Shown here: positions 1 through 64,000 of the stretch, in pieces
Layout of the letters: the number at the start of each line of letters is the position of its first letter
Position numbering within the stretch: the first letter of the stretch is position 1
Origin: Hydrogenovibrio crunogenus
GTDB lineage: Bacteria; Pseudomonadota; Gammaproteobacteria; Thiomicrospirales; Thiomicrospiraceae
Direction: 5' to 3'
Length of the DNA: 64,000 nucleotides
NCBI RefSeq assembly: GCF_004786015.1
Contig: NZ_CP032096.1
Location: 1,736,001-1,800,000, forward strand
Notes under the pieces: model-generated
Databases searched by the model: none
Told to the model about the DNA's origin: nothing
Seen by the model: only the letters and a program-made list of their open reading frames with translations
Made by a program: the position numbers and the translations under genes

Positions 1-152
1 ATGGCAAGATAGCCGAAGCATTTGGTGGGGTTCTATTAACACCGACCAGTTTCTTAATTGCGCCAAATGGCAACATTGTTTATCAAAAAATCGGTGAAGT
101 TGACTTTGATATCGTTACGGAACGTATCAAGAAAATGACACCTGATTTATAA
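1..152 (+). CDS. TlpA-like thioredoxin-fold protein, C-terminal end only
   Basis: This is the 3' end of a gene that begins before the window; the open frame uses codons starting at position 3 and ends with TAA at 150-152. The 49 visible residues contain GGVLLTPTSFLIAPNGNIVY, which looks like the cis-proline strand (TPTSFLI) and following beta-hairpin of TlpA/ResA/AhpC-TSA type thiol-disulfide proteins. Such proteins usually sit in the periplasm and move reducing equivalents, for example in cytochrome c maturation. The CXXC motif and any signal peptide lie outside the window, so the family is supported but the exact role is not. Confidence 0.6.
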   Translation, partial: GKIAEAFGGVLLTPTSFLIAPNGNIVYQKIGEVDFDIVTERIKKMTPDL

Positions 153-225
153 AAACCGTCATTCAACGTTATTAATTTAACGGCCATTTCAATTTATTGC
201 ACAACACACATCAACAGGAAAAACC

Positions 226-1506
226 ATGTCAAATTCTCATACTTTATTTGAAGCCGCTCAAGCCCATATTCCAGGCGGAGTTAATTCACCCGTTAGAGCA
301 TTTAAAGGCGTGGGCGGAGACCCTGTCTTTTTCGAATCGGCAAAAGGGGCTTATTTAACCGATGTGGATGGTAAACAATACATTGATTATGTGGCTTCGT
401 GGGGGCCTGCTATTCTAGGGCATACGCATCCGGATGTGATTAAAGCTGTTCAAGCACAAGCTGAAAAAGGACTGTCTTTCGGTGCGCCGACGGAAATTGA
501 AACCACAATGGCCGATATGGTTTGTGATTTGATTCCTTCAATGGATATGGTTCGAATGGTGAGCTCAGGCACGGAAGCGACAATGACAGCCATTCGTTTA
601 GCTCGGGGCTATACTGGGCGTGATAAAATCGTTAAATTTGAAGGATGCTATCATGGACATTCTGATTCTTTATTGGTGAAAGCAGGTTCAGGCGCATTAA
701 CATTAGGGGTTCCCTCTTCTCCAGGTGTGCCGGCTTGCTTAGCAGAAGAAACGTTGACACTCACGCATAATGATTCAGATGAAGTGAAAAAAGTCTTCTC
801 TGAAATCGGTGATCAAATTGCCTGCATCATTGTCGAACCTGTTGCCGGTAACATGAACTGCATTCCACCAGAAGCAGGTTTCCTTGAAACACTTCGTGAA
901 GTCTGTGATGAAAATGGCACCGTTTTAATTTTTGATGAAGTCATGTGTGGCTTCCGTGTTGGCTTAACAGGCGCTCAAGGCCGTTATAACGTAACACCTG
1001 ATCTAACCACTTTCGGAAAAGTCATCGGTGGCGGCATGCCAGTGGGTGCTTTTGGCGGTAAGAAAGAAGTGATGCAACATATCTCCCCTCTAGGGCCTGT
1101 TTATCAAGCAGGGACTTTATCAGGTAACCCCATCGCCATGACAGCAGGACTCAAAACACTGGAACTCATCAGTGAAAAAGGTTTTTTTGAAGCTCTGGAA
1201 GCTAAAACAACCAAGCTGGTCAACGGACTTCAACAAGCAGCAGATGACGCTGGCATTGCTTTCACAACAAACCAAGTCGGTGCGATGTTCGGTTTCTTCT
1301 TTTCAAAGGAAAAGCATATTCGACGTTTTGCACAAGTTGCGAAAGGCGATATGGATCGATTTAAAGCTTTCTATCACGGCATGCTGAATGAAGGGATCTA
1401 CTTAGCCCCTTCTGCTTTTGAAGCTGGTTTTGTTTCTTCTGCTCATACTGACCAGGATATTGATAACACCATTGCCGCTGCGAAAAAAGTCATGGCCACC
1501 CTTTAA
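226..1506 (+). CDS. hemL: Glutamate-1-semialdehyde 2,1-aminomutase
   Basis: HemL converts glutamate-1-semialdehyde to 5-aminolevulinate in the C5 pathway of heme synthesis, using PLP/PMP in the cytosol. The 426-residue length is normal for the family. The N-terminus has the typical [19 protein letters not shown] segment, [16 protein letters not shown] contributes to cofactor binding (about residues 112-127), DEVMCGFR holds the aspartate that binds the pyridine nitrogen (about 238), and [18 protein letters not shown] holds the Schiff-base lysine K265. An AGGA sequence lies about eight bases before the ATG. A hairpin terminator follows at 1521. It appears to be transcribed alone. Confidence 0.97.
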
Positions 1507-1520
1507 ACCAACATATCCAT

Positions 1521-1550
1521 ACAGTGGCTTATCTTTTGAGCCACTGTTTT
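1521..1550 (+). terminator. Rho-independent terminator after hemL
   Basis: A perfect 9-bp stem (ACAGTGGCT 1521-1529 with AGCCACTGT 1539-1547), a 9-nt loop and TTTT at 1547-1550. It also overlaps a GTG at 1524 that would otherwise extend epmC, which argues for the later epmC start. Confidence 0.75.
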
Positions 1551-1556
1551 CTAATC

Positions 1557-2102
1557 ATGAATACTTCTTTTGATAAAGGCACGCTAATTTCACTTTTCAA
1601 CCAAACCTTTCTACCGTTAAGAAATACACAATTGGTCTGCTGTGAAGAAGAGCCGATTTATCGTCCTGCCGACCCAGGGAACAATCATCCCCATCATCGA
1701 ATTGTTTTTGCTCATGGTTTTTTTGCTTCTGCTTTACATGAAATTGCACACTGGTGTGTCGCAGGCTCTGAAAGACGTCTATTAGAAGACTTTGGTTACT
1801 GGTATCAACCCGATGGACGCTCACCCGAACAACAAGCTGAGTTTGAAAAAGTCGAGATAAAGCCTCAAGCACTTGAATGGATCTTTTCAATGTCAGCTGG
1901 CTTTCCATTTGTGTTCAGCGCAGACAATTTAACAGGCAATGCGAGCCCCTCTAAATCCTTTCAGAAAAATGTTTTAAAACAAATAGACAGTTATCTAACC
2001 CAAGGGTTGCCAGAAGATGCTCAAATATGGTCTCAAGTTTTGCTAGACCACTATCAACCTGAATACCAACTGTCTGCAACTCTATTTAAGCTTCCAGACT
2101 GA
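1557..2102 (+). CDS. epmC: Elongation factor P hydroxylase (YfcM/EpmC family)
   Basis: EpmC hydroxylates the beta-lysylated lysine of elongation factor P, the last step of a modification that helps ribosomes through polyproline stretches. The protein is about 181 residues, as in E. coli YfcM. The signature region FFASALHEIAHWCVAGSERR contains an HEIAH metal-binding motif, followed by the conserved EDFGYWYQPDGR segment. The chosen ATG is at 1557; an in-frame GTG at 1524 lies inside the hemL terminator and is unlikely. Neither efp, epmA nor epmB is in the window. The presence of polyproline-type genes such as tonB nearby is a coincidence as far as can be seen. Confidence 0.88.
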   Translation: MNTSFDKGTLISLFNQTFLPLRNTQLVCCEEEPIYRPADPGNNHPHHRIVFAHGFFASALHEIAHWCVAGSERRLLEDFGYWYQPDGRSPEQQAEFEKVEIKPQALEWIFSMSAGFPFVFSADNLTGNASPSKSFQKNVLKQIDSYLTQGLPEDAQIWSQVLLDHYQPEYQLSATLFKLPD

Positions 2103-2264
2103 CGCTTGCTCTCTCCACCATACAAAGGACATTAATCTAATTAATTAGCGTTTTTTAAAACGGAGGACTAGAATAAAAGAAAACAGTGAAAAACACTGCA
2201 TTCTCTATTTGTTCGAACGAGTCTAGTGGTAAGCAACCGCGATGAGATGATAAATACGAAATGG

Positions 2265-2280
2265 CTCCTAGAAAAGGAGG
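2265..2280 (+). promoter_or_regulatory. Shine-Dalgarno sequence inside a short hairpin
   Basis: AGGAGG (2275-2280) before the SHOCT gene can pair through AGGAG with CTCCT at 2265-2269, leaving a 5-nt loop. The SD is therefore both very strong and maskable. The 100 or so bases upstream contain further GGA triplets (GGAGGAC at 2162-2168), the core recognised by CsrA, which is encoded in this window; CsrA control is only a possibility. Confidence 0.35.
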
Positions 2281-2286
2281 GACATG

Positions 2287-2511
2287 ATGTATAACGATCA
2301 CACAATGTGGGGCTTTATGGGCGGCGGTATGTGGATATTCTGGCTGATTTTCATCATCGTTGTTCTGTTACTGATTAAAGTCTTTAATACCGTTACCAAT
2401 AACGCCGGCAAACCGAATGAAACCGCCTTGGAAATACTAGAGAAACGGTATGCTAAAGGTGAAATTTCAAAACAAGAGTTTGAAGAACGTAAAAAAGAGT
2501 TAGAAGTCTGA
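2287..2511 (+). CDS. Small membrane protein with SHOCT domain
   Basis: A 74-residue protein with an N-terminal Gly/Met-rich stretch (WGFMGGGMWIFW), one hydrophobic segment at about residues 12-34, and a C-terminal SHOCT (short C-terminal) domain of the pattern ALEILEKRYAKGEISKQEF. SHOCT domains are short helical oligomerisation modules attached to membrane or stress proteins; proteins of this size and layout are common in proteobacteria and often lie beside metal or envelope-stress genes, but no specific biochemical function is established. The ATG at 2287 is preferred over 2284 because it gives six bases of spacing from AGGAGG; both are in frame. A palindromic terminator follows. Confidence 0.8.
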   Translation: MYNDHTMWGFMGGGMWIFWLIFIIVVLLLIKVFNTVTNNAGKPNETALEILEKRYAKGEISKQEFEERKKELEV

Positions 2512-2554
2512 ACAAAATCGCAATCATAACGGAAAATTATTGTGTTCTTAATCA

Positions 2555-2580
2555 AAAAACGGCCAGGCCTGGCCGTTTTT
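2555..2580. terminator. Bidirectional palindromic terminator containing CCAGGCCTGG
   Basis: A perfect 26-bp palindrome with five A on the left, the core CGGCCAGGCCTGGCCG and five T on the right. It lies between convergent genes and could end transcription from both sides. The core is one of nine exact copies of the dispersed 10-mer CCAGGCCTGG (2563-2572). Confidence 0.8.
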
Positions 2581-2604
2581 AAAAGCATATCACGTGTTCA
2601 ATGC

Positions 2605-2688
2605 TTATTTTTTAGGCTTGCTAAAAATAGCCCAACCGAGTAATCCCATCAATAAAACAAACAAACCGATTTCAATGAAGGCCCACAT
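2605..2688 (-). CDS. Putative 27-residue single-span membrane protein
   Basis: A short minus-strand frame with ATG at 2688 and TAA at 2605 encodes MWAFIEIGLFVLLMGLLGWA followed by IFSKPKK. It has one hydrophobic helix of about 18 residues and a positively charged end, the layout of small membrane subunits such as those of terminal oxidases or of small regulatory peptides. It starts three bases after the stop of the GGDEF-like gene, so it would be co-transcribed and probably translationally coupled with it. The SD is weak (GAG about seven bases upstream). The family is not recognised; coding status rests on the arrangement and composition only. Confidence 0.5.
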   Translation of the reverse strand: MWAFIEIGLFVLLMGLLGWAIFSKPKK

Positions 2689-2691
2689 AGT

Positions 2692-3717
2692 TTACTCGTC
2701 AATTTTGATAACTTTTCCGTTTTGACCTTCCTTGATTATATCCAACCCTTTTTGAATTTTATCATTGACCGTCTCCACATCATCATAAACCGCGACTTTC
2801 ACAATCACAGCACTCAATGAAATATTTTTAATTTCCTGCTGTTTATTTTTTACGACTACCTTCTTACTGTGAATAATGGTTCGAATACGCTCAATATAAT
2901 CTGGAATTTTATGAATCGGGAAAGATGGCGGTGGGAAAACAGCCAATTCATCTTCGCTAAGTCGCATCATTTCCCAGTTTTCATCCGTTTCAGTCTGAAT
3001 GATTTTCACCACCAAACGGATAATACTGTCACCTAACAACCAAGAAAATGCTTCGTTATAATAATCTAGATCGGTAATATCGAACACGATAAAATGTCTT
3101 TTCGAAATCACGCCTGACATCGATTCTTTTAAAAATTCCATCAACGTCTTTTCAAAATAGGTTTTATCAGGTAACCCCGTTAAGAAGTCACGACTCATGC
3201 TCTGCTCTATTTCAATGACTTCATTTTGAACCGATTCCAGTTCTTTGACATTTTTTTGCATCCAAAGCGTGGTTTCAACCGAGTCGGTTTCAACGGTTTT
3301 AAGCTCCATAATCGCTTCCGATAAAATAATCTCGATTGCCTCTCGGGTTTCAGCCACCGTTAGACTTTCACGCATGTCACCCAGGGTATCTTTATGACCT
3401 CGAATACTTTCAACAAACTCGTGAATCTTGGCTTTTAAATCATTCGCTTTATTAATGATTTGACTGGTATTTCGATTAATGCCTAATGAGTCTCTAAAAT
3501 GTTCTTTTAAAACATATACTTCATAAAGCTTTTCATAGGAGGCATCTGAAATTTCCTGACCGGTGGAAAGTAAAGACTTCACTCGTGAAATGAGAGCTTT
3601 ATTTTGACCCAAATAATAAAGAAACCAAATGCTAAACGTTACTGGGGATGGTTTTATATTATGCTTCGTTAAATGCTCAATCGCTTTTCTAGCGATAACT
3701 TGGTGATTCATACTCAT
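2692..3717 (-). CDS. GGDEF-related protein with degenerate active site
   Basis: A 341-residue soluble protein. The first 170 residues are helical and carry no domain I recognise. From about 177 a GGDEF-type fold begins with the DFLTGLPDKTYFEKTL signature, followed by the VFDITDLDYYNEAFSWLLGD segment that matches the Mg/nucleotide-binding aspartate region (D213). At the position of the catalytic GGDEF loop the sequence is RLSEDELAVF (SEDEL, residues 254-258), so both glycines are lost. Known diguanylate cyclases need the glycines to hold GTP, so this protein is probably not an active cyclase and may instead bind nucleotide or partner proteins. It shares a transcript with the 27-residue ORF downstream. 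Confidence 0.75.
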   Translation of the reverse strand: MSMNHQVIARKAIEHLTKHNIKPSPVTFSIWFLYYLGQNKALISRVKSLLSTGQEISDASYEKLYEVYVLKEHFRDSLGINRNTSQIINKANDLKAKIHEFVESIRGHKDTLGDMRESLTVAETREAIEIILSEAIMELKTVETDSVETTLWMQKNVKELESVQNEVIEIEQSMSRDFLTGLPDKTYFEKTLMEFLKESMSGVISKRHFIVFDITDLDYYNEAFSWLLGDSIIRLVVKIIQTETDENWEMMRLSEDELAVFPPPSFPIHKIPDYIERIRTIIHSKKVVVKNKQQEIKNISLSAVIVKVAVYDDVETVNDKIQKGLDIIKEGQNGKVIKIDE

Positions 3718-3779
3718 CCTTCTAGCGTCAAATTCATATACATAAGGTCAGCTTCTCGCCTCATTGTCAATAAAGCACA

Positions 3780-5156
3780 TTAAACCGAAATTTTTTGCTG
3801 TAAAGCGGTTAATAGTCGCTGGTGTATGCCACCAAAACTACCATTGCTCATAATCACGACTGTATCTTCCGGTAAAAGTTCTTCCACCAATCGATCAAGC
3901 AAATCATCATAGTTATCGGCGACCTTGACGGGAACTTTAAAAAGATCCATTGGCATTGTCCAGTTCCAATCAGGGTCAATAAAGGCATAAACAGCATCGG
4001 CCTCATCAAAGGCTGCCGGTAACGTGTTCTGATGAACCCCCATTCGCATGGTGTTGGAGCGCGGTTCAAACACGGCAATCAATCGTCCCGTCGTCGACTG
4101 CGCTTTTAATTGCGACTTCATCCCCGACAAGGTCATTTGAATTGCAGTGGGGTGATGTGCAAAATCATCATAAACCACAATGTCATTGACGGTACCAACT
4201 TGTGTCATTCTTCGACGCACACCTTCAAAAGTACACAACCCTTGAATTGCTTCTTCCACCGGAACCCCGCAATGCTGAGCAGCAGCAATCGCACTCAATC
4301 CATTACGGACATTATGCAGTCCGGTCATGGACCAATGAACCTTCCCCCTGAACTGCCCCTGATAATAGACTTCATAGGCGGTACCATCATCTGATAACAG
4401 TTGATAAGTCCAATCGGCCTGTGTCGACTGGCTACCCTGCGCTTCCAGCGGTGTCCAACAGCCTTGCTGAATGACTTCATCAATATTCGTTTCATCGGAT
4501 GGCTGAATAATTAAGCCATTGCCAGGCACCGTTCTAACCAAATGGTGAAACTGCCTTTGAATGGCTGCCAAGTCATCAAAAATATCGGCATGATCAAACT
4601 CTAAATTATTCAGCACACAAGTACGAGGGTGATAATGCACAAACTTAGAACGTTTATCGAAAAAGGCGGTGTCATACTCATCGGCTTCGACCACAAAAAA
4701 TGGGGAGGCTCCCAATCGAGCTGATACCCCAAAGTTTTCCGGAACGCCTCCAATCAAAAAACCGGGCTGCAAACCAGCATGCTCTAAAATCCAGGCCACC
4801 ATTGAAGCGGTCGTCGTTTTACCGTGTGTGCCAGCAACAGCCACCACCCAACGATCTTTTAAAATATTTTCTGCCAACCACTGAGGGCCCGAGGTATAAA
4901 CCTGTTGTGCGTTCAAGGTTGCTTCAACCGCGGCATGGCCTCGGCTTAAAGTGTTGCCAATCACAACCACATCGGGCGTTTGTGAGAGAAAAGCCTCTTC
5001 ATAAGTTGAAACGGGAATGCCTGCTTGTTCAAGCTGTGTGCTCATGGGAGGATAGATGGCCGTATCAGATCCGCTGACATTCACGCCCATTGATTTGGCA
5101 AGCTGCGCGATTCCCCCCATGAAAGTACCCGCAATACCTAAGATATGAATTTTCAA
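3780..5156 (-). CDS. mpl: UDP-MurNAc:L-Ala-gamma-D-Glu-meso-DAP ligase
   Basis: Mpl recycles peptidoglycan by attaching the released tripeptide to UDP-N-acetylmuramate in the cytosol. At 458 residues it fits the family (E. coli 457). The N-terminus MKIHILGIAGTFMGGIAQLA is the Rossmann-type UDP-binding motif of Mur ligases with the Mpl-specific GTFMGG; VAVAGTHGKTTTASM (about 106-120) is the ATP-binding P-loop; NLEFDHADIFDD (about 184-195) and the VYDDFAHHPTAI segment (about 330) are Mur ligase domain motifs. The gene is divergent from rnd with about 140 bases between starts. It is one of two wall-related loci in the window. Confidence 0.95.
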   Translation of the reverse strand: MKIHILGIAGTFMGGIAQLAKSMGVNVSGSDTAIYPPMSTQLEQAGIPVSTYEEAFLSQTPDVVVIGNTLSRGHAAVEATLNAQQVYTSGPQWLAENILKDRWVVAVAGTHGKTTTASMVAWILEHAGLQPGFLIGGVPENFGVSARLGASPFFVVEADEYDTAFFDKRSKFVHYHPRTCVLNNLEFDHADIFDDLAAIQRQFHHLVRTVPGNGLIIQPSDETNIDEVIQQGCWTPLEAQGSQSTQADWTYQLLSDDGTAYEVYYQGQFRGKVHWSMTGLHNVRNGLSAIAAAQHCGVPVEEAIQGLCTFEGVRRRMTQVGTVNDIVVYDDFAHHPTAIQMTLSGMKSQLKAQSTTGRLIAVFEPRSNTMRMGVHQNTLPAAFDEADAVYAFIDPDWNWTMPMDLFKVPVKVADNYDDLLDRLVEELLPEDTVVIMSNGSFGGIHQRLLTALQQKISV

Positions 5157-5296
5157 CGACAGTCCTTTAAATCAGCACTCATAATGTGCTACTTTTGTAT
5201 TCTTTTTTTCAACTAAAGCGTATCTTATTGAAGATTTCTTCAAAAGCCAATGAGTTTTGCTTGCTCAAACACAAACAAGCCCTTAAACTTCCGGCT

Positions 5297-6454
5297 ATGG
5301 ATTATAAAATAATTGACCAACAAGCCGATTTAGACGCCTTTTGCGAGCAGCTTAAGACTTGCCCATGGATTGCCCTCGATACTGAATTTGTTCGAACAGA
5401 TACCTATTTTTCTATTCTCAGCTTAATTCAAATTCAAACCCACGATGGCCAAGCCGCGATTATTGACCCATTGGCAATCGAAGATTTAACGGCTTTATGG
5501 TCGATTATCAGCAACCCGAATATCCGAAAAGTCTTCCACTCAGCGCGTCAAGACATAGAAGTATTGTATCAAGTCTCTGGTCAAATGCCGACCTCAATTT
5601 ATGATACCCAAATCGCCTGCTTATTCTTACAACATGGCGATTTGGCAGGCCTGGCTAGAGTGGTTAAGGCAGAGCTCAACTTTACTTTGGAAAAAGACCA
5701 GACACGAACCAACTGGCGACAACGTCCTCTCACCTGCAAACAATTGGAATATGCCATCAATGATGTCCGTTATTTGGCACCGCTCTACGAAAAGCTACAA
5801 ACTGAATTGACAGAACAACAGCAAACAGCTTTAGAAGAAGACTTTCAAGCTCTTTTGAATGAAGACTTATATAAAATCGATGTCAAATCTGCTGGTAAAA
5901 AAATCAAAGCCACCAAAAAACTTTCCCGTAAAAACAAAGCCATTGCGTACAAACTGGCGGAATGGCGTGAGCAATTTGCGATTGAACACAACAAACCAAA
6001 ACGCTGGGTCATGTCGGATGAGGTATTGGTTGCCATCGCAAAACGCCCACCGAAAACCCCCGAAGCACTTTACAAAGTCCCTCACATCAAAGCCTCTTCT
6101 GTAAAAAATTACGGGGCAGAATGGGTTGCGTTAATTGACGAAGTCTTTGAGTCGCCAGATGATTGGCCAAAACCGACGGTCTCTTCTGCACCCGCCACGC
6201 CACAAGATGAGGTTTTAATTTCTATTGGGTTTGCGCTCATTCAACAAATTGCCATTGACTACAACGTCAATCCAAACAATATTGCCAACAAATCCGACCT
6301 TTTAAAGATGATTCAGTCAAGTAGCTTTACGTTAGTTGGTTGGCGCGGATTATTACTGGGCAAACCCTTTACTCAGTTTTTACAGAACCAGATGCTTTTA
6401 AGCTGTAAGCAAGGAAAGTTAGTTCAAGAAACTTTCACCCCAAACGCCTATTAA
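5297..6454 (+). CDS. rnd: Ribonuclease D
   Basis: RNase D is a 3'-5' exoribonuclease that trims the 3' ends of tRNA precursors and other small RNAs. With the ATG at 5297 the protein has 385 residues (E. coli 375) and begins directly at the exonuclease domain. The DEDDy catalytic residues are visible: D28 and E30 in ALDTEFVRTDTYF, the aspartate of FHSARQDIEVL, and the Y...D of YAINDVRYLAPLY. A C-terminal HRDC-type helical domain follows from about residue 205 (KLAEWREQFAIEHNKPKRWV). An in-frame upstream extension to 5186 has a non-homologous, hydrophobic sequence and is rejected as the start. A near-copy of the CAGGCCTGG motif lies inside the gene at 5646. Confidence 0.92.
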   Translation: MDYKIIDQQADLDAFCEQLKTCPWIALDTEFVRTDTYFSILSLIQIQTHDGQAAIIDPLAIEDLTALWSIISNPNIRKVFHSARQDIEVLYQVSGQMPTSIYDTQIACLFLQHGDLAGLARVVKAELNFTLEKDQTRTNWRQRPLTCKQLEYAINDVRYLAPLYEKLQTELTEQQQTALEEDFQALLNEDLYKIDVKSAGKKIKATKKLSRKNKAIAYKLAEWREQFAIEHNKPKRWVMSDEVLVAIAKRPPKTPEALYKVPHIKASSVKNYGAEWVALIDEVFESPDDWPKPTVSSAPATPQDEVLISIGFALIQQIAIDYNVNPNNIANKSDLLKMIQSSSFTLVGWRGLLLGKPFTQFLQNQMLLSCKQGKLVQETFTPNAY

Positions 6455-6548
6455 TATCTCTTATAATCTAGCCTATTCGTTTCAGTCACCATCAGTTGAA
6501 TTTTTTCAACCCGACGCATTAAAGCCACTCAAAAGGATTATTTAAACC

Positions 6549-7823
6549 ATGTCACACCCTAAAAATGTGATTTATGCTCAAGCAGGCGGTGTCACAGCAG
6601 TCATTAATGCAAGCGCAGCCGGCGTAATCGAAATGACCAGGCATCACCCTGAAACCTTTGGAAAAACCTACGCTGCGATCAACGGCATTGTCGGTGTGCT
6701 TGAAGAACGCATGGTCGACACATCAGAGCTTGATGAAGCCGCCCTCAATCGTTTAAAAACACAACCTGGTGCAGCTTTTCAGGCCTGCCGCTTTGACCTA
6801 GACACCATTGATGAAAACCCAGCACAGTATGAGCGCGTCTTAGAAGTCTTCCGCGCCTATGACATCGGTTACTTTTTTTATAATGGTGGGAATGGTTCTA
6901 TGCTTACAGCTCAAAAGGTTGCCGATTATTGTTCCGATCATGGGCACCCTGTTACCTGTATTGGGGTCGCGAAAACCATTGACAATGATTTGGCCTTATC
7001 ACACTGCAGCCCAGGCTTTGGCAGTGCGGCAAAATATATTGCCACAAGCCTACTGGAAGCCACTATGGATTTATTTTCCATGCACAACACCTCAACAAAG
7101 TTTTTTGTTTTAGAAGCGATGGGACGAAACACAGGCTGGCTCACCATTGCCGGCGGGTTGATCAAAACCGTGTTACCAGACGTTCCCCTCATTGTGTTAC
7201 CTGCCGAGCGCGCATTTGATCAAAAGGCGTTTCTTGAGCGCGTCGAAACCTTAATTGAAACACAAGGATATTGCGTCTGTATTGTTTCAGAAGGTCTGAC
7301 TGATGCTGATGGCAACTACATTTCCATTGAAAACATCGAACACACCCAACACAATGACTACACCCAACTGGGAGGCGTTGCCCACTCTTTATCAGGCTTA
7401 GTGGCGAATACTTTCAATTGTAAAACCCACAGCGCGGTACCGGACTACTTGCAACGCTCAGCGAGCCATATGGTCTCGGAGACTGACTGGGAAATGGCTT
7501 ATCGCGCGGGGAAAGCAGCCGTTCAAGCGGCTTTAGATGGACATCATGGCGTCCTACCCACCATTGACGTCACCAGCCATTCACCGCTCGAATGGCGTTA
7601 TCAGAATGTAGATTTGTATCAAGTTGCCGAGTTAGAAAAACGCGTGCCGGATGCCTTTTTAACCGATGATGGCATGGACATTACACAAGAGGCTATTGAT
7701 TACCTTCAACCGCTAATCAAAGGTGAAAGGCCGGTCAAATTCTATAACGGCTTACCAGATATCGCGCCGATTCATTTTGACTTAGTCTCTCCTATGCTTT
7801 CGGCTTATAAAGCCATCAAATAA
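6549..7823 (+). CDS. pfp: 6-phosphofructokinase, pyrophosphate-type
   Basis: This enzyme interconverts fructose 6-phosphate and fructose 1,6-bisphosphate. PPi-dependent forms work reversibly and are known from autotrophic and methylotrophic gammaproteobacteria, where they may also act on Calvin-cycle intermediates. The 424-residue protein has YAQAGGVTAVINASAAGV at the N-terminus, YNGGNGSM at 111-118, GVAKTIDNDL at 139-148 and MGRNTGWL near 187. K142, in place of the Gly of ATP enzymes (PGTIDND), is the usual mark of PPi use, whereas the glycine of GGNGS is the residue typical of ATP enzymes; the donor is therefore predicted as PPi but deserves testing. A TATAAT hexamer lies at 6466-6471 in the leader. 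Confidence 0.85.
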   Translation: MSHPKNVIYAQAGGVTAVINASAAGVIEMTRHHPETFGKTYAAINGIVGVLEERMVDTSELDEAALNRLKTQPGAAFQACRFDLDTIDENPAQYERVLEVFRAYDIGYFFYNGGNGSMLTAQKVADYCSDHGHPVTCIGVAKTIDNDLALSHCSPGFGSAAKYIATSLLEATMDLFSMHNTSTKFFVLEAMGRNTGWLTIAGGLIKTVLPDVPLIVLPAERAFDQKAFLERVETLIETQGYCVCIVSEGLTDADGNYISIENIEHTQHNDYTQLGGVAHSLSGLVANTFNCKTHSAVPDYLQRSASHMVSETDWEMAYRAGKAAVQAALDGHHGVLPTIDVTSHSPLEWRYQNVDLYQVAELEKRVPDAFLTDDGMDITQEAIDYLQPLIKGERPVKFYNGLPDIAPIHFDLVSPMLSAYKAIK

Positions 7824-7833
7824 GTCACCAATA

Positions 7834-7859
7834 AAAAACAGCCAGGCCTGGCTGTTTTT
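7834..7859 (+). terminator. Palindromic terminator with CCAGGCCTGG after pfp
   Basis: A perfect 26-bp palindrome, five A, ACAGCCAGGCCTGGCTGT-type core and five T, eleven bases after the pfp stop codon. The 10-mer CCAGGCCTGG lies at 7842-7851. Confidence 0.8.
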
Positions 7860-7992
7860 CCCCTGTCACAACCCCCTGCTTTTTATGGGGTAAAAACGGG
7901 TTGATGCAGACAATTTCTGTTCATATTGGCATGGTATCCATTACACTATCTTCTGTAAAAATAAAACATAACGCATTAAGTGAAGGGTTCTT

Positions 7993-8832
7993 ATGAATTT
8001 TGACAGCTTTGACATGACGACATTTTGGGAAACATTTGTGGTTGACTGGGGAACGAATCTCTTTTTAGCCATTATCACCTTCATCATAGGACGCTTTGTG
8101 TCCAAGCTAATCAGCAAAGGTACCAAAACATTGCTGAATAAGTCCCATATGGATGCCATGCTCGTCAACTTCATCCTGTCCATCCTGAATGCGTTATTGT
8201 TATTGTTTGTCATTATCGCTTCTCTAAGCCAACTGGGCGTTGATACCACTTCTCTTGTCGCACTACTTGCTGCAGCGGGACTGGCGGTTGGGCTGGCATT
8301 GAAAGATTCTTTGCAGAACTTTGCTGCAGGGGTCATGTTAATTATTTTCAAGCCATTTAAGATAGGCAACTATGTCGAAGCCGCCGGTACAGCAGGCATT
8401 GTTGAGAATATTGGTATTTTCAGTTCGCAGTTCCGCACTGGTGACAATAAAGAGGTGATCATTCCAAATGGCAAAATATACCAAGGAACGATTACCAATT
8501 ATTCAGCCAAAGACACTCGACGTGTCGATATGGAATTTGGTATTGGTTACGATGATGACATTCAGCAAGCCAAAAAAATCTTACAGCAATTAATTGAAGC
8601 AGATGACCGCGTTCTAAAAGAACCTGAACCGGTTATTGCTTTGTCTGAATTGGGAGAATCCAGTCTGAACTTTATTGTCAGACCTTGGGTCAAGGCTTCC
8701 GATTACTGGGCTCTTAAATGGGATATGAATGAAAAGGTCAAACAAGCGTTTGATGACGCTGACATCAACATCCCTTACCCTCAAATGGATGTTCACATGA
8801 CTCAACTTTCCAACGAATCAAATTCAAAATAA
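7993..8832 (+). CDS. mscS: Small-conductance mechanosensitive channel
   Basis: MscS channels open when membrane tension rises and release solutes after osmotic downshift. The 279-residue protein has the layout of E. coli MscS (286): three membrane spans at roughly 17-37, 56-80 and 85-115, with the pore-lining TM3 region LAAAGLAVGLALKDSLQNFAAGVML rich in Gly and Ala, followed by the beta domain starting at FKIGNYVEAAGTAGIVENIGIF and the RTGDNKEVIIPNGKI loop. The C-terminal alpha/beta domain ends with INIPYPQMDVHM. It is followed after 23 bases by a DUF481 gene, so the two are probably one envelope-related transcript. Confidence 0.95.
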   Translation: MNFDSFDMTTFWETFVVDWGTNLFLAIITFIIGRFVSKLISKGTKTLLNKSHMDAMLVNFILSILNALLLLFVIIASLSQLGVDTTSLVALLAAAGLAVGLALKDSLQNFAAGVMLIIFKPFKIGNYVEAAGTAGIVENIGIFSSQFRTGDNKEVIIPNGKIYQGTITNYSAKDTRRVDMEFGIGYDDDIQQAKKILQQLIEADDRVLKEPEPVIALSELGESSLNFIVRPWVKASDYWALKWDMNEKVKQAFDDADINIPYPQMDVHMTQLSNESNSK

Positions 8833-8855
8833 AGAAAACAACAATAGGTGTATTA

Positions 8856-9584
8856 ATGAAAAAAAGATTTATCCTTGTCGCACTTACATCCGCTCTTACA
8901 GCTCAACAAAGTATTGCCAAGCCACAGGAACTCGGACTGAGTGGTTCTGGGGAAGCCGGTTATTCAAACACAACCGGTAACACGGATACAGAAGCGTTGT
9001 TTGCATCGCTAAAATCGAGCTACACGCAAAAAACCTATAAACTTAAAGGCCTTATCGAAGCGCAAAATAAAAAAGAAAATAATGTCCGCACCCAAGAGCG
9101 TTATGTTGGGGATTTCCAAGGCAATAAATTCTTTTCAGACTATCAAGATGCTTATGGATTTGGTCAATTTCGTGCAGAGAATGATCGTTTCGCATCCATC
9201 AATTTAAACACATACTTGTTAGTCGGTTTAGGGTATAACTTTATTCAAGAAAAAGATTTAATTCTGACAGCTGAAGCGGGTATCGGTAATCAATCAACTG
9301 ACTATATCAAAGAAAGCACCGATAAAGACTTTTCACAAACGATTGGTAAACTGTACGGTAACTTTGAATATGGTTTTAACTCCAATGTTCGTTTCTTACA
9401 AGATGCCGCGGCTTATGCGGGTGAAAGACAAACCCACTATGAAACCAACACTGGGTTAAAAGTTAAGCTAAACGGTAACTTGAGCATGAAAGCAACCTTT
9501 AAGTATCGCTTTAACGACAACCCTGCTGACGGTAAGAAAAAAGAAGACACGGAAACGCTCATCACACTTGTCTACGACTTTTAA
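8856..9584 (+). CDS. DUF481 outer-membrane-type protein
   Basis: A 242-residue exported protein with a signal peptide (MKKRFILVALTSALTAQQSIA, cleavage probable after SIA-KP). The mature part resembles the DUF481/YdiY family: GSGEAGYSNTTGNTDTEAL near its start, alternating hydrophobic strands, and a terminal aromatic residue (LITLVYDF) as expected of a beta-barrel recognised by the BAM complex. DUF481 proteins are salt- or acid-induced in some bacteria but have no established activity. Its position 23 bases behind mscS suggests a shared response to osmotic change; this is inference. Confidence 0.82.
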   Translation: MKKRFILVALTSALTAQQSIAKPQELGLSGSGEAGYSNTTGNTDTEALFASLKSSYTQKTYKLKGLIEAQNKKENNVRTQERYVGDFQGNKFFSDYQDAYGFGQFRAENDRFASINLNTYLLVGLGYNFIQEKDLILTAEAGIGNQSTDYIKESTDKDFSQTIGKLYGNFEYGFNSNVRFLQDAAAYAGERQTHYETNTGLKVKLNGNLSMKATFKYRFNDNPADGKKKEDTETLITLVYDF

Positions 9585-9612
9585 GACTCGACCTGTAGAC
9601 TTTACCGTTACT

Positions 9613-9638
9613 AAAACCGAGGTCTCCTCGGTTTTTTT
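9613..9638 (+). terminator. Terminator after the DUF481 gene
   Basis: AACCGAGG and CCTCGGTT pair around a 3-nt loop, followed by seven T. It closes the mscS-DUF481 unit. Confidence 0.8.
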
Positions 9639-9847
9639 ATATAAATACTCCCCTTCTTCTCTTTTCGGCACCAATCATCTTCTATCAGACCAATCTGATT
9701 AAACTAGCAAATTGAAAACATTATTTTGAGAGGAATCAAAAAAAACAAGAATGGCGATGAAAGACGGTTTAATGAAATTAACTAATGAATTTCAACAACA
9801 AAATTCTATATTATGTGCATAAGTAGTTTGAGCAAAAAAAGTGAGTC

Positions 9848-10381
9848 TTAATCACTCTTCCCGATAGTATTCATATTAAATAACTCATTATAATCAATAA
9901 CTTGAGTCATTAAAACATCTGGAGGAATCATTAAGGATATAAAATCATCAGTCAACTCATAGCCTTGATTGATTTTGGATTGATAAAAATGAGCTTTATA
10001 GTGAAGCGCTTTATCTACCATTTCCCATATTTCCACGCCTTTTTCTCTCAATGAAAGATAATGCAATGCGTAGACACTATTAAGCAACAGCCTTGTTCCA
10101 TATAACTTTTCTAGATCCTGCTTAATACTATTCCTTCTCAGAAAGGTATTGATCAACTTGACCGACATAGAAAAATTCAACTCATCCAAGGGATGTTTAT
10201 ATAGCTTTTCAATACATTCACTTTTAAGGCTCAACGTTTTTCTAATCTTGGCAGACCAAAAACGCATGTCGTTAATATCATTCATGGATAAGTCTCCGAC
10301 CAGATCAATGAAATCTTCAATCTCATTCTGAGCCACTCTAAGTTTTCTTGATGCTTGAATTTTATTAATAATTCGAATCAT
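9848..10381 (-). CDS. Hypothetical protein, 177 residues
   Basis: I do not recognise this protein. It is predicted soluble and mostly helical, without signal peptide, membrane span or cysteine-rich motif; it begins MIRIINKIQASRKLRVAQNE and holds a central region LYGTRLLLNSVYALHYLSLR. The gene is more AT-rich than its neighbours by eye and stands alone between the DUF481 terminator and the tRNA-Ser gene, next to a tRNA gene where acquired DNA often settles, although no integrase or direct repeat was seen. A regular codon pattern and an undisturbed frame of 178 codons are the main reasons to call it. Confidence 0.6.
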   Translation of the reverse strand: MIRIINKIQASRKLRVAQNEIEDFIDLVGDLSMNDINDMRFWSAKIRKTLSLKSECIEKLYKHPLDELNFSMSVKLINTFLRRNSIKQDLEKLYGTRLLLNSVYALHYLSLREKGVEIWEMVDKALHYKAHFYQSKINQGYELTDDFISLMIPPDVLMTQVIDYNELFNMNTIGKSD

Positions 10382-10534
10382 ATTGCTTAAACCCCATCGG
10401 GATTGTCATCTGATAAAGAATTATACTTGTGTCAGTAATAAATGGAACCATTCAGTAACTTTTCAGAATGTTCGTGTACGTTTTCGGAATACCGGGGTCA
10501 GAAAGGTTTTATATATTCAAGAATATGTAATGAA

Positions 10535-10626
10535 TGGCGGTGAAGGAGGGATTCGAACCCTCGATAGGGGATAAACCCTATACTCCCTTAGCAGGGGAGC
10601 GCCTTCAGCCTCTCGGCCACTTCACC
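10535..10626 (-). tRNA. tRNA-Ser (anticodon GCT)
   Basis: Read on the minus strand, the 92-nt sequence starts GGTGAAGTGGCCGAGAGGCT, has an anticodon stem CTCCC/GGGAG around the loop CTGCTAA (anticodon GCT, reading AGC/AGU), a long class II variable arm (TATAGGG/CCCTATC), a T arm with GGTTCGAAT and an acceptor 3' strand CTTCACC plus discriminator G. CCA is encoded (10535-10537). Position next to csrA-lysC-alaS-recX-recA follows the usual gammaproteobacterial order. Confidence 0.97.
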
Positions 10627-10742
10627 GTATAGTAAATCAAAGCAGACTGCCTTAATGTGCTAATGTGGCGCGTATGATACCTTGATTTAGAGAGGTTGTA
10701 AACATAGAAAGCCGATTGATTTCGTTTTTTTAAATCGAAAAA

Positions 10743-10955
10743 CTAATCTGCGCTGACAATCTCAATCCCTGACGGCTCATCAGCCTTGTTTTCAGCTTTT
10801 TCACTTTTCAGAAGCAATTCTTCTCGCTGGATCTGAACATCTTTCGGTGCTTCTATGCCAAGCCGAACCTGACCGCTTTTAATCCCCACTACAGTCAGTT
10901 TAATATCATCACCAATCATCAACGTCTCGCCAGCTCGACGTGTTAATACCAACAT
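10743..10955 (-). CDS. csrA: Carbon storage regulator CsrA
   Basis: CsrA is a small dimeric RNA-binding protein that binds GGA motifs in mRNA leaders and represses or stabilises transcripts for carbon storage, motility and biofilm genes. With ATG at 10955 the protein has 70 residues and starts [20 protein letters not shown], nearly invariant in the family; R44-type residues in VQIQREEL are present. A TTG two codons upstream is less likely since AGGA then sits five to six bases before the ATG at proper spacing. The C-terminal tail after residue 58 is acidic and variable. It lies downstream of lysC behind a terminator. Confidence 0.97.
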
Positions 10956-11076
10956 GCTCAATCCTTTTTTATGTGTTTATAAATATTATAGCTTAATTTT
11001 ATCACACCCCAAGTTTCATTAATCTCAATTAATTCTATTAACAGAAATAAGGTTTATTTTTTAAACCTCAGACATA

Positions 11077-11103
11077 AAAAAACCCGGCATAGCCGGGTTT
11101 TCA
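11077..11103 (-). terminator. Terminator after lysC
   Basis: AACCCGGC and GCCGGGTT form an 8-bp stem (11081-11100); in the minus-strand sense it is followed by a run of T. It separates lysC from csrA. Confidence 0.8.
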
Positions 11104-11119
11104 TAAACGCAATAAATTT

Positions 11120-12346
11120 TTATTTATCTAATTCAAATGCGGCGTGAAGCGCCTGAACCGCTTCTTCTAAATAAGATTCTTCTATCACCACTGAGATTTT
11201 AATTTCTGTGGTACCAATCATTTGAATATTAATATTATGATCTGCCAATGTTTTAAACATGGTGCTGGCAATGCCGGAATGCGATTTCATGCCGACACCG
11301 ACCATTGAAATTTTCACGATCGTGTCATCGCAAAGAACTTCTCTTGCACCTAATGACTCAGCTGTTTTTTCCAGAATTTTCTGGGCTGCATTCAAGTCTC
11401 CACGAGCAACCGTAAACGTAAAATCAGTGGTGCCATCAACACTTTGGTTTTGGATAATCATATCAATTTCAATATTTGCATCTGAAACTGGTCCTAGAAT
11501 TTGATAAGCGACTCCTGGCTTATCGGGTACACCCAAAATCATTAGCTTTGCTTCATCTCGGCTAAATGCAATCCCTGAAATTAATGGTTTTTCCATGTCT
11601 AAATCCTCAAAATCTTCTTCTGAGATGAGAAGCGTCCCACCCCCTTCTTTCATTGATGAAAGCACTCTTAAAGGCACTTTATATTTACTGGCAAATTCAA
11701 CAGAACGAATTTGCAGTACCTTGGCTCCCAAGCTAGCCAGCTCAAGCATTTCATCAAATGTCACAACATCTAATCGTTTTGCTTCAGGCACAACACGAGG
11801 ATCGGTTGTATAAACGCCATCGACATCGGTATAAATCTGGCACTCATCCGCTTTTAAAGCGGCTGCTAAGGCAACGGCTGTCGTATCCGACCCTCCACGC
11901 CCCAACGTGGTAATATCACCCTCAGGCGTTACGCCTTGAAACCCAGCAACCACTACAACCTTTCCTTGGGTCAGTTGGTTTCGAATTTTATCGGAATCAA
12001 TTTCTTCAATTCGTGCTTTGGAGTGAATTTCATTAGTTTTGATGGGAACCTGCCACCCGGTATAAGAGATGGCGTCATAACCTTTTTGTTGCAATGCCAT
12101 ACTTAACAATGCAATCGTTACTTGCTCACCTGTCGTTAACAACACATCCATCTCACGACGTGACGGTTGATCCTGTACTTCTTTTGCAAGTGCTGTTAAA
12201 CGATTTGTTTCACCACTCATTGCAGACAGAGTGACGACAATCTGATGCCCTTCATCAATAAATTTTGCGACTTTATCGGCGACATTTTGGATGCGCTCGA
12301 CGTTACCAACTGAGGTACCGCCATATTTTTGAACAATTAATGCCAT
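11120..12346 (-). CDS. lysC: Aspartate kinase
   Basis: Aspartokinase phosphorylates aspartate, the first step to lysine, diaminopimelate, threonine and methionine. The 408-residue monofunctional form begins MALIVQKYGGTSVGNVERI (kinase signature K-Y-G-G-T-S), has the TLGRGGSDTTAVALA segment near 167-181 and YTDVDGVYTTDPR near 192-204, and ends in two ACT domains (from about 265 and 345) that usually confer feedback inhibition by lysine and/or threonine. The placement between alaS and csrA is found in many gammaproteobacteria. It supplies DAP for the wall synthesis genes further along. Confidence 0.95.
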   Translation of the reverse strand: MALIVQKYGGTSVGNVERIQNVADKVAKFIDEGHQIVVTLSAMSGETNRLTALAKEVQDQPSRREMDVLLTTGEQVTIALLSMALQQKGYDAISYTGWQVPIKTNEIHSKARIEEIDSDKIRNQLTQGKVVVVAGFQGVTPEGDITTLGRGGSDTTAVALAAALKADECQIYTDVDGVYTTDPRVVPEAKRLDVVTFDEMLELASLGAKVLQIRSVEFASKYKVPLRVLSSMKEGGGTLLISEEDFEDLDMEKPLISGIAFSRDEAKLMILGVPDKPGVAYQILGPVSDANIEIDMIIQNQSVDGTTDFTFTVARGDLNAAQKILEKTAESLGAREVLCDDTIVKISMVGVGMKSHSGIASTMFKTLADHNINIQMIGTTEIKISVVIEESYLEEAVQALHAAFELDK

Positions 12347-12425
12347 TTATAATGATGCCTTCTTAACGAAACCATTTTAAAACCCTATTTCAAATAAATG
12401 ATCAAAAAGAAGAATGACTTTAGCT

Positions 12426-12463
12426 AAAAAACCGCGCAACAGCTAAGCTATTGAGCGGTTTTT
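12426..12463 (-). terminator. Terminator after alaS
   Basis: AAAAAACCGC and GCGGTTTTT flank an inner stem (CAACAGCT/AGCTATTG) forming a long hairpin with a T run in the minus-strand sense, between alaS and lysC. Confidence 0.7.
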
Positions 12464-12586
12464 GACGGTCAAGCAAAACTGCTTCTGGTCTCTTTTATAT
12501 GTATCAGGTTTCTTATATTAAACCAAAGGTCTCAACCTCGATAAATTAAATCATATTGTCTCTTACTAAAGAAACATACATGACCA

Positions 12587-15181
12587 TTAAGCGACTGTTG
12601 CAACCCACTCTTTTACTGAAGCCAAAGCTTCTTTTAATTTACTCGGATCTTTGCCGCCGGCTTGTGCCATATCAGGGCGTCCGCCCCCTTTTCCACCGAC
12701 TTGTTGTGCCACATGGTTCACCAACTCTCCAGCTTTCACTTTTCCAGTAATGGACTTACTGACACCCGCGACCAAAGATACCTTCTCACCATCCACGGCG
12801 GCAAGCACGATGGCAGCCGGTTCAAGCTTATCTCTTAACTTATCAAGGGTTTCACGAAGCGTATTCACGTCCGCTCCTTCTAACTCGGCAGCCAGCACGT
12901 TCACCCCATTCACTTCTGTTACGGAACTGGCCAAATCACCACCTTGAGAAGAAGCCAATTTAGATTGCAATTGCTTTAACTGCTTTTCAAGCTCTTTTTG
13001 TTCTGTCACTAATTGAACCACTTTCGATTCAACTTGTGGTTTATCGGTTTTGAGGTTGGCCGCAATGTTTAACAAACTTTTTTCCATGTCATAAATCGTT
13101 TGCCAGGCTGCTTCGCCCGTAACCGCTTCGATACGACGCACTCCGGAAGCAATCCCGCTTTCGGAAGTGATACGGAAAGGACCGATCTCACCTGTCCAAT
13201 TCACATGCGTTCCACCACATAACTCGATGGAAAAGTCGCCCATATCCACTACTCGGACCACATCGCCATACTTTTCACCAAACAATGCCATCGCACCTTT
13301 GGCTTTGGCGGCTTCAATATCCATTTCTTCCATCATCACCTGAGCATTCAGCATGATGTTATGGTTCACCAACTGTTCAATTTCAAGTAATTGCTCGGCA
13401 GAAATCGGTTCAAAGTGTGAAAAATCGAACCGCAATCTTTCTGGCTGTACCAACGACCCTTTCTGTCCTACATGCGTCCCTAACACCGTTCTTAATGCAG
13501 CATGCAATAAATGCGTTGCGGAATGGTTACGCTCGGAAGCACGACGGGCTTTCACATCAATATGTGCAAGTATCGTTTGCCCTACCGAAATAGAACCTGC
13601 CGTCACCTTACCAATATGCAGAAAAGCGGCGCCTTGCTTTTGACAGTTATCCACATGAAAACTATTCATGCCTTCGGTCAGGCTGCCCTGATCACCTACC
13701 TGACCACCTGATTCGGCATAAAACGGCGTTTGATTCAAAATCACAATCGCTTCTTGACCTTCTGAAGCCTTATCCACTGAAACGTTATCAACAAAAATAG
13801 CTGCAATCTCCGCTTCAGCTTCATCCTGCTCATAACCAATAAAGTGAGTAGTTCCTGTGTAATCCACTTTATTTTTGCTCTGAGCACCAAAGTTGCTAGC
13901 CGAACGCGCTCTGGCTCTTTGCGCTTCCATTTCCTGCTCAAAGCCAGACTCGTCAACACTTAAATTACGTTCACGTGCCACGTCAGCCGTTAAGTCGAGT
14001 GGAAAGCCATAAGTATCGTACAGCTTGAATGCCGTTGAACCACTGATCACAGAACCGCTTAACTGAGCGATGTCTTCTTCCAGAATCTTCATGCCGTTTT
14101 CAAGCGTTTCCGCAAAACGTTCTTCTTCTAACTTTAAGGCACGCTCAACGTTAGCTTGTTCCTTGACTAACTCAGGATAAGCATCCCCCATTTGTTCTAC
14201 CAATGTCGGCACCAACTGATAGAAGAAGATATCAGTTTGTCCTAACTTATAACCATGACGGATGGCACGACGAATGATACGACGTAACACATAGCCTCGT
14301 CCTTCATTGGAAGGCAACACACCATCCACAATCATAAAGGCACAAGAACGGATGTGGTCTGCAATGACGCGTAAAGAACTGTTACTTAAATCTTTTTCTC
14401 CAGTCAGCGCAGAGGCTTTTTTAACAATGGCTTGGAATAAATCAATGTCATAGTTATTATGCTGATTTTGCATGACCGCAGCTAAGCGTTCCAATCCCAT
14501 GCCAGTATCCACAGAGGGCTTTGGTAGCGGCGTTAAAGTGCCATCTTCCGAACGATCGAATTGCATGAAAACCAGGTTCCAGATCTCGATATAGCGATCG
14601 CCATCTTCGTCTGGGGATCCAGGAGGACCACCCGCCACATCAGCACCGTGGTCATAAAAAATTTCAGAACACGGCCCACAAGGTCCGGTATCACCCATCG
14701 ACCAGAAATTGTCTTTGGCACCACAACGAGAAAAGCGCTCGGCACTGACACCCATTTCTTTCAACCAGATATCTTCTGCTTCTTGGTCTTCTTCAAACAC
14801 GGTAATCCAAAGTTTTTCTTCGGGCAGACCGAGTTCTTCAGTCAAAAATTTCCAGGCGTACTGAATGGCTTCACGCTTAAAGTAATCCCCAAAGCTGAAG
14901 TTACCTAACATTTCAAAGAAAGTATGGTGACGGGCGGTATACCCCACGTTTTCCAAATCATTGTGTTTTCCACCCGCACGGATACAACGTTGCACACTGG
15001 TTGCACGTTTATATTCTCGGGTTTCCTGACCTAGAAAGGTTTCTTTAAACTGAACCATTCCTGCGTTAGTAAACAGTAACGTTGGGTCATTTCCTGGCAC
15101 GACTGGGCTTGAATGCACAGCTGTATGGCCTTGCTTAACAAAAAAGTCTAAAAATGCTTTTCTGAGTTCTGCACTGGTCAT
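12587..15181 (-). CDS. alaS: Alanine--tRNA ligase
   Basis: AlaRS charges tRNA-Ala and clears mischarged Ser and Gly. The 864-residue protein has all domains: class II catalytic core starting [20 protein letters not shown], motif 2-type region [20 protein letters not shown] near 80-99, the editing domain with [18 protein letters not shown] (about 555) and CGGTHV (about 660), and the C-terminal dimerisation/DHHA1-like region ending with [15 protein letters not shown]. Upstream is recX, 122 bases away and on the same strand. Nothing unusual was seen. Confidence 0.97.
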
Positions 15182-15303
15182 ATTAAGTTTCCTAAGGGTC
15201 TAAATCTAAAATAGTGTCGTGCTCTAATGAGCTTCAAGATTGCGCCAACGTGATTATTATGATCTTATTTGTCTACGCTCAGAGTGCAATCTTATTATTG
15301 TGT

Positions 15304-15780
15304 TTAATTCAACGCTTTCCATATCTGTGATTGACTAAAACCACGTGATTGAAGAAACCGCATTCTTCTGGCCTGCTCTTTTCGTTCTAATGAATGAGCT
15401 GACTCTCCATATTTTTTCAGTAAGGCTTCTTTTGCCAAATCAGCCCAATCCGAATCCTCCATCGCCAAATAGGCTTCAATCAAATCCTCACGATGGGTTC
15501 GTTGCCGTAACGTCTGTCGAATTTTATAAGGCCCTTGACCTTTTTCCATGGCTTGTCGAACATAAGTTTCGATATAGCGTTCATCCGACAACCAGTTATT
15601 TTCAGCACACTTATCGAGCACAAAATCGACCAGGCCTGGGTAATCTTCAACTCCTGCGATCTTTTGAATCAACTTATTCGCCAACTCTTTTCGGCCATGC
15701 TCACGCATCGACAGCAGATAAACGGCCCTGCTTTCCAATTGTTGCGCCAACGCCTGGCGAATGTCTTGCTCGCTTTCCAT
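15304..15780 (-). CDS. recX: Regulatory protein RecX
   Basis: RecX binds RecA filaments and limits their growth. The 158-residue protein (from ATG 15780; a TTG start five codons earlier at 15795 is less likely) shows three-helix repeats typical of RecX, with LLSMREHGRKELANKLIQK and DERYIETYVRQAMEKGQGP, and ends RMRFLQSRGFSQSQIWKALN. It follows recA by about 36 bases, so read-through from the recA promoter probably drives it, as in E. coli. The coding sequence contains one exact copy of the CCAGGCCTGG palindrome (15630-15639), encoding Pro-Gly-Leu. Confidence 0.93.
   Translation of the reverse strand: MESEQDIRQALAQQLESRAVYLLSMREHGRKELANKLIQKIAGVEDYPGLVDFVLDKCAENNWLSDERYIETYVRQAMEKGQGPYKIRQTLRQRTHREDLIEAYLAMEDSDWADLAKEALLKKYGESAHSLERKEQARRMRFLQSRGFSQSQIWKALN
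15630..15639. repeat. Dispersed palindrome CCAGGCCTGG inside recX
   Basis: Exact copy of the 10-mer; read with recX it encodes part of a YPGLVDF stretch. It shows that the motif is not confined to terminators. Confidence 0.7.
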
Positions 15781-15816
15781 TCGGTCTCTCTTCAAATGAG
15801 AAGAGTCACGTTCGGT

Positions 15817-16857
15817 TTAGTCCGTGCCGGTTTCGTCTAAGGCTTCAGAATCTTTAGCCGCATTCGGCTTCGGCATCAAGCGCTCTTTAATCTGAACCTG
15901 AAGGGTTTCATAAATGTCAGGATTATCTTTCAAGAACTGACGCACATTGTCTTTACCTTGACCAATTTTTTGACCTTGATAACTATACCAAGCACCGGCT
16001 TTTTCAATCAGTTTCTCCTTCACACCCAAGTCAATCACTTCGCCTTCACGAGAAATCCCTTGGCCGTATAAAATATCAAACTCAACCTGTTTAAACGGTG
16101 GAGAAACCTTGTTTTTAACCACTTTAACGCGTGTTTCATTTCCAAGAATTTCATCACCCTTTTTAATCGCCCCTATACGACGAATGTCCAAACGAACGGA
16201 AGAGTAGAATTTCAATGCATTCCCACCCGTTGTGGTTTCAGGGTTTCCAAACATCACGCCGATTTTCATACGAATCTGGTTAATGAAGATCACCAAGGTA
16301 TTGGTACGCTTGATGTTAGCCGTTAGCTTTCGCAAGGCTTGCGACATTAAACGGGCTTGCAACCCCATATGAGAATCACCCATATCACCTTCAATTTCCG
16401 CTTTCGGTGTTAAAGCGGCAACCGAATCCACGATGACGATATCCACCGCACCGGAGCGCACTAAAGAATCGGTGATTTCCAGTGCCTGTTCTCCCGTATC
16501 AGGTTGAGAGACCAAGAGATTATCAATGTCCACCCCAAGTTTTTCTGCATAAATCGGGTCTAACGCATGCTCGGCATCCACAAAAGCTGCTGTGCCGCCC
16601 ATTTTTTGCATTTCTGCAATGGCATGCAAAGTCAGCGTCGTTTTACCGGAAGATTCTGGGCCGTAAATCTCAACCACACGGCCACGCGGTAACCCGCCAA
16701 TACCCAATGCCACGTCTAACCCTAAAGAACCAGTCGAAACAGAATCAATATCGCGAACGGCACCTTGATCACCCATTCGCATGATGGAACCTTTACCAAA
16801 CTGCTTTTCAATTTGACCTAAAGCCGCTTCAAGCGCTTTCTTTTTATTCTCATCCAT
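15817..16857 (-). CDS. recA: Recombinase RecA
   Basis: RecA forms filaments on single-stranded DNA, catalyses strand exchange and triggers LexA-type self-cleavage. The 346 residues include the Walker A motif GPESSGKTT (66-74), Walker B-type [14 protein letters not shown] near 140-153, the L1/L2 DNA-binding loops ([18 protein letters not shown] and the [20 protein letters not shown] region) and an acidic C-terminal tail. GGTGA lies seven bases before the ATG. No canonical CTGT-N8-ACAG LexA operator was found in the 230-base leader, so SOS control, if present, uses another operator sequence. Confidence 0.98.
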
Positions 16858-17089
16858 TCCTGTTCACCGTTCCTGTTATCTTTAGGGCGACAACTTTAAT
16901 TCAAGATTAAGTATTGACACCTTCGCTGAAAAACCACATTAAAAAACCTTTGCTTTGCTTTTTCAAAAACCTTAATTTTTGATCAAAAACAAACACAAAG
17001 GTTCAAAATTTATTGGGCAATGATTATCCCATAAATAGGACTATTTGACATCTTTTTTATATCGATATTATCAAGCTTTATCTTAGACT

Positions 17090-17590
17090 TTAGACTTCTT
17101 CTAAAATGGATAAAACCCCTTTCAAAGCTTCTACCGTACATGCCAGACGCACCGCATTACGATCCCCATCAAAATGATAGAGTTTGGAAACCACTTCATC
17201 GTGACCTTGCACCGCCCATGAAATCCACACCGTGCCTACAGGTTTGTCCGGTGTACCGCCGCCAGGGCCTGCAATCCCACTACAAGCTACACTCACGGTG
17301 GCATGAGACTCTTGAAGCGCGCCAATCACCATTTCTTCAACACACTCCTGACTGACCGCCCCTTTGTGCTGAATCGTAGTTTCATGCACGCCGAGCATTT
17401 CCCGTTTGGATTCATAACTATAAGTAATGTAAGCGCGATCAAACCAAGCCGTGCTGCCTGCCACACTGGTCAAAGCTTCCGCAATCAAGCCCCCTGTACA
17501 CGATTCCGCCGTTACAATCAGTTTATTATGTTGTTTTAACGCATTCCCGACTTCTGCAACCAAAGATTCGAGACTAGAACGGCTCACCAT
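17090..17590 (-). CDS. pncC: Nicotinamide-nucleotide amidase (CinA C-terminal family)
   Basis: PncC deamidates nicotinamide mononucleotide to nicotinate mononucleotide in pyridine nucleotide salvage. The 166-residue protein is the stand-alone CinA C-terminal domain, with VTAESCTGGLIAEALTSVAG (about 25-44), SYESKREMLGV and SGIAGPGGGTPDKPVGTVWI (about 110-129). The order pncC-recA is common in gammaproteobacteria, and mutS is divergent on the other side. There is a 230-base gap before recA, so they are probably separate transcripts. Confidence 0.92.
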   Translation of the reverse strand: MVSRSSLESLVAEVGNALKQHNKLIVTAESCTGGLIAEALTSVAGSTAWFDRAYITYSYESKREMLGVHETTIQHKGAVSQECVEEMVIGALQESHATVSVACSGIAGPGGGTPDKPVGTVWISWAVQGHDEVVSKLYHFDGDRNAVRLACTVEALKGVLSILEEV

Positions 17591-17781
17591 GGAGAAGGCT
17601 CCTTATTGATAGAATTTACTTTATCGATTAGCATACCTTTTTTTGCACATTTTTTACAGAGGTTAAAAAGCATAATCTGATATAAAAGAAGTGTTTTTCC
17701 GTTAAAATGAACTGTTTGAAATAATCGTATCCGGACCATCAACGGTCCACCCTTAAACCGAATTCATCAACAAAGAGCAAT

Positions 17782-20397
17782 ATGGCTGACACAATCAAGC
17801 ACACTCCCATGATGCAGCAATACCTTGCTGTTAAAGCAGATTATCCAAATCAATTATTGTTTTATCGAATGGGGGATTTTTATGAGCTCTTTTATGAAGA
17901 TGCCGTCAAAGCCTCTGAGTTATTGGAAATCACACTCACAGCGCGCGGTAAATCTGGCGGTAACCCCATTCCCATGGCCGGCATTCCCCATCATTCTGCT
18001 GAAGGCTATTTGGCTAAGTTGGTAAAGCTTGGGCAATCGGTTGCGATTTGTGAACAAATTGGAGATCCGTCGACATCAAAAGGCCCGGTAGAACGCAAAG
18101 TGGTGCGTGTCATCACACCGGGAACCTTAGTAGAGGACGCGTTATTAGAAGACAAGTCTGAAAACTTACTCGCGGCCATTTTCCAACAGGCAGACGAGTA
18201 TGGCCTGGCGACACTGGACGTTGCCAGTGGCCGCTTTGAAGCCACCTTGTTGCCATCCCCTTCACAATTAAGTGCCGAGGTAGAAAGGCTCAAACCGGCT
18301 GAGATCATCTTACCGGACGACCCTCTCTTTAAACAAAACCTGCCTGAAAGCATCCAAAACCGACCAGGCCTGGTCGATTATCCCAGCTGGCACTTCGAAA
18401 AAGACAGCTGTCGCAAACGCTTGATTGATCATTTCGGTACACAGGATTTAGTGGCCTTCGGTTGCGACCAACTTCCAGCAGTGATTAGCGCCGCTGGCGT
18501 CATTCTGCATTATGCTCAAGCCATGCTACAAAATACGCTGGCCCATGTATTCAGCCTACAAACTTATCAAACCGATGATGCGCTGGCACTGGATGCCATG
18601 AGCCGACGTAACCTAGAGCTCGACACCAATCTGACCGGTGGTAAAAACCATACCCTGTTTTCCATTTTAGACAATGCGACCACAGCAATGGGCAGTCGCT
18701 TGATGAACCGTTGGCTCAACCAACCTTTACGTAATCGAGACATTCTCGATGATCGTTTCAATGCGATTGAAGACATCATCGAGCAACATAGTCACGAAGC
18801 ATTTCGGGACGCCTTAAAACCCATTGGAGATTTGGAGCGCATTCTAAGCCGGGTGTCTTTATATTCTGCTCGACCTCGTGACATCTTGCATTTAGGGCGA
18901 TCTTTAAACCAACTTCCTGAACTTCAAGCCTTATTGAAGCAACAAACAGCCGATAAATGGCAGCATTTGTCTAAACAACTTAGCCTATACCCCGAACTGG
19001 CGAGTCAGCTGGAAACAGCATTGGTTGACTCTCCCCCGATGTTAATGCGAGATGGCGGCGTTTTTGCCGAAGGATATGACAGCGAACTGGATGAACTCCG
19101 TAACCTTAAAAACCAAGCCGGAGATTATTTACTGGCATTGGAAGCACGAGAAAAAGAACGCACAGGCATTACCACTTTAAAAGTGGGCTACAACCGAGTG
19201 CATGGCTACTACATCGAAGTCAGTAAACTACAATCGGATAAAGTGCCGGCAGATTACGTCCGACGCCAAACCTTAAAAGCACAAGAACGTTATATCACCC
19301 CCGAGCTGAAAGAATTCGAAGATAAAGTGCTCAGTGCGAACGAAAAAGCACTGGCTCGCGAAAAGTGGTTGTACCAACAATTATTGGAACGCTTAAATCA
19401 AGATTTACAAGTACTACAACGCACCGCAGCGGCACTGGCCGAAACAGATGTGCTGGTATCTTTAGCCCGCCAAGCCATTAACCTAAACTTAACACGTCCG
19501 ACTTTAAGCGCGGAACCTGGCATTGATATCAAACAGGGTCGACACTTAACTGTGGAAGCGTTATCAAATCAACCCTTTATTCCGAACGACACCTGTTTTG
19601 ATGAACAGCGCCGTCTACAAATTATCACCGGGCCCAACATGGGGGGGAAATCAACTTTTATGCGCCAAACCGCTTTGATTGCGATTATGGCGTACATGGG
19701 AAGTTTTGTGCCTGCTGAATCCGCAACGCTTGGGCCGATAGATCGTATTTTCACGCGAATCGGTGCTTCAGATGATCTGACGTCGGGACGTTCCACTTTT
19801 ATGGTGGAAATGACAGAAACCGCAAACATTCTTCACCATGCCTCGCCGGAATCTTTAATTCTGATGGACGAAGTCGGACGGGGCACCTCGACCTTTGACG
19901 GACTGGCACTCGCTTGGGCCATTGCTGAACAGATAGCACAAAGCATTCAGGGCTATTGTCTGTTTGCCACCCATTACTTTGAGCTCACGACACTGGTAGA
20001 GCAGTTCAACAATACAGTCAACATCCATCTCAGTGCCATAGAGCATCAAGATAAAATTGTCTTTATGCACCAAGTCGAAGAAGGTCCGGCTTCTCAAAGT
20101 TACGGATTACAGGTAGCGGCTTTGGCGGGTGTGCCGGCAACCGTGATTGAAAAAGCTAAAACACACCTGCATCGTTTAGAAAATCAAACCGCGACACAGC
20201 AACAACCCTCTGGTACAGCCTCTTCAACAGAAGAGCCGGTACAGCAGTTTGACCTATTCGCCCAACCCGCTTTACCGGAAGCTTTAGAAAAGATGCTGGC
20301 AGATCTGAAAACTTTATCTGTTGACGATTTAACCCCGAGGCAAGCGCTTGAAAAATTGTATGAAGTCACTAATACAGTTAAAAACGCATCCGAATAA
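17782..20397 (+). CDS. mutS: DNA mismatch repair protein MutS
   Basis: MutS recognises mismatches and small loops and recruits MutL. The 871-residue protein begins with the mismatch-binding domain ([30 protein letters not shown]; the FYE element contacts the mismatch), followed by connector, lever and clamp domains and an ABC-type ATPase with Walker [10 protein letters not shown] (about 617-625), the STFMVEMTE signature and Walker [17 protein letters not shown]. The C-terminal part includes the usual DLF and dimerisation region. The coding sequence carries a 16-bp palindrome with the dispersed motif at 18361. Confidence 0.98.
18361..18376. repeat. 16-bp palindrome with CCAGGCCTGG inside mutS
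   Basis: CGACCAGGCCTGGTCG is a perfect palindrome within the connector domain coding sequence (RPGLVD). It is the longest intragenic extension of the motif in this window. Confidence 0.75.
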
Positions 20398-20424
20398 CAG
20401 AATAACAACCTAAGGATAAACAAA

Positions 20425-21288
20425 ATGGAAGCAATGATTATCGATGTCACTCAGGACAATTTTGACGAAATGGTATTAAACAACTCCATGCATGTTCCCG
20501 TTCTGGTTGATTTCTGGGCCCCATGGTGTGGGCCTTGTAAACAAGTCATGCCGATGCTGGAAAAACTCGCGCATGACCTTGCTGGACGATTCATCCTGGC
20601 AAAAGTGAATACTGAGGAACAACAAGAGCTGGCGAACAAATACCAGATTCGCAGCATCCCAAGTTTTAAAATTTTCCACCAAGGCCAAATGGTTCAGGAA
20701 CTTCAAGGCGCACAAACCGCTTCTGCTTTCAGAGAAGCGTTAGAGCCTTACTTAAAACCAGACTTGTCTGAAGATTTAAGACAGCAAGCGCAACAAGCAT
20801 TTAATGCGGGTGAGTATGATCAGGCAATCAAATTACTGGGAGATGCATCTCAAGCCAACCCAAATAACTTCCGCATTCATTTAGACTTGGCGAAAATGTA
20901 CTTCCAAAGCGGGCATTTGGACAAGGCCGAAGCCTTAATGGAAAAATTACCGGATGAAGCCAAACAATCAAAGGAAGGAAAATCTTTACAAGCGTTATTT
21001 AAATTTACGCAAATTGTGGCAAACGCAGATGACATTGAAACCGTACAAAAAACGTTACAGAACGACCCGAACAATGCAGAAGCACTTTATCATCTTTCGG
21101 GGTATCTGATGCTACACAATCATCCCGACAAAGCGATGAGCTGTTTACTCAAACTCTTCTCAGTGGCGCCCGACTATCAAGATGGTGTGGCGAAAAAGAC
21201 CTTGATTGAAACGTTTGAAATGTTACAAGATGAGCGCCCTGAACTGGTAAACACCTACCGTCGACAATTACAGAACTTACTTTTTTAG
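20425..21288 (+). CDS. cnoX: Thioredoxin-TPR chaperedoxin (CnoX/YbbN family)
   Basis: CnoX-type proteins protect clients from oxidation and pass them to GroEL. The 287-residue protein joins an N-terminal thioredoxin domain (1-110) with VDFWAPWCGPCKQVMPML to TPR-like repeats (about 115-285: QQAQQAFNAGEYDQAIKLLG and following). Unlike E. coli CnoX, which lacks the first cysteine, this one has the full WCGPC motif (C35, C38), so redox activity is likely. It starts 27 bases after mutS and ends 7 bases before the DUF5718 gene, so the last two are coupled. Confidence 0.88.
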   Translation: MEAMIIDVTQDNFDEMVLNNSMHVPVLVDFWAPWCGPCKQVMPMLEKLAHDLAGRFILAKVNTEEQQELANKYQIRSIPSFKIFHQGQMVQELQGAQTASAFREALEPYLKPDLSEDLRQQAQQAFNAGEYDQAIKLLGDASQANPNNFRIHLDLAKMYFQSGHLDKAEALMEKLPDEAKQSKEGKSLQALFKFTQIVANADDIETVQKTLQNDPNNAEALYHLSGYLMLHNHPDKAMSCLLKLFSVAPDYQDGVAKKTLIETFEMLQDERPELVNTYRRQLQNLLF

Positions 21289-21295
21289 GAGCCCC

Positions 21296-22150
21296 ATGAC
21301 CCTTACGCAACAACAACTCCAAGCCCTTCCCGTTTTTGGTATTGCCGGTAACTTTGCCGAGCATTTAGGTCAGGCAGGAGAAGACGCTGATTTTGTCGAC
21401 ATTCAGACTGAAGAAGAGAATGCGCCCAAAGGCATGTTTCCCATCTACATCCCGGGCAATCCAACATTTTTAGGGACTTATCCACTTTCCAACCAAACCA
21501 TTCAGGCAGATTTCTCGCACCCCATTAACTTGCAGATGGAACCGGAAATTTGTGTTTTGTTCGATGTGTCTTACAACGAGCAAAAACAGGTCACCCAAGT
21601 GGAAGCAAAAGCGTTTTCCGCCTTTAACGACTGTTCTATTCGACGTCCGAATGCCAAAAAAATCAGTCAGAAAAAAAACTGGGGGGAAGCATGCACAGGC
21701 TTGTCTAACCAATGGATTGAAATTGATCGTTTTGAAAAAGGGGGTATTTTAGACAACTACCATATTGCGTCCTATTTGAAACGTGGGGATGAAATCAAAC
21801 AATACGGGGTCGACAGTCCGGTTCTCGGCTATAACTACTTTTATCAGAAACTTTCTCAGTGGATTGTCAAAACCTTGAACTCACAATCAGATTTTGGCCC
21901 GCTGGAAAATCTCACTGACTTGTTAAAAGAAGCAAATTATCCGGAACAGTTGATTGTCACGTTAGGCGCCACCCGTTATACCGAATTTGGAGAAACCGGT
22001 TTTTTGAAAGCGGATGACCAAATCGGTATCTTTGTTTATGACCAATCTCATCACAAGGCGTCCGACATTCCGAATTTATTTCAGCACCCCGAAAAAATTC
22101 CTGAAAATTTTTCAGGTTCTGCCCTCATCCAGTCGGTTTCTGAAGACTAA
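21296..22150 (+). CDS. DUF5718 family protein
   Basis: A 284-residue cytosolic protein of the DUF5718 family: the N-terminus ALPVFGIAGNFAEHLGQAGE is characteristic, followed by NAPKGMFPIYIPGNP. Proteins of this family are found mainly in sulfur-oxidising gamma- and epsilonproteobacteria. The overall fold may resemble fumarylacetoacetate hydrolases (terms such as QMEPEICVLFDV and DNYHIASYLKRGDEI with spaced acidic residues), but no activity is established. The start lies eight bases after cnoX, with GGAG just before ATG, so the two are one transcript. A strong hairpin ends the unit. Confidence 0.7.
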   Translation: MTLTQQQLQALPVFGIAGNFAEHLGQAGEDADFVDIQTEEENAPKGMFPIYIPGNPTFLGTYPLSNQTIQADFSHPINLQMEPEICVLFDVSYNEQKQVTQVEAKAFSAFNDCSIRRPNAKKISQKKNWGEACTGLSNQWIEIDRFEKGGILDNYHIASYLKRGDEIKQYGVDSPVLGYNYFYQKLSQWIVKTLNSQSDFGPLENLTDLLKEANYPEQLIVTLGATRYTEFGETGFLKADDQIGIFVYDQSHHKASDIPNLFQHPEKIPENFSGSALIQSVSED

Positions 22151-22180
22151 ACCACACCTAAGCTTTTGTTTTTCAAAGTA

Positions 22181-22222
22181 ATGACATGCAAACGTTCTCT
22201 ATAAACGTTTGCATGTCATTTT
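22181..22222 (+). terminator. Long hairpin after DUF5718
   Basis: A perfect 16-bp stem (ATGACATGCAAACGTT at 22181-22196 with its complement at 22204-22219) and a 7-nt loop followed by four T. The arms resemble PurR half sites, but the symmetry and position after a stop codon favour a terminator. Confidence 0.65.
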
Positions 22223-22422
22223 CCCAAAATTAAGGTTTACATTTCAATTAAAAGCCGTCAAAATCCATCATTAAGAAACAAAACAAAACTTGTCGGAAAT
22301 GCACGGGGCAACCGGCTTTTATCCAACCACCACAAAACAGCTTTTTGGCAAAAAGGCGAATCATTTTCAATCAAGTCGAACCTTTTCAAGTTCAGACTTA
22401 ACCTAACTGTAAGGACATTTTT

Positions 22423-23475
22423 ATGAATCTTGGTTTCATTTTTGAAGAATGGGAAACAATTACCCCAGCCAAAAATTCAACATTACGCATTATTAAAGAA
22501 TGTTTAGAACGCGGTCATAAGGTTTCGATTCTTTATCCGAGCAATCTAACCGTTCGCAACAATGTCACTCATGGTTATGTGAAACGTATTTTGCCAATGG
22601 AAAAAATTCCAGACAATATCTTACAGTTTTACAAGAAAGTAAAATTCGAACAAAAAATGATGCCGCTACACGGCTTGGATTGCATTATGTTTCGTCGTGA
22701 TCCACCAATTGATCCAATGGTGTTCAACTTCTTGGATTCGGTTAAAAATGAAGTGGTCATCATCAATGATGTGGACGGAATGCGTAAAGCGAACAACAAA
22801 CTATACACCACGACATTCAATGATCCGAATAACAACTTTTTACCGATTACCCATGTTTCTAAAAGCAAGGAATATATTCGCCAACGCATTGATGACATGC
22901 CTGGGGACAAGGTCATTCTAAAACCGTTAAATGCCTCTGGCGGGCATGGCGTGATTGTATTGGAAAAAAATGCTCAAACCAGTATCAACTCGATTCTGGA
23001 CTTCTATATCGACAGCCAGAATAAAAGTTATGTGATTGTTCAAGAGTATATTGAAGGCGCAGAAGAAGGCGACGTTCGAGTTTTAATGCTGAATGGTAAG
23101 TTCATTGGTGCTTATAATCGTAAGCCTCCAGAAGGCGACGTGCGGGCCAACATTCAGATTGGTGGCACCGCTCACAAATATAAAATGACCGACTCTCAAA
23201 TGGCGATTTGTCGAAAAATCGGCCCCAAGCTGGCAGCGGACGGATTATATTTTGTCGGTGTCGACATGATTGGCGACAAAATCCTGGAAGTAAACGTATT
23301 GAATCCAGGGGGGATTACGAATGTGAATGCCTTGAACAAAGTTAAGCTTCATAAAAATGTCGTCGACTTTATCGAAGAAAAAGTGAATGAAAAAGAAGAA
23401 AAACATGCCGAGCTGGAATTCCTATTAAAACGTATCAGTGAATTCAGACACGCTGAAACTTACGGTGAGGAATAA
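22423..23475 (+). CDS. gshB: Glutathione synthetase (ATP-grasp)
   Basis: GshB joins gamma-glutamylcysteine and glycine in the cytosol. The 350-residue protein has the GshB N-domain (MNLGFIFEEWETITPAKNST), the RRDPPIDPM segment, the ATP-grasp elements KPLNASGGHGVIVL (about 168-181) and YIEGAEEGDVRVLMLNGKFIG, and the Mg-binding VDMIGDKILEVNVLNPGG (about 285-302). It is roughly 30 residues longer than the E. coli enzyme, the excess being a charged helical C-terminus (EEKVNEKEEKHAELEFL). gshA is not in the window. A strong SD is not obvious; AAGGA is eight bases before the ATG. Confidence 0.85.
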   Translation: MNLGFIFEEWETITPAKNSTLRIIKECLERGHKVSILYPSNLTVRNNVTHGYVKRILPMEKIPDNILQFYKKVKFEQKMMPLHGLDCIMFRRDPPIDPMVFNFLDSVKNEVVIINDVDGMRKANNKLYTTTFNDPNNNFLPITHVSKSKEYIRQRIDDMPGDKVILKPLNASGGHGVIVLEKNAQTSINSILDFYIDSQNKSYVIVQEYIEGAEEGDVRVLMLNGKFIGAYNRKPPEGDVRANIQIGGTAHKYKMTDSQMAICRKIGPKLAADGLYFVGVDMIGDKILEVNVLNPGGITNVNALNKVKLHKNVVDFIEEKVNEKEEKHAELEFLLKRISEFRHAETYGEE

Positions 23476-23488
23476 CAGTCATTTTTGC

Positions 23489-23498
23489 CCAGGCCTGG
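23489..23498. repeat. Dispersed palindrome CCAGGCCTGG after gshB
   Basis: Exact 10-mer thirteen bases after the gshB stop. Flanks T-rich but do not extend the stem, so as a terminator it would be weak. Confidence 0.7.
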
Positions 23499-23549
23499 TT
23501 ATTTTTTAACCGGCATGAGGCTTGAATTGCATTAGATTTGGGAACCTCA

Positions 23550-23828
23550 ATGACAAAAGCAAAAGCACGCCATATCCTCGTGGAAACCGAAGCGGAATGC
23601 CTGGCACTCAAACAACAGATCAACGATTTTGAAACGTTTGACCAACTTGCCAGAGAGTATTCTTTATGCCCTTCCGGACGAGTGGGTGGCGACTTAGGTA
23701 TTTTTGGTCCCGGAAAAATGGTACCCGAATTTGATCAAATCGTCTTTAATGAAACCATTGGTGAAGTACACGGACCGATACCAACTCAGTTTGGCTACCA
23801 CTTAATTTGGATTACCGACCGAAAATAA
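23550..23828 (+). CDS. ppiC: Parvulin-type peptidyl-prolyl isomerase
   Basis: A free-standing cytosolic parvulin that speeds cis-trans isomerisation of prolyl bonds. With ATG at 23550 the protein has 92 residues (E. coli PpiC 93) and starts MTKAKARHILVETEAECLAL; the family pattern continues with FDQLAREYSLCPSGRVGGDLG and ends FGYHLIWITDRK. A TTG four codons upstream was rejected since the ATG matches the family start. It faces dgkA convergently with 17 bases between stops. Confidence 0.93.
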   Translation: MTKAKARHILVETEAECLALKQQINDFETFDQLAREYSLCPSGRVGGDLGIFGPGKMVPEFDQIVFNETIGEVHGPIPTQFGYHLIWITDRK

Positions 23829-23845
23829 CCTGGGGGGACCCCCTT

Positions 23846-24226
23846 TTAAAATAAACTCCAGTGTAAATGAGACAGAATTAAAGTTCCCCATACCAGTAAA
23901 CAAAATCCCATCATCACAAAAACAGCGGCAGACCCCATATCTTTCGCCAGTCCAGAAAGTTCATGCCACTCCTGACCATGCCGATCCACCACCATTTCAA
24001 TCGCTGTATTCAATAATTCCACCACCAGTAATAAAATGACCGACCCAATGAGCAGAATAAATTCAATCGCTTCATTCGACAGCCACATGGCTACTGGCGT
24101 TAGTACCAACAATAATAAAAGCTCCTGGCGAAAGGCTGCTTCATTTTGATAACACGCTTTTATACCTTGCCATGAATAGCCCGCGGCTTTAAAAATTCGA
24201 ACCAATCCCCTGTGACCAGGTTTCAT
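23846..24226 (-). CDS. dgkA: Diacylglycerol kinase
   Basis: DgkA phosphorylates diacylglycerol to phosphatidic acid in the inner membrane. The 126-residue protein has the trimeric DgkA layout with three membrane spans and the signature VELLNTAIEMVVDRHGQEWHEL. It lies 30 bases behind the plcP-like gene on the same strand, so both probably share the upstream Pho-box-type promoter. In that setting it could recycle the diacylglycerol released by a phospholipase C; that link is inference from gene order. Confidence 0.93.
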   Translation of the reverse strand: MKPGHRGLVRIFKAAGYSWQGIKACYQNEAAFRQELLLLLVLTPVAMWLSNEAIEFILLIGSVILLLVVELLNTAIEMVVDRHGQEWHELSGLAKDMGSAAVFVMMGFCLLVWGTLILSHLHWSLF

Positions 24227-24256
24227 TCAATACTCCTTAATCAATTATCAACCCTA

Positions 24257-25096
24257 TCAAGAGTTCGTCTGGTGACCAATTTCGACCCATTGCAATAATT
24301 TCATATCACCGTCCTGAGTTTCGACAATGGCAGTGCAAGACTCGACCCAATCACCGCAATTTAAGTATTCAATCCCTTCAATATCACGAATTTCTGGATG
24401 ATGGATATGACCACAGATCACGCCCTTATAGCCTCGTTTTTTACAGTCTTGCACCACGACCTCTTCATAGGCGGTAATGAAAGAAACTGCCGATTTGACC
24501 TTTTGTTTAATAAATGCTGATAAAGACCAATAGCCCAAACCACACTTATGTCGAATACGGTTGAAATAACGATTCAAAACAACCAGACTTTCGTACCCCC
24601 AGTCCCCAATTACCGCGAGCCATTTTTGGGTTTGAATGACACTGTCATATTTATCGCCGTGAATCACCAGAATGCTATCTCCAGTAACCGTTTGATGCAC
24701 GGCTTCGTCGGTTAACAAGATATTACCAAAATCGACCCCTGAATAACGGCGCAGAAAATCATCATGATTTCCTGTCACAAACACCACTTCCGTGCCACGC
24801 TTGGCTTTGGTGAGAATGCGACGGATCACATTGGTATGTTCCTGTGGCCAATAGATTCGTTTTTTCAGACGCCAGCCATCAATAATATCGCCCACCAGAT
24901 ACAGTTTTTCACATTGATTGTATTTTAAAAATTCCGATAAGAAATCGGCTTTGGCACCACGCGACCCTAAATGGACATCGGAAATAAAAATACTGCGATA
25001 GTGAGAGGTTTGATGATTGTTTTCTGCAACAATTAAATCATCAGTTTCTATATTCTCCATCCAGTCTGGCATGCTTGACAAAGGCATCTCTTTCAT
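24257..25096 (-). CDS. plcP: Calcineurin-like metallophosphatase, PlcP-type phospholipase C
   Basis: PlcP enzymes remove the phosphorylated head group of membrane phospholipids to give diacylglycerol when phosphate is short; they belong to the same superfamily as LpxH and are often annotated as UDP-2,3-diacylglucosamine hydrolase. The 279-residue protein (ATG 25096; a TTG two codons earlier is possible) shows all metal ligands: FISDVHLGS, YLVGDIIDGWRLK, VTGNHDDFLRR, VIHGD, and ICGHIHHPE. The terminal NCGDWVESCTAIVE block and about 279 residues fit PlcP better than the shorter LpxH. The divergent agt-like gene, the linked dgkA and Pho-box-like repeats support a role in lipid remodelling. The LpxH role cannot be excluded from sequence alone. 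Confidence 0.75.
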   Translation of the reverse strand: MKEMPLSSMPDWMENIETDDLIVAENNHQTSHYRSIFISDVHLGSRGAKADFLSEFLKYNQCEKLYLVGDIIDGWRLKKRIYWPQEHTNVIRRILTKAKRGTEVVFVTGNHDDFLRRYSGVDFGNILLTDEAVHQTVTGDSILVIHGDKYDSVIQTQKWLAVIGDWGYESLVVLNRYFNRIRHKCGLGYWSLSAFIKQKVKSAVSFITAYEEVVVQDCKKRGYKGVICGHIHHPEIRDIEGIEYLNCGDWVESCTAIVETQDGDMKLLQWVEIGHQTNS

Positions 25097-25156
25097 AAAC
25101 AACCCATCTACTTTTGATAATTCTGGGCAAGTTTAGCGAGGCCGATCTATTTAAAA

Positions 25157-25185
25157 ATGACGCTTTAGTGACAATTAAATGACTG
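25157..25185 (-). promoter_or_regulatory. Pho-box-like array reading toward plcP
   Basis: Three 7-mers spaced exactly 11 bp (ATGACGC 25157, GTGACAA 25168, ATGACTG 25179), which on the minus strand read CAGTCAT, TTGTCAC, GCGTCAT, close to the PhoB consensus CTGTCAT with 4-bp AT-rich spacers. It lies about 60 bases before the plcP start. No good -10 hexamer was identified. Confidence 0.6.
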
Positions 25186-25197
25186 AAAATAAAGTAT

Positions 25198-25226
25198 TTT
25201 TCATATTTTATTCATCTTACATTCAA
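25198..25226 (+). promoter_or_regulatory. Weak Pho-box-like array reading toward agt
   Basis: TTTTCAT (25198), TATTCAT (25209) and CATTCAA (25220) repeat with an 11-bp period and 4-bp spacers in the plus direction. The core is TTCA instead of GTCA, so the site is weaker than the other two; its spacing and orientation are right for the agt-like gene. Confidence 0.4.
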
Positions 25227-25300
25227 ATACTCACATTACGGTAAAAGGAAATGCAATCGTCCATCAACATACTAATTCAACGATTCTTAAAAGTGGCTTT

Positions 25301-26374
25301 ATGATCAATACGCACAACCAAAACACTCAACAAACAAGTTCATTAAATGCCAGAGGTATTCAGCGACTTACTCTGGTGTCTGATGCCTGGCAGCCGCAAA
25401 TGAATGGGGTGGTGACCACGCTGACTCAACTTGTTCAACAACTGCATAAATCGGGGGTTGAAGTTGATGTCATTCACCCAAACGATTACGCCACAATGCC
25501 CTTACCCACCTACCCTGAAATTCCGTTTGTATGGCGAGCAAAAGACTTGGAAAAACGAATGACACGCTTTAATCCAGACGCAATACATATTGCCACAGAA
25601 GGCGCTTTAGGCTGGAGAGCCAGGCGCATTGCCTTAAAAAACCGGCTACCTTTTACTACGGCCTATCACACCAAATATCCGGAGTATATCCACGAACGAT
25701 TTCCTATCCCAGCTCGTTGGATATACCATATTTTAAAATGGTTTCATCGACCTGCTTATAACACGTTTGTACCCGCCCCTTCGATCTTGAATGAATTAAA
25801 ACGCAAAGGGTTTCCTCATCTTGTATTAATGACCCGCGGAGTCAATACTGAACTATTCAATCCGAACCGAGCGCTTAACCAGAAGCAATCACAGCAAACA
25901 CCTTGCTATTTATATGTAGGACGCGTGGCACCGGAAAAAAACATCACGGCCTTTTTAGACCTTGAGCTTCCTGGACAAAAAATTGTGGTAGGAAAAGGCC
26001 CCGATCTGGAAAACCTGAAAAAGACTTATCCTGATGTTGATTTCGTTGGCCCAAAAGAAGGATCGGAACTGGCAGAATATTACGCCAATGCCAGCGTGTT
26101 TGTATTCCCGTCTTTGACGGATACCTTCGGCGTGGTTAACTTAGAAGCGATTGCCTCAGGAACGCCTGTAGCTGCTTTCCCGGTAACAGGGCCAAAAGAC
26201 ATCATTACTCAAGGTGTCAACGGAGTTCTAGATCACGATTTGAAAACCGCTATTGAAAAAGCGAGTTTATTGAAGACTCCCAACAGCATTGCCAACTCCA
26301 TTCCCGACTATACCTGGCAAGCCGCGACGCAGCAGTTTCTGAACCACTTGGCCATCATTACTAAAGAAACTTAA
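25301..26374 (+). CDS. GT4 glycosyltransferase, Agt-like glycolipid synthase
   Basis: Agt enzymes transfer sugar to diacylglycerol to make phosphate-free glycolipids in phosphate-starved bacteria; related GT4 proteins are SqdX and mannosyltransferases. The 357-residue protein has LTLVSDAWQPQMNGVVTTL at the N-terminus, IHIATEGALGWRARRIAL and TAYHTKYPEYIHERFPIPAR in the acceptor domain, and the GT-B donor motifs YVGRVAPEKN and VFPSLTDTFGVVNLEAIASG (E...E pair, about 262-280). It is divergent from plcP across a 205-base region with two Pho-box-like arrays. Sugar donor and product are not predictable from sequence. Confidence 0.72.
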   Translation: MINTHNQNTQQTSSLNARGIQRLTLVSDAWQPQMNGVVTTLTQLVQQLHKSGVEVDVIHPNDYATMPLPTYPEIPFVWRAKDLEKRMTRFNPDAIHIATEGALGWRARRIALKNRLPFTTAYHTKYPEYIHERFPIPARWIYHILKWFHRPAYNTFVPAPSILNELKRKGFPHLVLMTRGVNTELFNPNRALNQKQSQQTPCYLYVGRVAPEKNITAFLDLELPGQKIVVGKGPDLENLKKTYPDVDFVGPKEGSELAEYYANASVFVFPSLTDTFGVVNLEAIASGTPVAAFPVTGPKDIITQGVNGVLDHDLKTAIEKASLLKTPNSIANSIPDYTWQAATQQFLNHLAIITKET

Positions 26375-26439
26375 ATTATTACAAAACGGTACGACATTTC
26401 TTTAGAATAAAGCTCTCACCATTATCTAAAGAGATGACA

Positions 26440-26763
26440 ATGCCAAAGAATAAAGCCTTACTTCTGTTAGTTGCCGCTTGGGTCGTTGGATTTATCGGTG
26501 CCTTGTTAGGACTACTGTTTGACCCCACCTGGTTCAGTCGTTTTGGCAGTCTGGTGGTGCTATTGGCTGTTATGAGTGAGTACACTTTACTGCATGGTGA
26601 ACTTGCTCGGCTTTATACCAAATTGGATCAAATTTCTGCAGAGGATGATATCCCCGATTTAAGCCCCTCAAGATGGCATCGTAAAAAATTTCAAATGACG
26701 CATGTCACCGTCATTTTAGGTACTTTTATCTGGGGATTTGGTGACTTAATCTTCCCCTTTTAA
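26440..26763 (+). CDS. Hypothetical inner-membrane protein
   Basis: A 107-residue protein not recognised as a known family. It has about three hydrophobic segments: residues 6-28 (ALLLLVAAWVVGFIGALLG), 36-46, and a C-terminal one (VTVILGTFIWGFGDLIFPF) after a charged stretch with PSRWHRKK. The start at 26440 has AAAGAG six bases upstream; the ATG at 26434 would be too close to it. It follows agt by 65 bases without an obvious terminator and precedes the Pho-box-like array of the next gene, so it may be in the agt transcript. Function not predictable. Confidence 0.6.
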   Translation: MPKNKALLLLVAAWVVGFIGALLGLLFDPTWFSRFGSLVVLLAVMSEYTLLHGELARLYTKLDQISAEDDIPDLSPSRWHRKKFQMTHVTVILGTFIWGFGDLIFPF

Positions 26764-26805
26764 TCTAAAAAGAAAGGTCTCCATAAACGAAGCCTGGTGA
26801 TTTTT

Positions 26806-26850
26806 CTGTCAAAAAGCTTTCAACAAGCTGTCATATTGTTTTTTTAAAAC
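26806..26850 (+). promoter_or_regulatory. Pho-box-type promoter for the second glycosyltransferase
   Basis: CTGTCAA (26806), CTTTCAA (26817) and CTGTCAT (26828) have an 11-bp period and 4-bp spacers. Ten bases after the last one comes TAAAAC (26845-26850), the same distance to the -10 as in E. coli phoA. The start codon of the gene is at 26898. This is the best match of the three arrays. Confidence 0.7.
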
Positions 26851-26897
26851 CTTCTAAAATAAAGCCTTTCGAGTTGATTTTGGAAGGACATGAAAGC

Positions 26898-28043
26898 ATG
26901 AAGGTGTGTTTATTTACCGATACGCTCGGCGATTTGAATGGTGTTTCCCGTTTCATTCAAGACATGGGGGAGCAAGCAAATCAACATCCAGAATTTAATT
27001 TTCAACTACACATCGCCACATCAACCTCAAAACCCATTCCGGATACCTCTTACATCCATAATTTGCCCTATCGCTTTAAAGTGGCGATGCCTTTCTATCA
27101 AGAGCTAGATCTGGTATTGCCCTGTCGCAAAGCCATTCGTCAATTCTTAATCGACCAACAACCCGATCATGTTCACATTTCAACTCCCGGTCCTTTTGGT
27201 TGGGCAGCCAAAAAAGAGGCTGAAAAACTGTCAATTCCATTGTTTGGCACCTATCACACCGATTTTCCAGCCTATCTATACGATTTAACCCGGTCAAACT
27301 GGGTCAAAAAACAGACTGATAAAACCATGACCCGGTTTTATCAGAACTTTGAACACATCTTCTCTCGATCGGATACCTATCTCGACATCCTGCAAAAAGA
27401 TCTTAAACTGTCTAAAAATAAAACATCCACCCTTTTTCCTGGCACTCATTTACAACGGTTCCATCCAGATTATCAAACCCCTTCTATTTGGAAAAAATTT
27501 AATTTATCTCCCCAACGCTTAAAAATACTGTATGTTGGTCGAATCAATATCGAAAAAAACATCCCTTTTTTACTGGAAGTTTGGCAAACGCTCTATCAAA
27601 AGAACCCTGACTTAAAAGCCGACTTAATTCTGGTAGGAGAAGGTCGTTACCGAAAATGGGCTAATAAAATGCGCCCTTTTCATATCCACTTTCTCGGCCC
27701 CATTCAAGGTCAAGCGCTCTCAGAACTTTACGCATCTTCTGATTGCTTTATTTTTCCTTCCACCACAGACACGCTAGGGCAGGTTATTATGGAAGCGCAG
27801 GCCAGTGGAATTGGGTGTTTGGTTTCGGATAAAGGTGGGCCACAAAGCCTTCTTCATGAGAACAGTGGTCAAGTTATTGAAGCCAATAATACCCAGGCCT
27901 GGGTGAATGCACTTCAAAAGGTGATAACCCAGGAGGAAATTCGCCACCTTTGGACAAACAACAGTCGACCGAATGCGGAGCAATATGATATTGTTAAGTC
28001 TTTCCAACAATTCCGGCATCAACACTTAACAGAAATACTTTAA
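26898..28043 (+). CDS. GT4 glycosyltransferase, second in the lipid locus
   Basis: A 381-residue GT-B enzyme that begins MKVCLFTDTLGDLNGVSRFI, has HVHISTPGPFGWAAKKEAE and FGTYHTDFPAYLYDLTRSNW in the acceptor half, and donor motifs YVGRINIEKN and FPSTTDTLGQVIMEAQASG. It resembles the Agt-like enzyme about 500 bases upstream but is clearly diverged. It may add a second sugar to the glycolipid or a different head group; alternatively it acts on another acceptor. ATG 26898 has AAGGA nine bases upstream; an upstream in-frame TTG (26874) is rejected. The coding sequence holds an exact CCAGGCCTGG (27893). The EamA gene is coupled by a 1-base TAATG overlap. Confidence 0.75.
   Translation: MKVCLFTDTLGDLNGVSRFIQDMGEQANQHPEFNFQLHIATSTSKPIPDTSYIHNLPYRFKVAMPFYQELDLVLPCRKAIRQFLIDQQPDHVHISTPGPFGWAAKKEAEKLSIPLFGTYHTDFPAYLYDLTRSNWVKKQTDKTMTRFYQNFEHIFSRSDTYLDILQKDLKLSKNKTSTLFPGTHLQRFHPDYQTPSIWKKFNLSPQRLKILYVGRINIEKNIPFLLEVWQTLYQKNPDLKADLILVGEGRYRKWANKMRPFHIHFLGPIQGQALSELYASSDCFIFPSTTDTLGQVIMEAQASGIGCLVSDKGGPQSLLHENSGQVIEANNTQAWVNALQKVITQEEIRHLWTNNSRPNAEQYDIVKSFQQFRHQHLTEIL
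27891..27904. repeat. 14-bp palindrome with CCAGGCCTGG inside a glycosyltransferase gene
   Basis: ACCCAGGCCTGGGT is a perfect palindrome; read with the gene it encodes TQAW. It is in another frame relative to the recX and mutS copies, so protein sequence is not what conserves the motif. Confidence 0.7.
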
Positions 28044-28948
28044 TGTCTCATTCCAACATCTCACTACCGCACAATAAATCCCAAGTTAAAGGGGAAGCAT
28101 ACACCCTTTTACTCTCAATCATTGAAGCACACTTTCCAATTTTTGCCTTTTTTACGGTTGTGGCATTAGGCGCATTACACGCCTACTTTTATAGCTTAAT
28201 TGTCGCCGCCGTGTTGTTAGTGAGCTGGTTTTTGATACGTGGAAAACTCAGCGAGTTAAAACGCACCGAGGCCTATAAAAACTTAGCGCTCACCAGTTTA
28301 TTCATCACCAGTTTATTCAGTTTGATTTTTCTCGCTTTACAAACGACCTCTCCCAGTCACGTGGCAATTATTCTTTTTTTACAGGTGCTGTTCAGTTATT
28401 TATTTCTAGGTCGAAAACCGGGAGAAACCCTGGGCAAAGGTCATTTGGTTGGTGTGGTATTAATGACTTTAGGGGCGGTCGTCATTTTATTCCCTAACAA
28501 GCTCACCCTCAATTTAGGGGATGGATTGGCATTATTGGCCGCCATCATTGCGCCGTTTGCCAACTTATACCAAAAACGTGCCCGATCATTCGTCTCTAGC
28601 GAAACCATTTTAATGATTCGAACCTTAATCGCGTTGCCTTTCATTTACTTACTGGCACTATATTTTGAACCTGCCCCTAGTTGGGAGATGATTCAAGCGC
28701 AATGGCTGTGGATTGTTTTAACCGGCGGTTTGGTCTTCTTTATTTCTAAGATGCTTTGGGTTGAAGCGTTGCACCTCCTTCCTATCACCAAGGTAAATGC
28801 ACTGTATGCCTTTTCCCCTTTATTAACGTTATTACTGGCTTATTGGTATTTGGATGACGCACCGACTTGGACGCAGATATTAGGAGGACTGCCTATCGTT
28901 ATTGGCAGCTATTTTATTACCCAAAAACAGCTTCCAATAAATCGATAA
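28043..28948 (+). CDS. EamA/DMT family transporter
   Basis: A 301-residue membrane protein with about ten hydrophobic segments in two EamA repeats (residues about 20-150 and 160-295; second repeat starts near GDGLALLAAIIAPFANLYQ). Members export metabolites or move lipid-linked sugars across membranes. The start overlaps the stop of the GT4 gene by one base (TAATG), a sign of translational coupling, so it probably serves the same process, possibly moving a glycolipid or sugar; this is inference. A short region without genes follows before a DUF4136 gene. Confidence 0.8.
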   Translation: MSHSNISLPHNKSQVKGEAYTLLLSIIEAHFPIFAFFTVVALGALHAYFYSLIVAAVLLVSWFLIRGKLSELKRTEAYKNLALTSLFITSLFSLIFLALQTTSPSHVAIILFLQVLFSYLFLGRKPGETLGKGHLVGVVLMTLGAVVILFPNKLTLNLGDGLALLAAIIAPFANLYQKRARSFVSSETILMIRTLIALPFIYLLALYFEPAPSWEMIQAQWLWIVLTGGLVFFISKMLWVEALHLLPITKVNALYAFSPLLTLLLAYWYLDDAPTWTQILGGLPIVIGSYFITQKQLPINR

Positions 28949-29037
28949 ACAGACCTTCAGGGTATTTTAAGTCTGCCCCTATTTGCTTAGGCCGACAGTT
29001 GGATTAAAATAAAAAAGACACTAAAGGACTTTCGAGC

Positions 29038-29616
29038 ATGAAAAAACAAATATTAAACACCGTATGGATATTATCTTTTCTAGGACTACTGAGTGCCTGT
29101 TCCGGCATTCAAGTAAGCCAGGACTATGATGATAACGCTAACTTTACAGCCATCAAAACATTGCAGTGGGTGCCTAAGGACAAACAGATTGATCCGAAAG
29201 CTTCAGAATTTGCTAAGAAAAACCCTTTAATTGCAAAACGCATTGATAAAGCCATTACGACTGAAATGCAAGCGAAAGGCCATCAGTTTGTCACTGAAAA
29301 TCCGGATGCTTTTATTACCTATCACGTCGGTACAAAATCAAAAATTCGTTCACAGCCGGTTACCACTTCAATTGGTTTTGGCACCTTCGGCGGTGGCAGC
29401 TATGGAGGAATAGGGATTCAGACTTCACCCGATGTCGAGCAATATGAAGAAGGCCGGTTGGTGATTGATATCCTAGATACCAATCAAAAATTGCTGTGGC
29501 GAGGAACCAGCACAACTTATATTGAAGACCATCTGAATTCAGAAGAAACCACTGAGTTGGTTAATAAAGTGGTACAAAAATTATTAGAGCAATATCCACC
29601 TTCAACGACAAAGTAA
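29038..29616 (+). CDS. DUF4136 lipoprotein
   Basis: A 192-residue lipoprotein: signal peptide with lipobox LLSAC (modified cysteine C21), then the DUF4136 pattern YDDNANFTAIKTLQWV, a middle VTENPDAFITYHVG, a glycine-rich GFGTFGGGSYGG loop and the ending EGRLVIDILDTNQKLLWRGT. The family is widespread in outer membranes of Proteobacteria and has no established function. It stands 90 bases after the EamA gene with its own SD (AAAGGA, 11 bases before ATG) and ends before a strong terminator, so it may be monocistronic. No Pho-box-like array was seen before it. Confidence 0.85.
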   Translation: MKKQILNTVWILSFLGLLSACSGIQVSQDYDDNANFTAIKTLQWVPKDKQIDPKASEFAKKNPLIAKRIDKAITTEMQAKGHQFVTENPDAFITYHVGTKSKIRSQPVTTSIGFGTFGGGSYGGIGIQTSPDVEQYEEGRLVIDILDTNQKLLWRGTSTTYIEDHLNSEETTELVNKVVQKLLEQYPPSTTK

Positions 29617-29642
29617 GAAAAGAATCTTTCTGTTTCAAACGC

Positions 29643-29684
29643 AAAAAAGCCGCGTTCATAAAACTCATGTTCGCGGCTTTTTTA
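29643..29684. terminator. Terminator between DUF4136 and ybiT
   Basis: AAAAAGCCGCG and CGCGGCTTTTTT pair around an 18-nt loop, between convergent genes; usable by both. Confidence 0.75.
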
Positions 29685-29722
29685 TTAAGAAGCAAGCAGT
29701 CCCTGCCTCTATTCACAGGATA

Positions 29723-31309
29723 TTAAGTATTTTCTTCTAAATACGCTTCATAGTTGCCTTGATAAATGTCTATCCCATCTGGAGACATCACTAATAAACG
29801 GGTCGCCAGAGAGGAAACAAACTCACGGTCATGAGATACAAAAATAACCGTCCCTTCGAACTCTTCCAAAGCTTGGTTCAAAGACTCAATCGATTCCATA
29901 TCCAAATGGTTGGTTGGCTCATCCATAATCAACACATTAGGTTTTTGTAGCATCAACTTACCAAACAGCATGCGACCTTGCTCGCCCCCTGAAAGCACTT
30001 TCACAGACTTATCAATTTCTTTTTGGGAGAATAGCATCTTACCTAGAACCGCTCGCACAGCTTGTTCGTCATCACTTTCAGCTTTCCATTGTGACATCCA
30101 ATCTAACAAGGTTAAATCTTCCTCAAAATCATGGGCGTGATCCTGGGCATAATAACCAATCTGTGTATTCTCTGACCATTTCACTTTGCCTGAATCAATA
30201 TCAGTGTCCCCCACCAAGGTTTTCAAGAAAGTCGTTTTACCAATCCCGTTAGGACCTAATACAGCAAGTTTCTCACCCGCTTCAAGCATCATATTCATAT
30301 CTTTGAAAATGGTCAGTTCATCATAAGATTTAGTTAAGTGCTCAATTTCTAAAGCCAAACGGAATAATTTCTTATCCTGCTCAAAGCGAATAAAAGGATT
30401 GACCCGGCTAGAAGGCTTCACTTCTTCCAGTTCAATCTTATCCAGTTGTTTTTGGCGCGATGTGGCTTGTTTGGCTTTTGAGGCATTTGCAGAGAAACGA
30501 CTCACGAAGCTTTTAAGGTCATTGATCTGAGCCTGTTTTTTCGCATTATCGGCTAACAAACGTTCACGCGCTTGGGTCGAAGCAAACATGTATTCATCGT
30601 AATTACCTGGATAGATATTCAGCTCACCATAATCCAAATCAGCCATATGCGTACATACTGAGTTCAAGAAATGACGATCATGCGAAATAATAATCATGGT
30701 GCTTTTACGTTCATTCAGCACTCCTTCCAGCCAACGGATGGTATTAATATCTAAGTTGTTGGTCGGCTCATCAAGCAACAAAATATCCGGGTTGGCAAAT
30801 AATGCTTGTGCTAATAGAACACGCAGCTTCCAACCAGGGGCTATTTCGGACATCAGCCCAAAATGTTGCTCTACCGGAATTTCTAATCCTAGTAAAAGTT
30901 CCCCTGCGCGAGATTCCGCGGTATACCCATCCATTTCACCGAAAGCGACTTCCAGCTCAGCGACTTTGATACCATCTTCTTCAGACATTTCCGGCAAGCT
31001 GTAGATACGATCACGTTCTTTTTTAACTTCCCAAAGTTCCGTGTCTCCCATAATCACGGTATCCACGACGGAGTAGTTTTCATAAGCAAACTGATCCTGC
31101 TTCAACTTCCCTAAAACATCGGTCGGATCCAACATCACCTGACCAGAGCTGGGCGTTAAATCCCCCCCTAAAATTTTCATAAAGGTTGATTTCCCACAAC
31201 CATTCGCCCCAATCAGACCATAACGATTACCGTTACCAAACTTAATATTGATGTTTTCGAAAAGCGGCTTTTCGCCAAATTGCATGGTAATATTTGCAGT
31301 TGAAATCAA
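29723..31309 (-). CDS. ybiT: ABC-F family ATPase YbiT
   Basis: ABC-F proteins bind the ribosomal E site and help translation of difficult sequences. The 528-residue protein aligns through its length with E. coli YbiT (530), starting with [25 protein letters not shown]; it has two ABC domains with Walker A motifs GANGCGKST (about 35) and GPNGIGKTT (about 353), two LSGGE-type signatures (second [15 protein letters not shown]), and the intervening linker with [20 protein letters not shown]. The gene is divergent from ldhA over 222 bases that contain a copy of the dispersed palindrome. Confidence 0.95.
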
Positions 31310-31395
31310 AACAAAATCCTTAAAGATATAAAGTGCTGTGCCAATAGAAAAGACAGCGAGATAAAATTGAGCGCTATTGTGGCATAAATCGTGGT

Positions 31396-31423
31396 AAAAA
31401 ACGACCAGGCCTGGCTGTTTTTT
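31396..31423. repeat. Near-palindrome with CCAGGCCTGG in a divergent promoter region
   Basis: Six A, a core ACGACCAGGCCTGGCTGT with one mismatch and one G-U pair, and six T. It looks like the terminator copies but lies between the starts of ybiT and ldhA, where no transcript from either gene ends. The exact 10-mer is at 31405-31414. Confidence 0.7.
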
Positions 31424-31531
31424 GAGATTAAAAACAAGGCGATAGCTTCTATCAAACCTTTACGGACGGTTTAAGCAATGCCAAACATCCTTAAACCGTC
31501 AAACAGCCTGTTAAGTCAGAAAGGAAAGCCA

Positions 31532-32536
31532 ATGAAAGTAGCCTTCTTCAGTGCAACCAAAACTGATAAGAATTTCTTTGCCAACAACAGTCAAGCTGCC
31601 CCGCTTGAATTTGTATTTTTGGAAGCACATTTATCAGAAAGAACTGCACCGCTTGCGCAAGGATTTGAAGCCATTTGCGTGTTTGTGAATGATGATCTTT
31701 CAGAAGCAGTGATTCAACAGCTGGCCTCTTATGGCGTCAAACTGATTGCTTTGAGATGCGCAGGCTTTAACAATGTAGATATTGAAGCCGCACGCTTACA
31801 CAAGCTCACCATATTACGCGTTCCGGCCTATTCACCGATGGCTGTCGCAGAACATGCTTTAGCGCTCATAATGAGCTTGAACCGAAAAACCTATCGTGCT
31901 TACAATCGTATTCGAGACGGCAACTTTACCTTAGAAGGCTTGTTAGGCTTTGATATATTTCAAAAAACCGCAGGCATTATGGGCACTGGGCGAATTGGCT
32001 TGGAAATGACTCGCATCTTAACGGGCTTAGGGTTAAATGTATTGGTTTATGACCCTTTCCCAAACCAGCAGGCGATTGAATATGGCGCCGAATATGTTTC
32101 CTTGGCAACTTTATACCAGCAAAGTGACATTATTTCTTTGCATATGCCATTACTTTCTGAAACGCACCATATCATTGATGCTGAGGCCATTAATCAAATG
32201 AAATCTGGCGTGATGCTCATCAACACCAGTCGCGGCGCTTTAATGGATGCCGATGCTTTAATCGCAGGGCTTAAATCCGAAAAAATTGGTTATTTGGGGA
32301 TTGATGTATATGAACAGGAAGAAAACCTGTTTTTTGAAGATCATTCTGAGGAAATCATTCAAGATGATGCTTTTGAACGCTTAGTCACTTTTCCGAATGT
32401 ATTAATCACGGGGCATCAGGCATTTTTTACTCAGGAAGCCTTAACGAATATTACCCGAACCACCATTGAGAATATTCTGGATTATCAGCAACAGAACATT
32501 AAACATGATCGTTGTGTATTGTGTGAGGATAAATAA
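31532..32536 (+). CDS. ldhA: D-lactate dehydrogenase (fermentative, D-2-hydroxyacid family)
   Basis: LdhA reduces pyruvate to D-lactate with NADH. With ATG at 31532 (AAGGAAAG eight bases upstream) the protein is 334 residues and begins MKVAFFSATKTDKNFFANNS; E. coli LdhA has 329. It shows LIALRCAGFNNVDIEAARLH, YSPMAVAEHALALIMSLNRK, NAD-binding GIMGTGRIGLEM (GXGXXG), the catalytic R in INTSRGALMDADALI, the E in GIDVYEQEENLFFED and H in ITGHQAFFTQEAL. An in-frame ATG at 31478 lacks a good SD and adds a non-homologous stretch. In an obligate autotroph this would serve redox balance; that is inference. Confidence 0.9.
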   Translation: MKVAFFSATKTDKNFFANNSQAAPLEFVFLEAHLSERTAPLAQGFEAICVFVNDDLSEAVIQQLASYGVKLIALRCAGFNNVDIEAARLHKLTILRVPAYSPMAVAEHALALIMSLNRKTYRAYNRIRDGNFTLEGLLGFDIFQKTAGIMGTGRIGLEMTRILTGLGLNVLVYDPFPNQQAIEYGAEYVSLATLYQQSDIISLHMPLLSETHHIIDAEAINQMKSGVMLINTSRGALMDADALIAGLKSEKIGYLGIDVYEQEENLFFEDHSEEIIQDDAFERLVTFPNVLITGHQAFFTQEALTNITRTTIENILDYQQQNIKHDRCVLCEDK

Positions 32537-32609
32537 AGCTTAATATTCACATCCTCAAAACCCGATACAATAATAGATTAATGGTTTTTGTTAGTATTAA
32601 AAGGTTTCT

Positions 32610-34553
32610 ATGAACACCTATCCAAACAGAGCTTACTCCCTGCTTCTTGTCTGCTTCAGCAGCTTGAGTTTATTAACAGCCTGTAGCAGTGGCGGGTCTT
32701 CCAGCACCATTCCAACCACACCAATATCTTACCCGGTTGCTGCAGATAACAAAGAACTCATTAAATCCGCTGTTTGGTCGGATAATGGTTATGATGGCTC
32801 TGGCGTCACTGTTGCGGTACTCGATACGGGGATTGCGGATCCCAGTTCGGTCGATTTTGATGTCTCTGTACTTGAAAACCAGCGCTATGATGACCAGCTG
32901 GCAAAAACTTCGGATACTTATACCTATGACACCGGAGGAAATAATCACGGTCAGGATATGGCTGAAATCATCGGCTCTCAGTCTGTCGGAATTGCCCCAG
33001 GTGCCACGATGGTACATGGCGTGATTTCAAAAGATGGCTATACCGACATGGGTGATCAGGTCATGGCAACTGATTGGGCCATTGATCATAATGCCCGGAT
33101 TGTTAATCTTTCTTTCTCCCAATCCCCAATTATCTTCCCCAAAAACTACAGCTCAGACACATTCAGTAATACATTAAAAGCCGTCATTGATAAGATTGAT
33201 GCCACCAATACGGTGATTGTGCATGCTGCCGGTAATGAAGGCCTTGACTTCGATGCCCCGATTAATGAAAGCACTTATGCCGACATCGTTGTCTTACAAC
33301 CAGATAACATTCTATTTGTCGGTGCTGTCAATCTAGATGCCACGTTGGCTTCTTATTCCAATACACCAGGGAGTAGCATCGAATATCAAAATCGGTTTTT
33401 AGTGGCGCCAGGTGACAGCACTATTGTCGGAGGGCTTTCTATAGGTACCTCTGGTGCGACTGCCAACGTATCAGGCGCTTTGGCTTTGATGAAACAAAGA
33501 TGGTCTACGACTGGCGTCAATGACTTAGCACAAATATTACTGGACACTGCCAATAAAAACATTCCCGATTATTCTCCAGCCACACATGGGCAAGGCATGG
33601 TTGATTTAGAGGCCGCCTACTCTCCGGTTGGTACAGCCAGCTTTGACACCAGCACTGCGTCGTTACCGTTAGAGGCAGCGGCAATCACTTTACCTGCTGG
33701 GTTTTCAACGCTACAGTTTAATGCCGCCTTTGTCGATCAATATCATCGAGATTTTGAAGCCACTTTTTCAACCCAAACAGCTCGACCTGAAACAGACTTT
33801 TCTCAAAAACTAATTGAAATGGTGTCACCACCACCTCTCAGTATTATGCATTTAAAAAACGGCATGCAGCTTGGTTTCAAGCAACAAACCTCTCGTTATA
33901 ATGTCGACAGTCCCATACTCGGATTTAACGGGTTTGCTCATAATTTATTTTCACAAAATAGAACACTAGAAACCATTCTGTTGACAACAGATACTTATCA
34001 AATTGGGTTCAGTACCAATGTAATGAATCAATATAATAGCCAAAAGGTCAACTCAACGTTAGACGATGCTGCTGGGTATATCACGTCATTACAATATAAA
34101 AACATTGCGCTGACGTACTTTGCCTCCAGCGAGGACCAGACAAACGCTTTTTATGGTGCCAACAACCGTACTGCTCATGGCGTCAAAGCCACTCTGCAAT
34201 CGGACTTTGTCAAAACGGGAATTGAGTATTCTATCGAAAAATATCAAGGGAGCGGTTTATTGGATACCATGTCCCTCAATCAAAAAGCGGCTTTTTTAAA
34301 ACTGGACTTTTTACATGCTCCCAGCATACAGGCTGGGGTAATTGGAAAGTACACCATTTCTGACTTAAACATTGATATGACGCTTCCTCGTTCCATAGGA
34401 GATGGCCGGTTGTATTATCAAAGTCAAACGCTCAAAGAATCACAAGATAACTTTGCCAAAGGGGTTTATCTGAATCTTCCTCATTTCAAAGTCAGCGCCT
34501 ATTCAGATAAATTTGATCAAAATATCGCACTGCAATTTAAAACGACTTTCTAA
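32610..34553 (+). CDS. Subtilase-family lipoprotein with autotransporter-like C-terminus
   Basis: A 647-residue protein with lipobox LLTAC (C25), then an S8 peptidase domain: D72 in VAVLDTGIADP, H113 in NNHGQDMAEI, oxyanion N209 in HAAGNEG and S281 in GTSGATANVSGA. From about residue 360 the sequence turns into alternating hydrophobic strands to a terminal Phe (IALQFKTTF), as in an autotransporter barrel. Lipid-anchored subtilases of this build (SphB1, NalP) process surface proteins. The size of the C-terminal half (about 290 residues) fits a barrel, but I cannot confirm it without structure prediction. The GTSMAAP motif of classical subtilases is altered to GTSGATA. A terminator follows. Confidence 0.75.
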   Translation: MNTYPNRAYSLLLVCFSSLSLLTACSSGGSSSTIPTTPISYPVAADNKELIKSAVWSDNGYDGSGVTVAVLDTGIADPSSVDFDVSVLENQRYDDQLAKTSDTYTYDTGGNNHGQDMAEIIGSQSVGIAPGATMVHGVISKDGYTDMGDQVMATDWAIDHNARIVNLSFSQSPIIFPKNYSSDTFSNTLKAVIDKIDATNTVIVHAAGNEGLDFDAPINESTYADIVVLQPDNILFVGAVNLDATLASYSNTPGSSIEYQNRFLVAPGDSTIVGGLSIGTSGATANVSGALALMKQRWSTTGVNDLAQILLDTANKNIPDYSPATHGQGMVDLEAAYSPVGTASFDTSTASLPLEAAAITLPAGFSTLQFNAAFVDQYHRDFEATFSTQTARPETDFSQKLIEMVSPPPLSIMHLKNGMQLGFKQQTSRYNVDSPILGFNGFAHNLFSQNRTLETILLTTDTYQIGFSTNVMNQYNSQKVNSTLDDAAGYITSLQYKNIALTYFASSEDQTNAFYGANNRTAHGVKATLQSDFVKTGIEYSIEKYQGSGLLDTMSLNQKAAFLKLDFLHAPSIQAGVIGKYTISDLNIDMTLPRSIGDGRLYYQSQTLKESQDNFAKGVYLNLPHFKVSAYSDKFDQNIALQFKTTF

Positions 34554-34555
34554 AA

Positions 34556-34584
34556 AAAAGCCCCAACAAGTTGGGGCTTTTTTT
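34556..34584. terminator. Terminator between the subtilase and htpG
   Basis: AAGCCCCAAC and GTTGGGGCTT pair around two bases, with T runs on both strands, between convergent genes. Confidence 0.85.
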
Positions 34585-34606
34585 ATTTTTGATCGGATGG
34601 ATAGTT

Positions 34607-36499
34607 TTAAATCACTTCACTTAACAACGCATTCATTCGTTTAATGAAGTCCGCTGGTTTTTCCAACTGATCCCCTTCCGCTAATTGCGCTTGCTCCAAT
34701 AAGAACAAAGACCACTCTTTCACTTTCGGTTCATCTTCTAAGCTGTCCAGCTTTTTCACCAATGCGTGTTCGGGATTCAATTCCAACACCGGCTTTTGCT
34801 TCGGCATCGCTTGTCCCATTTGCTCCATCATGCGCGCCATATGCGCTGAGATATCACCTTCCGCAGACACCACACAAGCCGGTGAATCGGTTAAGCGGTG
34901 TGTGATTTTGACATCGGAAACTTGATCTTCAATCGCTTTTTTCACTTTCTCTGTTAAAGCTTCACGCGCTTTTTTATCTTCTTCAGACAACTCCTTTTCT
35001 GCTTCTTCATCAAACTCTTTTAAGTCTGCAGAAGTCACGGATTTCAGCTGCTTGCCTTCAAACTCTGTCAGGTGAGAAACCAACCACTCATCAATACGAT
35101 CCGTCAACAACAAGACTTCAATGCCTTTCTTACGGAACATTTCTAAGTGAGGGCTACCGGTTGCGGCAGCATACGTATCTGCTGTAATGTAGTAAATGGC
35201 CTCTTGGTCTTCTCCCATTCGATCAATATAATCTTGTAAAGACACTCGTTGAGCCGGTCCAGAAAATTCATGCGTTGAAGAAAAACGAAGCAATTTCGCG
35301 ATTTTATCTTTATTCGCAAAGTCTTCAATAATCCCTTCCTTCATGACATTACCAAACTGATCCCAGAACGTTTCATAATCAGATTGATCTTCCGCTTTTG
35401 CCATTTTGGCTAACTGGTCAAGGACACGCTTAACCGATGCTGAACGAATTTTATCCACCACACGATTACTTTGTAGAATCTCTCGTGAAACGTTCAACGG
35501 TAAGTCATTTGAATCAATAACCCCACGAACAAAACGCAAGTACGTCGGCATCAGGTGTTCGGCATCATCCATGATAAAGACACGTTTCACATACAGTTTT
35601 AGTCCGTAGCGGCGATCTCTATCATACAAATCAAACGGTGCTTTTTTAGGAAGATAAAGCAATGAAGTATATTCCAGCGTTCCTTCCACTTTATTATGAA
35701 TATGAGCTAAAGGGTTTTCATAATCATGCGAAACGGTTTGATAGAAGTTATTGTAGTCTTCATCCGATAATTCAGATTTAGGCTGCGTCCAAATCGCAGT
35801 TGCTTTGTTGACCTGCTCTAATGTTTTCTCTTCGGTTTCTTTACCTTCATCATCCAACTTAACTTGCCACATTTTAATTGGGAAATTAATGTGGTCAGAA
35901 TACGTCGTGATAATGTTCTTTAATCTGAAGTCATCTAAGAACTCATCCATGTCTTCTTTCAAGTGAAGCGTGATCTCGGTTCCTTTGGTTTCTTTTTCAA
36001 CAGTTTCAAGCGTATACTCCCCTTCGCCTGTCGATTCCCAACGGGTTCCTTCTGATTTTTCATCCCCTGCTTTACGCGTGGTCAACGTCACTTTATCTGC
36101 AACAATGAATGACGCATAGAAACCAACCCCAAATTGCCCAATCAAGTGACTGTCTTTGGCTTGGTCGCCCGTCATATTTTCAAGAAACTTTTTTGTTCCG
36201 GAGTTTGCGATGGTACCGATGTTAGCAATGACTTCATCACGCGTCATCCCAATCCCATTGTCAATAATCGATACGGTTCTAGCTTCCTTATCAAACCCTA
36301 CCTGGATTGCAAGCTCTGACTCCCCTTCTGATAAGGCATCATTTGACACTGATTCAAAACGCAATTTATCCAATGCATCAGAGGCATTTGAAACCAACTC
36401 TCGTAAAAAGATCTCTTTATTACTGTACAGGGCATGAATCATCAGTTTTAGCAACTGATTCACTTCAGTTTGAAACGCATGAGTTTCCGTATGGCTCAT
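34607..36499 (-). CDS. htpG: Chaperone HtpG (Hsp90)
   Basis: Hsp90 family ATP-dependent chaperone. The 630 residues comprise the N-terminal GHKL ATPase ([31 protein letters not shown], the [12 protein letters not shown] motif and [18 protein letters not shown]), the middle domain and the C-terminal dimerisation domain with [19 protein letters not shown]. The length is typical of gammaproteobacteria (E. coli 624). The gene has a very good sigma32-type promoter at 36593-36621. It is monocistronic. Confidence 0.98.
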
Positions 36500-36592
36500 T
36501 GAATATTTCTCCTTAACTTAACGTTTAAGCATAAATCATGAATGAATAAGACGGTTATTTGAATATAACCATTGATTGAAAATTTAGGATAT

Positions 36593-36621
36593 AAATGGGG
36601 ACAGGAAGGAGTATTTTCAAG
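36593..36621 (-). promoter_or_regulatory. Sigma32 heat-shock promoter of htpG
   Basis: On the minus strand: -35 CTTGAA (36616-36621), 15-bp spacer, -10 CCCCATTT (36593-36600), about 90 bases before the htpG ATG. This matches the RpoH consensus (CTTGAA, 13-15 bp, CCCCATnT) closely. Confidence 0.8.
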
Positions 36622-36663
36622 TATAAACGGTCATTTTTTTTCGTTTAATTTGCCTGAAAACAA

Positions 36664-36687
36664 AAAAGCACCTAAAAAGGTGCTTTT
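36664..36687 (-). terminator. Terminator after the exported protein gene
   Basis: AAAAGCACCT and AGGTGCTTTT form a 10-bp stem with a 4-nt loop; the minus-strand sense carries a further T run. Confidence 0.75.
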
Positions 36688-36712
36688 CGACATAACAAGA
36701 AAAAATGGGGGC

Positions 36713-37603
36713 TTATTTTTCCGTTACCGTTTCTAAAGCCGCTTTAATTTCATCTGGGGCATTAGCAATTGACATAAAACTACCTGACCCCATCATAGAA
36801 AGGCTCGGCCAATTAATCGCGATGCGAAACTTACCATTCAAAGCAATCGCTTCATCTTCATTCACTAAGATTTCATAAGGCAAGTGCGCAGCATGAGAAG
36901 TTCCATTCTGATCGATTTGCGTTAGGATATTTTTATCAGAGCCTTCGCCTTTTGCAAACGTCACACCAAAAACAGACATTTCTTTACCTGGAATATCAAT
37001 ACGGTAAACTTTTGTAACACCACCTTTACCTGCTGATAGACCGGATTCAATCGTGCTGATCGCTTCATCATAAGAACCATATTCAGCCAGCTCATCGATG
37101 TCATCAAAATAAGGCATCATAAACTTATAATGATATTCTCTTAATTCTTCAGCACTTAATGCAGACTCTGCACCGAATTCTTTTTGTTTACCTAGTGCTT
37201 TTTCCATTGCTGCTTGAACAGGTTCAATGTTCCCTTCCATTCGATAAACATTCCACATATAAACTGGGTTGGTGTAAGACACTTCTGTTTGACCACCACG
37301 TTTTACAATCGAAACACGCTCCATGGCACCGAAGCCACCATTTTTAGACTGTGCCGCCAATTGCTTTAAGGTTTCGTTAGTGACCACAATCACTTCGGTA
37401 TCAGCATTTGGTTTATAGGTTCCGACCACTTCAAATCCATTTTCTGTCAACGCGGATTTTGTTTTATCAGCGACCACTGAAACAGAGTCAGAGGAGGTTG
37501 TCCCTAGAACAAAAGGCATATAATTTGCAGCAAAGGCCGATGCTGAACTTGCCATTAAAGAAGCCGTTAGCAAACCTGCTAACCAAAAAGACTTAATTTT
37601 CAT
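36713..37603 (-). CDS. Exported protein of unknown function
   Basis: A 296-residue protein with a Sec signal peptide (MKIKSFWLAGLLTASLMASS, cleavage near AFA-AN). Mature region: two repeats with an alpha/beta pattern; the first begins YMPFVLGTTSSDSVSVVADK and contains VIVVTNETLKQLAAQSKNGG, the second ends FMSIANAPDEIKAALETVTEK. This resembles DUF302-like folds only faintly. No catalytic motif is apparent. It is flanked by terminators, hence its own transcription unit. A periplasmic role is likely; nothing more specific can be supported. Confidence 0.7.
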   Translation of the reverse strand: MKIKSFWLAGLLTASLMASSASAFAANYMPFVLGTTSSDSVSVVADKTKSALTENGFEVVGTYKPNADTEVIVVTNETLKQLAAQSKNGGFGAMERVSIVKRGGQTEVSYTNPVYMWNVYRMEGNIEPVQAAMEKALGKQKEFGAESALSAEELREYHYKFMMPYFDDIDELAEYGSYDEAISTIESGLSAGKGGVTKVYRIDIPGKEMSVFGVTFAKGEGSDKNILTQIDQNGTSHAAHLPYEILVNEDEAIALNGKFRIAINWPSLSMMGSGSFMSIANAPDEIKAALETVTEK

Positions 37604-37734
37604 GTAGAGTATCCATTTATCTTTTAAAAGGGTCTCTATTTTTATAAATTTTTTGATGGATTAAAAATTCAATTTATTTATGGTCAAATTAAGAAAATCG
37701 TAAAATGCTAATATATTTTTCTGAATGAATAAAA

Positions 37735-37756
37735 AAAGCGCCTAATAAGGCGCTTT
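37735..37756 (-). terminator. Terminator after the chemotaxis gene cluster
   Basis: AAAGCGCCT and AGGCGCTTT pair around 4 bases; a T run follows in the minus sense. It closes cheD-cheA-cheZ-like. Confidence 0.8.
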
Positions 37757-37785
37757 ACGTAAAATAATGCAAAATTGTTTAATGC

Positions 37786-38352
37786 TTAGAAAAACTCAAT
37801 TTCTTCTTCAACTTCTTCTGCGACATTCATTCTATCGCGCATTCGCGTCTTCATGATTTCAATCGCTTCTTCCGCAGGTTTTTCTTCATCAAAAATCAAT
37901 TCAAACAACTCTTCTTCCTCACGCATCGTGGTGCCTTTACGAACTTCTGACTTAAACGCTTCCCACTGCGCTTCATCTTTAGCATGCATTTCGTGCGATA
38001 CAATTTCAGCCAGGCCTGATAAGCCATGCGACACATGATTCAATCGTTGGCTTAATTTATCGTAAAATTGAAAGGCAATAATCGCTTGTTGCATTTTTTG
38101 CGCCAAGTCACCGGTTTGAACCAATAAAGACTGGTTGTGCTCTGCAATACCCGCAACATCATTCGACATCTCGGCAATTTTTTGGCTCGATAACTCAATC
38201 GCCTCGATGTGTTCAGACATATATGTAAAAGAATCAATCAAGGTATTAACCGAGTTATCTCCCTCTGAAATGGACAACTCTATCTGAGCAACCGATAAAT
38301 TTAAAACCATAATGGTTTCTTGAACTTCTTTTGCACCTAATGCGAATGGCAT
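37786..38352 (-). CDS. CheZ-like protein (DxxxQ motif)
   Basis: A 188-residue soluble, almost wholly helical protein. Residues 94-105 FQFYDKLSQRLN carry D98-x-x-x-Q102, the arrangement of the catalytic Asp and Gln by which CheZ dephosphorylates CheY, and the region before it has a long helix. The C-terminus is acidic with a final EEEIEFF, similar to the CheY-anchoring tail of CheZ in being acidic and aromatic. It is the last gene of cheD-cheA operon, which supports a chemotaxis role. It is shorter than E. coli CheZ (214) and only weakly similar, so the call is a family-level inference. Confidence 0.6.
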   Translation of the reverse strand: MPFALGAKEVQETIMVLNLSVAQIELSISEGDNSVNTLIDSFTYMSEHIEAIELSSQKIAEMSNDVAGIAEHNQSLLVQTGDLAQKMQQAIIAFQFYDKLSQRLNHVSHGLSGLAEIVSHEMHAKDEAQWEAFKSEVRKGTTMREEEELFELIFDEEKPAEEAIEIMKTRMRDRMNVAEEVEEEIEFF

Positions 38353-38394
38353 AAAACTCTCTAAACTCTCTTATTCTTTTTATTATCGTTAACT

Positions 38395-40497
38395 TTATGC
38401 AGCATTTGATTGTAGATTGCCACCCTTGTGGGAAGCCAGTGTCTCAGTGACATCCAAAATCAATGAAACCGTTCCATCCCCTAAGATAGTGGCACCGGCA
38501 ATGCTGCTGATTTTCATAAAGTTACTTTCTAAACTTTTAATCACGACTTGTTGTTGTCCAAGCAAATCATCCACAAAAATACCGGCACGTTTGCCGCCAT
38601 CTTCAACCACAACAAGCAGTCCTTCTTCTAAATCTGTTCTGGCATCTTTAATACCAAGCTTTTGGTGCAGACGAATAACCGGAATATAGCTATCTCTTAA
38701 CTTATAAAGCTCAGTCTGACCAGCAATACCTTTCACCAAAGATTTATCAACCTGGATCGATTCAACAATAGAAACCAGCGGGAAGACATAAGTCTCTGAT
38801 CCAACTTTCGCTAACTGCCCATCCAAAATGGCCAGTGTTAGAGGTAAACGAATCGTAAAGACACTTCCATGTCCTCTTTCTGTTTTCACTTCAACTGAGC
38901 CGCCTAGCCCTCGGATATTTCGACGAACCACATCCATACCAACACCACGCCCGGATACATCACTGATGACATCTGCAGTTGAAAAACCAGGATGGAAGAT
39001 CAAATCAATAATCTCTTCTTCCGACATCTTGTGATCTTCTTCAATCACCCCTTTTTCAATCGCTTTTTGGCGAACCTTATCAGCATTGATCCCGGCACCG
39101 TCATCTGTTATTTGAATCAGGATGTTGCCACCTTGATGGAAAGCGGCCATTTTTACAGTGCCAGTTTCAGCTTTACCGGCTTCCAATCGAACTTCTGGGG
39201 ACTCCACACCATGGTCAATCGAATTACGGACGATATGTACTAAAGGGTCCGTCAAGGCTTCCAACATGGTTTTATCCAGTTCGGTATTTTCCCCTTCCAT
39301 CACCAAGTTAATTGACTTTCCTAGCTTCTTGCTGACATCATGCACAATACGAGGCATACGGTTGAACGCAAAGCTCACTGGTAACATACGAATATTCATC
39401 ACACTTTCTTGGAGGTCTCGCGTATGTCGTTCGAGGTGGGTCAACCCTTCTTTAAGCTTATCGGCCCAATCAGAATCTTCATTTTGTTCAGCTTGCTCTC
39501 CAAACTGACTTAGCATTGATTGTGTAATAACCAGCTCACCAACCAAGTTCACTAGTTGATCAATTTTACTTAAATCGACACGAATCGAACTGTCTTGCTT
39601 AGGCGCACTCGCCGCTTGAGCAGGCTTGGCCGCTGATGCGGGTTTCTTAACTTCTGTTTTCGGTGTTGCAGAAGCTGCCGTTTCGGTGGCAACATTTTGT
39701 TGGGTAGCTTGCGTTGCAGGTTCTGCATTAGCCGTCGTTGACTCGGATGCGGTTATAGAAGGAGCCGTAATTCTGACTTCAGCACCATCCCCGTCAATCC
39801 ACTCAAATACTTCTTTGACATCTTCTTCATCAATGCCCTCACCTGTTAAGGTAACTTGCCACTTCAAGTGCAAATCTTCAGGGTTTAATTCATTTACATC
39901 AGGCAATGCAGAATCATCGACAGTAACCGAGATATCACCTAACGTTTCCAGTTCTCGGAAAATACGAATCGGTTCATTTCCTGTCTGCAACAATTCTTTT
40001 TCTGGAACCAAATCAATGACCCAAGAACCGGTACCTGTAGAGGCATTCGTTTGGTTTTCTTCAGGCGATTGCGCTTCAGGAGACGACGGCTCTGAACCAG
40101 CATCGACACTTCCGCCATTTAAAATGGCTTCCATGTCTTTTTGGACTTCACTGGCTCGGGCTTCATCAATTTCTTCATGGTTCTGCAAGCGCGTCATCAT
40201 GTCTCTAAGTACATCGACTGCTTGTAACATCGTATCTGTTGCTTCCTGAGTAACATCCCTACGGCCGTCACGCATTTCATCTAAGAGCGTTTCTAAAACA
40301 TGCGTGAAGTCGATAATTTCAGTGAATCCAAAGGTACCACTTCCACCCTTTATTGAGTGCGCTGCACGGAAAATTTCGTTAATTTTTTCATTATCAGGCG
40401 TTCCTGGCGACAAGTCCAGAAGGCCGGCTTCCATCACATCCAGTCCTTCAAAACTTTCTTCTAGGTAAGTCTGGCGAAAAGTTTCCATCATGTCCAT
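38395..40497 (-). CDS. cheA: Chemotaxis histidine kinase CheA
   Basis: CheA autophosphorylates at a histidine and passes the phosphate to CheY and CheB. The 700-residue protein has an Hpt domain with AAHSIKGGSGTFGF (H48), a Ser/Thr/Glu-rich linker, a region around 150-245 that may be a P2-like domain (LVPEKELLQTGNEPIRIFRE), another Ala-rich linker, the P3 dimerisation helix pair starting SKIDQLVNLVGELVITQSML, the HATPase (VRNSIDHGVESPEVR, DDGAGINADKVR, DVISDVSGRGVGMDVVRRNI) and the CheW-like domain. The neighbours are cheD and a CheZ-like gene; no cheY, cheW, cheR, cheB or receptor gene occurs here. Confidence 0.95.
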   Translation of the reverse strand: MDMMETFRQTYLEESFEGLDVMEAGLLDLSPGTPDNEKINEIFRAAHSIKGGSGTFGFTEIIDFTHVLETLLDEMRDGRRDVTQEATDTMLQAVDVLRDMMTRLQNHEEIDEARASEVQKDMEAILNGGSVDAGSEPSSPEAQSPEENQTNASTGTGSWVIDLVPEKELLQTGNEPIRIFRELETLGDISVTVDDSALPDVNELNPEDLHLKWQVTLTGEGIDEEDVKEVFEWIDGDGAEVRITAPSITASESTTANAEPATQATQQNVATETAASATPKTEVKKPASAAKPAQAASAPKQDSSIRVDLSKIDQLVNLVGELVITQSMLSQFGEQAEQNEDSDWADKLKEGLTHLERHTRDLQESVMNIRMLPVSFAFNRMPRIVHDVSKKLGKSINLVMEGENTELDKTMLEALTDPLVHIVRNSIDHGVESPEVRLEAGKAETGTVKMAAFHQGGNILIQITDDGAGINADKVRQKAIEKGVIEEDHKMSEEEIIDLIFHPGFSTADVISDVSGRGVGMDVVRRNIRGLGGSVEVKTERGHGSVFTIRLPLTLAILDGQLAKVGSETYVFPLVSIVESIQVDKSLVKGIAGQTELYKLRDSYIPVIRLHQKLGIKDARTDLEEGLLVVVEDGGKRAGIFVDDLLGQQQVVIKSLESNFMKISSIAGATILGDGTVSLILDVTETLASHKGGNLQSNAA

Positions 40498-40509
40498 AGT
40501 ATGGTTTCC

Positions 40510-41085
40510 TCAGAAAAGTTCTACATCACCCTCAACAGGTTTTGATCCAATATTATTAATATAACGGCTTTCTTCAGCAGCTAATGATTGATTGTGCATC
40601 GCATTCAAACGCCGAACTCTAACTCTACCCGAGTTTGGATAATATAAAATTTTTCGAGGATAAACATCTCCGATATCCTGCGAAACAATTTTAAACCCTT
40701 CGGTATAGATATAATCAAAAGCAAAGCCAATATTGTACCAACCGATATTGGTAGTGGAGCTCATGATGCGTCCCCCACCAAATAATTTAAATTCAAGCCG
40801 TTCTCTTCTAGCGCCTGCGTTAAGCAACGCGTTGACTAAATTTTCCATGGCATAGTTGCCATAACGGTTCGCATCAGATAGTTCAGAAGCACCTGTGGAG
40901 TTTTTATCAACAGGCAACATAAAATGATTCATTCCACCGACGCCTGTGACGGGGTCTCTGACACAAGCAGAAATACAGGAACCCAGCACCGTTTCTATAC
41001 GTTCATTATCTTTGGTAACGTAAAATTCACCCGGCAAAATCTTATATGTTGTTATTCCTTCAGCTGGATCCACACTTTTTTGCAT
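40510..41085 (-). CDS. cheD: Chemoreceptor glutamine deamidase CheD
   Basis: CheD deamidates glutamines in chemoreceptors and tunes CheA output. The 191-residue protein has VLGSCISACVRDPVTGVGGMNHFMLP (C32-His catalytic pair within), and a GSKPVEGDVELF ending. It is 12 bases before cheA and is the first gene of the operon. CheD with a CheZ-like protein in one operon is uncommon, because CheD often works with CheC. A weak FliA-type promoter lies just upstream. Confidence 0.92.
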   Translation of the reverse strand: MQKSVDPAEGITTYKILPGEFYVTKDNERIETVLGSCISACVRDPVTGVGGMNHFMLPVDKNSTGASELSDANRYGNYAMENLVNALLNAGARRERLEFKLFGGGRIMSSTTNIGWYNIGFAFDYIYTEGFKIVSQDIGDVYPRKILYYPNSGRVRVRRLNAMHNQSLAAEESRYINNIGSKPVEGDVELF

Positions 41086-41098
41086 AATTCGGCAAAAC

Positions 41099-41124
41099 CT
41101 ATCTGCGATTAATTTTTGCTTTTA
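41099..41124 (-). promoter_or_regulatory. Possible sigma28 (FliA) promoter of the che operon
   Basis: On the minus strand TAAA (41121-41124), 14 bases, GCAGATAG (41099-41106), 6 of 8 matches to GCCGATAA, starting about 14 bases before the cheD ATG. The spacer is one base shorter than ideal and the site lies very close to the start codon, so this is a weak call. Confidence 0.25.
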
Positions 41125-41203
41125 TCTTTATTCTTTTTATAACAGTTATACTCGCATTTATTCCCATAAGTGGCAAGTATTTGTTTCACGACTTTTACGA
41201 AAA

Positions 41204-41704
41204 TTAGCGAGCTTTTTTCTTTTCTAGACGCCTTCTACGAAAGAATCCACTCAGCATTTCACTGGCTTCGGATTCTAAAACGCCAAAGTCTGTTTTAACT
41301 TGGTGATTTAGCCTTGGTTCTTGCACCAAATTGATCAAAGAACCCGCCGCCCCTGTCCTGAAATCCTTAGCCGCAATGACCAACCTTTTTAATCGAGCAT
41401 GAACCATTGCGCCGGCACACATCGGACACGGCTCTAATGTTACATATAAGGTTAAATCATTTAAACGATAGTTTTCTTCTTCTGCTCCAGCCTTCCGTAA
41501 AGCGACCACTTCAGCGTGCGCTGTCGGGTCATGAGTTTGAATGGTTTGATTCCATCCCTCAGCAATCAACTCAAAATCTTTAACCAATACCGCACCTACA
41601 GGGATTTCACCTTGTTGTTCGGCTTTTTTAGCTAATGACATCGCATGAGTCATCCAGAAAACATCTTGTTCAGAAGCAGAAAGTGTCTCAGAAACGGTTA
41701 ACAT
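41204..41704 (-). CDS. tadA: tRNA-specific adenosine deaminase
   Basis: TadA converts adenosine-34 to inosine in tRNA-Arg(ACG). The 166-residue protein has the zinc-binding motifs HAEVVAL (H and catalytic E) and EPCPMCAGAM (two Cys), plus the typical VLVKDFELIAEGWNQTIQTH region. Slightly longer than the smallest forms owing to a basic tail ending FFRRRRLEKKKAR. It is 70 bases upstream of a terminator-separated guaA on the same strand. Confidence 0.95.
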   Translation of the reverse strand: MLTVSETLSASEQDVFWMTHAMSLAKKAEQQGEIPVGAVLVKDFELIAEGWNQTIQTHDPTAHAEVVALRKAGAEEENYRLNDLTLYVTLEPCPMCAGAMVHARLKRLVIAAKDFRTGAAGSLINLVQEPRLNHQVKTDFGVLESEASEMLSGFFRRRRLEKKKAR

Positions 41705-41730
41705 AAGAATAATAAAGTCGGTGTTTAAAA

Positions 41731-41768
41731 AAAACGCCTCTTAAAACAAGTGTTCTAAGAGGCGTTTT
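41731..41768 (-). terminator. Terminator after guaA
   Basis: AAAACGCCTCTTA and TAAGAGGCGTTTT pair (13-bp stem), loop about 12 nt; T run on the minus-strand side. Confidence 0.85.
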
Positions 41769-41773
41769 CAAGA

Positions 41774-43354
41774 TTATTCCCACTCAATCGTGGCAGGCGG
41801 TTTACTGGAAATATCATACGTTACTCGTGTAATACGAGGAATTTCGTTAATGATACGGTTAGAAACCTTTTCCAGGAAATCGTAAGGAAGGTGAGCCCAA
41901 CGAGCGGTCATGAAATCAATTGTTTCAACAGCTCTTAGCGATACCACATAATCATAGCGACGGGCATCTCCAACCACGCCAACAGATTTAACAGGCAAGA
42001 AAACGGTAAATGCTTGAGAAGTTTTATCATACAAGTCAGCGGCTCTGAGCTCTTCAATAAAGATATGATCCGCTAAACGCAGAATGTCAGCATATTCTTT
42101 TTTAACTTCACCTAAAATTCGAACCCCAAGACCTGGACCAGGGAATGGATGGCGGTAAACCATATCTGAAGGTAAGCCTAACGCAACCCCCAACTTACGA
42201 ACCTCATCTTTAAACAATTCTCTCAAAGGCTCCAGTAACTCCAGTTTCATATCCTCTGGCAAACCACCCACATTGTGATGCGATTTGATGACTTTGGCTT
42301 TTCCAGTCTTCGAGCCAGCCGATTCGATAACATCCGGATAAATCGTTCCTTGAGCCAACCATTTCACACCAGTCAATTTAGCCGATTCTTGATCAAACAT
42401 TTCAATAAATGCATGCCCAATAATCTTACGCTTCTTCTCAGGATCCGCTTCTCCGGCCAATGCGTTCATAAAATAATCTTCCGCATCCACACGAATCACC
42501 TTAATCCCCATATTCTCAGCAAACATGGACATCACCTGATCGCCCTCTTTATGACGTAACAGACCGTGATCGACAAAAACACACGTCAATTGCTTACCAA
42601 TCGCCTTATGCAACAAGGCGGCCACCACCGAAGAGTCCACGCCACCAGACAGTCCTAGCAACACTTCATCAGACCCCACTTGTTGGCGAATACGCGCAAT
42701 GCTGTCATCAATGATGTTTTCAGTTGTCCAAAGTTTTTCACAACCACACAGGTCAACCACAAAACGTTCAATCATGCGTTGGCCTTGTGTGGTATGAGTG
42801 ACTTCCGGATGAAATTGAATACCATAAAAGTCTTTTTCTTCATTAGCCATACCGGCAATCGGGCAATTGCCTGTTGAAGCCATCAATTTAAACCCTTCTG
42901 GCAGTACATCCACACGGTCACCATGAGACATCCAAACATCCAACATGCCATAACCTTCCGGTGTAACATGGTCTTCAATATCTTTTAATAACTTAGTATG
43001 TCCGTGAGCTCGAACTTGAGCATAACCATATTCATGTTCAGTAGCATTAATCACTTTCCCGCCTAACTGCTCAGCCATGGTTTGCATACCGTAGCAAATC
43101 CCTAGGACAGGTACACCTAACTCAAACACTTCTGTGGGCGCAACTGGAGCATCGTTACCTGTGACGGTTTCTGGACCACCAGATAAAATAATACCTCTTG
43201 CGCCAAACTTGACAATATCCTCAACATCAATATCCCATGGCTCTACTTCACAATACACCCCGATTTCTCGAATACGTCGAGCGATCAACTGTGTGTATTG
43301 AGATCCAAAGTCTAGAATTAAAATGCGATGTTCATGAATGTTGTTTTGTGACAT
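41774..43354 (-). CDS. guaA: GMP synthase (glutamine-hydrolysing)
   Basis: GuaA aminates XMP to GMP. The 526-residue enzyme has a class I glutamine amidotransferase domain ([17 protein letters not shown]; nucleophile Cys in [15 protein letters not shown]; His and Glu in [10 protein letters not shown]), the PP-loop ATP pyrophosphatase domain ([26 protein letters not shown] at about 235) and the dimerisation domain ending KPPATIEWE. It follows guaB by about 64 bases on the same strand, the standard guaBA order. Confidence 0.98.
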
Positions 43355-43418
43355 AAGTTATCCAGTAAAAATAAAGTAATCGTGTTTCTTGTCGTAAAAA
43401 TTTGAGTCGAATAATCTA

Positions 43419-45217
<1,799 letters not shown>

Positions 45218-45550
45218 ATGAAAAAATTACTAGTGAGTGCTGCTGTTATTGCAACTTTGTCTTTAGGCGCATGTTCAAGTAACCAATCAAAATCCGCTTC
45301 ATCTTATGATAGCGTTATTTCTGAAGCAACTTCTACCCATGCTATTGCTAAGAAAAATGGTTATGTTTGGAAACAGAAGAAAATGAAAAAAGCTTATGTT
45401 GACCACTACATCGCTAAAGCTGAAGCAGCTAAGAAAAAAGGGGATGACAAAGCCGCTATGAAATATGCGAATGAAGCCCTTAAGACAGCTAAAGCAGAAG
45501 TTCACCAAATGAAAGAATATGCAGACTTAAAACCTGCTTGGATTAAATAA
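45218..45550 (+). CDS. Small lysine-rich lipoprotein, SoxXA-binding-like
   Basis: A 110-residue lipoprotein with signal MKKLLVSAAVIATLSLGAC (lipobox LGAC) and a mature part of charged helices with the pattern KNGYVWKQKKMKKAYVDHYI, AKAEAAKKKGDDKAAMKYAN and EALKTAKAEVHQMKEYADLK. This helical, Gly-Asp-containing build resembles the SoxXA-binding (SoxK/SAXB) proteins of thiosulfate oxidisers, which would fit a sulfur oxidiser, but no sox gene is nearby and the match is from memory of the pattern. It has a strong SD (TTGGAGG). A perfect palindromic terminator follows. Confidence 0.55.
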   Translation: MKKLLVSAAVIATLSLGACSSNQSKSASSYDSVISEATSTHAIAKKNGYVWKQKKMKKAYVDHYIAKAEAAKKKGDDKAAMKYANEALKTAKAEVHQMKEYADLKPAWIK

Positions 45551-45568
45551 TTCTATTCATCATTGCTG

Positions 45569-45597
45569 AAAAAACCGCCAGGCCTGGCGGTTTTTTT
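45569..45597. terminator. Perfect 28-bp palindromic terminator with CCAGGCCTGG
   Basis: AAAAAACCGCCAGG and its complement meet at the centre between convergent genes; T run of seven. The longest perfect copy of the dispersed element in the window. The 10-mer is at 45578-45587. Confidence 0.85.
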
Positions 45598-45609
45598 ATG
45601 TCTATCGTT

Positions 45610-46275
45610 TCACTTTCCGTTTAAGTACTGTTCATCGGTAAAACAGCTGACCCATTCCGGCTTCATCAACACTAAAGCCAACAGCAACATTGCATTCACA
45701 AAGCCTTCCGGTATAGCCATCAAAGGAATATAAGGAATAAAAGACTGTTCAAGCGTTTCAATCGACTGAACACCGCTCCATGTCATCACAACAGCTGACA
45801 ATGCCAACGTCACAATCGACGCGATACCGGCAGCCAAAAATCCATTTAACAGGATAAAGACAAAGAAATTGCGCTCCAGATAACGATAGGACCAAATGGC
45901 AATCCACCAAACAACAAGTATCGGAATCACTCCCATCAAAACAGCATTAAGCCCAAAAGCCAACTCCCCAGCATTCCCTAAAACGGTTACGCCCAACAAG
46001 GCAAAACTCATCGAAATCATCGCAAATTGTGCGCCAAACATTAAGGTGATTAGAGCGGCCATCAACAAATGAAACGTTAATCCGCTACCAATAGAAGCGC
46101 CAGAATTCCATAAAAGAAAGACAATGACGGTTGCGCCAAGAAAAACATGTTGCGACTCTTTATCCAGAACTTTATGCCAAGGTGCCGTTTTTAAACTCCA
46201 AACCATAGCCAGAAAATAGAGCACCCCTCCACTCAAGAGCCAAATCCATGAAAGTCCGTCATCTTGAAGATTCAT
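45610..46275 (-). CDS. CbiM-like ECF transporter permease
   Basis: A 221-residue membrane protein (ATG 46275 with GAGGTG six bases upstream; a longer frame reaches 46326) with six or seven hydrophobic segments. FLAMVWSLKTAPW, GLTFHLLMAALITLMFG, LGVTVLGNAGELAFG and the C-terminal PEGFVNAMLLLALVL match the CbiM family of energy-coupling-factor substrate components for cobalt or nickel. No CbiN, CbiQ or CbiO gene is adjacent, so the remaining subunits are elsewhere or it works alone, as some solitary CbiM-like proteins do. Nickel or cobalt would serve hydrogenase, urease or B12 enzymes; this is inference. Confidence 0.75.
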   Translation of the reverse strand: MNLQDDGLSWIWLLSGGVLYFLAMVWSLKTAPWHKVLDKESQHVFLGATVIVFLLWNSGASIGSGLTFHLLMAALITLMFGAQFAMISMSFALLGVTVLGNAGELAFGLNAVLMGVIPILVVWWIAIWSYRYLERNFFVFILLNGFLAAGIASIVTLALSAVVMTWSGVQSIETLEQSFIPYIPLMAIPEGFVNAMLLLALVLMKPEWVSCFTDEQYLNGK

Positions 46276-46380
46276 AACACACCTCAATTCATTACGAAAT
46301 TCTTTATATCTTACTGAGAAAACCACTCAAATAGATTATTATTCTACCTTTACCCAAAACAGAGTTTTCAATTTAGTTCT

Positions 46381-46794
46381 ATGCAAGCTTTTAAAATCCT
46401 CTTTGCGTTCCTTTACGATCTATTATTACTATGCGCTGTCTGGTTCATTGCAACCCTGCCGTTCGTCCTATGGCAAGGCCCAGGTTTCCAAGAAAGACCG
46501 ACTGCGTTATTGGCATTCCAAGTGTATTTATTGGCCATCACTTATGTTTACCTCACCTATTTCTGGGTTTTAAATGGACAAACACCAGGCTTAAGAGTGT
46601 GGCATTTAAGATTGATTCGTCAAGACAATTACATCATGACACGACATAATGCCAACCTGAGATTTATTACAGGAATCTTACTTTTCCCTATTGGCTGGAT
46701 TGGACTTTTTCTCTCCCCACAAAAGCAAACTTTGCAGGATTTGATTTCAAAGACTAAAATAGTGCCCTCTCAAAAAATGGAATCCGCTCAATGA
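46381..46794 (+). CDS. RDD family membrane protein
   Basis: A 137-residue protein with four predicted membrane segments (about 5-25, 40-60, 85-95 weak, 98-112). The pattern FLYDLLLLCAVWFIATLPFV, YFWVLNGQTPGLRVWHLRLI and TLQDLISKTKIVP matches the RDD domain (conserved Arg/Asp/Asp). The family has been linked to Na+ transport in one case, otherwise function is open. Its stop overlaps the serB start by four bases (ATGA), so the two are translationally coupled, a pairing seen in some gammaproteobacteria without clear meaning. Confidence 0.78.
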   Translation: MQAFKILFAFLYDLLLLCAVWFIATLPFVLWQGPGFQERPTALLAFQVYLLAITYVYLTYFWVLNGQTPGLRVWHLRLIRQDNYIMTRHNANLRFITGILLFPIGWIGLFLSPQKQTLQDLISKTKIVPSQKMESAQ

Positions 46795-47618
46795 CGACAA
46801 TTATTATTCATGAAAACGCTTTAACCTTCGAACAAAGCAATCAAATCAAGCGTGCCCTAGCGGTTCCCGAAAAAGTAGACAACCATTTTCGCGTGACCGT
46901 AGACGAATGTTCTGCCGAAAAAATTGCTGAGTTGTCGGAAAAGTTGTCCATCGACATGAATATCCTACCTGAGCATTTTAATGCTGGCGACATTAAGCTC
47001 CTCATCAGCGATATGGATTCAACCCTTATCGGCATTGAGTGTGTTGACGAAATCGCCGACATGATGGATTTAAAACCTCAGGTATCGGAAATTACCGAAG
47101 CAGCGATGCGGGGAGAGCTTAATTTTGAATCTTCTTTGACTAAACGCGTTGCCTTACTCAAAGGCTTGAATACCTCAGCATTGCAAAAAGTGTTTGATGA
47201 ACGGCTATTTCTAAACCCAGGGGCCGAAACTTGGATTGCAGGGTTGAAAGAAAAAAATATTGCCTTTGCTTTGGTTTCTGGAGGGTTCACTTTTTTCACC
47301 GATCGTTTGAAAAAACAACTGGAACTCGACTATGCAAGAGCCAACATTCTTGATGAAGCAGAAGGATGTTTAACAGGAAAAATCCAAGGTGACATTGTTG
47401 GTGCTGAAGCCAAGGCGGCTTTTTTACAAGAAATTTGCAACGAACTAGGCATCAGCTTGAATCAAACCATCGCCATTGGAGATGGTGCCAATGACTTGCT
47501 GATGATGAATGAGGCGGGCTTAAGCATCGCTTACCATGCCAAACCGAAAGTACAGACGCAATCAGATGTCGCCATCAATCGTGGCGGACTAGATAAAGTA
47601 TTGGATTTTTTAGCGTAA
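46791..47618 (+). CDS. serB: Phosphoserine phosphatase
   Basis: SerB makes L-serine from phosphoserine, the last step of the phosphorylated pathway. The 275-residue protein has a short N-terminal domain (1-70) followed by the HAD fold with ISDMDSTLIGIECVDEIADM (nucleophile D74, acid D76), the SGGFTFFTDRL motif II and the IAIGDGANDLLMM motif IV. It overlaps the RDD gene upstream by four bases and ends before a terminator shared with the convergent MBL gene. Confidence 0.95.
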   Translation: MTTIIIHENALTFEQSNQIKRALAVPEKVDNHFRVTVDECSAEKIAELSEKLSIDMNILPEHFNAGDIKLLISDMDSTLIGIECVDEIADMMDLKPQVSEITEAAMRGELNFESSLTKRVALLKGLNTSALQKVFDERLFLNPGAETWIAGLKEKNIAFALVSGGFTFFTDRLKKQLELDYARANILDEAEGCLTGKIQGDIVGAEAKAAFLQEICNELGISLNQTIAIGDGANDLLMMNEAGLSIAYHAKPKVQTQSDVAINRGGLDKVLDFLA

Positions 47619-47639
47619 AAATCAAACTCAAGACATAAA

Positions 47640-47666
47640 AAAACCGACTGAATAAAGTCGGTTTTT
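47640..47666. terminator. Terminator after serB
   Basis: AAAACCGACT and AGTCGGTTTT form a 9-10-bp stem with a 5-nt loop, flanked by A and T runs; shared by convergent genes. Confidence 0.8.
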
Positions 47667-47693
47667 TAATATTCAAGCCAATTTACTCAAGTT

Positions 47694-48698
47694 TTAAAAT
47701 AAATTCTTTTCATATTCTTGAATAGCGACCACCACAAACTTACCAATTGTGGATTCATAGCCTGGCCATTGACTCGCAACTTCTTTCATAAATGGTTCTG
47801 CCATAATCTTAGGTTTCATTTCAAAATCAGACAGCCCTTCTTCATAATATTCACCGGCTTTTGTATAAATGATATCCATAAAGTCTTTACCATCTTTAAT
47901 CAGCTGAACATCTTCATGCTTACCATGCATCGGAATAAAGTTGTCAATTGGCATTTTTTCAACGGCACTTAACGCTTTAATCGACCCAACAAAAGAGCCA
48001 TCGGCCATATTAGCAACACGGCGCATTACCATGTCCCCCATATACATCGTCTTGTCGTCAACAACTTCAATCGCAATATCCGACTCGGTATGCACTTTAC
48101 CAAAGTGGTGAATCTTTAACGTCGTATCCCCCACTTTAATGGTTTCCCCTCCGCTTAATGATTTAGTTGGTAGGGTAATAACCGTTCCGGTAATTTTATT
48201 ATCGGTATTGGTCTGCATAAAGTTAAACCAAAACTTATCCTGACCTGATTTCAGCACTTTCTGACAAGCCGGATGCGAGTAAATATCAACATCAGGATTG
48301 GCCGCAACAAACGCATGGTTTCCTAACCAGTGATCCCCATGATAATGCGTGTTAATTACTTTAATAACCGGTTTATCTGTTACTTTTTTGATTTGGCGCA
48401 AAACCATTTCACCGATTTGAACAGAACTACCCGTATCAATGACAACCACACCTTCAGATGTCACAACAAACCCAGGGTTACTAAACATACCGAAATTATC
48501 CGGTGTCGGCTCGGATCCCATTGCTGGAATATAATAACAGCGGTCACTGACCTTTACTGCATCTACATCCGGTACTGCAGGGCCTTTAAACTCAGCCAGT
48601 CCATTAGCATATAAAGGATTTAAAGCCGACATTCCGACCATCCCGACCGACACCCCAAACATCCCTTTTAACAAGTCACGACGTCCCATTGCACTCAT
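47694..48698 (-). CDS. Tat-exported MBL-fold metallohydrolase
   Basis: A 334-residue protein with a twin-arginine signal (MGRRDLLKGMFGVSVGMVGM), so it is probably folded with metal in the cytosol before export to the periplasm. The metallo-beta-lactamase fold shows VVVIDTGSS, INTHYHGDHWLGNHAF (HxHxDH zinc motif), the third-strand MYMGDMVMRR, and an additional FIPMHGKHED. The best-known relatives are the quinoprotein relay (SoxH-like) hydrolases of periplasmic sulfur and alcohol oxidation gene clusters; the actual substrate is unknown. M1 and M4 are both possible starts. Confidence 0.85.
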   Translation of the reverse strand: MSAMGRRDLLKGMFGVSVGMVGMSALNPLYANGLAEFKGPAVPDVDAVKVSDRCYYIPAMGSEPTPDNFGMFSNPGFVVTSEGVVVIDTGSSVQIGEMVLRQIKKVTDKPVIKVINTHYHGDHWLGNHAFVAANPDVDIYSHPACQKVLKSGQDKFWFNFMQTNTDNKITGTVITLPTKSLSGGETIKVGDTTLKIHHFGKVHTESDIAIEVVDDKTMYMGDMVMRRVANMADGSFVGSIKALSAVEKMPIDNFIPMHGKHEDVQLIKDGKDFMDIIYTKAGEYYEEGLSDFEMKPKIMAEPFMKEVASQWPGYESTIGKFVVVAIQEYEKNLF

Positions 48699-48957
48699 AA
48701 TATTTTCCTTTTATCCTTCGTACTGCTCGATACGCTGTTTTCAATCACACACAAAAACAAGCCAAAATCTGCACCCATCATTTTAAATAATCTAGTGGGG
48801 CACTATTATAGTCAAAGCCCCTTTACACTGCCATTAGTGTTTTTCATTAAAATAACAGTGTTTGTAAACTTCAAGTTTTCTCAAAAATATGCCCAGTAAT
48901 TTACTTTATAATGATGGGCTTAATTCACGTACCTTACATGGCAAATTGGCAAACATT

Positions 48958-49401
48958 ATGGAATTTTTAAAACTGTACTTAGACATCACCGTTTTCAGCC
49001 TATTAGGCTTGATGAGCTTTATTATGGTTTGGCTAGCCATTGAGCGTAAGCTGTTTTTCTCACGCATAGAACTCAATCAATATGACAGTTTGGAAGCGCT
49101 GAAAGTGGCCAGCACAAACAACTTAACAACCATAGCCAGCATTGGCTCCAATGCTCCTTATGTGGGCTTATTAGGAACCGTACTTGGTATTTTGGTAACC
49201 TTTTATGAATTAGGGCTTAACAACCAGATTGAGACTGGACAAATCATGATGGGATTAGCACTCGCCCTAAAAGCAACCGCAGGAGGCATTGCACTGGCAA
49301 TTCCAAGCATTATTATCTACAACGGCTTGTTACGAAAAGTCGATGTGATTGAACTTGAATATCAAGCACATCAAAAAAAATCGGCCTCTTCGCACTCTTA
49401 A
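48958..49401 (+). CDS. exbB: TonB-system energiser ExbB (short form)
   Basis: ExbB, with ExbD, uses the proton gradient to drive TonB. From ATG 48958 the protein is 147 residues, beginning MEFLKLYLDITVFSLLGLMS, with three membrane spans and the conserved TIASIGSNAPYVGLLGTVLG and ALKATAGGIALAIPS blocks of the MotA/TolQ/ExbB family. This short build is typical of epsilonproteobacteria and some gammaproteobacteria. An in-frame ATG at 48889 would add 23 residues without similarity. TATAAT lies at 48907-48912, which would place the promoter inside that extension. An 8-base match (ATAATGAT) to a Fur half site overlaps it; this is weak. Confidence 0.9.
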   Translation: MEFLKLYLDITVFSLLGLMSFIMVWLAIERKLFFSRIELNQYDSLEALKVASTNNLTTIASIGSNAPYVGLLGTVLGILVTFYELGLNNQIETGQIMMGLALALKATAGGIALAIPSIIIYNGLLRKVDVIELEYQAHQKKSASSHS

Positions 49402-49428
49402 AATGCTTTTTCCTGGAACCACAGTCTT

Positions 49429-49815
49429 ATGAAACGATTTGATCAAATCAATGTTATTCCGATGATTGATGTCATGCTGGTTTTATTAGCCATCGTGTTG
49501 ACCTCTGCTAGCTTCATCGTTCAAGACAAACTGAATATAGAATTACCTGAAACCAAACAAACCAGCACCTATAAGCCAGACAATGACGTCTCGCTTCGCA
49601 TTGCTATCAATGCAGACAACCAACTGTTTCTGAACGATCAAACAACAACACTTGAAGCACTCAATCTTGAACTTCGACACCTAAACCCAGATGACGCCAT
49701 CGAAATACGTGTGGATCAAAAAGCCGAATTTGGACACTTCACCAATCTCATAGACCTAATGAAAAAACACCATTTAAGCAACTTAAACATTCTGACAAGG
49801 AAGCAGAATGGATAA
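49429..49815 (+). CDS. exbD: Biopolymer transport protein ExbD
   Basis: The 128-residue protein has one N-terminal span with [20 protein letters not shown] carrying the conserved proton-path Asp (D14-type), followed by a periplasmic domain of the ExbD/TolR fold ([20 protein letters not shown]). It is 27 bases behind exbB and overlaps tonB by 8 bases, thus a single exbB-exbD-tonB transcript. No TonB-dependent receptor gene is present in the window. Confidence 0.93.
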
Positions 49816-50761
49816 ACCAGGCGTGCTGGCTTTCGGCATTACGGCAAGTATTTACAGTATCATCGGTTTTTTTCTTTGGCATACGTTTCAGTCACAACAA
49901 CAAAGCAGCCAATTGATGCCCGTTGCTGTAACCACGGCCATGTTCGTTGCACAACCTGAACCTAAGCCTGAACCTAAGCCTGAACCTAAGCCTGAACCTA
50001 AGCCTGAACCTAAGCCTGAACCTAAGCCTGAACCCAAGCCTGAACCCAAGCCTGAACCCAAGCCTGAACCCAAGCCTGAACCCAAGCCTGAACCCAAGCC
50101 TGAACCCAAGCCTGAACCCAAGCCTGAACCCAAGCCTGAACCCAAGCCTGAACCCAAGCCTGAACCCAAGCCTGAACCCAAGCCTGAACCCAAGCCTGAA
50201 CCCAAGCCTGAACCCAAGCCTGAACCCAAGCCTGAACCCAAGCCTGAACCCAAGCCTGAACCCAAGCCTGAACCCAAGCCTGAACCCAAGCCTGAACCCA
50301 AGCCTGAACCCAAGCCTGAACCCAAGCCTGAACCCAAGCCTGAACCCAAGCCTGAACCCAAACTGGAATCGCAACCGGTTGACACAACTGTTACCAAACA
50401 ACCGGCCATTAAAAAAGAGCGACGTCGACCGAACCCTTATTCCATGGCTGAGCAAATCAACGCTGAAGCGTTATACATCAACAAACTGGCACGCTATTTA
50501 GCTACACTGGCTCAAAACCATTATCCGAAAAGAGCCAAACGTCGTCACCAACAAGGCGAAGTAACATTACAGTTTACACTTCACCCGGATGGGCACATCT
50601 CAAATCTGTCGATTGTTAAACCAGCTCATTTCGAAAGTTTAAATGAAGCGACTTTAAACATCATACGTCACACCATGGCGTATCAATACACGCCATTTCC
50701 AAAAGAGATGCGTCAAAAGCCGAAAACTATTCAAGTGCCAATTGAATACATTTTGCGCTAG
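49808..50761 (+). CDS. tonB: TonB with extended PEPK-repeat domain
   Basis: TonB couples the ExbB/ExbD motor to outer-membrane receptors. The 317-residue protein has an N-terminal anchor (about residues 8-27), then a periplasmic linker made of 34 PEPK units (residues 50-185), a charged stretch ([11 protein letters not shown]) and the C-terminal globular domain (about 230-317) with the typical [19 protein letters not shown] and the ending IQVPIEYIL. TonB proteins commonly have Pro/Glu/Lys linkers but rarely of this length and regularity; 136 residues in polyproline-like form would be long enough to cross the periplasm and more. The start overlaps exbD by 8 bases. Confidence 0.93.
49955..50362 (+). 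repeat. 12-bp minisatellite, 34 units, encoding (PEPK)34
   Basis: The unit CCTGAACCYAAG is repeated 34 times in a row without interruption, 408 bases. The first six units have CCT at the third codon, the remaining 28 have CCC, and the last unit ends in AAA. All six frames are open here, which is a trivial effect of the repeat. Each unit is 12 bases, so gain or loss of units by slippage leaves the frame intact and only changes linker length. Confidence 0.97.
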
Positions 50762-50865
50762 AAACCCTCTTATCAAACAATTCCTTTGCCTAGATAGGCT
50801 TCTCACTCCGAAAATAATTTTTTTTTGTTAAAATAAAGCATTGAATCGAATTGATGTGGAGCACT

Positions 50866-51309
50866 ATGAATTACGCACCGGCTGAAAAAACCTTATCTGA
50901 AGTACAGGCAGATTTGGTGAAACGCTTTACCCATTTTGATAACTGGAAAGACCGCTATAAATATTTAATCGATATGGGCAAGCAACTTCAGAACATGCCT
51001 GAAGAATATAAAACGGAAGACAACCGTATTCATGGCTGCCAATCTCAGGTTTGGATTCATATCGAAGAACAAGATGGCATTCTTTATATGGAAGCTATGT
51101 CCGATGCAGCCATTGTCTCGGGGTTAATTGCCTTATTGCTTAAAATATACAATGGTCGAACCCCTCAAGAAATTGCAACAGCTCCGTTGGATTTCTTAGG
51201 TGAGATTGGGTTATTACAACACCTTTCCGCCAATCGCTCCACAGGGCTTTATCATATGATCAAACGCATCCAAGCAGAAGCGAATGCCCACTTAAATCCT
51301 CCTTCTTAA
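50866..51309 (+). CDS. sufE: SufE-family sulfur acceptor protein
   Basis: SufE accepts sulfane sulfur from the cysteine desulfurase SufS for iron-sulfur cluster assembly (CsdE is the close paralog). With ATG 50866 (GGAG five bases upstream) the protein is 147 residues, and contains DNRIHGCQSQVWIH with the persulfide-forming Cys and SDAAIVSGLIALLLKIYNGR. No suf operon is nearby, so it is a stand-alone copy; CsdE cannot be separated from SufE by sequence here. Two hairpins follow at 51315 and 51359. Confidence 0.9.
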   Translation: MNYAPAEKTLSEVQADLVKRFTHFDNWKDRYKYLIDMGKQLQNMPEEYKTEDNRIHGCQSQVWIHIEEQDGILYMEAMSDAAIVSGLIALLLKIYNGRTPQEIATAPLDFLGEIGLLQHLSANRSTGLYHMIKRIQAEANAHLNPPS

Positions 51310-51314
51310 ATATT

Positions 51315-51340
51315 AAAAATGGCCAGGCCTGGTCGTTTTT
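51315..51340. terminator. Terminator with CCAGGCCTGG after sufE
   Basis: Five A, core GGCCAGGCCTGGTC and five T, with two G-U pairs in the stem. It is only six bases after the sufE stop; the 10-mer is at 51323-51332. Confidence 0.75.
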
Positions 51341-51358
51341 ACATTTCTCCAGGCATAA

Positions 51359-51383
51359 AAAAAGCCCCGATAATGGGGCTTTT
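51359..51383 (-). terminator. Terminator after htpX
   Basis: AAAAGCCCC and GGGGCTTTT pair around a 6-7-nt loop; in the minus-strand sense a T run follows. It serves the convergent htpX gene. Confidence 0.8.
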
Positions 51384-51410
51384 ATTTTCTTAATCAGATA
51401 AAAACGCTAA

Positions 51411-52307
51411 TTAAGCAACTTTAAGCTGGTCTTGCGTTGTCGCACGTAATGCTTCAATACGCTTTTCCAAAGGTGGATGGGAACGGAATAGGTCGCCAAT
51501 GTTAGACGGTCTTGCCGAAATCCCAAATGCCGCCATTTGATCAGGCAATTCACCTGGCTGCATCGTTTGTAAACGTTGTAATGCAGCAATCATATTTTCT
51601 TTACCTGCAAGGTACGCACCGCCATTATCGGCATGGAATTCACGCTTACGTGAGAACCACATCGTAATCATACTCGCTAAAATGCCAAATAAGATCTGCG
51701 CCACGATATCAACAACAATAAAAGCAATACTGTGCCCTTCGCTTTCGTTTTTCAACACAACACGATCCACGACATAAGCGACAATCTTTGCGAAGAAAAT
51801 AACGAAAGTGTTCACAACCCCTTGCAATAAAGCCATCGTCACCATATCACCATTTGCAATATGAGCAACCTCATGACCTAGAACCGCTTCAACTTCGTTT
51901 TGACGCATATGACGTAGCAACCCCGTAGACACGGCAACCAAGGCAGAGTTCTTCGTCATCCCGGTTGCAAACGCGTTGGGTTCAGCCCCTTCATAAATTG
52001 CAACTTCCGGCATACCAATACCGGCTTTTTCAGCCTGACGACGCACAGTTTCTACCAACCATTGCTCATCCGCATTACGTGGCTGTTTAATCACTTGAGC
52101 GCCCACGGACATTTTTGCCAGCCATTTAGACATGGCAAGAGAAACAAAAGAGCCCGCAAACCCAATGATTGCGGCAAAGGCAAACAAATTCCCTAAATCA
52201 AGGCTAGTCCCTTGCATGTAGCTGCCCACACCCAAAAGATTCATCGTAATCATGGCCACAGCCAAAACCGCGATGTTTGTTAATAAAAATAAACCAATTC
52301 GTTTCAT
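51411..52307 (-). CDS. htpX: Membrane metalloprotease HtpX
   Basis: HtpX degrades damaged inner-membrane proteins. The 298-residue protein has two N-terminal spans (4-20 and 38-60), the zinc motif [12 protein letters not shown], two further spans, and the downstream [19 protein letters not shown] with the third ligand (E in the REFxAD pattern). The length matches E. coli (293). Upstream is a strong SD (GGAGG). A weak sigma32-like promoter lies about 90 bases upstream. Confidence 0.96.
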
Positions 52308-52395
52308 TTAATTTAAACCTCCAATGGTTCGTCAAAACGACTTTAATTAGGTAATGCAGTAAGACGCTAGTCTCATCAACTATTGCTAATGATTA

Positions 52396-52423
52396 ATATA
52401 AGGTTTTTTTATAGACTTTCAAG
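52396..52423 (-). promoter_or_regulatory. Possible sigma32 promoter of htpX
   Basis: CTTGAA (minus strand, 52418-52423), 14-bp spacer, CCTTATAT (52396-52403). The -35 is exact, the -10 matches CCCCATnT only in part. HtpX is a heat-shock or envelope-stress gene in related bacteria. Confidence 0.35.
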
Positions 52424-52464
52424 TAAATTTTTCGACAAGTCACAATTGCTTCACAATCTAAAAA

Positions 52465-52489
52465 ACGACCAGACCTGCTGACCGCTTTT
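52465..52489 (-). terminator. Terminator after gatB
   Basis: CGACCAG (52466-52472) and CTGACCG (52478-52484) pair in the minus-strand transcript with two G-U pairs; T run in the minus sense. The core CCAGACCTGC resembles a decayed copy of the dispersed palindrome. Confidence 0.55.
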
Positions 52490-52501
52490 CAAACAAGCTC
52501 A

Positions 52502-53929
52502 TTATTTCAACTTATCTTTCAGAACCTGATTAACTTGTGCCGGATTCGCTTGACCCTGTGAAGCTTTCATCACTTGACCGACAAAGAAGCCGAACATTTT
52601 TTCTTGTCCGCCTTTATAGGCTTCCACTTGTGCGGCATTATTAGCCAAAACCTCATCCACTAAGGCTTCAATGGCTGATGAATCTGTAATCTGCTTCAAG
52701 CCTTTTTGCTCAATGACCTCATCTGCAGTCCCTTCTCCAGACCACATAGCATCAAATACCTGCTTGGCAATTTTACCTGAAATCGTATTGTCTTGAATGC
52801 GCTCAATCAACCCGGCCAACATTTGTGCTGAAACAGGAGAATCCGAAATATCGACGCCTTTTTGATTCAAAGATTTAGACAATTCTCCCATGACCCAGTT
52901 AGCAGACAGCTTGGCTTCTTTCGTTTCCGCAACAACGGCTTCAAAATACTCAGCCATCGCACGAGATCCCGTCAAGAAAGCGGCATCATAGTCCGACAAG
53001 CCAAAATCGGCGACATAACGGTTTCTTTTCGCGTCGGGCATTTCCGGCATTTCCGCACGTATCGCTTCAATGTCTTCCTCTGTAATAACCACCGGCAATA
53101 AATCTGGACAAGGAAAGTAACGATAATCGTTGGCTTCTTCTTTTTCTCGCATGGAACGGGTTTCATTTTTTTCTGCATCATATAAACGGGTTTCTTGAAC
53201 TACTTGACCACCCGACTCCAACACCTCTATCTGACGCTCAATTTCAAGCTCAATAGCTTGCTCAATAAACTTAAAAGAGTTGATGTTTTTCAATTCAGCA
53301 CGCGTTCCAAAAGGCGTACCAGGCTTGTGAATCGATACATTCGAATCCACACGGAAAGAGCCTTCTTGCATATTGCCGTCACAGATACCTAAATACTGTA
53401 CCAGTTCATGCATTTTTTTCGCATACGCCACAGCTTCTTTTGCAGAACGCATATCCGGTTCCGAAACGATTTCCAATAAGGGAGTTCCGGCACGATTCAA
53501 ATCAATCCCGGTTTGCCCAGGAAAAGCATCGTGAATGGACTTCCCGGCATCTTCTTCCAAATGCGCACGAGTAACGCCAATCTTTTTGATTTCACCATCC
53601 ACTTCAATCTCGACCACACCGCCTTTATCGACAATCGGAAACGAAAATTGTGACGTCTGATACCCTTTCGGTAAATCTGGATAGAAATAATTTTTTCGGT
53701 CAAATACTGAACGACGCCCAATCTCTGCACCCAAAGCCAAGCCCAGTTTGATTGCCTTCGGAATGACGGCCTTGTTTAACACAGGTAACTGCCCTGGCAT
53801 TCCAAGATCCAGCAGGTTTGCCTGTGTATTCGGCGCCGCTCCATAATCAATGGAGGAGCCTGAAAAAATCTTTGTTTTGGTGGTTAACTGAGCATGAATC
53901 TCTAAACCAATTACAACTTCCCAAGTCAT
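52502..53929 (-). CDS. gatB: Asp/Glu-tRNA amidotransferase subunit B
   Basis: GatB binds the misacylated tRNA and phosphorylates the glutamate or aspartate. From ATG 53929 ([20 protein letters not shown]) the protein is 475 residues; a GTG five codons earlier at 53944 is possible. It has the [20 protein letters not shown] and [15 protein letters not shown] regions, plus a YqeY-type C-terminal helical domain (residues about 330-475) ending [16 protein letters not shown]. It follows gatA directly on the minus strand. Confidence 0.97.
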
Positions 53930-53944
53930 CTTATCTCTCTCCAC

Positions 53945-55399
53945 TTATTGATAGCTTTCTGGCATTTTCTGATGCCAATTTGTCACTTGCTGATATTGAT
54001 GTGCGACATTCAGCAACTTCGCCTCACTGTGATAAGGCCCGACTAAGTGAAGACCGACAGGTCGACCATTTGAGAAACCGGCTGGAACAGACATAGCAGG
54101 CATCCCTGCCAAATTAACAGGAATCGTATAAAGATCCGCTAAATACATACTGACCGGATCATCAGATTTTTCTCCGATATTGAAAGCCGGTGTAGGTGCA
54201 ACCGGTCCAACAATCACATCACATTGTTCGAATGCGTTAACAAAATCGTCCCGAACCATTCGGCGTAACTTTTGCGCTTTCAAATAATAGGCATCGTAAT
54301 AACCGGCAGACAAAGCATAAGCCCCCACCATAATTCGGCGTTTCACTTCGGCGCCAAATCCTTCTGAACGAGAGCGTGTGTATAAATCATTCAAATCTGT
54401 TGGATTCTCGCACCGATAACCATAACGCACACCGTCAAAACGCGACAAGTTAGATGAGGCTTCTGCTGGTGCTAGGACATAATACGCGGGCACAGCCAAA
54501 TCTTTATTCGGCAAACTGACCTCGACAATTTCAGCGCCCAGTTTCTCAAGCTCAGCAATGGCAGCACGAACAGTGGTTGCAACCCCGTCATCCAATCCTT
54601 CTTCAAAGTACTCTGCTGGCACGCCTACTTTTAAGCCTTTAATGTCATTACTTAAAGCGGATACATAGTCTTGCTTAGGTTGCTCAAGACTGGTTGAATC
54701 TCGCTCATCAAATCCGGCCATAACATCCAACAACCAAGCGGACTCTTCTGCAGAGCGCGTCATTGGTCCCCCTTGGTCAAAACTAGAGGCATAAGCAATC
54801 ATACCGTAACGGGATACCGCACCATAAGTCGGCTTAATTCCAGTTATGCCACAGAAAGAAGCCGGTTGACGAATAGAGCCTCCCGTATCGGAGCCAGTTG
54901 CCAAAGGAGCCAAGCCAGCCGCAATCACCGCAGCCGACCCACCAGAAGAACCGCCAGGGACCGCTTTCAAATCCCAAGGATTTTTGGTCGCCCCATAATA
55001 ACTGCTTTCTGAAGACGACCCCATGGCAAACTCATCCATATTGGTCTTCCCTAAAATAGGCATTCCCAATGCTCGAGAAGCTTCAACCACTTTGGCATCG
55101 TAAGGCGCAATAAAATTGTCCAACATTTTCGAACCACACGTGGTTTTCACATCCAACGTACAAAAGATATCCTTGTGCGCCACCGGTATTCCAGTTAACA
55201 AGCCGCCCTTGCCTTCAGCAATCATCTGATCGGCCTGTCTGGCCATTTCCATTGCCAATTCCGGTGTGACCGTAACGTAGGCATTCAACTCTCCGTCATA
55301 TTGATCAATACGGTCTAAATAATGTTGCGTCAACGCAACACTGGTAATTTCTTTATTTCGGAGCTTTTCGCTCATTTCCTTAACAGATAAAGTATGCAT
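53945..55399 (-). CDS. gatA: Asp/Glu-tRNA amidotransferase subunit A
   Basis: GatA is the amidase that releases ammonia from glutamine for GatB. The 484-residue protein has the Lys-Ser-Ser triad: K in [12 protein letters not shown] in [11 protein letters not shown] and S in [15 protein letters not shown]. Together with GatB and GatC it makes Gln-tRNA and Asn-tRNA in bacteria that lack one of the synthetases. It is 19 bases after gatC, one transcript. Confidence 0.97.
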
Positions 55400-55418
55400 C
55401 TATGTTCGTCTCTGTCTC

Positions 55419-55706
55419 TTAATCAATTACTTGCGGCACCAAATACATGCCATTTTCGGCTGCGGGTGCTAATTTTTGATACTCTTCGTGATGATCGGTT
55501 TCAGTCACAACATCCTCTCTTAATCTCTGAACCTGATCCAAGGGATGAGACATCGGCTCTACATTTGTTGTATCCACCGCTTCCATTCGTTGAAAAAGAT
55601 CAAGAACATTAGAAATTTTAGCCGTCAATTGATCGACTTCTGAGGCATCAACCGAAATAGCAGCAAGACGTGAAATCGTATCGACTTCAGTTTTTTCTAA
55701 AGACAC
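55419..55706 (-). CDS. gatC: Asp/Glu-tRNA amidotransferase subunit C
   Basis: The small subunit that stabilises GatA. 95 residues, starting with a GTG codon (minus strand 55704-55706) with GGAGAG just upstream; LEKTEVDTISRLAAISVDAS is the usual N-terminus and the end PAAENGMYLVPQVID is the conserved GatC tail. First gene of gatCAB, about 400 bases from the divergent mreB. Confidence 0.95.
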   Translation of the reverse strand: MSLEKTEVDTISRLAAISVDASEVDQLTAKISNVLDLFQRMEAVDTTNVEPMSHPLDQVQRLREDVVTETDHHEEYQKLAPAAENGMYLVPQVID

Positions 55707-57152
<1,446 letters not shown>

Positions 57153-57185
57153 AATGAATGGTTCTACCTTTTTCAAAAGAATAAC

Positions 57186-57210
57186 AAGCCTTCCTACCAC
57201 AGGAGGGCTT
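57186..57210 (+). promoter_or_regulatory. Hairpin enclosing the mreC Shine-Dalgarno sequence
   Basis: AAGCCTTCCT (57186-57195) pairs with AGGAGGGCTT (57201-57210) over ten positions, one of them G-U, around the loop ACCAC. The right arm includes the perfect AGGAGG of mreC, four bases before the proposed ATT start at 57215. There is no T run, so it is not a normal intrinsic terminator. Confidence 0.6.
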
Positions 57211-57214
57211 AGCT

Positions 57215-58057
57215 ATTAACCTCAGCACGACCTCACCCCAAAAAGAAGGAACACAATTCCTTTTATTTTTTATCCTGAGTATCGCATTAATGGTAATGGA
57301 TCATTACAGCCATTTACTTTCCAATTTTCGTAACGTGTTACTCACGACAATCGATCCGATTGAACGAACGGCTACTCTGCCTCTAGACATCTATAATTGG
57401 ATGCAACAGGACTACACCACCATCAACCAGTTACAAATGCGCAACCAGCAACTGGAAACGGAAAACTTACTTCTCAAGGCACAACAGCAGCAAATGGGCA
57501 AGCTCAAACTTGAGATTAACCGCTTAAACCGTTTATTGGGAACAGCCAGTCAAATGAGTTCTTCCAGCGTTCAAATTGCCAACGTAAGCTCCTATAGCGA
57601 AACACCTCTAGCGCAATTCTACACGTTAAACAAGGGTTCTCTAGATGGGGTCAAAATCAATCAAACTGTGATTGATGCTAAAGGATTAATAGGACAAATC
57701 ACCTCCTTGACGCCGTCATCTTCACGCGTTCAATTAATTACAGACCCTGACATCCAAGTGCCTGTAAGAATTCAACGAACGGGTCAACGCGGTATTCTTA
57801 ACGGTTTAGGCCACAATCAACTTTCATTGATGTTCATTCCAAACTCTAGCTCCATCAAAGAAGGCGACTTACTTGAAACATCTGGGTTGGGAGATGTTTT
57901 TCCGGAAGGACACCCTGTTGCCACGGTGAGGCAAGTAAACCTTCTAAAAGGTGAACCTTATTATGAAATTTTTGCTCGGCCTGTCGCAGATCTAAATCTG
58001 TCTCAAAAGGTACTTATCTTGTCTAAAAAAACGGAGCGTGATAACCATGTCCGATAA
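57215..58057 (+). CDS. mreC: Rod shape-determining protein MreC, probable ATT start
   Basis: MreC is an inner-membrane-anchored periplasmic protein that links MreB to the wall synthases. The first ATG (57290) would cut the anchor in half: the frame upstream encodes FLLFFILSIALM, which with VMDHYS forms the usual MreC membrane span just before the coiled coil. Between the upstream stop at 57182 and 57290 there is no ATG, GTG, TTG or CTG except CTG 57275; an ATT at 57215 with AGGAGGG eight bases away is the best start. The 280-residue product has a coiled coil (about 70-108) and the beta domain. It overlaps mreD by 11 bases. A sequence error is the alternative. Confidence 0.7.
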   Translation: MNLSTTSPQKEGTQFLLFFILSIALMVMDHYSHLLSNFRNVLLTTIDPIERTATLPLDIYNWMQQDYTTINQLQMRNQQLETENLLLKAQQQQMGKLKLEINRLNRLLGTASQMSSSSVQIANVSSYSETPLAQFYTLNKGSLDGVKINQTVIDAKGLIGQITSLTPSSSRVQLITDPDIQVPVRIQRTGQRGILNGLGHNQLSLMFIPNSSSIKEGDLLETSGLGDVFPEGHPVATVRQVNLLKGEPYYEIFARPVADLNLSQKVLILSKKTERDNHVR

Positions 58058-58550
58058 GGTTTTCTCTCTGCGGTTTTCGGACATTAAATGGCTGTTTATA
58101 TTCAGTTACTTTGTTTCCGTTGTGATTGATAGCATGATGATTTTAAGCTTTAACATCAATTTCGTGCCTTATCTTACCCTGTTAATTTTATTGTTCTGGT
58201 CGACCCAAATCCTCAATCAGACTCACTTGTTTTCAGCTTTTGCGCTAGGTCTGCTATTTGATGCGTCAATGAATACCCCATTAGGCTCCCATAGTTTAAT
58301 TTTTGTGACCATCACTTTCTTAATGCTACGCTCACGATTAAGGTTTAAAGGCTACCCTCTCTGGCAGCAATCCATCATTGTCGGCAGTTACTTCATCTTA
58401 TTCCAAATTATGAGCTGGTTTATATTCCACCCCGTCTTAGTCGGAAATGCCGTGCTGTATTACTGGGTTGAACCATTACTAGCCATTCTTATCTGGCCCG
58501 TACTAACTCAAATCATGCATCAATTGACTCACCGCTCCGTCTTTAGTTAA
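58047..58550 (+). CDS. mreD: Rod shape-determining protein MreD
   Basis: MreD is a small polytopic membrane protein of the elongasome. From ATG 58047 (GGAG upstream) it is 167 residues with five or six hydrophobic segments (WLFIFSYFVSVVIDSMMILS, FVPYLTLLILLFWSTQIL, FALGLLFDASMNTPLGSHSL and so on). FDASMNTPLGSHSL matches the conserved MreD loop. It overlaps mreC by 11 bases and its stop TAA overlaps the mrdA start by one base. Confidence 0.92.
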   Translation: MSDKVFSLRFSDIKWLFIFSYFVSVVIDSMMILSFNINFVPYLTLLILLFWSTQILNQTHLFSAFALGLLFDASMNTPLGSHSLIFVTITFLMLRSRLRFKGYPLWQQSIIVGSYFILFQIMSWFIFHPVLVGNAVLYYWVEPLLAILIWPVLTQIMHQLTHRSVFS

Positions 58551-60373
58551 TGAGTATGAGAAATAAACACCGCTATCAAACTGAAAGCGAAATCTTTTTT
58601 CAAAAAAGGCTTTTTCGCAATCGAATTTACTTTGCGTTAGCACTCGCACTTATTTTCTTCTCTCTTCTTTGGGTTCGGATGAGTTATCTTCAGTGGGTTG
58701 GATATAAGCATTATCATTCCATGTCTGAGGGAAACCGAATTTCAGTGGAAGCCATTCCACCGGTCCGAGGCCGAATTTTTGACCGAAACCATGTTTTATT
58801 GGCTGACAATCAACCTGTATTCGTTTTAAAGTTTTCCAAAGATAAAATAGAAAATATTCAAGACAGCTTCTCAACTCTTCAAGACTTACTCCCCAACCTT
58901 TCTGAAGAACGCCTTACCCGCTTCTTTGATCGACTCAAAGTGACTAGTAAGTACCGTCCTTTGTATTTACCTTACACACTTTCAGAAGCAGAAGCGGCAC
59001 GCTTTGCTGGTCATAGCTACCAGCTCCCTGGCATTACACTGGTGGCCAAGCTTAAACGGATGTATCCTTTCAATAAATCAGCGGTGCATGCCATTGGCTA
59101 TGTAGGAAAAATCAACCAAAAAGAGTTTAGTAAATTAAGTGAATCCAAATATGCTGGAACCGATGTCATAGGGAAACTCGGTGTCGAAAAATACTATGAA
59201 TCTCTATTACACGGTTCACCAGGGTTACAACAGATTGAAACCAATGCTCGCGGTCGCGTCATTCAAAAACTGGAAAGTGTTCCCGCAAAGCCAGGCAAAA
59301 ACATTCAGCTTACAATCGACATTCGATTGCAACAATATATCGAAAACTATTTGGATGGAAAAAAAGCCGCCGTTGTTGTCACCGACCCTAAAACCGGTGA
59401 AATACTCGCCTATGTCAGTACGCCCGGATACGATCCAAACTTATTTGTCGATGGTATTAGTCAAGTGAAATACCAAGAGCTTTTAAAAGACCACAACCGT
59501 CCTCTTATTAATCGCGTGATCAATGGTCAATATCCACCTGGCTCTACCATCAAACCTTTTGTCGCCTTAGCCGCCATTGAGAACAACATTATTTCTCCCT
59601 ATAAAAAAATATTCGACCCTGGCTTTCTTGAGTTTAAAGACCATCGTTATCGGGATTGGAAAAGGCAGGGACACGGCCTAGTTGACATGAATGATGCTGT
59701 CGCACAATCCTGCGACACTTATTTTTACGAGCTTAGTTTAAATATGGGAATCGACCTGATTCATGATTCACTTTACCCTTTCGGGTTCGGTCACCATACA
59801 AAGATTGATTTATACAATGAGTCCGTCGGCATCTTACCATCTAAAGCCTGGAAGAGCCGCGTGAAAGGCCAAACGTGGTATAAAGGGGAAACCATCATTG
59901 CCGCCATTGGCCAAGGTTATTTTTTAAGCACGCCTTTACAATTGGCAAAAGCGATCTCTATTATGGCTAACCGAGGAGAGATCGTTGAGCCACACTTGCT
60001 CAAAGACAATGAGCAGACCAAAAAAGAACAAATCCCCATTCAGAATATCGAAAACTGGGAAAAAGTGATTAAAGCCATGATGGATGTTTTACACAGCCCA
60101 AGAGGAACCGCACGAAAATACGGCAGAGACCTTCCTTTCAAAATGGCGGGCAAAACAGGAACGGCTCAAGTTTTCAGCTTAAACGAAGGCGAATATGACG
60201 AAGAGAACATTAAAAAAAGCTTACGCGACCACTCTTTGTTCATTGGATTTGCTCCTGTCAAGAAGCCAAAGATTGCCATCAGTGTCATTGTTGAAAACTC
60301 GACTTTAAAAGCAGCCCCGGTGGCGGTGGACATTACTAAATACTATCTTTCTGAGTTACAAGATGAAAATTGA
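58550..60373 (+). CDS. mrdA: Penicillin-binding protein 2 (elongation transpeptidase)
   Basis: PBP2 crosslinks peptidoglycan in lateral wall growth. The 607-residue protein has one N-terminal span (about 25-45), the pedestal domain (GRIFDRNHVLLADNQ) and the transpeptidase domain with GQYPPGSTIKPFVALAAIE (SxxK serine near residue 335), AQSCDTYFYEL (SxD) and AGKTGTAQVF (KTG). It starts in the TAATG overlap with mreD and overlaps rodA by 11 bases. Two possible starts (M1, M3). Confidence 0.97.
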   Translation: MSMRNKHRYQTESEIFFQKRLFRNRIYFALALALIFFSLLWVRMSYLQWVGYKHYHSMSEGNRISVEAIPPVRGRIFDRNHVLLADNQPVFVLKFSKDKIENIQDSFSTLQDLLPNLSEERLTRFFDRLKVTSKYRPLYLPYTLSEAEAARFAGHSYQLPGITLVAKLKRMYPFNKSAVHAIGYVGKINQKEFSKLSESKYAGTDVIGKLGVEKYYESLLHGSPGLQQIETNARGRVIQKLESVPAKPGKNIQLTIDIRLQQYIENYLDGKKAAVVVTDPKTGEILAYVSTPGYDPNLFVDGISQVKYQELLKDHNRPLINRVINGQYPPGSTIKPFVALAAIENNIISPYKKIFDPGFLEFKDHRYRDWKRQGHGLVDMNDAVAQSCDTYFYELSLNMGIDLIHDSLYPFGFGHHTKIDLYNESVGILPSKAWKSRVKGQTWYKGETIIAAIGQGYFLSTPLQLAKAISIMANRGEIVEPHLLKDNEQTKKEQIPIQNIENWEKVIKAMMDVLHSPRGTARKYGRDLPFKMAGKTGTAQVFSLNEGEYDEENIKKSLRDHSLFIGFAPVKKPKIAISVIVENSTLKAAPVAVDITKYYLSELQDEN

Positions 60374-61493
60374 CTTACCTGCTAGAGAAAAAGTTTACCG
60401 AAAGAATCGAGGCATTCTTGTCTCGCTTCACTTGGATGGTTGGTTATTGCTAGGAATTGCGCTATTGATCGTCACTGGCAGCTTAATCGTTTTCAGCGCG
60501 TCCGGTGCAGACCAAGAAGTGTTATCTCGTCACCTTGTTCGCGTTGGCTTTGCATTCTTTCTAATGCTTGTTTTTGCTCAAATCCCACCGAATATTTTAA
60601 AAATTTACACGCCTTGGGTTTTTGGCGTGGGAACCCTAATGCTCATCAGTGTTCTGCTGTTTGGTGATATCGGCAAAGGGGCTAAACGTTGGCTAGATTT
60701 TGGCTTCTTCCGTTTTCAACCGTCCGAAGTTATGAAACTGGCACTCCCTATGATGATTGCTTGGTTGTTTGCCCATGATTCACTCCCCCCTCCTAATAAA
60801 AAAATGCTTATTGGGTTAGGCCTTGTTGGCCTCATTGCCGGTTTAATTATTGTTCAACCAGACTTGGGAACCTCTATTCTCATAGCGATGAGCGGGTTGT
60901 TTGTCCTGTTTTTTGCCGGTCTGTCCTGGCGATGGATATTATCTGCAACAGGACTAGTCGCGGCAAGCTTACCTATCGTTTGGAACTTTTACATGTATGA
61001 TTATCAAAAACAGCGAGTTTTAACCTTCTTAGATCCTGAATCGGATCCTCTTGGCACAGGTTATCATATCATTCAATCCAAAATAGCGATTGGATCAGGC
61101 GGTATCGAAGGTAAAGGGTTTATGGGAAGCACTCAGGCACATTTGGAGTTCTTACCAGAAAGCACGACAGATTTTATTTTTTCCGTCCTAGCCGAAGAAT
61201 TCGGATTAATAGGCGTCACAGGCTTACTACTGTTATATCTTTTTGTGATTGGCCGTGGTCTTTACATTGCATCGCAAGCACAGGAAAACTTTGCACGACT
61301 GACGGCAGCCAGTCTTGTTATGACATTATTCGTCTATGTTTTTGTCAACATCGGCATGGTCAGTGGGTTATTACCTGTTGTAGGCCTCCCTCTTCCGCTT
61401 TTAAGTTATGGAGGAAGCTCTCTAGTCACTTTAATGGTCAGCTTTGGCATCTTAATGTCTATCCACACCCATAAAAAACTTTTAACATCTTAG
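60363..61493 (+). CDS. rodA: Peptidoglycan glycosyltransferase RodA
   Basis: RodA is the SEDS glycan polymerase that partners PBP2. The 376-residue protein has about ten membrane spans; conserved SEDS residues are visible in FGFFRFQPSEVMKLALPMMI, VQPDLGTSILIAMSG, FLPESTTDFIFSVLAEEFG and VGLPLPLLSYGGSSLVTLM. It overlaps mrdA by 11 bases, so the two are made in equal amounts. Confidence 0.97.
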   Translation: MKIDLPAREKVYRKNRGILVSLHLDGWLLLGIALLIVTGSLIVFSASGADQEVLSRHLVRVGFAFFLMLVFAQIPPNILKIYTPWVFGVGTLMLISVLLFGDIGKGAKRWLDFGFFRFQPSEVMKLALPMMIAWLFAHDSLPPPNKKMLIGLGLVGLIAGLIIVQPDLGTSILIAMSGLFVLFFAGLSWRWILSATGLVAASLPIVWNFYMYDYQKQRVLTFLDPESDPLGTGYHIIQSKIAIGSGGIEGKGFMGSTQAHLEFLPESTTDFIFSVLAEEFGLIGVTGLLLLYLFVIGRGLYIASQAQENFARLTAASLVMTLFVYVFVNIGMVSGLLPVVGLPLPLLSYGGSSLVTLMVSFGILMSIHTHKKLLTS

Positions 61494-61634
61494 AAGACTG
61501 GAATATCGCTTATTCATATTCCTCCATTATTTATCCATCCTTAAGCCCTGTTTAATGCCGCTTCCTCTCTTTTGATTTAAAGAGAAGTGTGTTAAATTAT
61601 TAACATTATTAATAGTATTTAAAGACGCATCTCA

Positions 61635-62825
61635 ATGATTAAAATTTTAGGTTTATTTTTCACTCTTTTCGCAATCGCGTTACCTTCTGCGGCAAAAACA
61701 GTTCAATCGCAACCCGTTGCCCCTATTCCGCATGTCGTGCCTTCTGCACCGAAAACAGCGGCGGAAGCTTACATTCTGATTGACTTCAATAGTGGCAAAA
61801 TCATTGCCAGCAGCCACCCTGAAATGCGCGTGGAACCTGCCAGCTTAACTAAAATCATGACAGGATACGTAGTCATTAACGAATTGGCCAATGGAAACAT
61901 TCATCTGGATGACATGGTGACTATTTCTCCTAAGGCTTGGAAAATGCCCGGCTCTAAAATGTTTATCGAGGTTGGTAAAAAGGTTTCCGTTAAAAACCTA
62001 ATCAAGGGAATGGTTATCCAGTCTGGTAATGATGCCAGTGTTGCGCTTGCAGAACATATTGCAGGAAGTGAAGAAGTTTTTGCCGAACTTATGAATAAGT
62101 ATGCCGCTTCTTTAGGCATGACCGGCACTCACTATATGAACGCAACAGGTCTACCAAATCCTGATCACTATACAACGGCTCATGATTTATCGATTTTAGC
62201 CAGAGCATTAATCACTAAGTTTCCAGAAGAATACAAATGGTATGCGCAAAAGAAATTTACCTTTAACGGCATTACCCAATACAACCGCAATAAATTACTC
62301 TGGCAAGACCCTTCCGTTGATGGGTTAAAAACGGGTCATACCGAGTCAGCGGGTTACTGCTTGGTCGCTTCAGCAAAACGTGATGATATGCGTTTAATTT
62401 CCGTTGTTTTAGGAACTGACGGTGCCAAAACACGTATTCAGGAAAGCCAAAAACTATTGAACTACGGGTTCCGTTTTTTCGAGACGCATAAACTGTATGA
62501 CAATGGACAACGTTTAAATGATGCACGTATTTGGGAAGGTCAAAAAGATTCTGTTGGACTAGGCTTAACGGATGATCTTTATGTCACCATTCCTCGTGGT
62601 CAATACAAAAATTTAAAAATTGAGTCATCCATTCAGCCTGAAATCATCGCCCCTGTTGCTGAAGAAAAACCACTCGGTAAGTTGTTTATCACTTTAAACG
62701 GCGACACCATTGAAGAAAGACCATTGGTTGCTTTATCGGAAATTGAAGAAGGTTCATTCTTCAAAAAAATCATTGACCAGATAAAGCTCCTTTTTAAAAG
62801 CCTCTTTGATCTTATTGGGCTTTAA
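61635..62825 (+). CDS. dacA: D-alanyl-D-alanine carboxypeptidase (PBP5/6 type)
   Basis: Trims the terminal D-Ala of pentapeptides. 396 residues, signal peptide (MIKILGLFFTLFAIALPSAA), then the active-site motifs SLTK (S70, K73), SGN (130-132) and KTGHTESAGYC; the C-terminal beta domain (about 275-365) and an amphipathic anchor (FFKKIIDQIKLLFKSLFDLI) that binds the membrane. It is separated from rodA by 140 bases with its own promoter region, and is followed 14 bases later by dat. Confidence 0.96.
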   Translation: MIKILGLFFTLFAIALPSAAKTVQSQPVAPIPHVVPSAPKTAAEAYILIDFNSGKIIASSHPEMRVEPASLTKIMTGYVVINELANGNIHLDDMVTISPKAWKMPGSKMFIEVGKKVSVKNLIKGMVIQSGNDASVALAEHIAGSEEVFAELMNKYAASLGMTGTHYMNATGLPNPDHYTTAHDLSILARALITKFPEEYKWYAQKKFTFNGITQYNRNKLLWQDPSVDGLKTGHTESAGYCLVASAKRDDMRLISVVLGTDGAKTRIQESQKLLNYGFRFFETHKLYDNGQRLNDARIWEGQKDSVGLGLTDDLYVTIPRGQYKNLKIESSIQPEIIAPVAEEKPLGKLFITLNGDTIEERPLVALSEIEEGSFFKKIIDQIKLLFKSLFDLIGL

Positions 62826-62839
62826 TTAAGGAATTTTTC

Positions 62840-63715
62840 ATGCAAAAAACAGGGCAAATAGCCTATTTAAATGGCGAATTCATTCCCATAGAGAAAGCAC
62901 AAATTTCTCCTCAAGATCGGGGGTTTCTATTTGGGGATGGCGTGTATGAAGTGATCCCTGTTTATGGCAAAAAGCTCTTTACGTTTCAAGACCACTTGGA
63001 GCGACTCAAAAACAGCTTAAAGGCCACTTCTATTCTAAATCCTTTAGAGGACGATGCTTGGGAGCGCTTGTTACAAAAATTGGTCGATATGCATCCTTGG
63101 AAAAACCAGTATATTTATTTACAGGTCACACGAGGTGTGCAAATGCAAAGAGACCACTTGCCCGCCGACTGCTTATCGCCAACACTTTATGCTTACACGA
63201 ATGAGCTCAAACCGGTTTCAGAAGCCATTATCAATCAAGGCATAAAGGCAGTTACCCTGGACGATATTCGCTGGCTTCGTTGTGACATTAAAGCCATCAC
63301 CTTATTGCCAAACATCATGATGAAGATGGCAGCTAAAAACCAAGGGGCAGACGATGCCATTCTTATCGACCGGGATGGATTGGTCGCAGAAGGCACTTCC
63401 AACAATGTTTTTATTGTGAAAAACGATGCTTTATTCACCCCTAAAAACGGATCACGTATTCTTCCAGGCATCACGCGCTCTGTCATTCAATCCTTAGCGG
63501 AGCAACATAGTCTTCCCCTTTCGGAAACGGATATAACTTTAAGCGACTTAGAAAATGCAGATGAAATCTGGCTGACCAGCTCAACCAAAGATGCTCTTCC
63601 GGTGACGGAACTGAATGGTCATCTCATCGGTCAGGGTAAACCCGGACCTGTCTGGCAAAAAATTCAGCAGTATTTCGAAGAAACCAAACAACAGTTTATC
63701 CAACAGTTAACTTAA
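62840..63715 (+). CDS. dat: D-alanine aminotransferase (class IV)
   Basis: Makes D-amino acids, chiefly D-Ala and D-Glu, for peptidoglycan; PLP enzyme. The 291-residue protein has GRGFLFGDGVYEVIPVY (as DRGFLFGDGVYEV), the PLP lysine in CDIKAITLLPNIMMK (K145), and VAEGTSNNVFIV with the cofactor-binding segment. Closely related branched-chain transaminases cannot be fully excluded, but position between dacA and ybeD and the short length support a D-amino-acid role. Confidence 0.87.
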   Translation: MQKTGQIAYLNGEFIPIEKAQISPQDRGFLFGDGVYEVIPVYGKKLFTFQDHLERLKNSLKATSILNPLEDDAWERLLQKLVDMHPWKNQYIYLQVTRGVQMQRDHLPADCLSPTLYAYTNELKPVSEAIINQGIKAVTLDDIRWLRCDIKAITLLPNIMMKMAAKNQGADDAILIDRDGLVAEGTSNNVFIVKNDALFTPKNGSRILPGITRSVIQSLAEQHSLPLSETDITLSDLENADEIWLTSSTKDALPVTELNGHLIGQGKPGPVWQKIQQYFEETKQQFIQQLT

Positions 63716-63736
63716 TAAACAAACGAGTATCCTTTT

Positions 63737-64000
63737 ATGACTGTCGATTTACATACCCCCGATAAAGAATCGTTAATTGATTTTCCGTGTGATTACAAAC
63801 TGAAAGCCATGGGAAAAAACAGCGGCACACTGGTTGAAACCGTCTATGAAATCACCAAAAAGTATGCTCCAGATGCTTCAAGAGACAATATTTACATCAA
63901 GGACTCAAAAGGTAGACACTTTATTTCAGTCAATATTACCTTTCACGCCACCAGTTTAGAGCAGCTACACAATATCTATGGTGAATTAAAACAACACCCC
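63737..64000 (+). CDS. ybeD: DUF493 family protein (YbeD), partial
   Basis: The reading frame from ATG 63737 runs to the window edge (88 codons) and is incomplete. It has IDFPCDYKLKAMGKNSGTLV and FISVNITFHATSLEQLHNIY, the DUF493/YbeD pattern; YbeD is a small conserved protein next to lipB-lipA and dacA. In E. coli the order dacA-ybeD-lipB is the same, with dat inserted here. A lipB gene is expected just outside the window. Confidence 0.88.
   Translation, partial: MTVDLHTPDKESLIDFPCDYKLKAMGKNSGTLVETVYEITKKYAPDASRDNIYIKDSKGRHFISVNITFHATSLEQLHNIYGELKQHP

Follow-up and report, generated by a model that had tools for sequence, protein, structure and literature searches.

Does the group of putative lipid genes at positions 23846-28948 of the analysed DNA, a stretch of 64,000 nucleotides from Hydrogenovibrio crunogenus (the window), form a membrane-lipid remodelling locus under the control of PhoB, as the original prediction proposed? 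We consider this very probable. The reading is supported by a metallophosphatase that resembles PlcP and not LpxH, a first glycosyltransferase of the Agt type and Pho boxes that are conserved in relatives, with the regulation and the lipid products being those that such a gene set would predict. All five genes that had been claimed, dgkA, plcP, an Agt-like GT4 glycosyltransferase (GTA), a second GT4 (GTB) and an EamA transporter gene, are present as judged by domain matches (Table 1). The interval first proposed, 24257-28948, holds plcP, GTA, GTB and the EamA gene but not dgkA, which lies just outside it. dgkA is the sole PF01219 match in the genome and follows plcP on the same strand after a gap of 30 bp; both are divergent from GTA. 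The EamA start and the GTB stop share one base. Between GTA and GTB lies a gene for a 109-amino acid protein that the original prediction left unnamed and that is also present in three other loci (L104, L108, L110).

Table 1. Genes and Pho-box-like arrays of the locus (window coordinates)
Feature	Position	Strand	Assignment and evidence
dgkA	23846-24226	-	Prokaryotic diacylglycerol kinase family; PF01219, 116 bits (cut-off 22.3)
plcP	24257-25102 (likely start near 25096)	-	PlcP-type phospholipase C (calcineurin-like); PF00149/PF12850
Array facing plcP-dgkA	25153-25185	-	Three half-sites at 11 bp; 20.0 bits
Weak array facing GTA	25198-25230	+	Pho-box-like; 13.9 bits
GTA (first GT4)	25301-26374	+	Agt/GTcp-type diacylglycerol glycosyltransferase, by motifs and identity
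109-aa protein	26434-26763	+	Two hydrophobic segments; no family above cut-off
Array preceding GTB-EamA	26806-26838	+	CTGTCAAAAAG CTTTCAACAAG CTGTCATATTG; 27.3 bits
GTB (second GT4)	Likely start 26898, end 28043	+	PF00534, PF13439; MshA-like fold
EamA/DMT transporter	28043-28948	+	PF00892, 105 bits; candidate glycolipid flippase

Two glycosyltransferases and a transporter

The first glycosyltransferase bears out the call of an Agt-like enzyme, as it has the motifs of characterised GTcp/Agt. The signature given in the excerpts of PMC8231724 comprises GRVAXEKN, FPSXTDTFG and a His-Asp dyad, and GTA shares both motifs (GRVAPEKN at 207, FPSLTDTFG at 269) and the dyad residues, with YHT at 122; GTB differs in carrying GRINIEKN and FPSTTDTLG, with Leu replacing Phe. 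When the GTcp residues named in that source are mapped by motif, GTA keeps all 11 and GTB 10 of the 11. GTA is moreover 44-47% identical to plcP-linked agt-type genes of SAR86 and SAR116, which here stand in for Agt, with the 47% falling to a gene that adjoins plcP in SAR116, and in the tree it groups with the plcP-linked genes of SAR86. Motifs, dyad and an identity above 40% together place GTA as a predicted Agt/GTcp-type GT4.

GTB is only 27% identical to GTA and lies outside the GTA/Agt-type clade, on its own side of a branch with support 100/100. The tree comprises 50 rows, has no outgroup, drew long-branch warnings and uses GTA and the SAR86 genes as stand-ins for Agt. With these stand-ins as the comparators, the position outside the GTA clade speaks against an identity of GTB with Agt2. 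The AlphaFold2 model of GTB (pLDDT 76.9, from 5 sequences) has MshA (3c4q) as its best PDB match, and sequence and fold searches of the PDB place the protein merely as a general MshA-like GT4. This placement does not decide function, and neither does that of PlcP, which in the fold search comes nearest to LpxH with a TM of about 0.5.

Orthologues of GTB occur in 12 of 55 genomes, all of them within the host family, and in 10 of the 12 GTB is adjoined by EamA. The other two, which count against the proposed reading, have no neighbouring EamA gene, and the Pho box is absent (G003) or marginal (G007, 7.2 bits). In five relatives belonging to another genus GTB-EamA is unlinked to plcP and still has the box, at -83 to -98. 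By its gene linkage, then, GTB-EamA is a module of its own. The second glycosyltransferase with its EamA transporter is found mainly in the host family. In a draw of 369 genomes of the class, GTB is matched at E 1e-45 or better only in its own genome, in G012 and, at 31-34%, in two fusion proteins. The N-terminal part of the two fusion proteins looks PHP-like by eye. From its family assignment and its linkage to GTB, the EamA protein is a candidate glycolipid flippase.

It is conceivable, if rather doubtful, that PlcP and Agt act as proposed while GTB-EamA does a separate Pho-regulated job, for instance the glycosylation of phosphatidylglycerol in the manner of GpgS or the export of a small metabolite. 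EamA proteins often export metabolites, the pair stands apart from plcP in the five relatives, and GpgS (GlcNAc-PG synthase) is the best NCBIfam model for GTB; however, the score of 128.6 bits is far below the cut-off of 480, and GpgS was rejected as the identity of GTB. Furthermore, the pair comes without a deacetylase gene, decoration of phosphatidylglycerol saves no phosphate, and in one relative (G003) GTB follows 9 bp behind GTA. The GpgSDF system of P. aeruginosa does have in common with the present pair that a lipid glycosyltransferase adjoins a predicted flippase, but according to the excerpts of PMC12713373 its acceptor is phosphatidylglycerol, the system includes a deacetylase, and GpgF, the flippase, belongs to a different family (YbhN/AglD2 rather than EamA). 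We prefer to see GTB-EamA as part of the lipid remodelling.

Pho boxes in the window and in relatives

Pho boxes were sought with a hand-set matrix of three CTGTCAT half-sites at a spacing of 11 bp. The three arrays with this spacing that the original prediction had placed at 25157, 25198 and 26806 came out as the three highest-scoring independent sites in the whole 64 kb window (at 25185-25153, 25198 and 26806), each pointing towards the gene that it precedes, and the fourth-ranked site follows with 13.3 bits at 32130. A Markov background yields by chance 0.06 sites of at least 18 bits per 64 kb and about 1.1 sites of at least 14 bits, so that the 25198 site is weak when taken alone. The 26806 array consists of three direct copies at spacing 11 and is the genome's best match to the 18-base consensus, with 1 mismatch. 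With up to 3 mismatches allowed, this consensus has 5 matches (two of them overlapping) in the whole genome, as compared to 2 for the reversed pattern; the plcP site has 4 mismatches and hence is outside this list. A PhoB gene scores above cut-off at C1:611824, and pstS is preceded by a 19.2-bit site. A further Pho-like site, C1:690624, was taken as chance because it lies inside the 3' end of pgi and on the strand opposite ugd. A sigma-70 scan, which returned 8 promoter-like sites and thus fewer than the shuffled sequences (11.7), was set aside.

The boxes of plcP and GTB are conserved. Across the plcP promoters of 18 relatives in the host family the mean score is 16.8 bits at spacing 11 as opposed to 1.1-2.3 bits at spacings of 8-10 and 12-14, and 17 of the 18 have a box of at least 11 bits; in the one relative without it plcP stands third, after btaA and a GNAT-like gene. 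For GTB the corresponding mean in 12 genomes is 15.7 bits as against 2.3-4.5 at spacings of 7-10 and 12-15, with at least 11 bits in 10 of the 12. This set is made up of the 12 orthologues, and a wider one (n=21) that contained GTA genes was left out. Five control genes, with 3-6 promoters each, gave no site of 11 bits. On the opposite strand the plcP promoters score 7.7 bits on average (at least 11 bits in 7 of the 18), which is as expected of a box for the divergent gene and is no independent proof. The GTA box counts against the reading of a PhoB locus, as it attains at least 11 bits in just 6 of 15 relatives. Also unfavourable is that, outside the host family, only 11 of 55 loci (L041-L096 without L091) have a plcP box of at least 11 bits.

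Could the repeats be due to chance, or to another regulator with 11-bp spacing? The intergenic DNA is AT-rich, and the 25198 site by itself scores close to what chance would give. Even so we hold this to be improbable, since among the spacings tried 11 alone scores high across the relatives, permuted matrices reached the observed mean in 1 of 200 cases for plcP and in 0 of 200 for GTB, the same motif stands before pstS and olsF, and a PhoB gene is present. The tandem 11-bp half-sites upstream of plcP and GTB, conserved as they are in relatives, argue for membership of both genes in the Pho regulon and for their regulation by PhoB.

PlcP versus LpxH

That the metallophosphatase is LpxH, the locus serving lipid A or LPS synthesis with LPS core or exopolysaccharide as the target of both GT4 enzymes, is most improbable, because the genome has its own LpxH elsewhere, the two proteins fall into separate clades, and GNHD stands in place of GNRD, even though LpxH is the top match among named families and solved structures and the usual database annotation of such genes. 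The window protein reaches 46 bits with the LpxH model TIGR01854 (cut-off 190.35), whereas the separate LpxH gene scores 247 bits. A strong plcP match, at E 1e-50 or better, was obtained for 31 genomes; 30 of them have their own LpxH above cut-off, and in the 31st (G046) LpxH scores 177.5 bits. In a tree for which 15 of the 101 PlcP ORFs and 18 of the 34 LpxH ORFs were selected, the two groups lie on opposite sides with support 100/100, the bootstrap values being rough. The profile comparison and the tree gave no sign of the grouping with LpxH that would have spoken against the original prediction. On the PlcP side is also the S. meliloti homologue, a protein 47% identical to PlcP that is encoded next to genes for AHL synthase and LuxR and that, to judge from these neighbours, is probably the characterised SMc00171. 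The GNHD motif is found in 101 of 101 PlcP-like ORFs, the window gene included (some genomes contribute twice), and GNRD in 33 of 34 LpxH-like ORFs; D42, H44, D72, N112, H113, H148, H232 and H234 are invariant over 27 rows. By these sequence criteria the metallophosphatase is PlcP, not LpxH.

The suspicion that such genes are misassigned as LpxH was also right. Of the plasmid records with a PlcP homologue (25 of 34 matched), 20 are annotated, all as 'UDP-2,3-diacylglucosamine diphosphatase'. The motif, GNHD versus GNRD, offers a way to tell PlcP apart from LpxH, the label that databases currently attach to it.

Proposed lipid programme and known systems

We propose that, when phosphate is scarce, PhoB would bind the 11-bp repeat arrays and switch on plcP-dgkA, GTA and GTB-EamA. 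PlcP would remove phospholipid head groups to leave diacylglycerol, and the head-group phosphate, to judge from the family, could be recovered afterwards. GTA would then add a sugar to diacylglycerol, which, if the analogy with Agt/GTcp holds, would be glucose and/or glucuronate. The least certain steps are that GTB may form a second glycolipid or add a second sugar and that EamA may carry the GTB product across the inner membrane. DgkA is assigned by its PF01219 domain, in a family that also includes undecaprenol kinases; with diacylglycerol as its presumed substrate, it might, as a guess, convert surplus diacylglycerol back to phosphatidic acid. By using up diacylglycerol such a kinase would oppose PlcP-Agt, and this counts against the scheme.

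PlcP-Agt under PhoB is already known, and what the present locus would add is GTB-EamA. According to the excerpts of PMC8528852, P. aeruginosa has plcP beside the GT4 gene agt, a second GT4 elsewhere and Pho boxes upstream, and at low phosphate makes diacylglycerol glycolipids via PlcP-Agt1/Agt2. Common to both are plcP near a GT4, a second GT4 and Pho boxes, here from the genes alone. In H. crunogenus, however, plcP-dgkA is divergent from agt, dgkA adjoins plcP, and the second GT4 is outside the GTA clade and accompanied by EamA. As to the claimed novelty of the full gene set, the GTB-EamA pair is lineage-specific, but a second glycosyltransferase as such is not new (Agt2, PMC8528852). Nor is the link of dgkA with plcP new in kind, as P. 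putida BIRD-1 has, in the excerpts of PMC5082522, PHO-dependent PlcP, DagK and OlsAB under PhoBR. PlcP, a diacylglycerol kinase and ornithine-lipid genes are common to both, but in H. crunogenus dgkA adjoins plcP, and OlsF would be the source of ornithine lipid. Among the matches listed from open papers, none described a locus of this kind for Hydrogenovibrio or Thiomicrospira. The present one would add relatives of chemolithoautotrophic sulfur oxidisers to the bacteria in which lipids are remodelled by way of PlcP.

The locus may belong, as a single module, to a larger group of Pho-boxed genes that includes those for OlsF and a BtaA-type protein with a GNAT-like partner. Elsewhere in the genome olsF (NF052615, 833.5 bits; cut-off 620) has a Pho box upstream, and so does a BtaA-type gene, which is followed by a GNAT-like gene in the place of btaB. 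In marine bacteria plcP is found beside btaA (type 1, plcP-btaA-btaB) or agt (type 2) with putative Pho boxes, as the excerpts of PMC4796936 describe; the host family shares plcP next to agt or btaA and the putative boxes, but has btaA followed by the GNAT-like gene with no clear btaB, and GTB-EamA in addition. A single BtaB-like query from S. meliloti, the gene after its btaA, has a weak best match in the host genome (24 bits, 27%), so that a diverged methyltransferase may still be present, and a BtaA with a GNAT partner was not described among the matches listed from open papers. We tentatively suggest, as a possibility rather than an expectation, that the host family saves phosphate through a lipid programme with several branches, which starts from PlcP-derived diacylglycerol and has two new products, a GTB glycolipid flipped by EamA and a BtaA homoserine lipid that is amino-modified by the GNAT-family enzyme and not trimethylated by BtaB. 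The lineage-specific GTB-EamA pair and the BtaA-GNAT pair may make novel lipids, and if the suggestion is true both would represent so far undescribed membrane lipids or routes to lipids. The most novel lead is the pairing of btaA with the GNAT-like gene, which was seen in all 16 of the 16 host-family loci examined.

The metallophosphatase and its neighbours

By LpxH-model score, tree and motif the metallophosphatase is PlcP, the phospholipase C of lipid remodelling, which bears out the suspicion of the original prediction that an LpxH annotation would be misassigned. Taken as LpxH, the UDP-2,3-diacylglucosamine diphosphatase of lipid A synthesis, the protein has to be rejected, as the LpxH model, with its cut-off at 190.35, gives it 46 bits; the host genome has a different gene that reaches 247 bits. 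Counting the host, 31 genomes show a plcP match at E 1e-50 or below; 30 of them carry an LpxH above the cut-off, and the exception, G046, scores 177.5 bits. PlcP (15 rows) and LpxH (18 rows) stand apart in the tree with full support, from a rough bootstrap and under a long-branch warning, and the motif GNHD occurs in 101/101 PlcP-like ORFs, as opposed to GNRD in 33 of 34 LpxH-like ORFs and GNHD in the 34th. The S. meliloti homologue (47% identity) adjoins an AHL synthase and a LuxR gene, a locus which we take to be that of the characterised PlcP, SMc00171. Among the 25 plasmid records listed of 34 with a PlcP match, 20 are annotated there, each as UDP-2,3-diacylglucosamine diphosphatase.

The host genome is a single contig of 2.45 Mb (C1, with the window at C1:1736001-1800000). 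The nearest named matches to PlcP come from Hydrogenovibrio, Thiomicrospira, Thiomicrorhabdus and one Piscirickettsiaceae MAG, relatives from which the host would be expected to oxidise sulfur. All five predicted genes are present, namely dgkA, plcP, two GT4 glycosyltransferase genes (GTA and GTB) and an EamA transporter gene, and the reading of the locus as PlcP/Agt lipid remodelling is upheld at the sequence level by gene identity (profile, motif, tree) and conserved boxes. With a gap of 30 bp from plcP to dgkA, and an overlap of one base between GTB and EamA, each of these pairs is probably co-transcribed. Beyond the five genes, a 109-aa protein with two hydrophobic segments and no family match over cut-off sits between GTA and GTB and is kept in a few close relatives.

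Pho boxes at plcP and the glycosyltransferase genes

Boxes were scored with a matrix of three CTGTCAT half-sites at 11-bp steps, hand-set from the consensus before any scoring. No other independent site of the window scores as high as the three arrays predicted in front of these genes, and that at 26806 is the best consensus match of the whole genome.

Coordinates of boxes and associated features (plain numbers, window; C1, contig; L, fetched loci)
Feature	Position	Strand	Score
Pho-box array	26806	+	27.3 bits
Pho-box array	25185	-	20.0 bits
Pho-box array	25198	+	13.9 bits
109-aa protein	26434-26763		
OlsF ornithine-lipid synthase with upstream half-site run	L134:4010-5854, C1:2246009 onward		
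Four Pho-box half-sites before histidine-phosphatase gene and metallophosphoesterase-like ORF	L100:1501-3027, C1:1930802		
BtaA/DUF3419 and GNAT-like gene, Pho-box-like site in front	L222:3808-6335 (in C1:262000-274000); L103:4500-6987; 14 more family loci		
Pho-like sites, pgi-ugd region	L136 near 2652 and 3508 (C1:690624, about C1:691500)	-	
PHP-like and GT4 fusions	L245:280-2739; L246:280-2895		
plcP-GT4-dgkA-GT4, one strand	L121:6112-9627		

Within the host's own family 25 relatives have plcP, and in the 18 with fetched regions a box of at least 11 bits precedes the gene 17 times, with a mean of 16.8 bits at spacing 11, which drops to 1.1-2.3 bits when the spacing is set to 8-10 or 12-14. 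In G029, the sole relative without a box there, btaA and a GNAT-like gene come first and plcP third; a 12.9-bit site lies before btaA. On the opposite strand the mean is 7.7, with at least 11 bits in 7/18, scores that might be explained by boxes belonging to the divergent gene. GTB orthologues carry a box of at least 11.3 bits at -83 to -103 in 10 of 12 cases (the remaining two score 7.2 and -0.8), and their mean is 15.7 at spacing 11 versus 2.3-4.5 at other spacings. The evidence is weaker for GTA, with a box in 6/15 and a mean of 8.4 versus 1.8-4.0. Control promoters (gshB, dgkA, EamA, DUF4136 and an ABC-F gene, 3-6 each) contain no site of 11 bits. We infer that PhoB binds the conserved boxes and induces the genes behind them. 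Beyond the family the plcP box is not general: among 55 named loci (L041-L096, L091 excepted), 11 have one of at least 11 bits.

The second glycosyltransferase and EamA

PlcP-Agt remodelling is already known. New, as far as the accessible parts of the literature go, are the GTB-EamA module, the linkage of dgkA in this lineage and the co-occurrence with OlsF and BtaA-GNAT. GTA contains the GTcp motifs letter for letter and shares 44-47% identity with the gene adjoining plcP in SAR86 and SAR116 loci; of 11 GTcp residues available from PMC8231724 and mapped by motif, it has all, and GTB shares 10 but has Leu where Phe is expected. GTB falls into a separate clade, with 27% identity to GTA over 272 columns. 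Its orthologues (58% or more) occur in 12/55 genomes, every one in the family; 369 genomes drawn from the class added only two distant fusion proteins. Outside the family nothing closer to GTB was found than these fusions of a PHP-like part (by eye) with GT4; the next gene looks like a histidine phosphatase.

EamA adjoins GTB in 10 of the 12 genomes and was not found beside it in G003 and G007; in G003, GTB follows GTA after 9 bp. In five genomes of one other genus (G012, G018, G021, G025, G031) GTB-EamA is unlinked to plcP and retains its box (11.3-21.4 bits). Because the pair is dispersed but still boxed, these genomes provide the strongest evidence that it shares the response of plcP. Enzyme substrates and all products are putative, as is a flippase role of EamA.

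Further lipid genes and dgkA

A BtaA/DUF3419 gene is present in 20/55 genomes, 19 of the family (own included) and one more of the class. In the 16 family loci examined it is always followed by a GNAT-like gene in place of BtaB and preceded by a site of at least 11.5 bits; in a controlled run, 14/14 promoters reached at least 11, with 1.4-5.0 at other spacings. Of three GNAT-like proteins scanned, two exceed the PF13480 cut-off, and an S. meliloti BtaB-like query gave only weak matches in the host genome (best 24 bits). The single locus outside the family (G034) has neither GNAT-like partner nor site. In the known plcP-btaA arrangement, as described in the accessible part of PMC4796936, the partner is btaB. 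It is possible that BtaA and the GNAT-like protein make a homoserine lipid of a new type.

The genome-wide box scan led to OlsF (833.5 bits, cut-off 620), which lies directly behind a run of six consecutive half-sites, and to a histidine-phosphatase gene (PF00300) followed by an ORF resembling, by eye, a metallophosphoesterase. The four half-sites in front of the histidine-phosphatase gene lie behind a gene resembling nrdB. Five Nitrosomonas loci, three truncated at the locus end, hold plcP and an olsF-like gene within about 7 kb. Two Pho-like sites in the pgi-ugd region are probably due to chance; ugd would supply UDP-glucuronate.

On the same strand dgkA follows plcP in the host, G002, G003, G005, G006 and G009; it lies at greater distance in G007 and was not found within 18-kb stretches of G001, G004 and G010. 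In P. putida BIRD-1, according to the accessible part of PMC5082522, DagK is Pho-dependent together with PlcP. Our guess is that dgkA beside plcP would guard against surplus diacylglycerol, though one enzyme consumes and the other makes it. Two other families provide the orders plcP-glycosyltransferase-dgkA (in G054) and the same with a second glycosyltransferase behind (in G048). The locus L121, from another gammaproteobacterial family, joins plcP to dgkA and two glycosyltransferases, a second such case besides the window.
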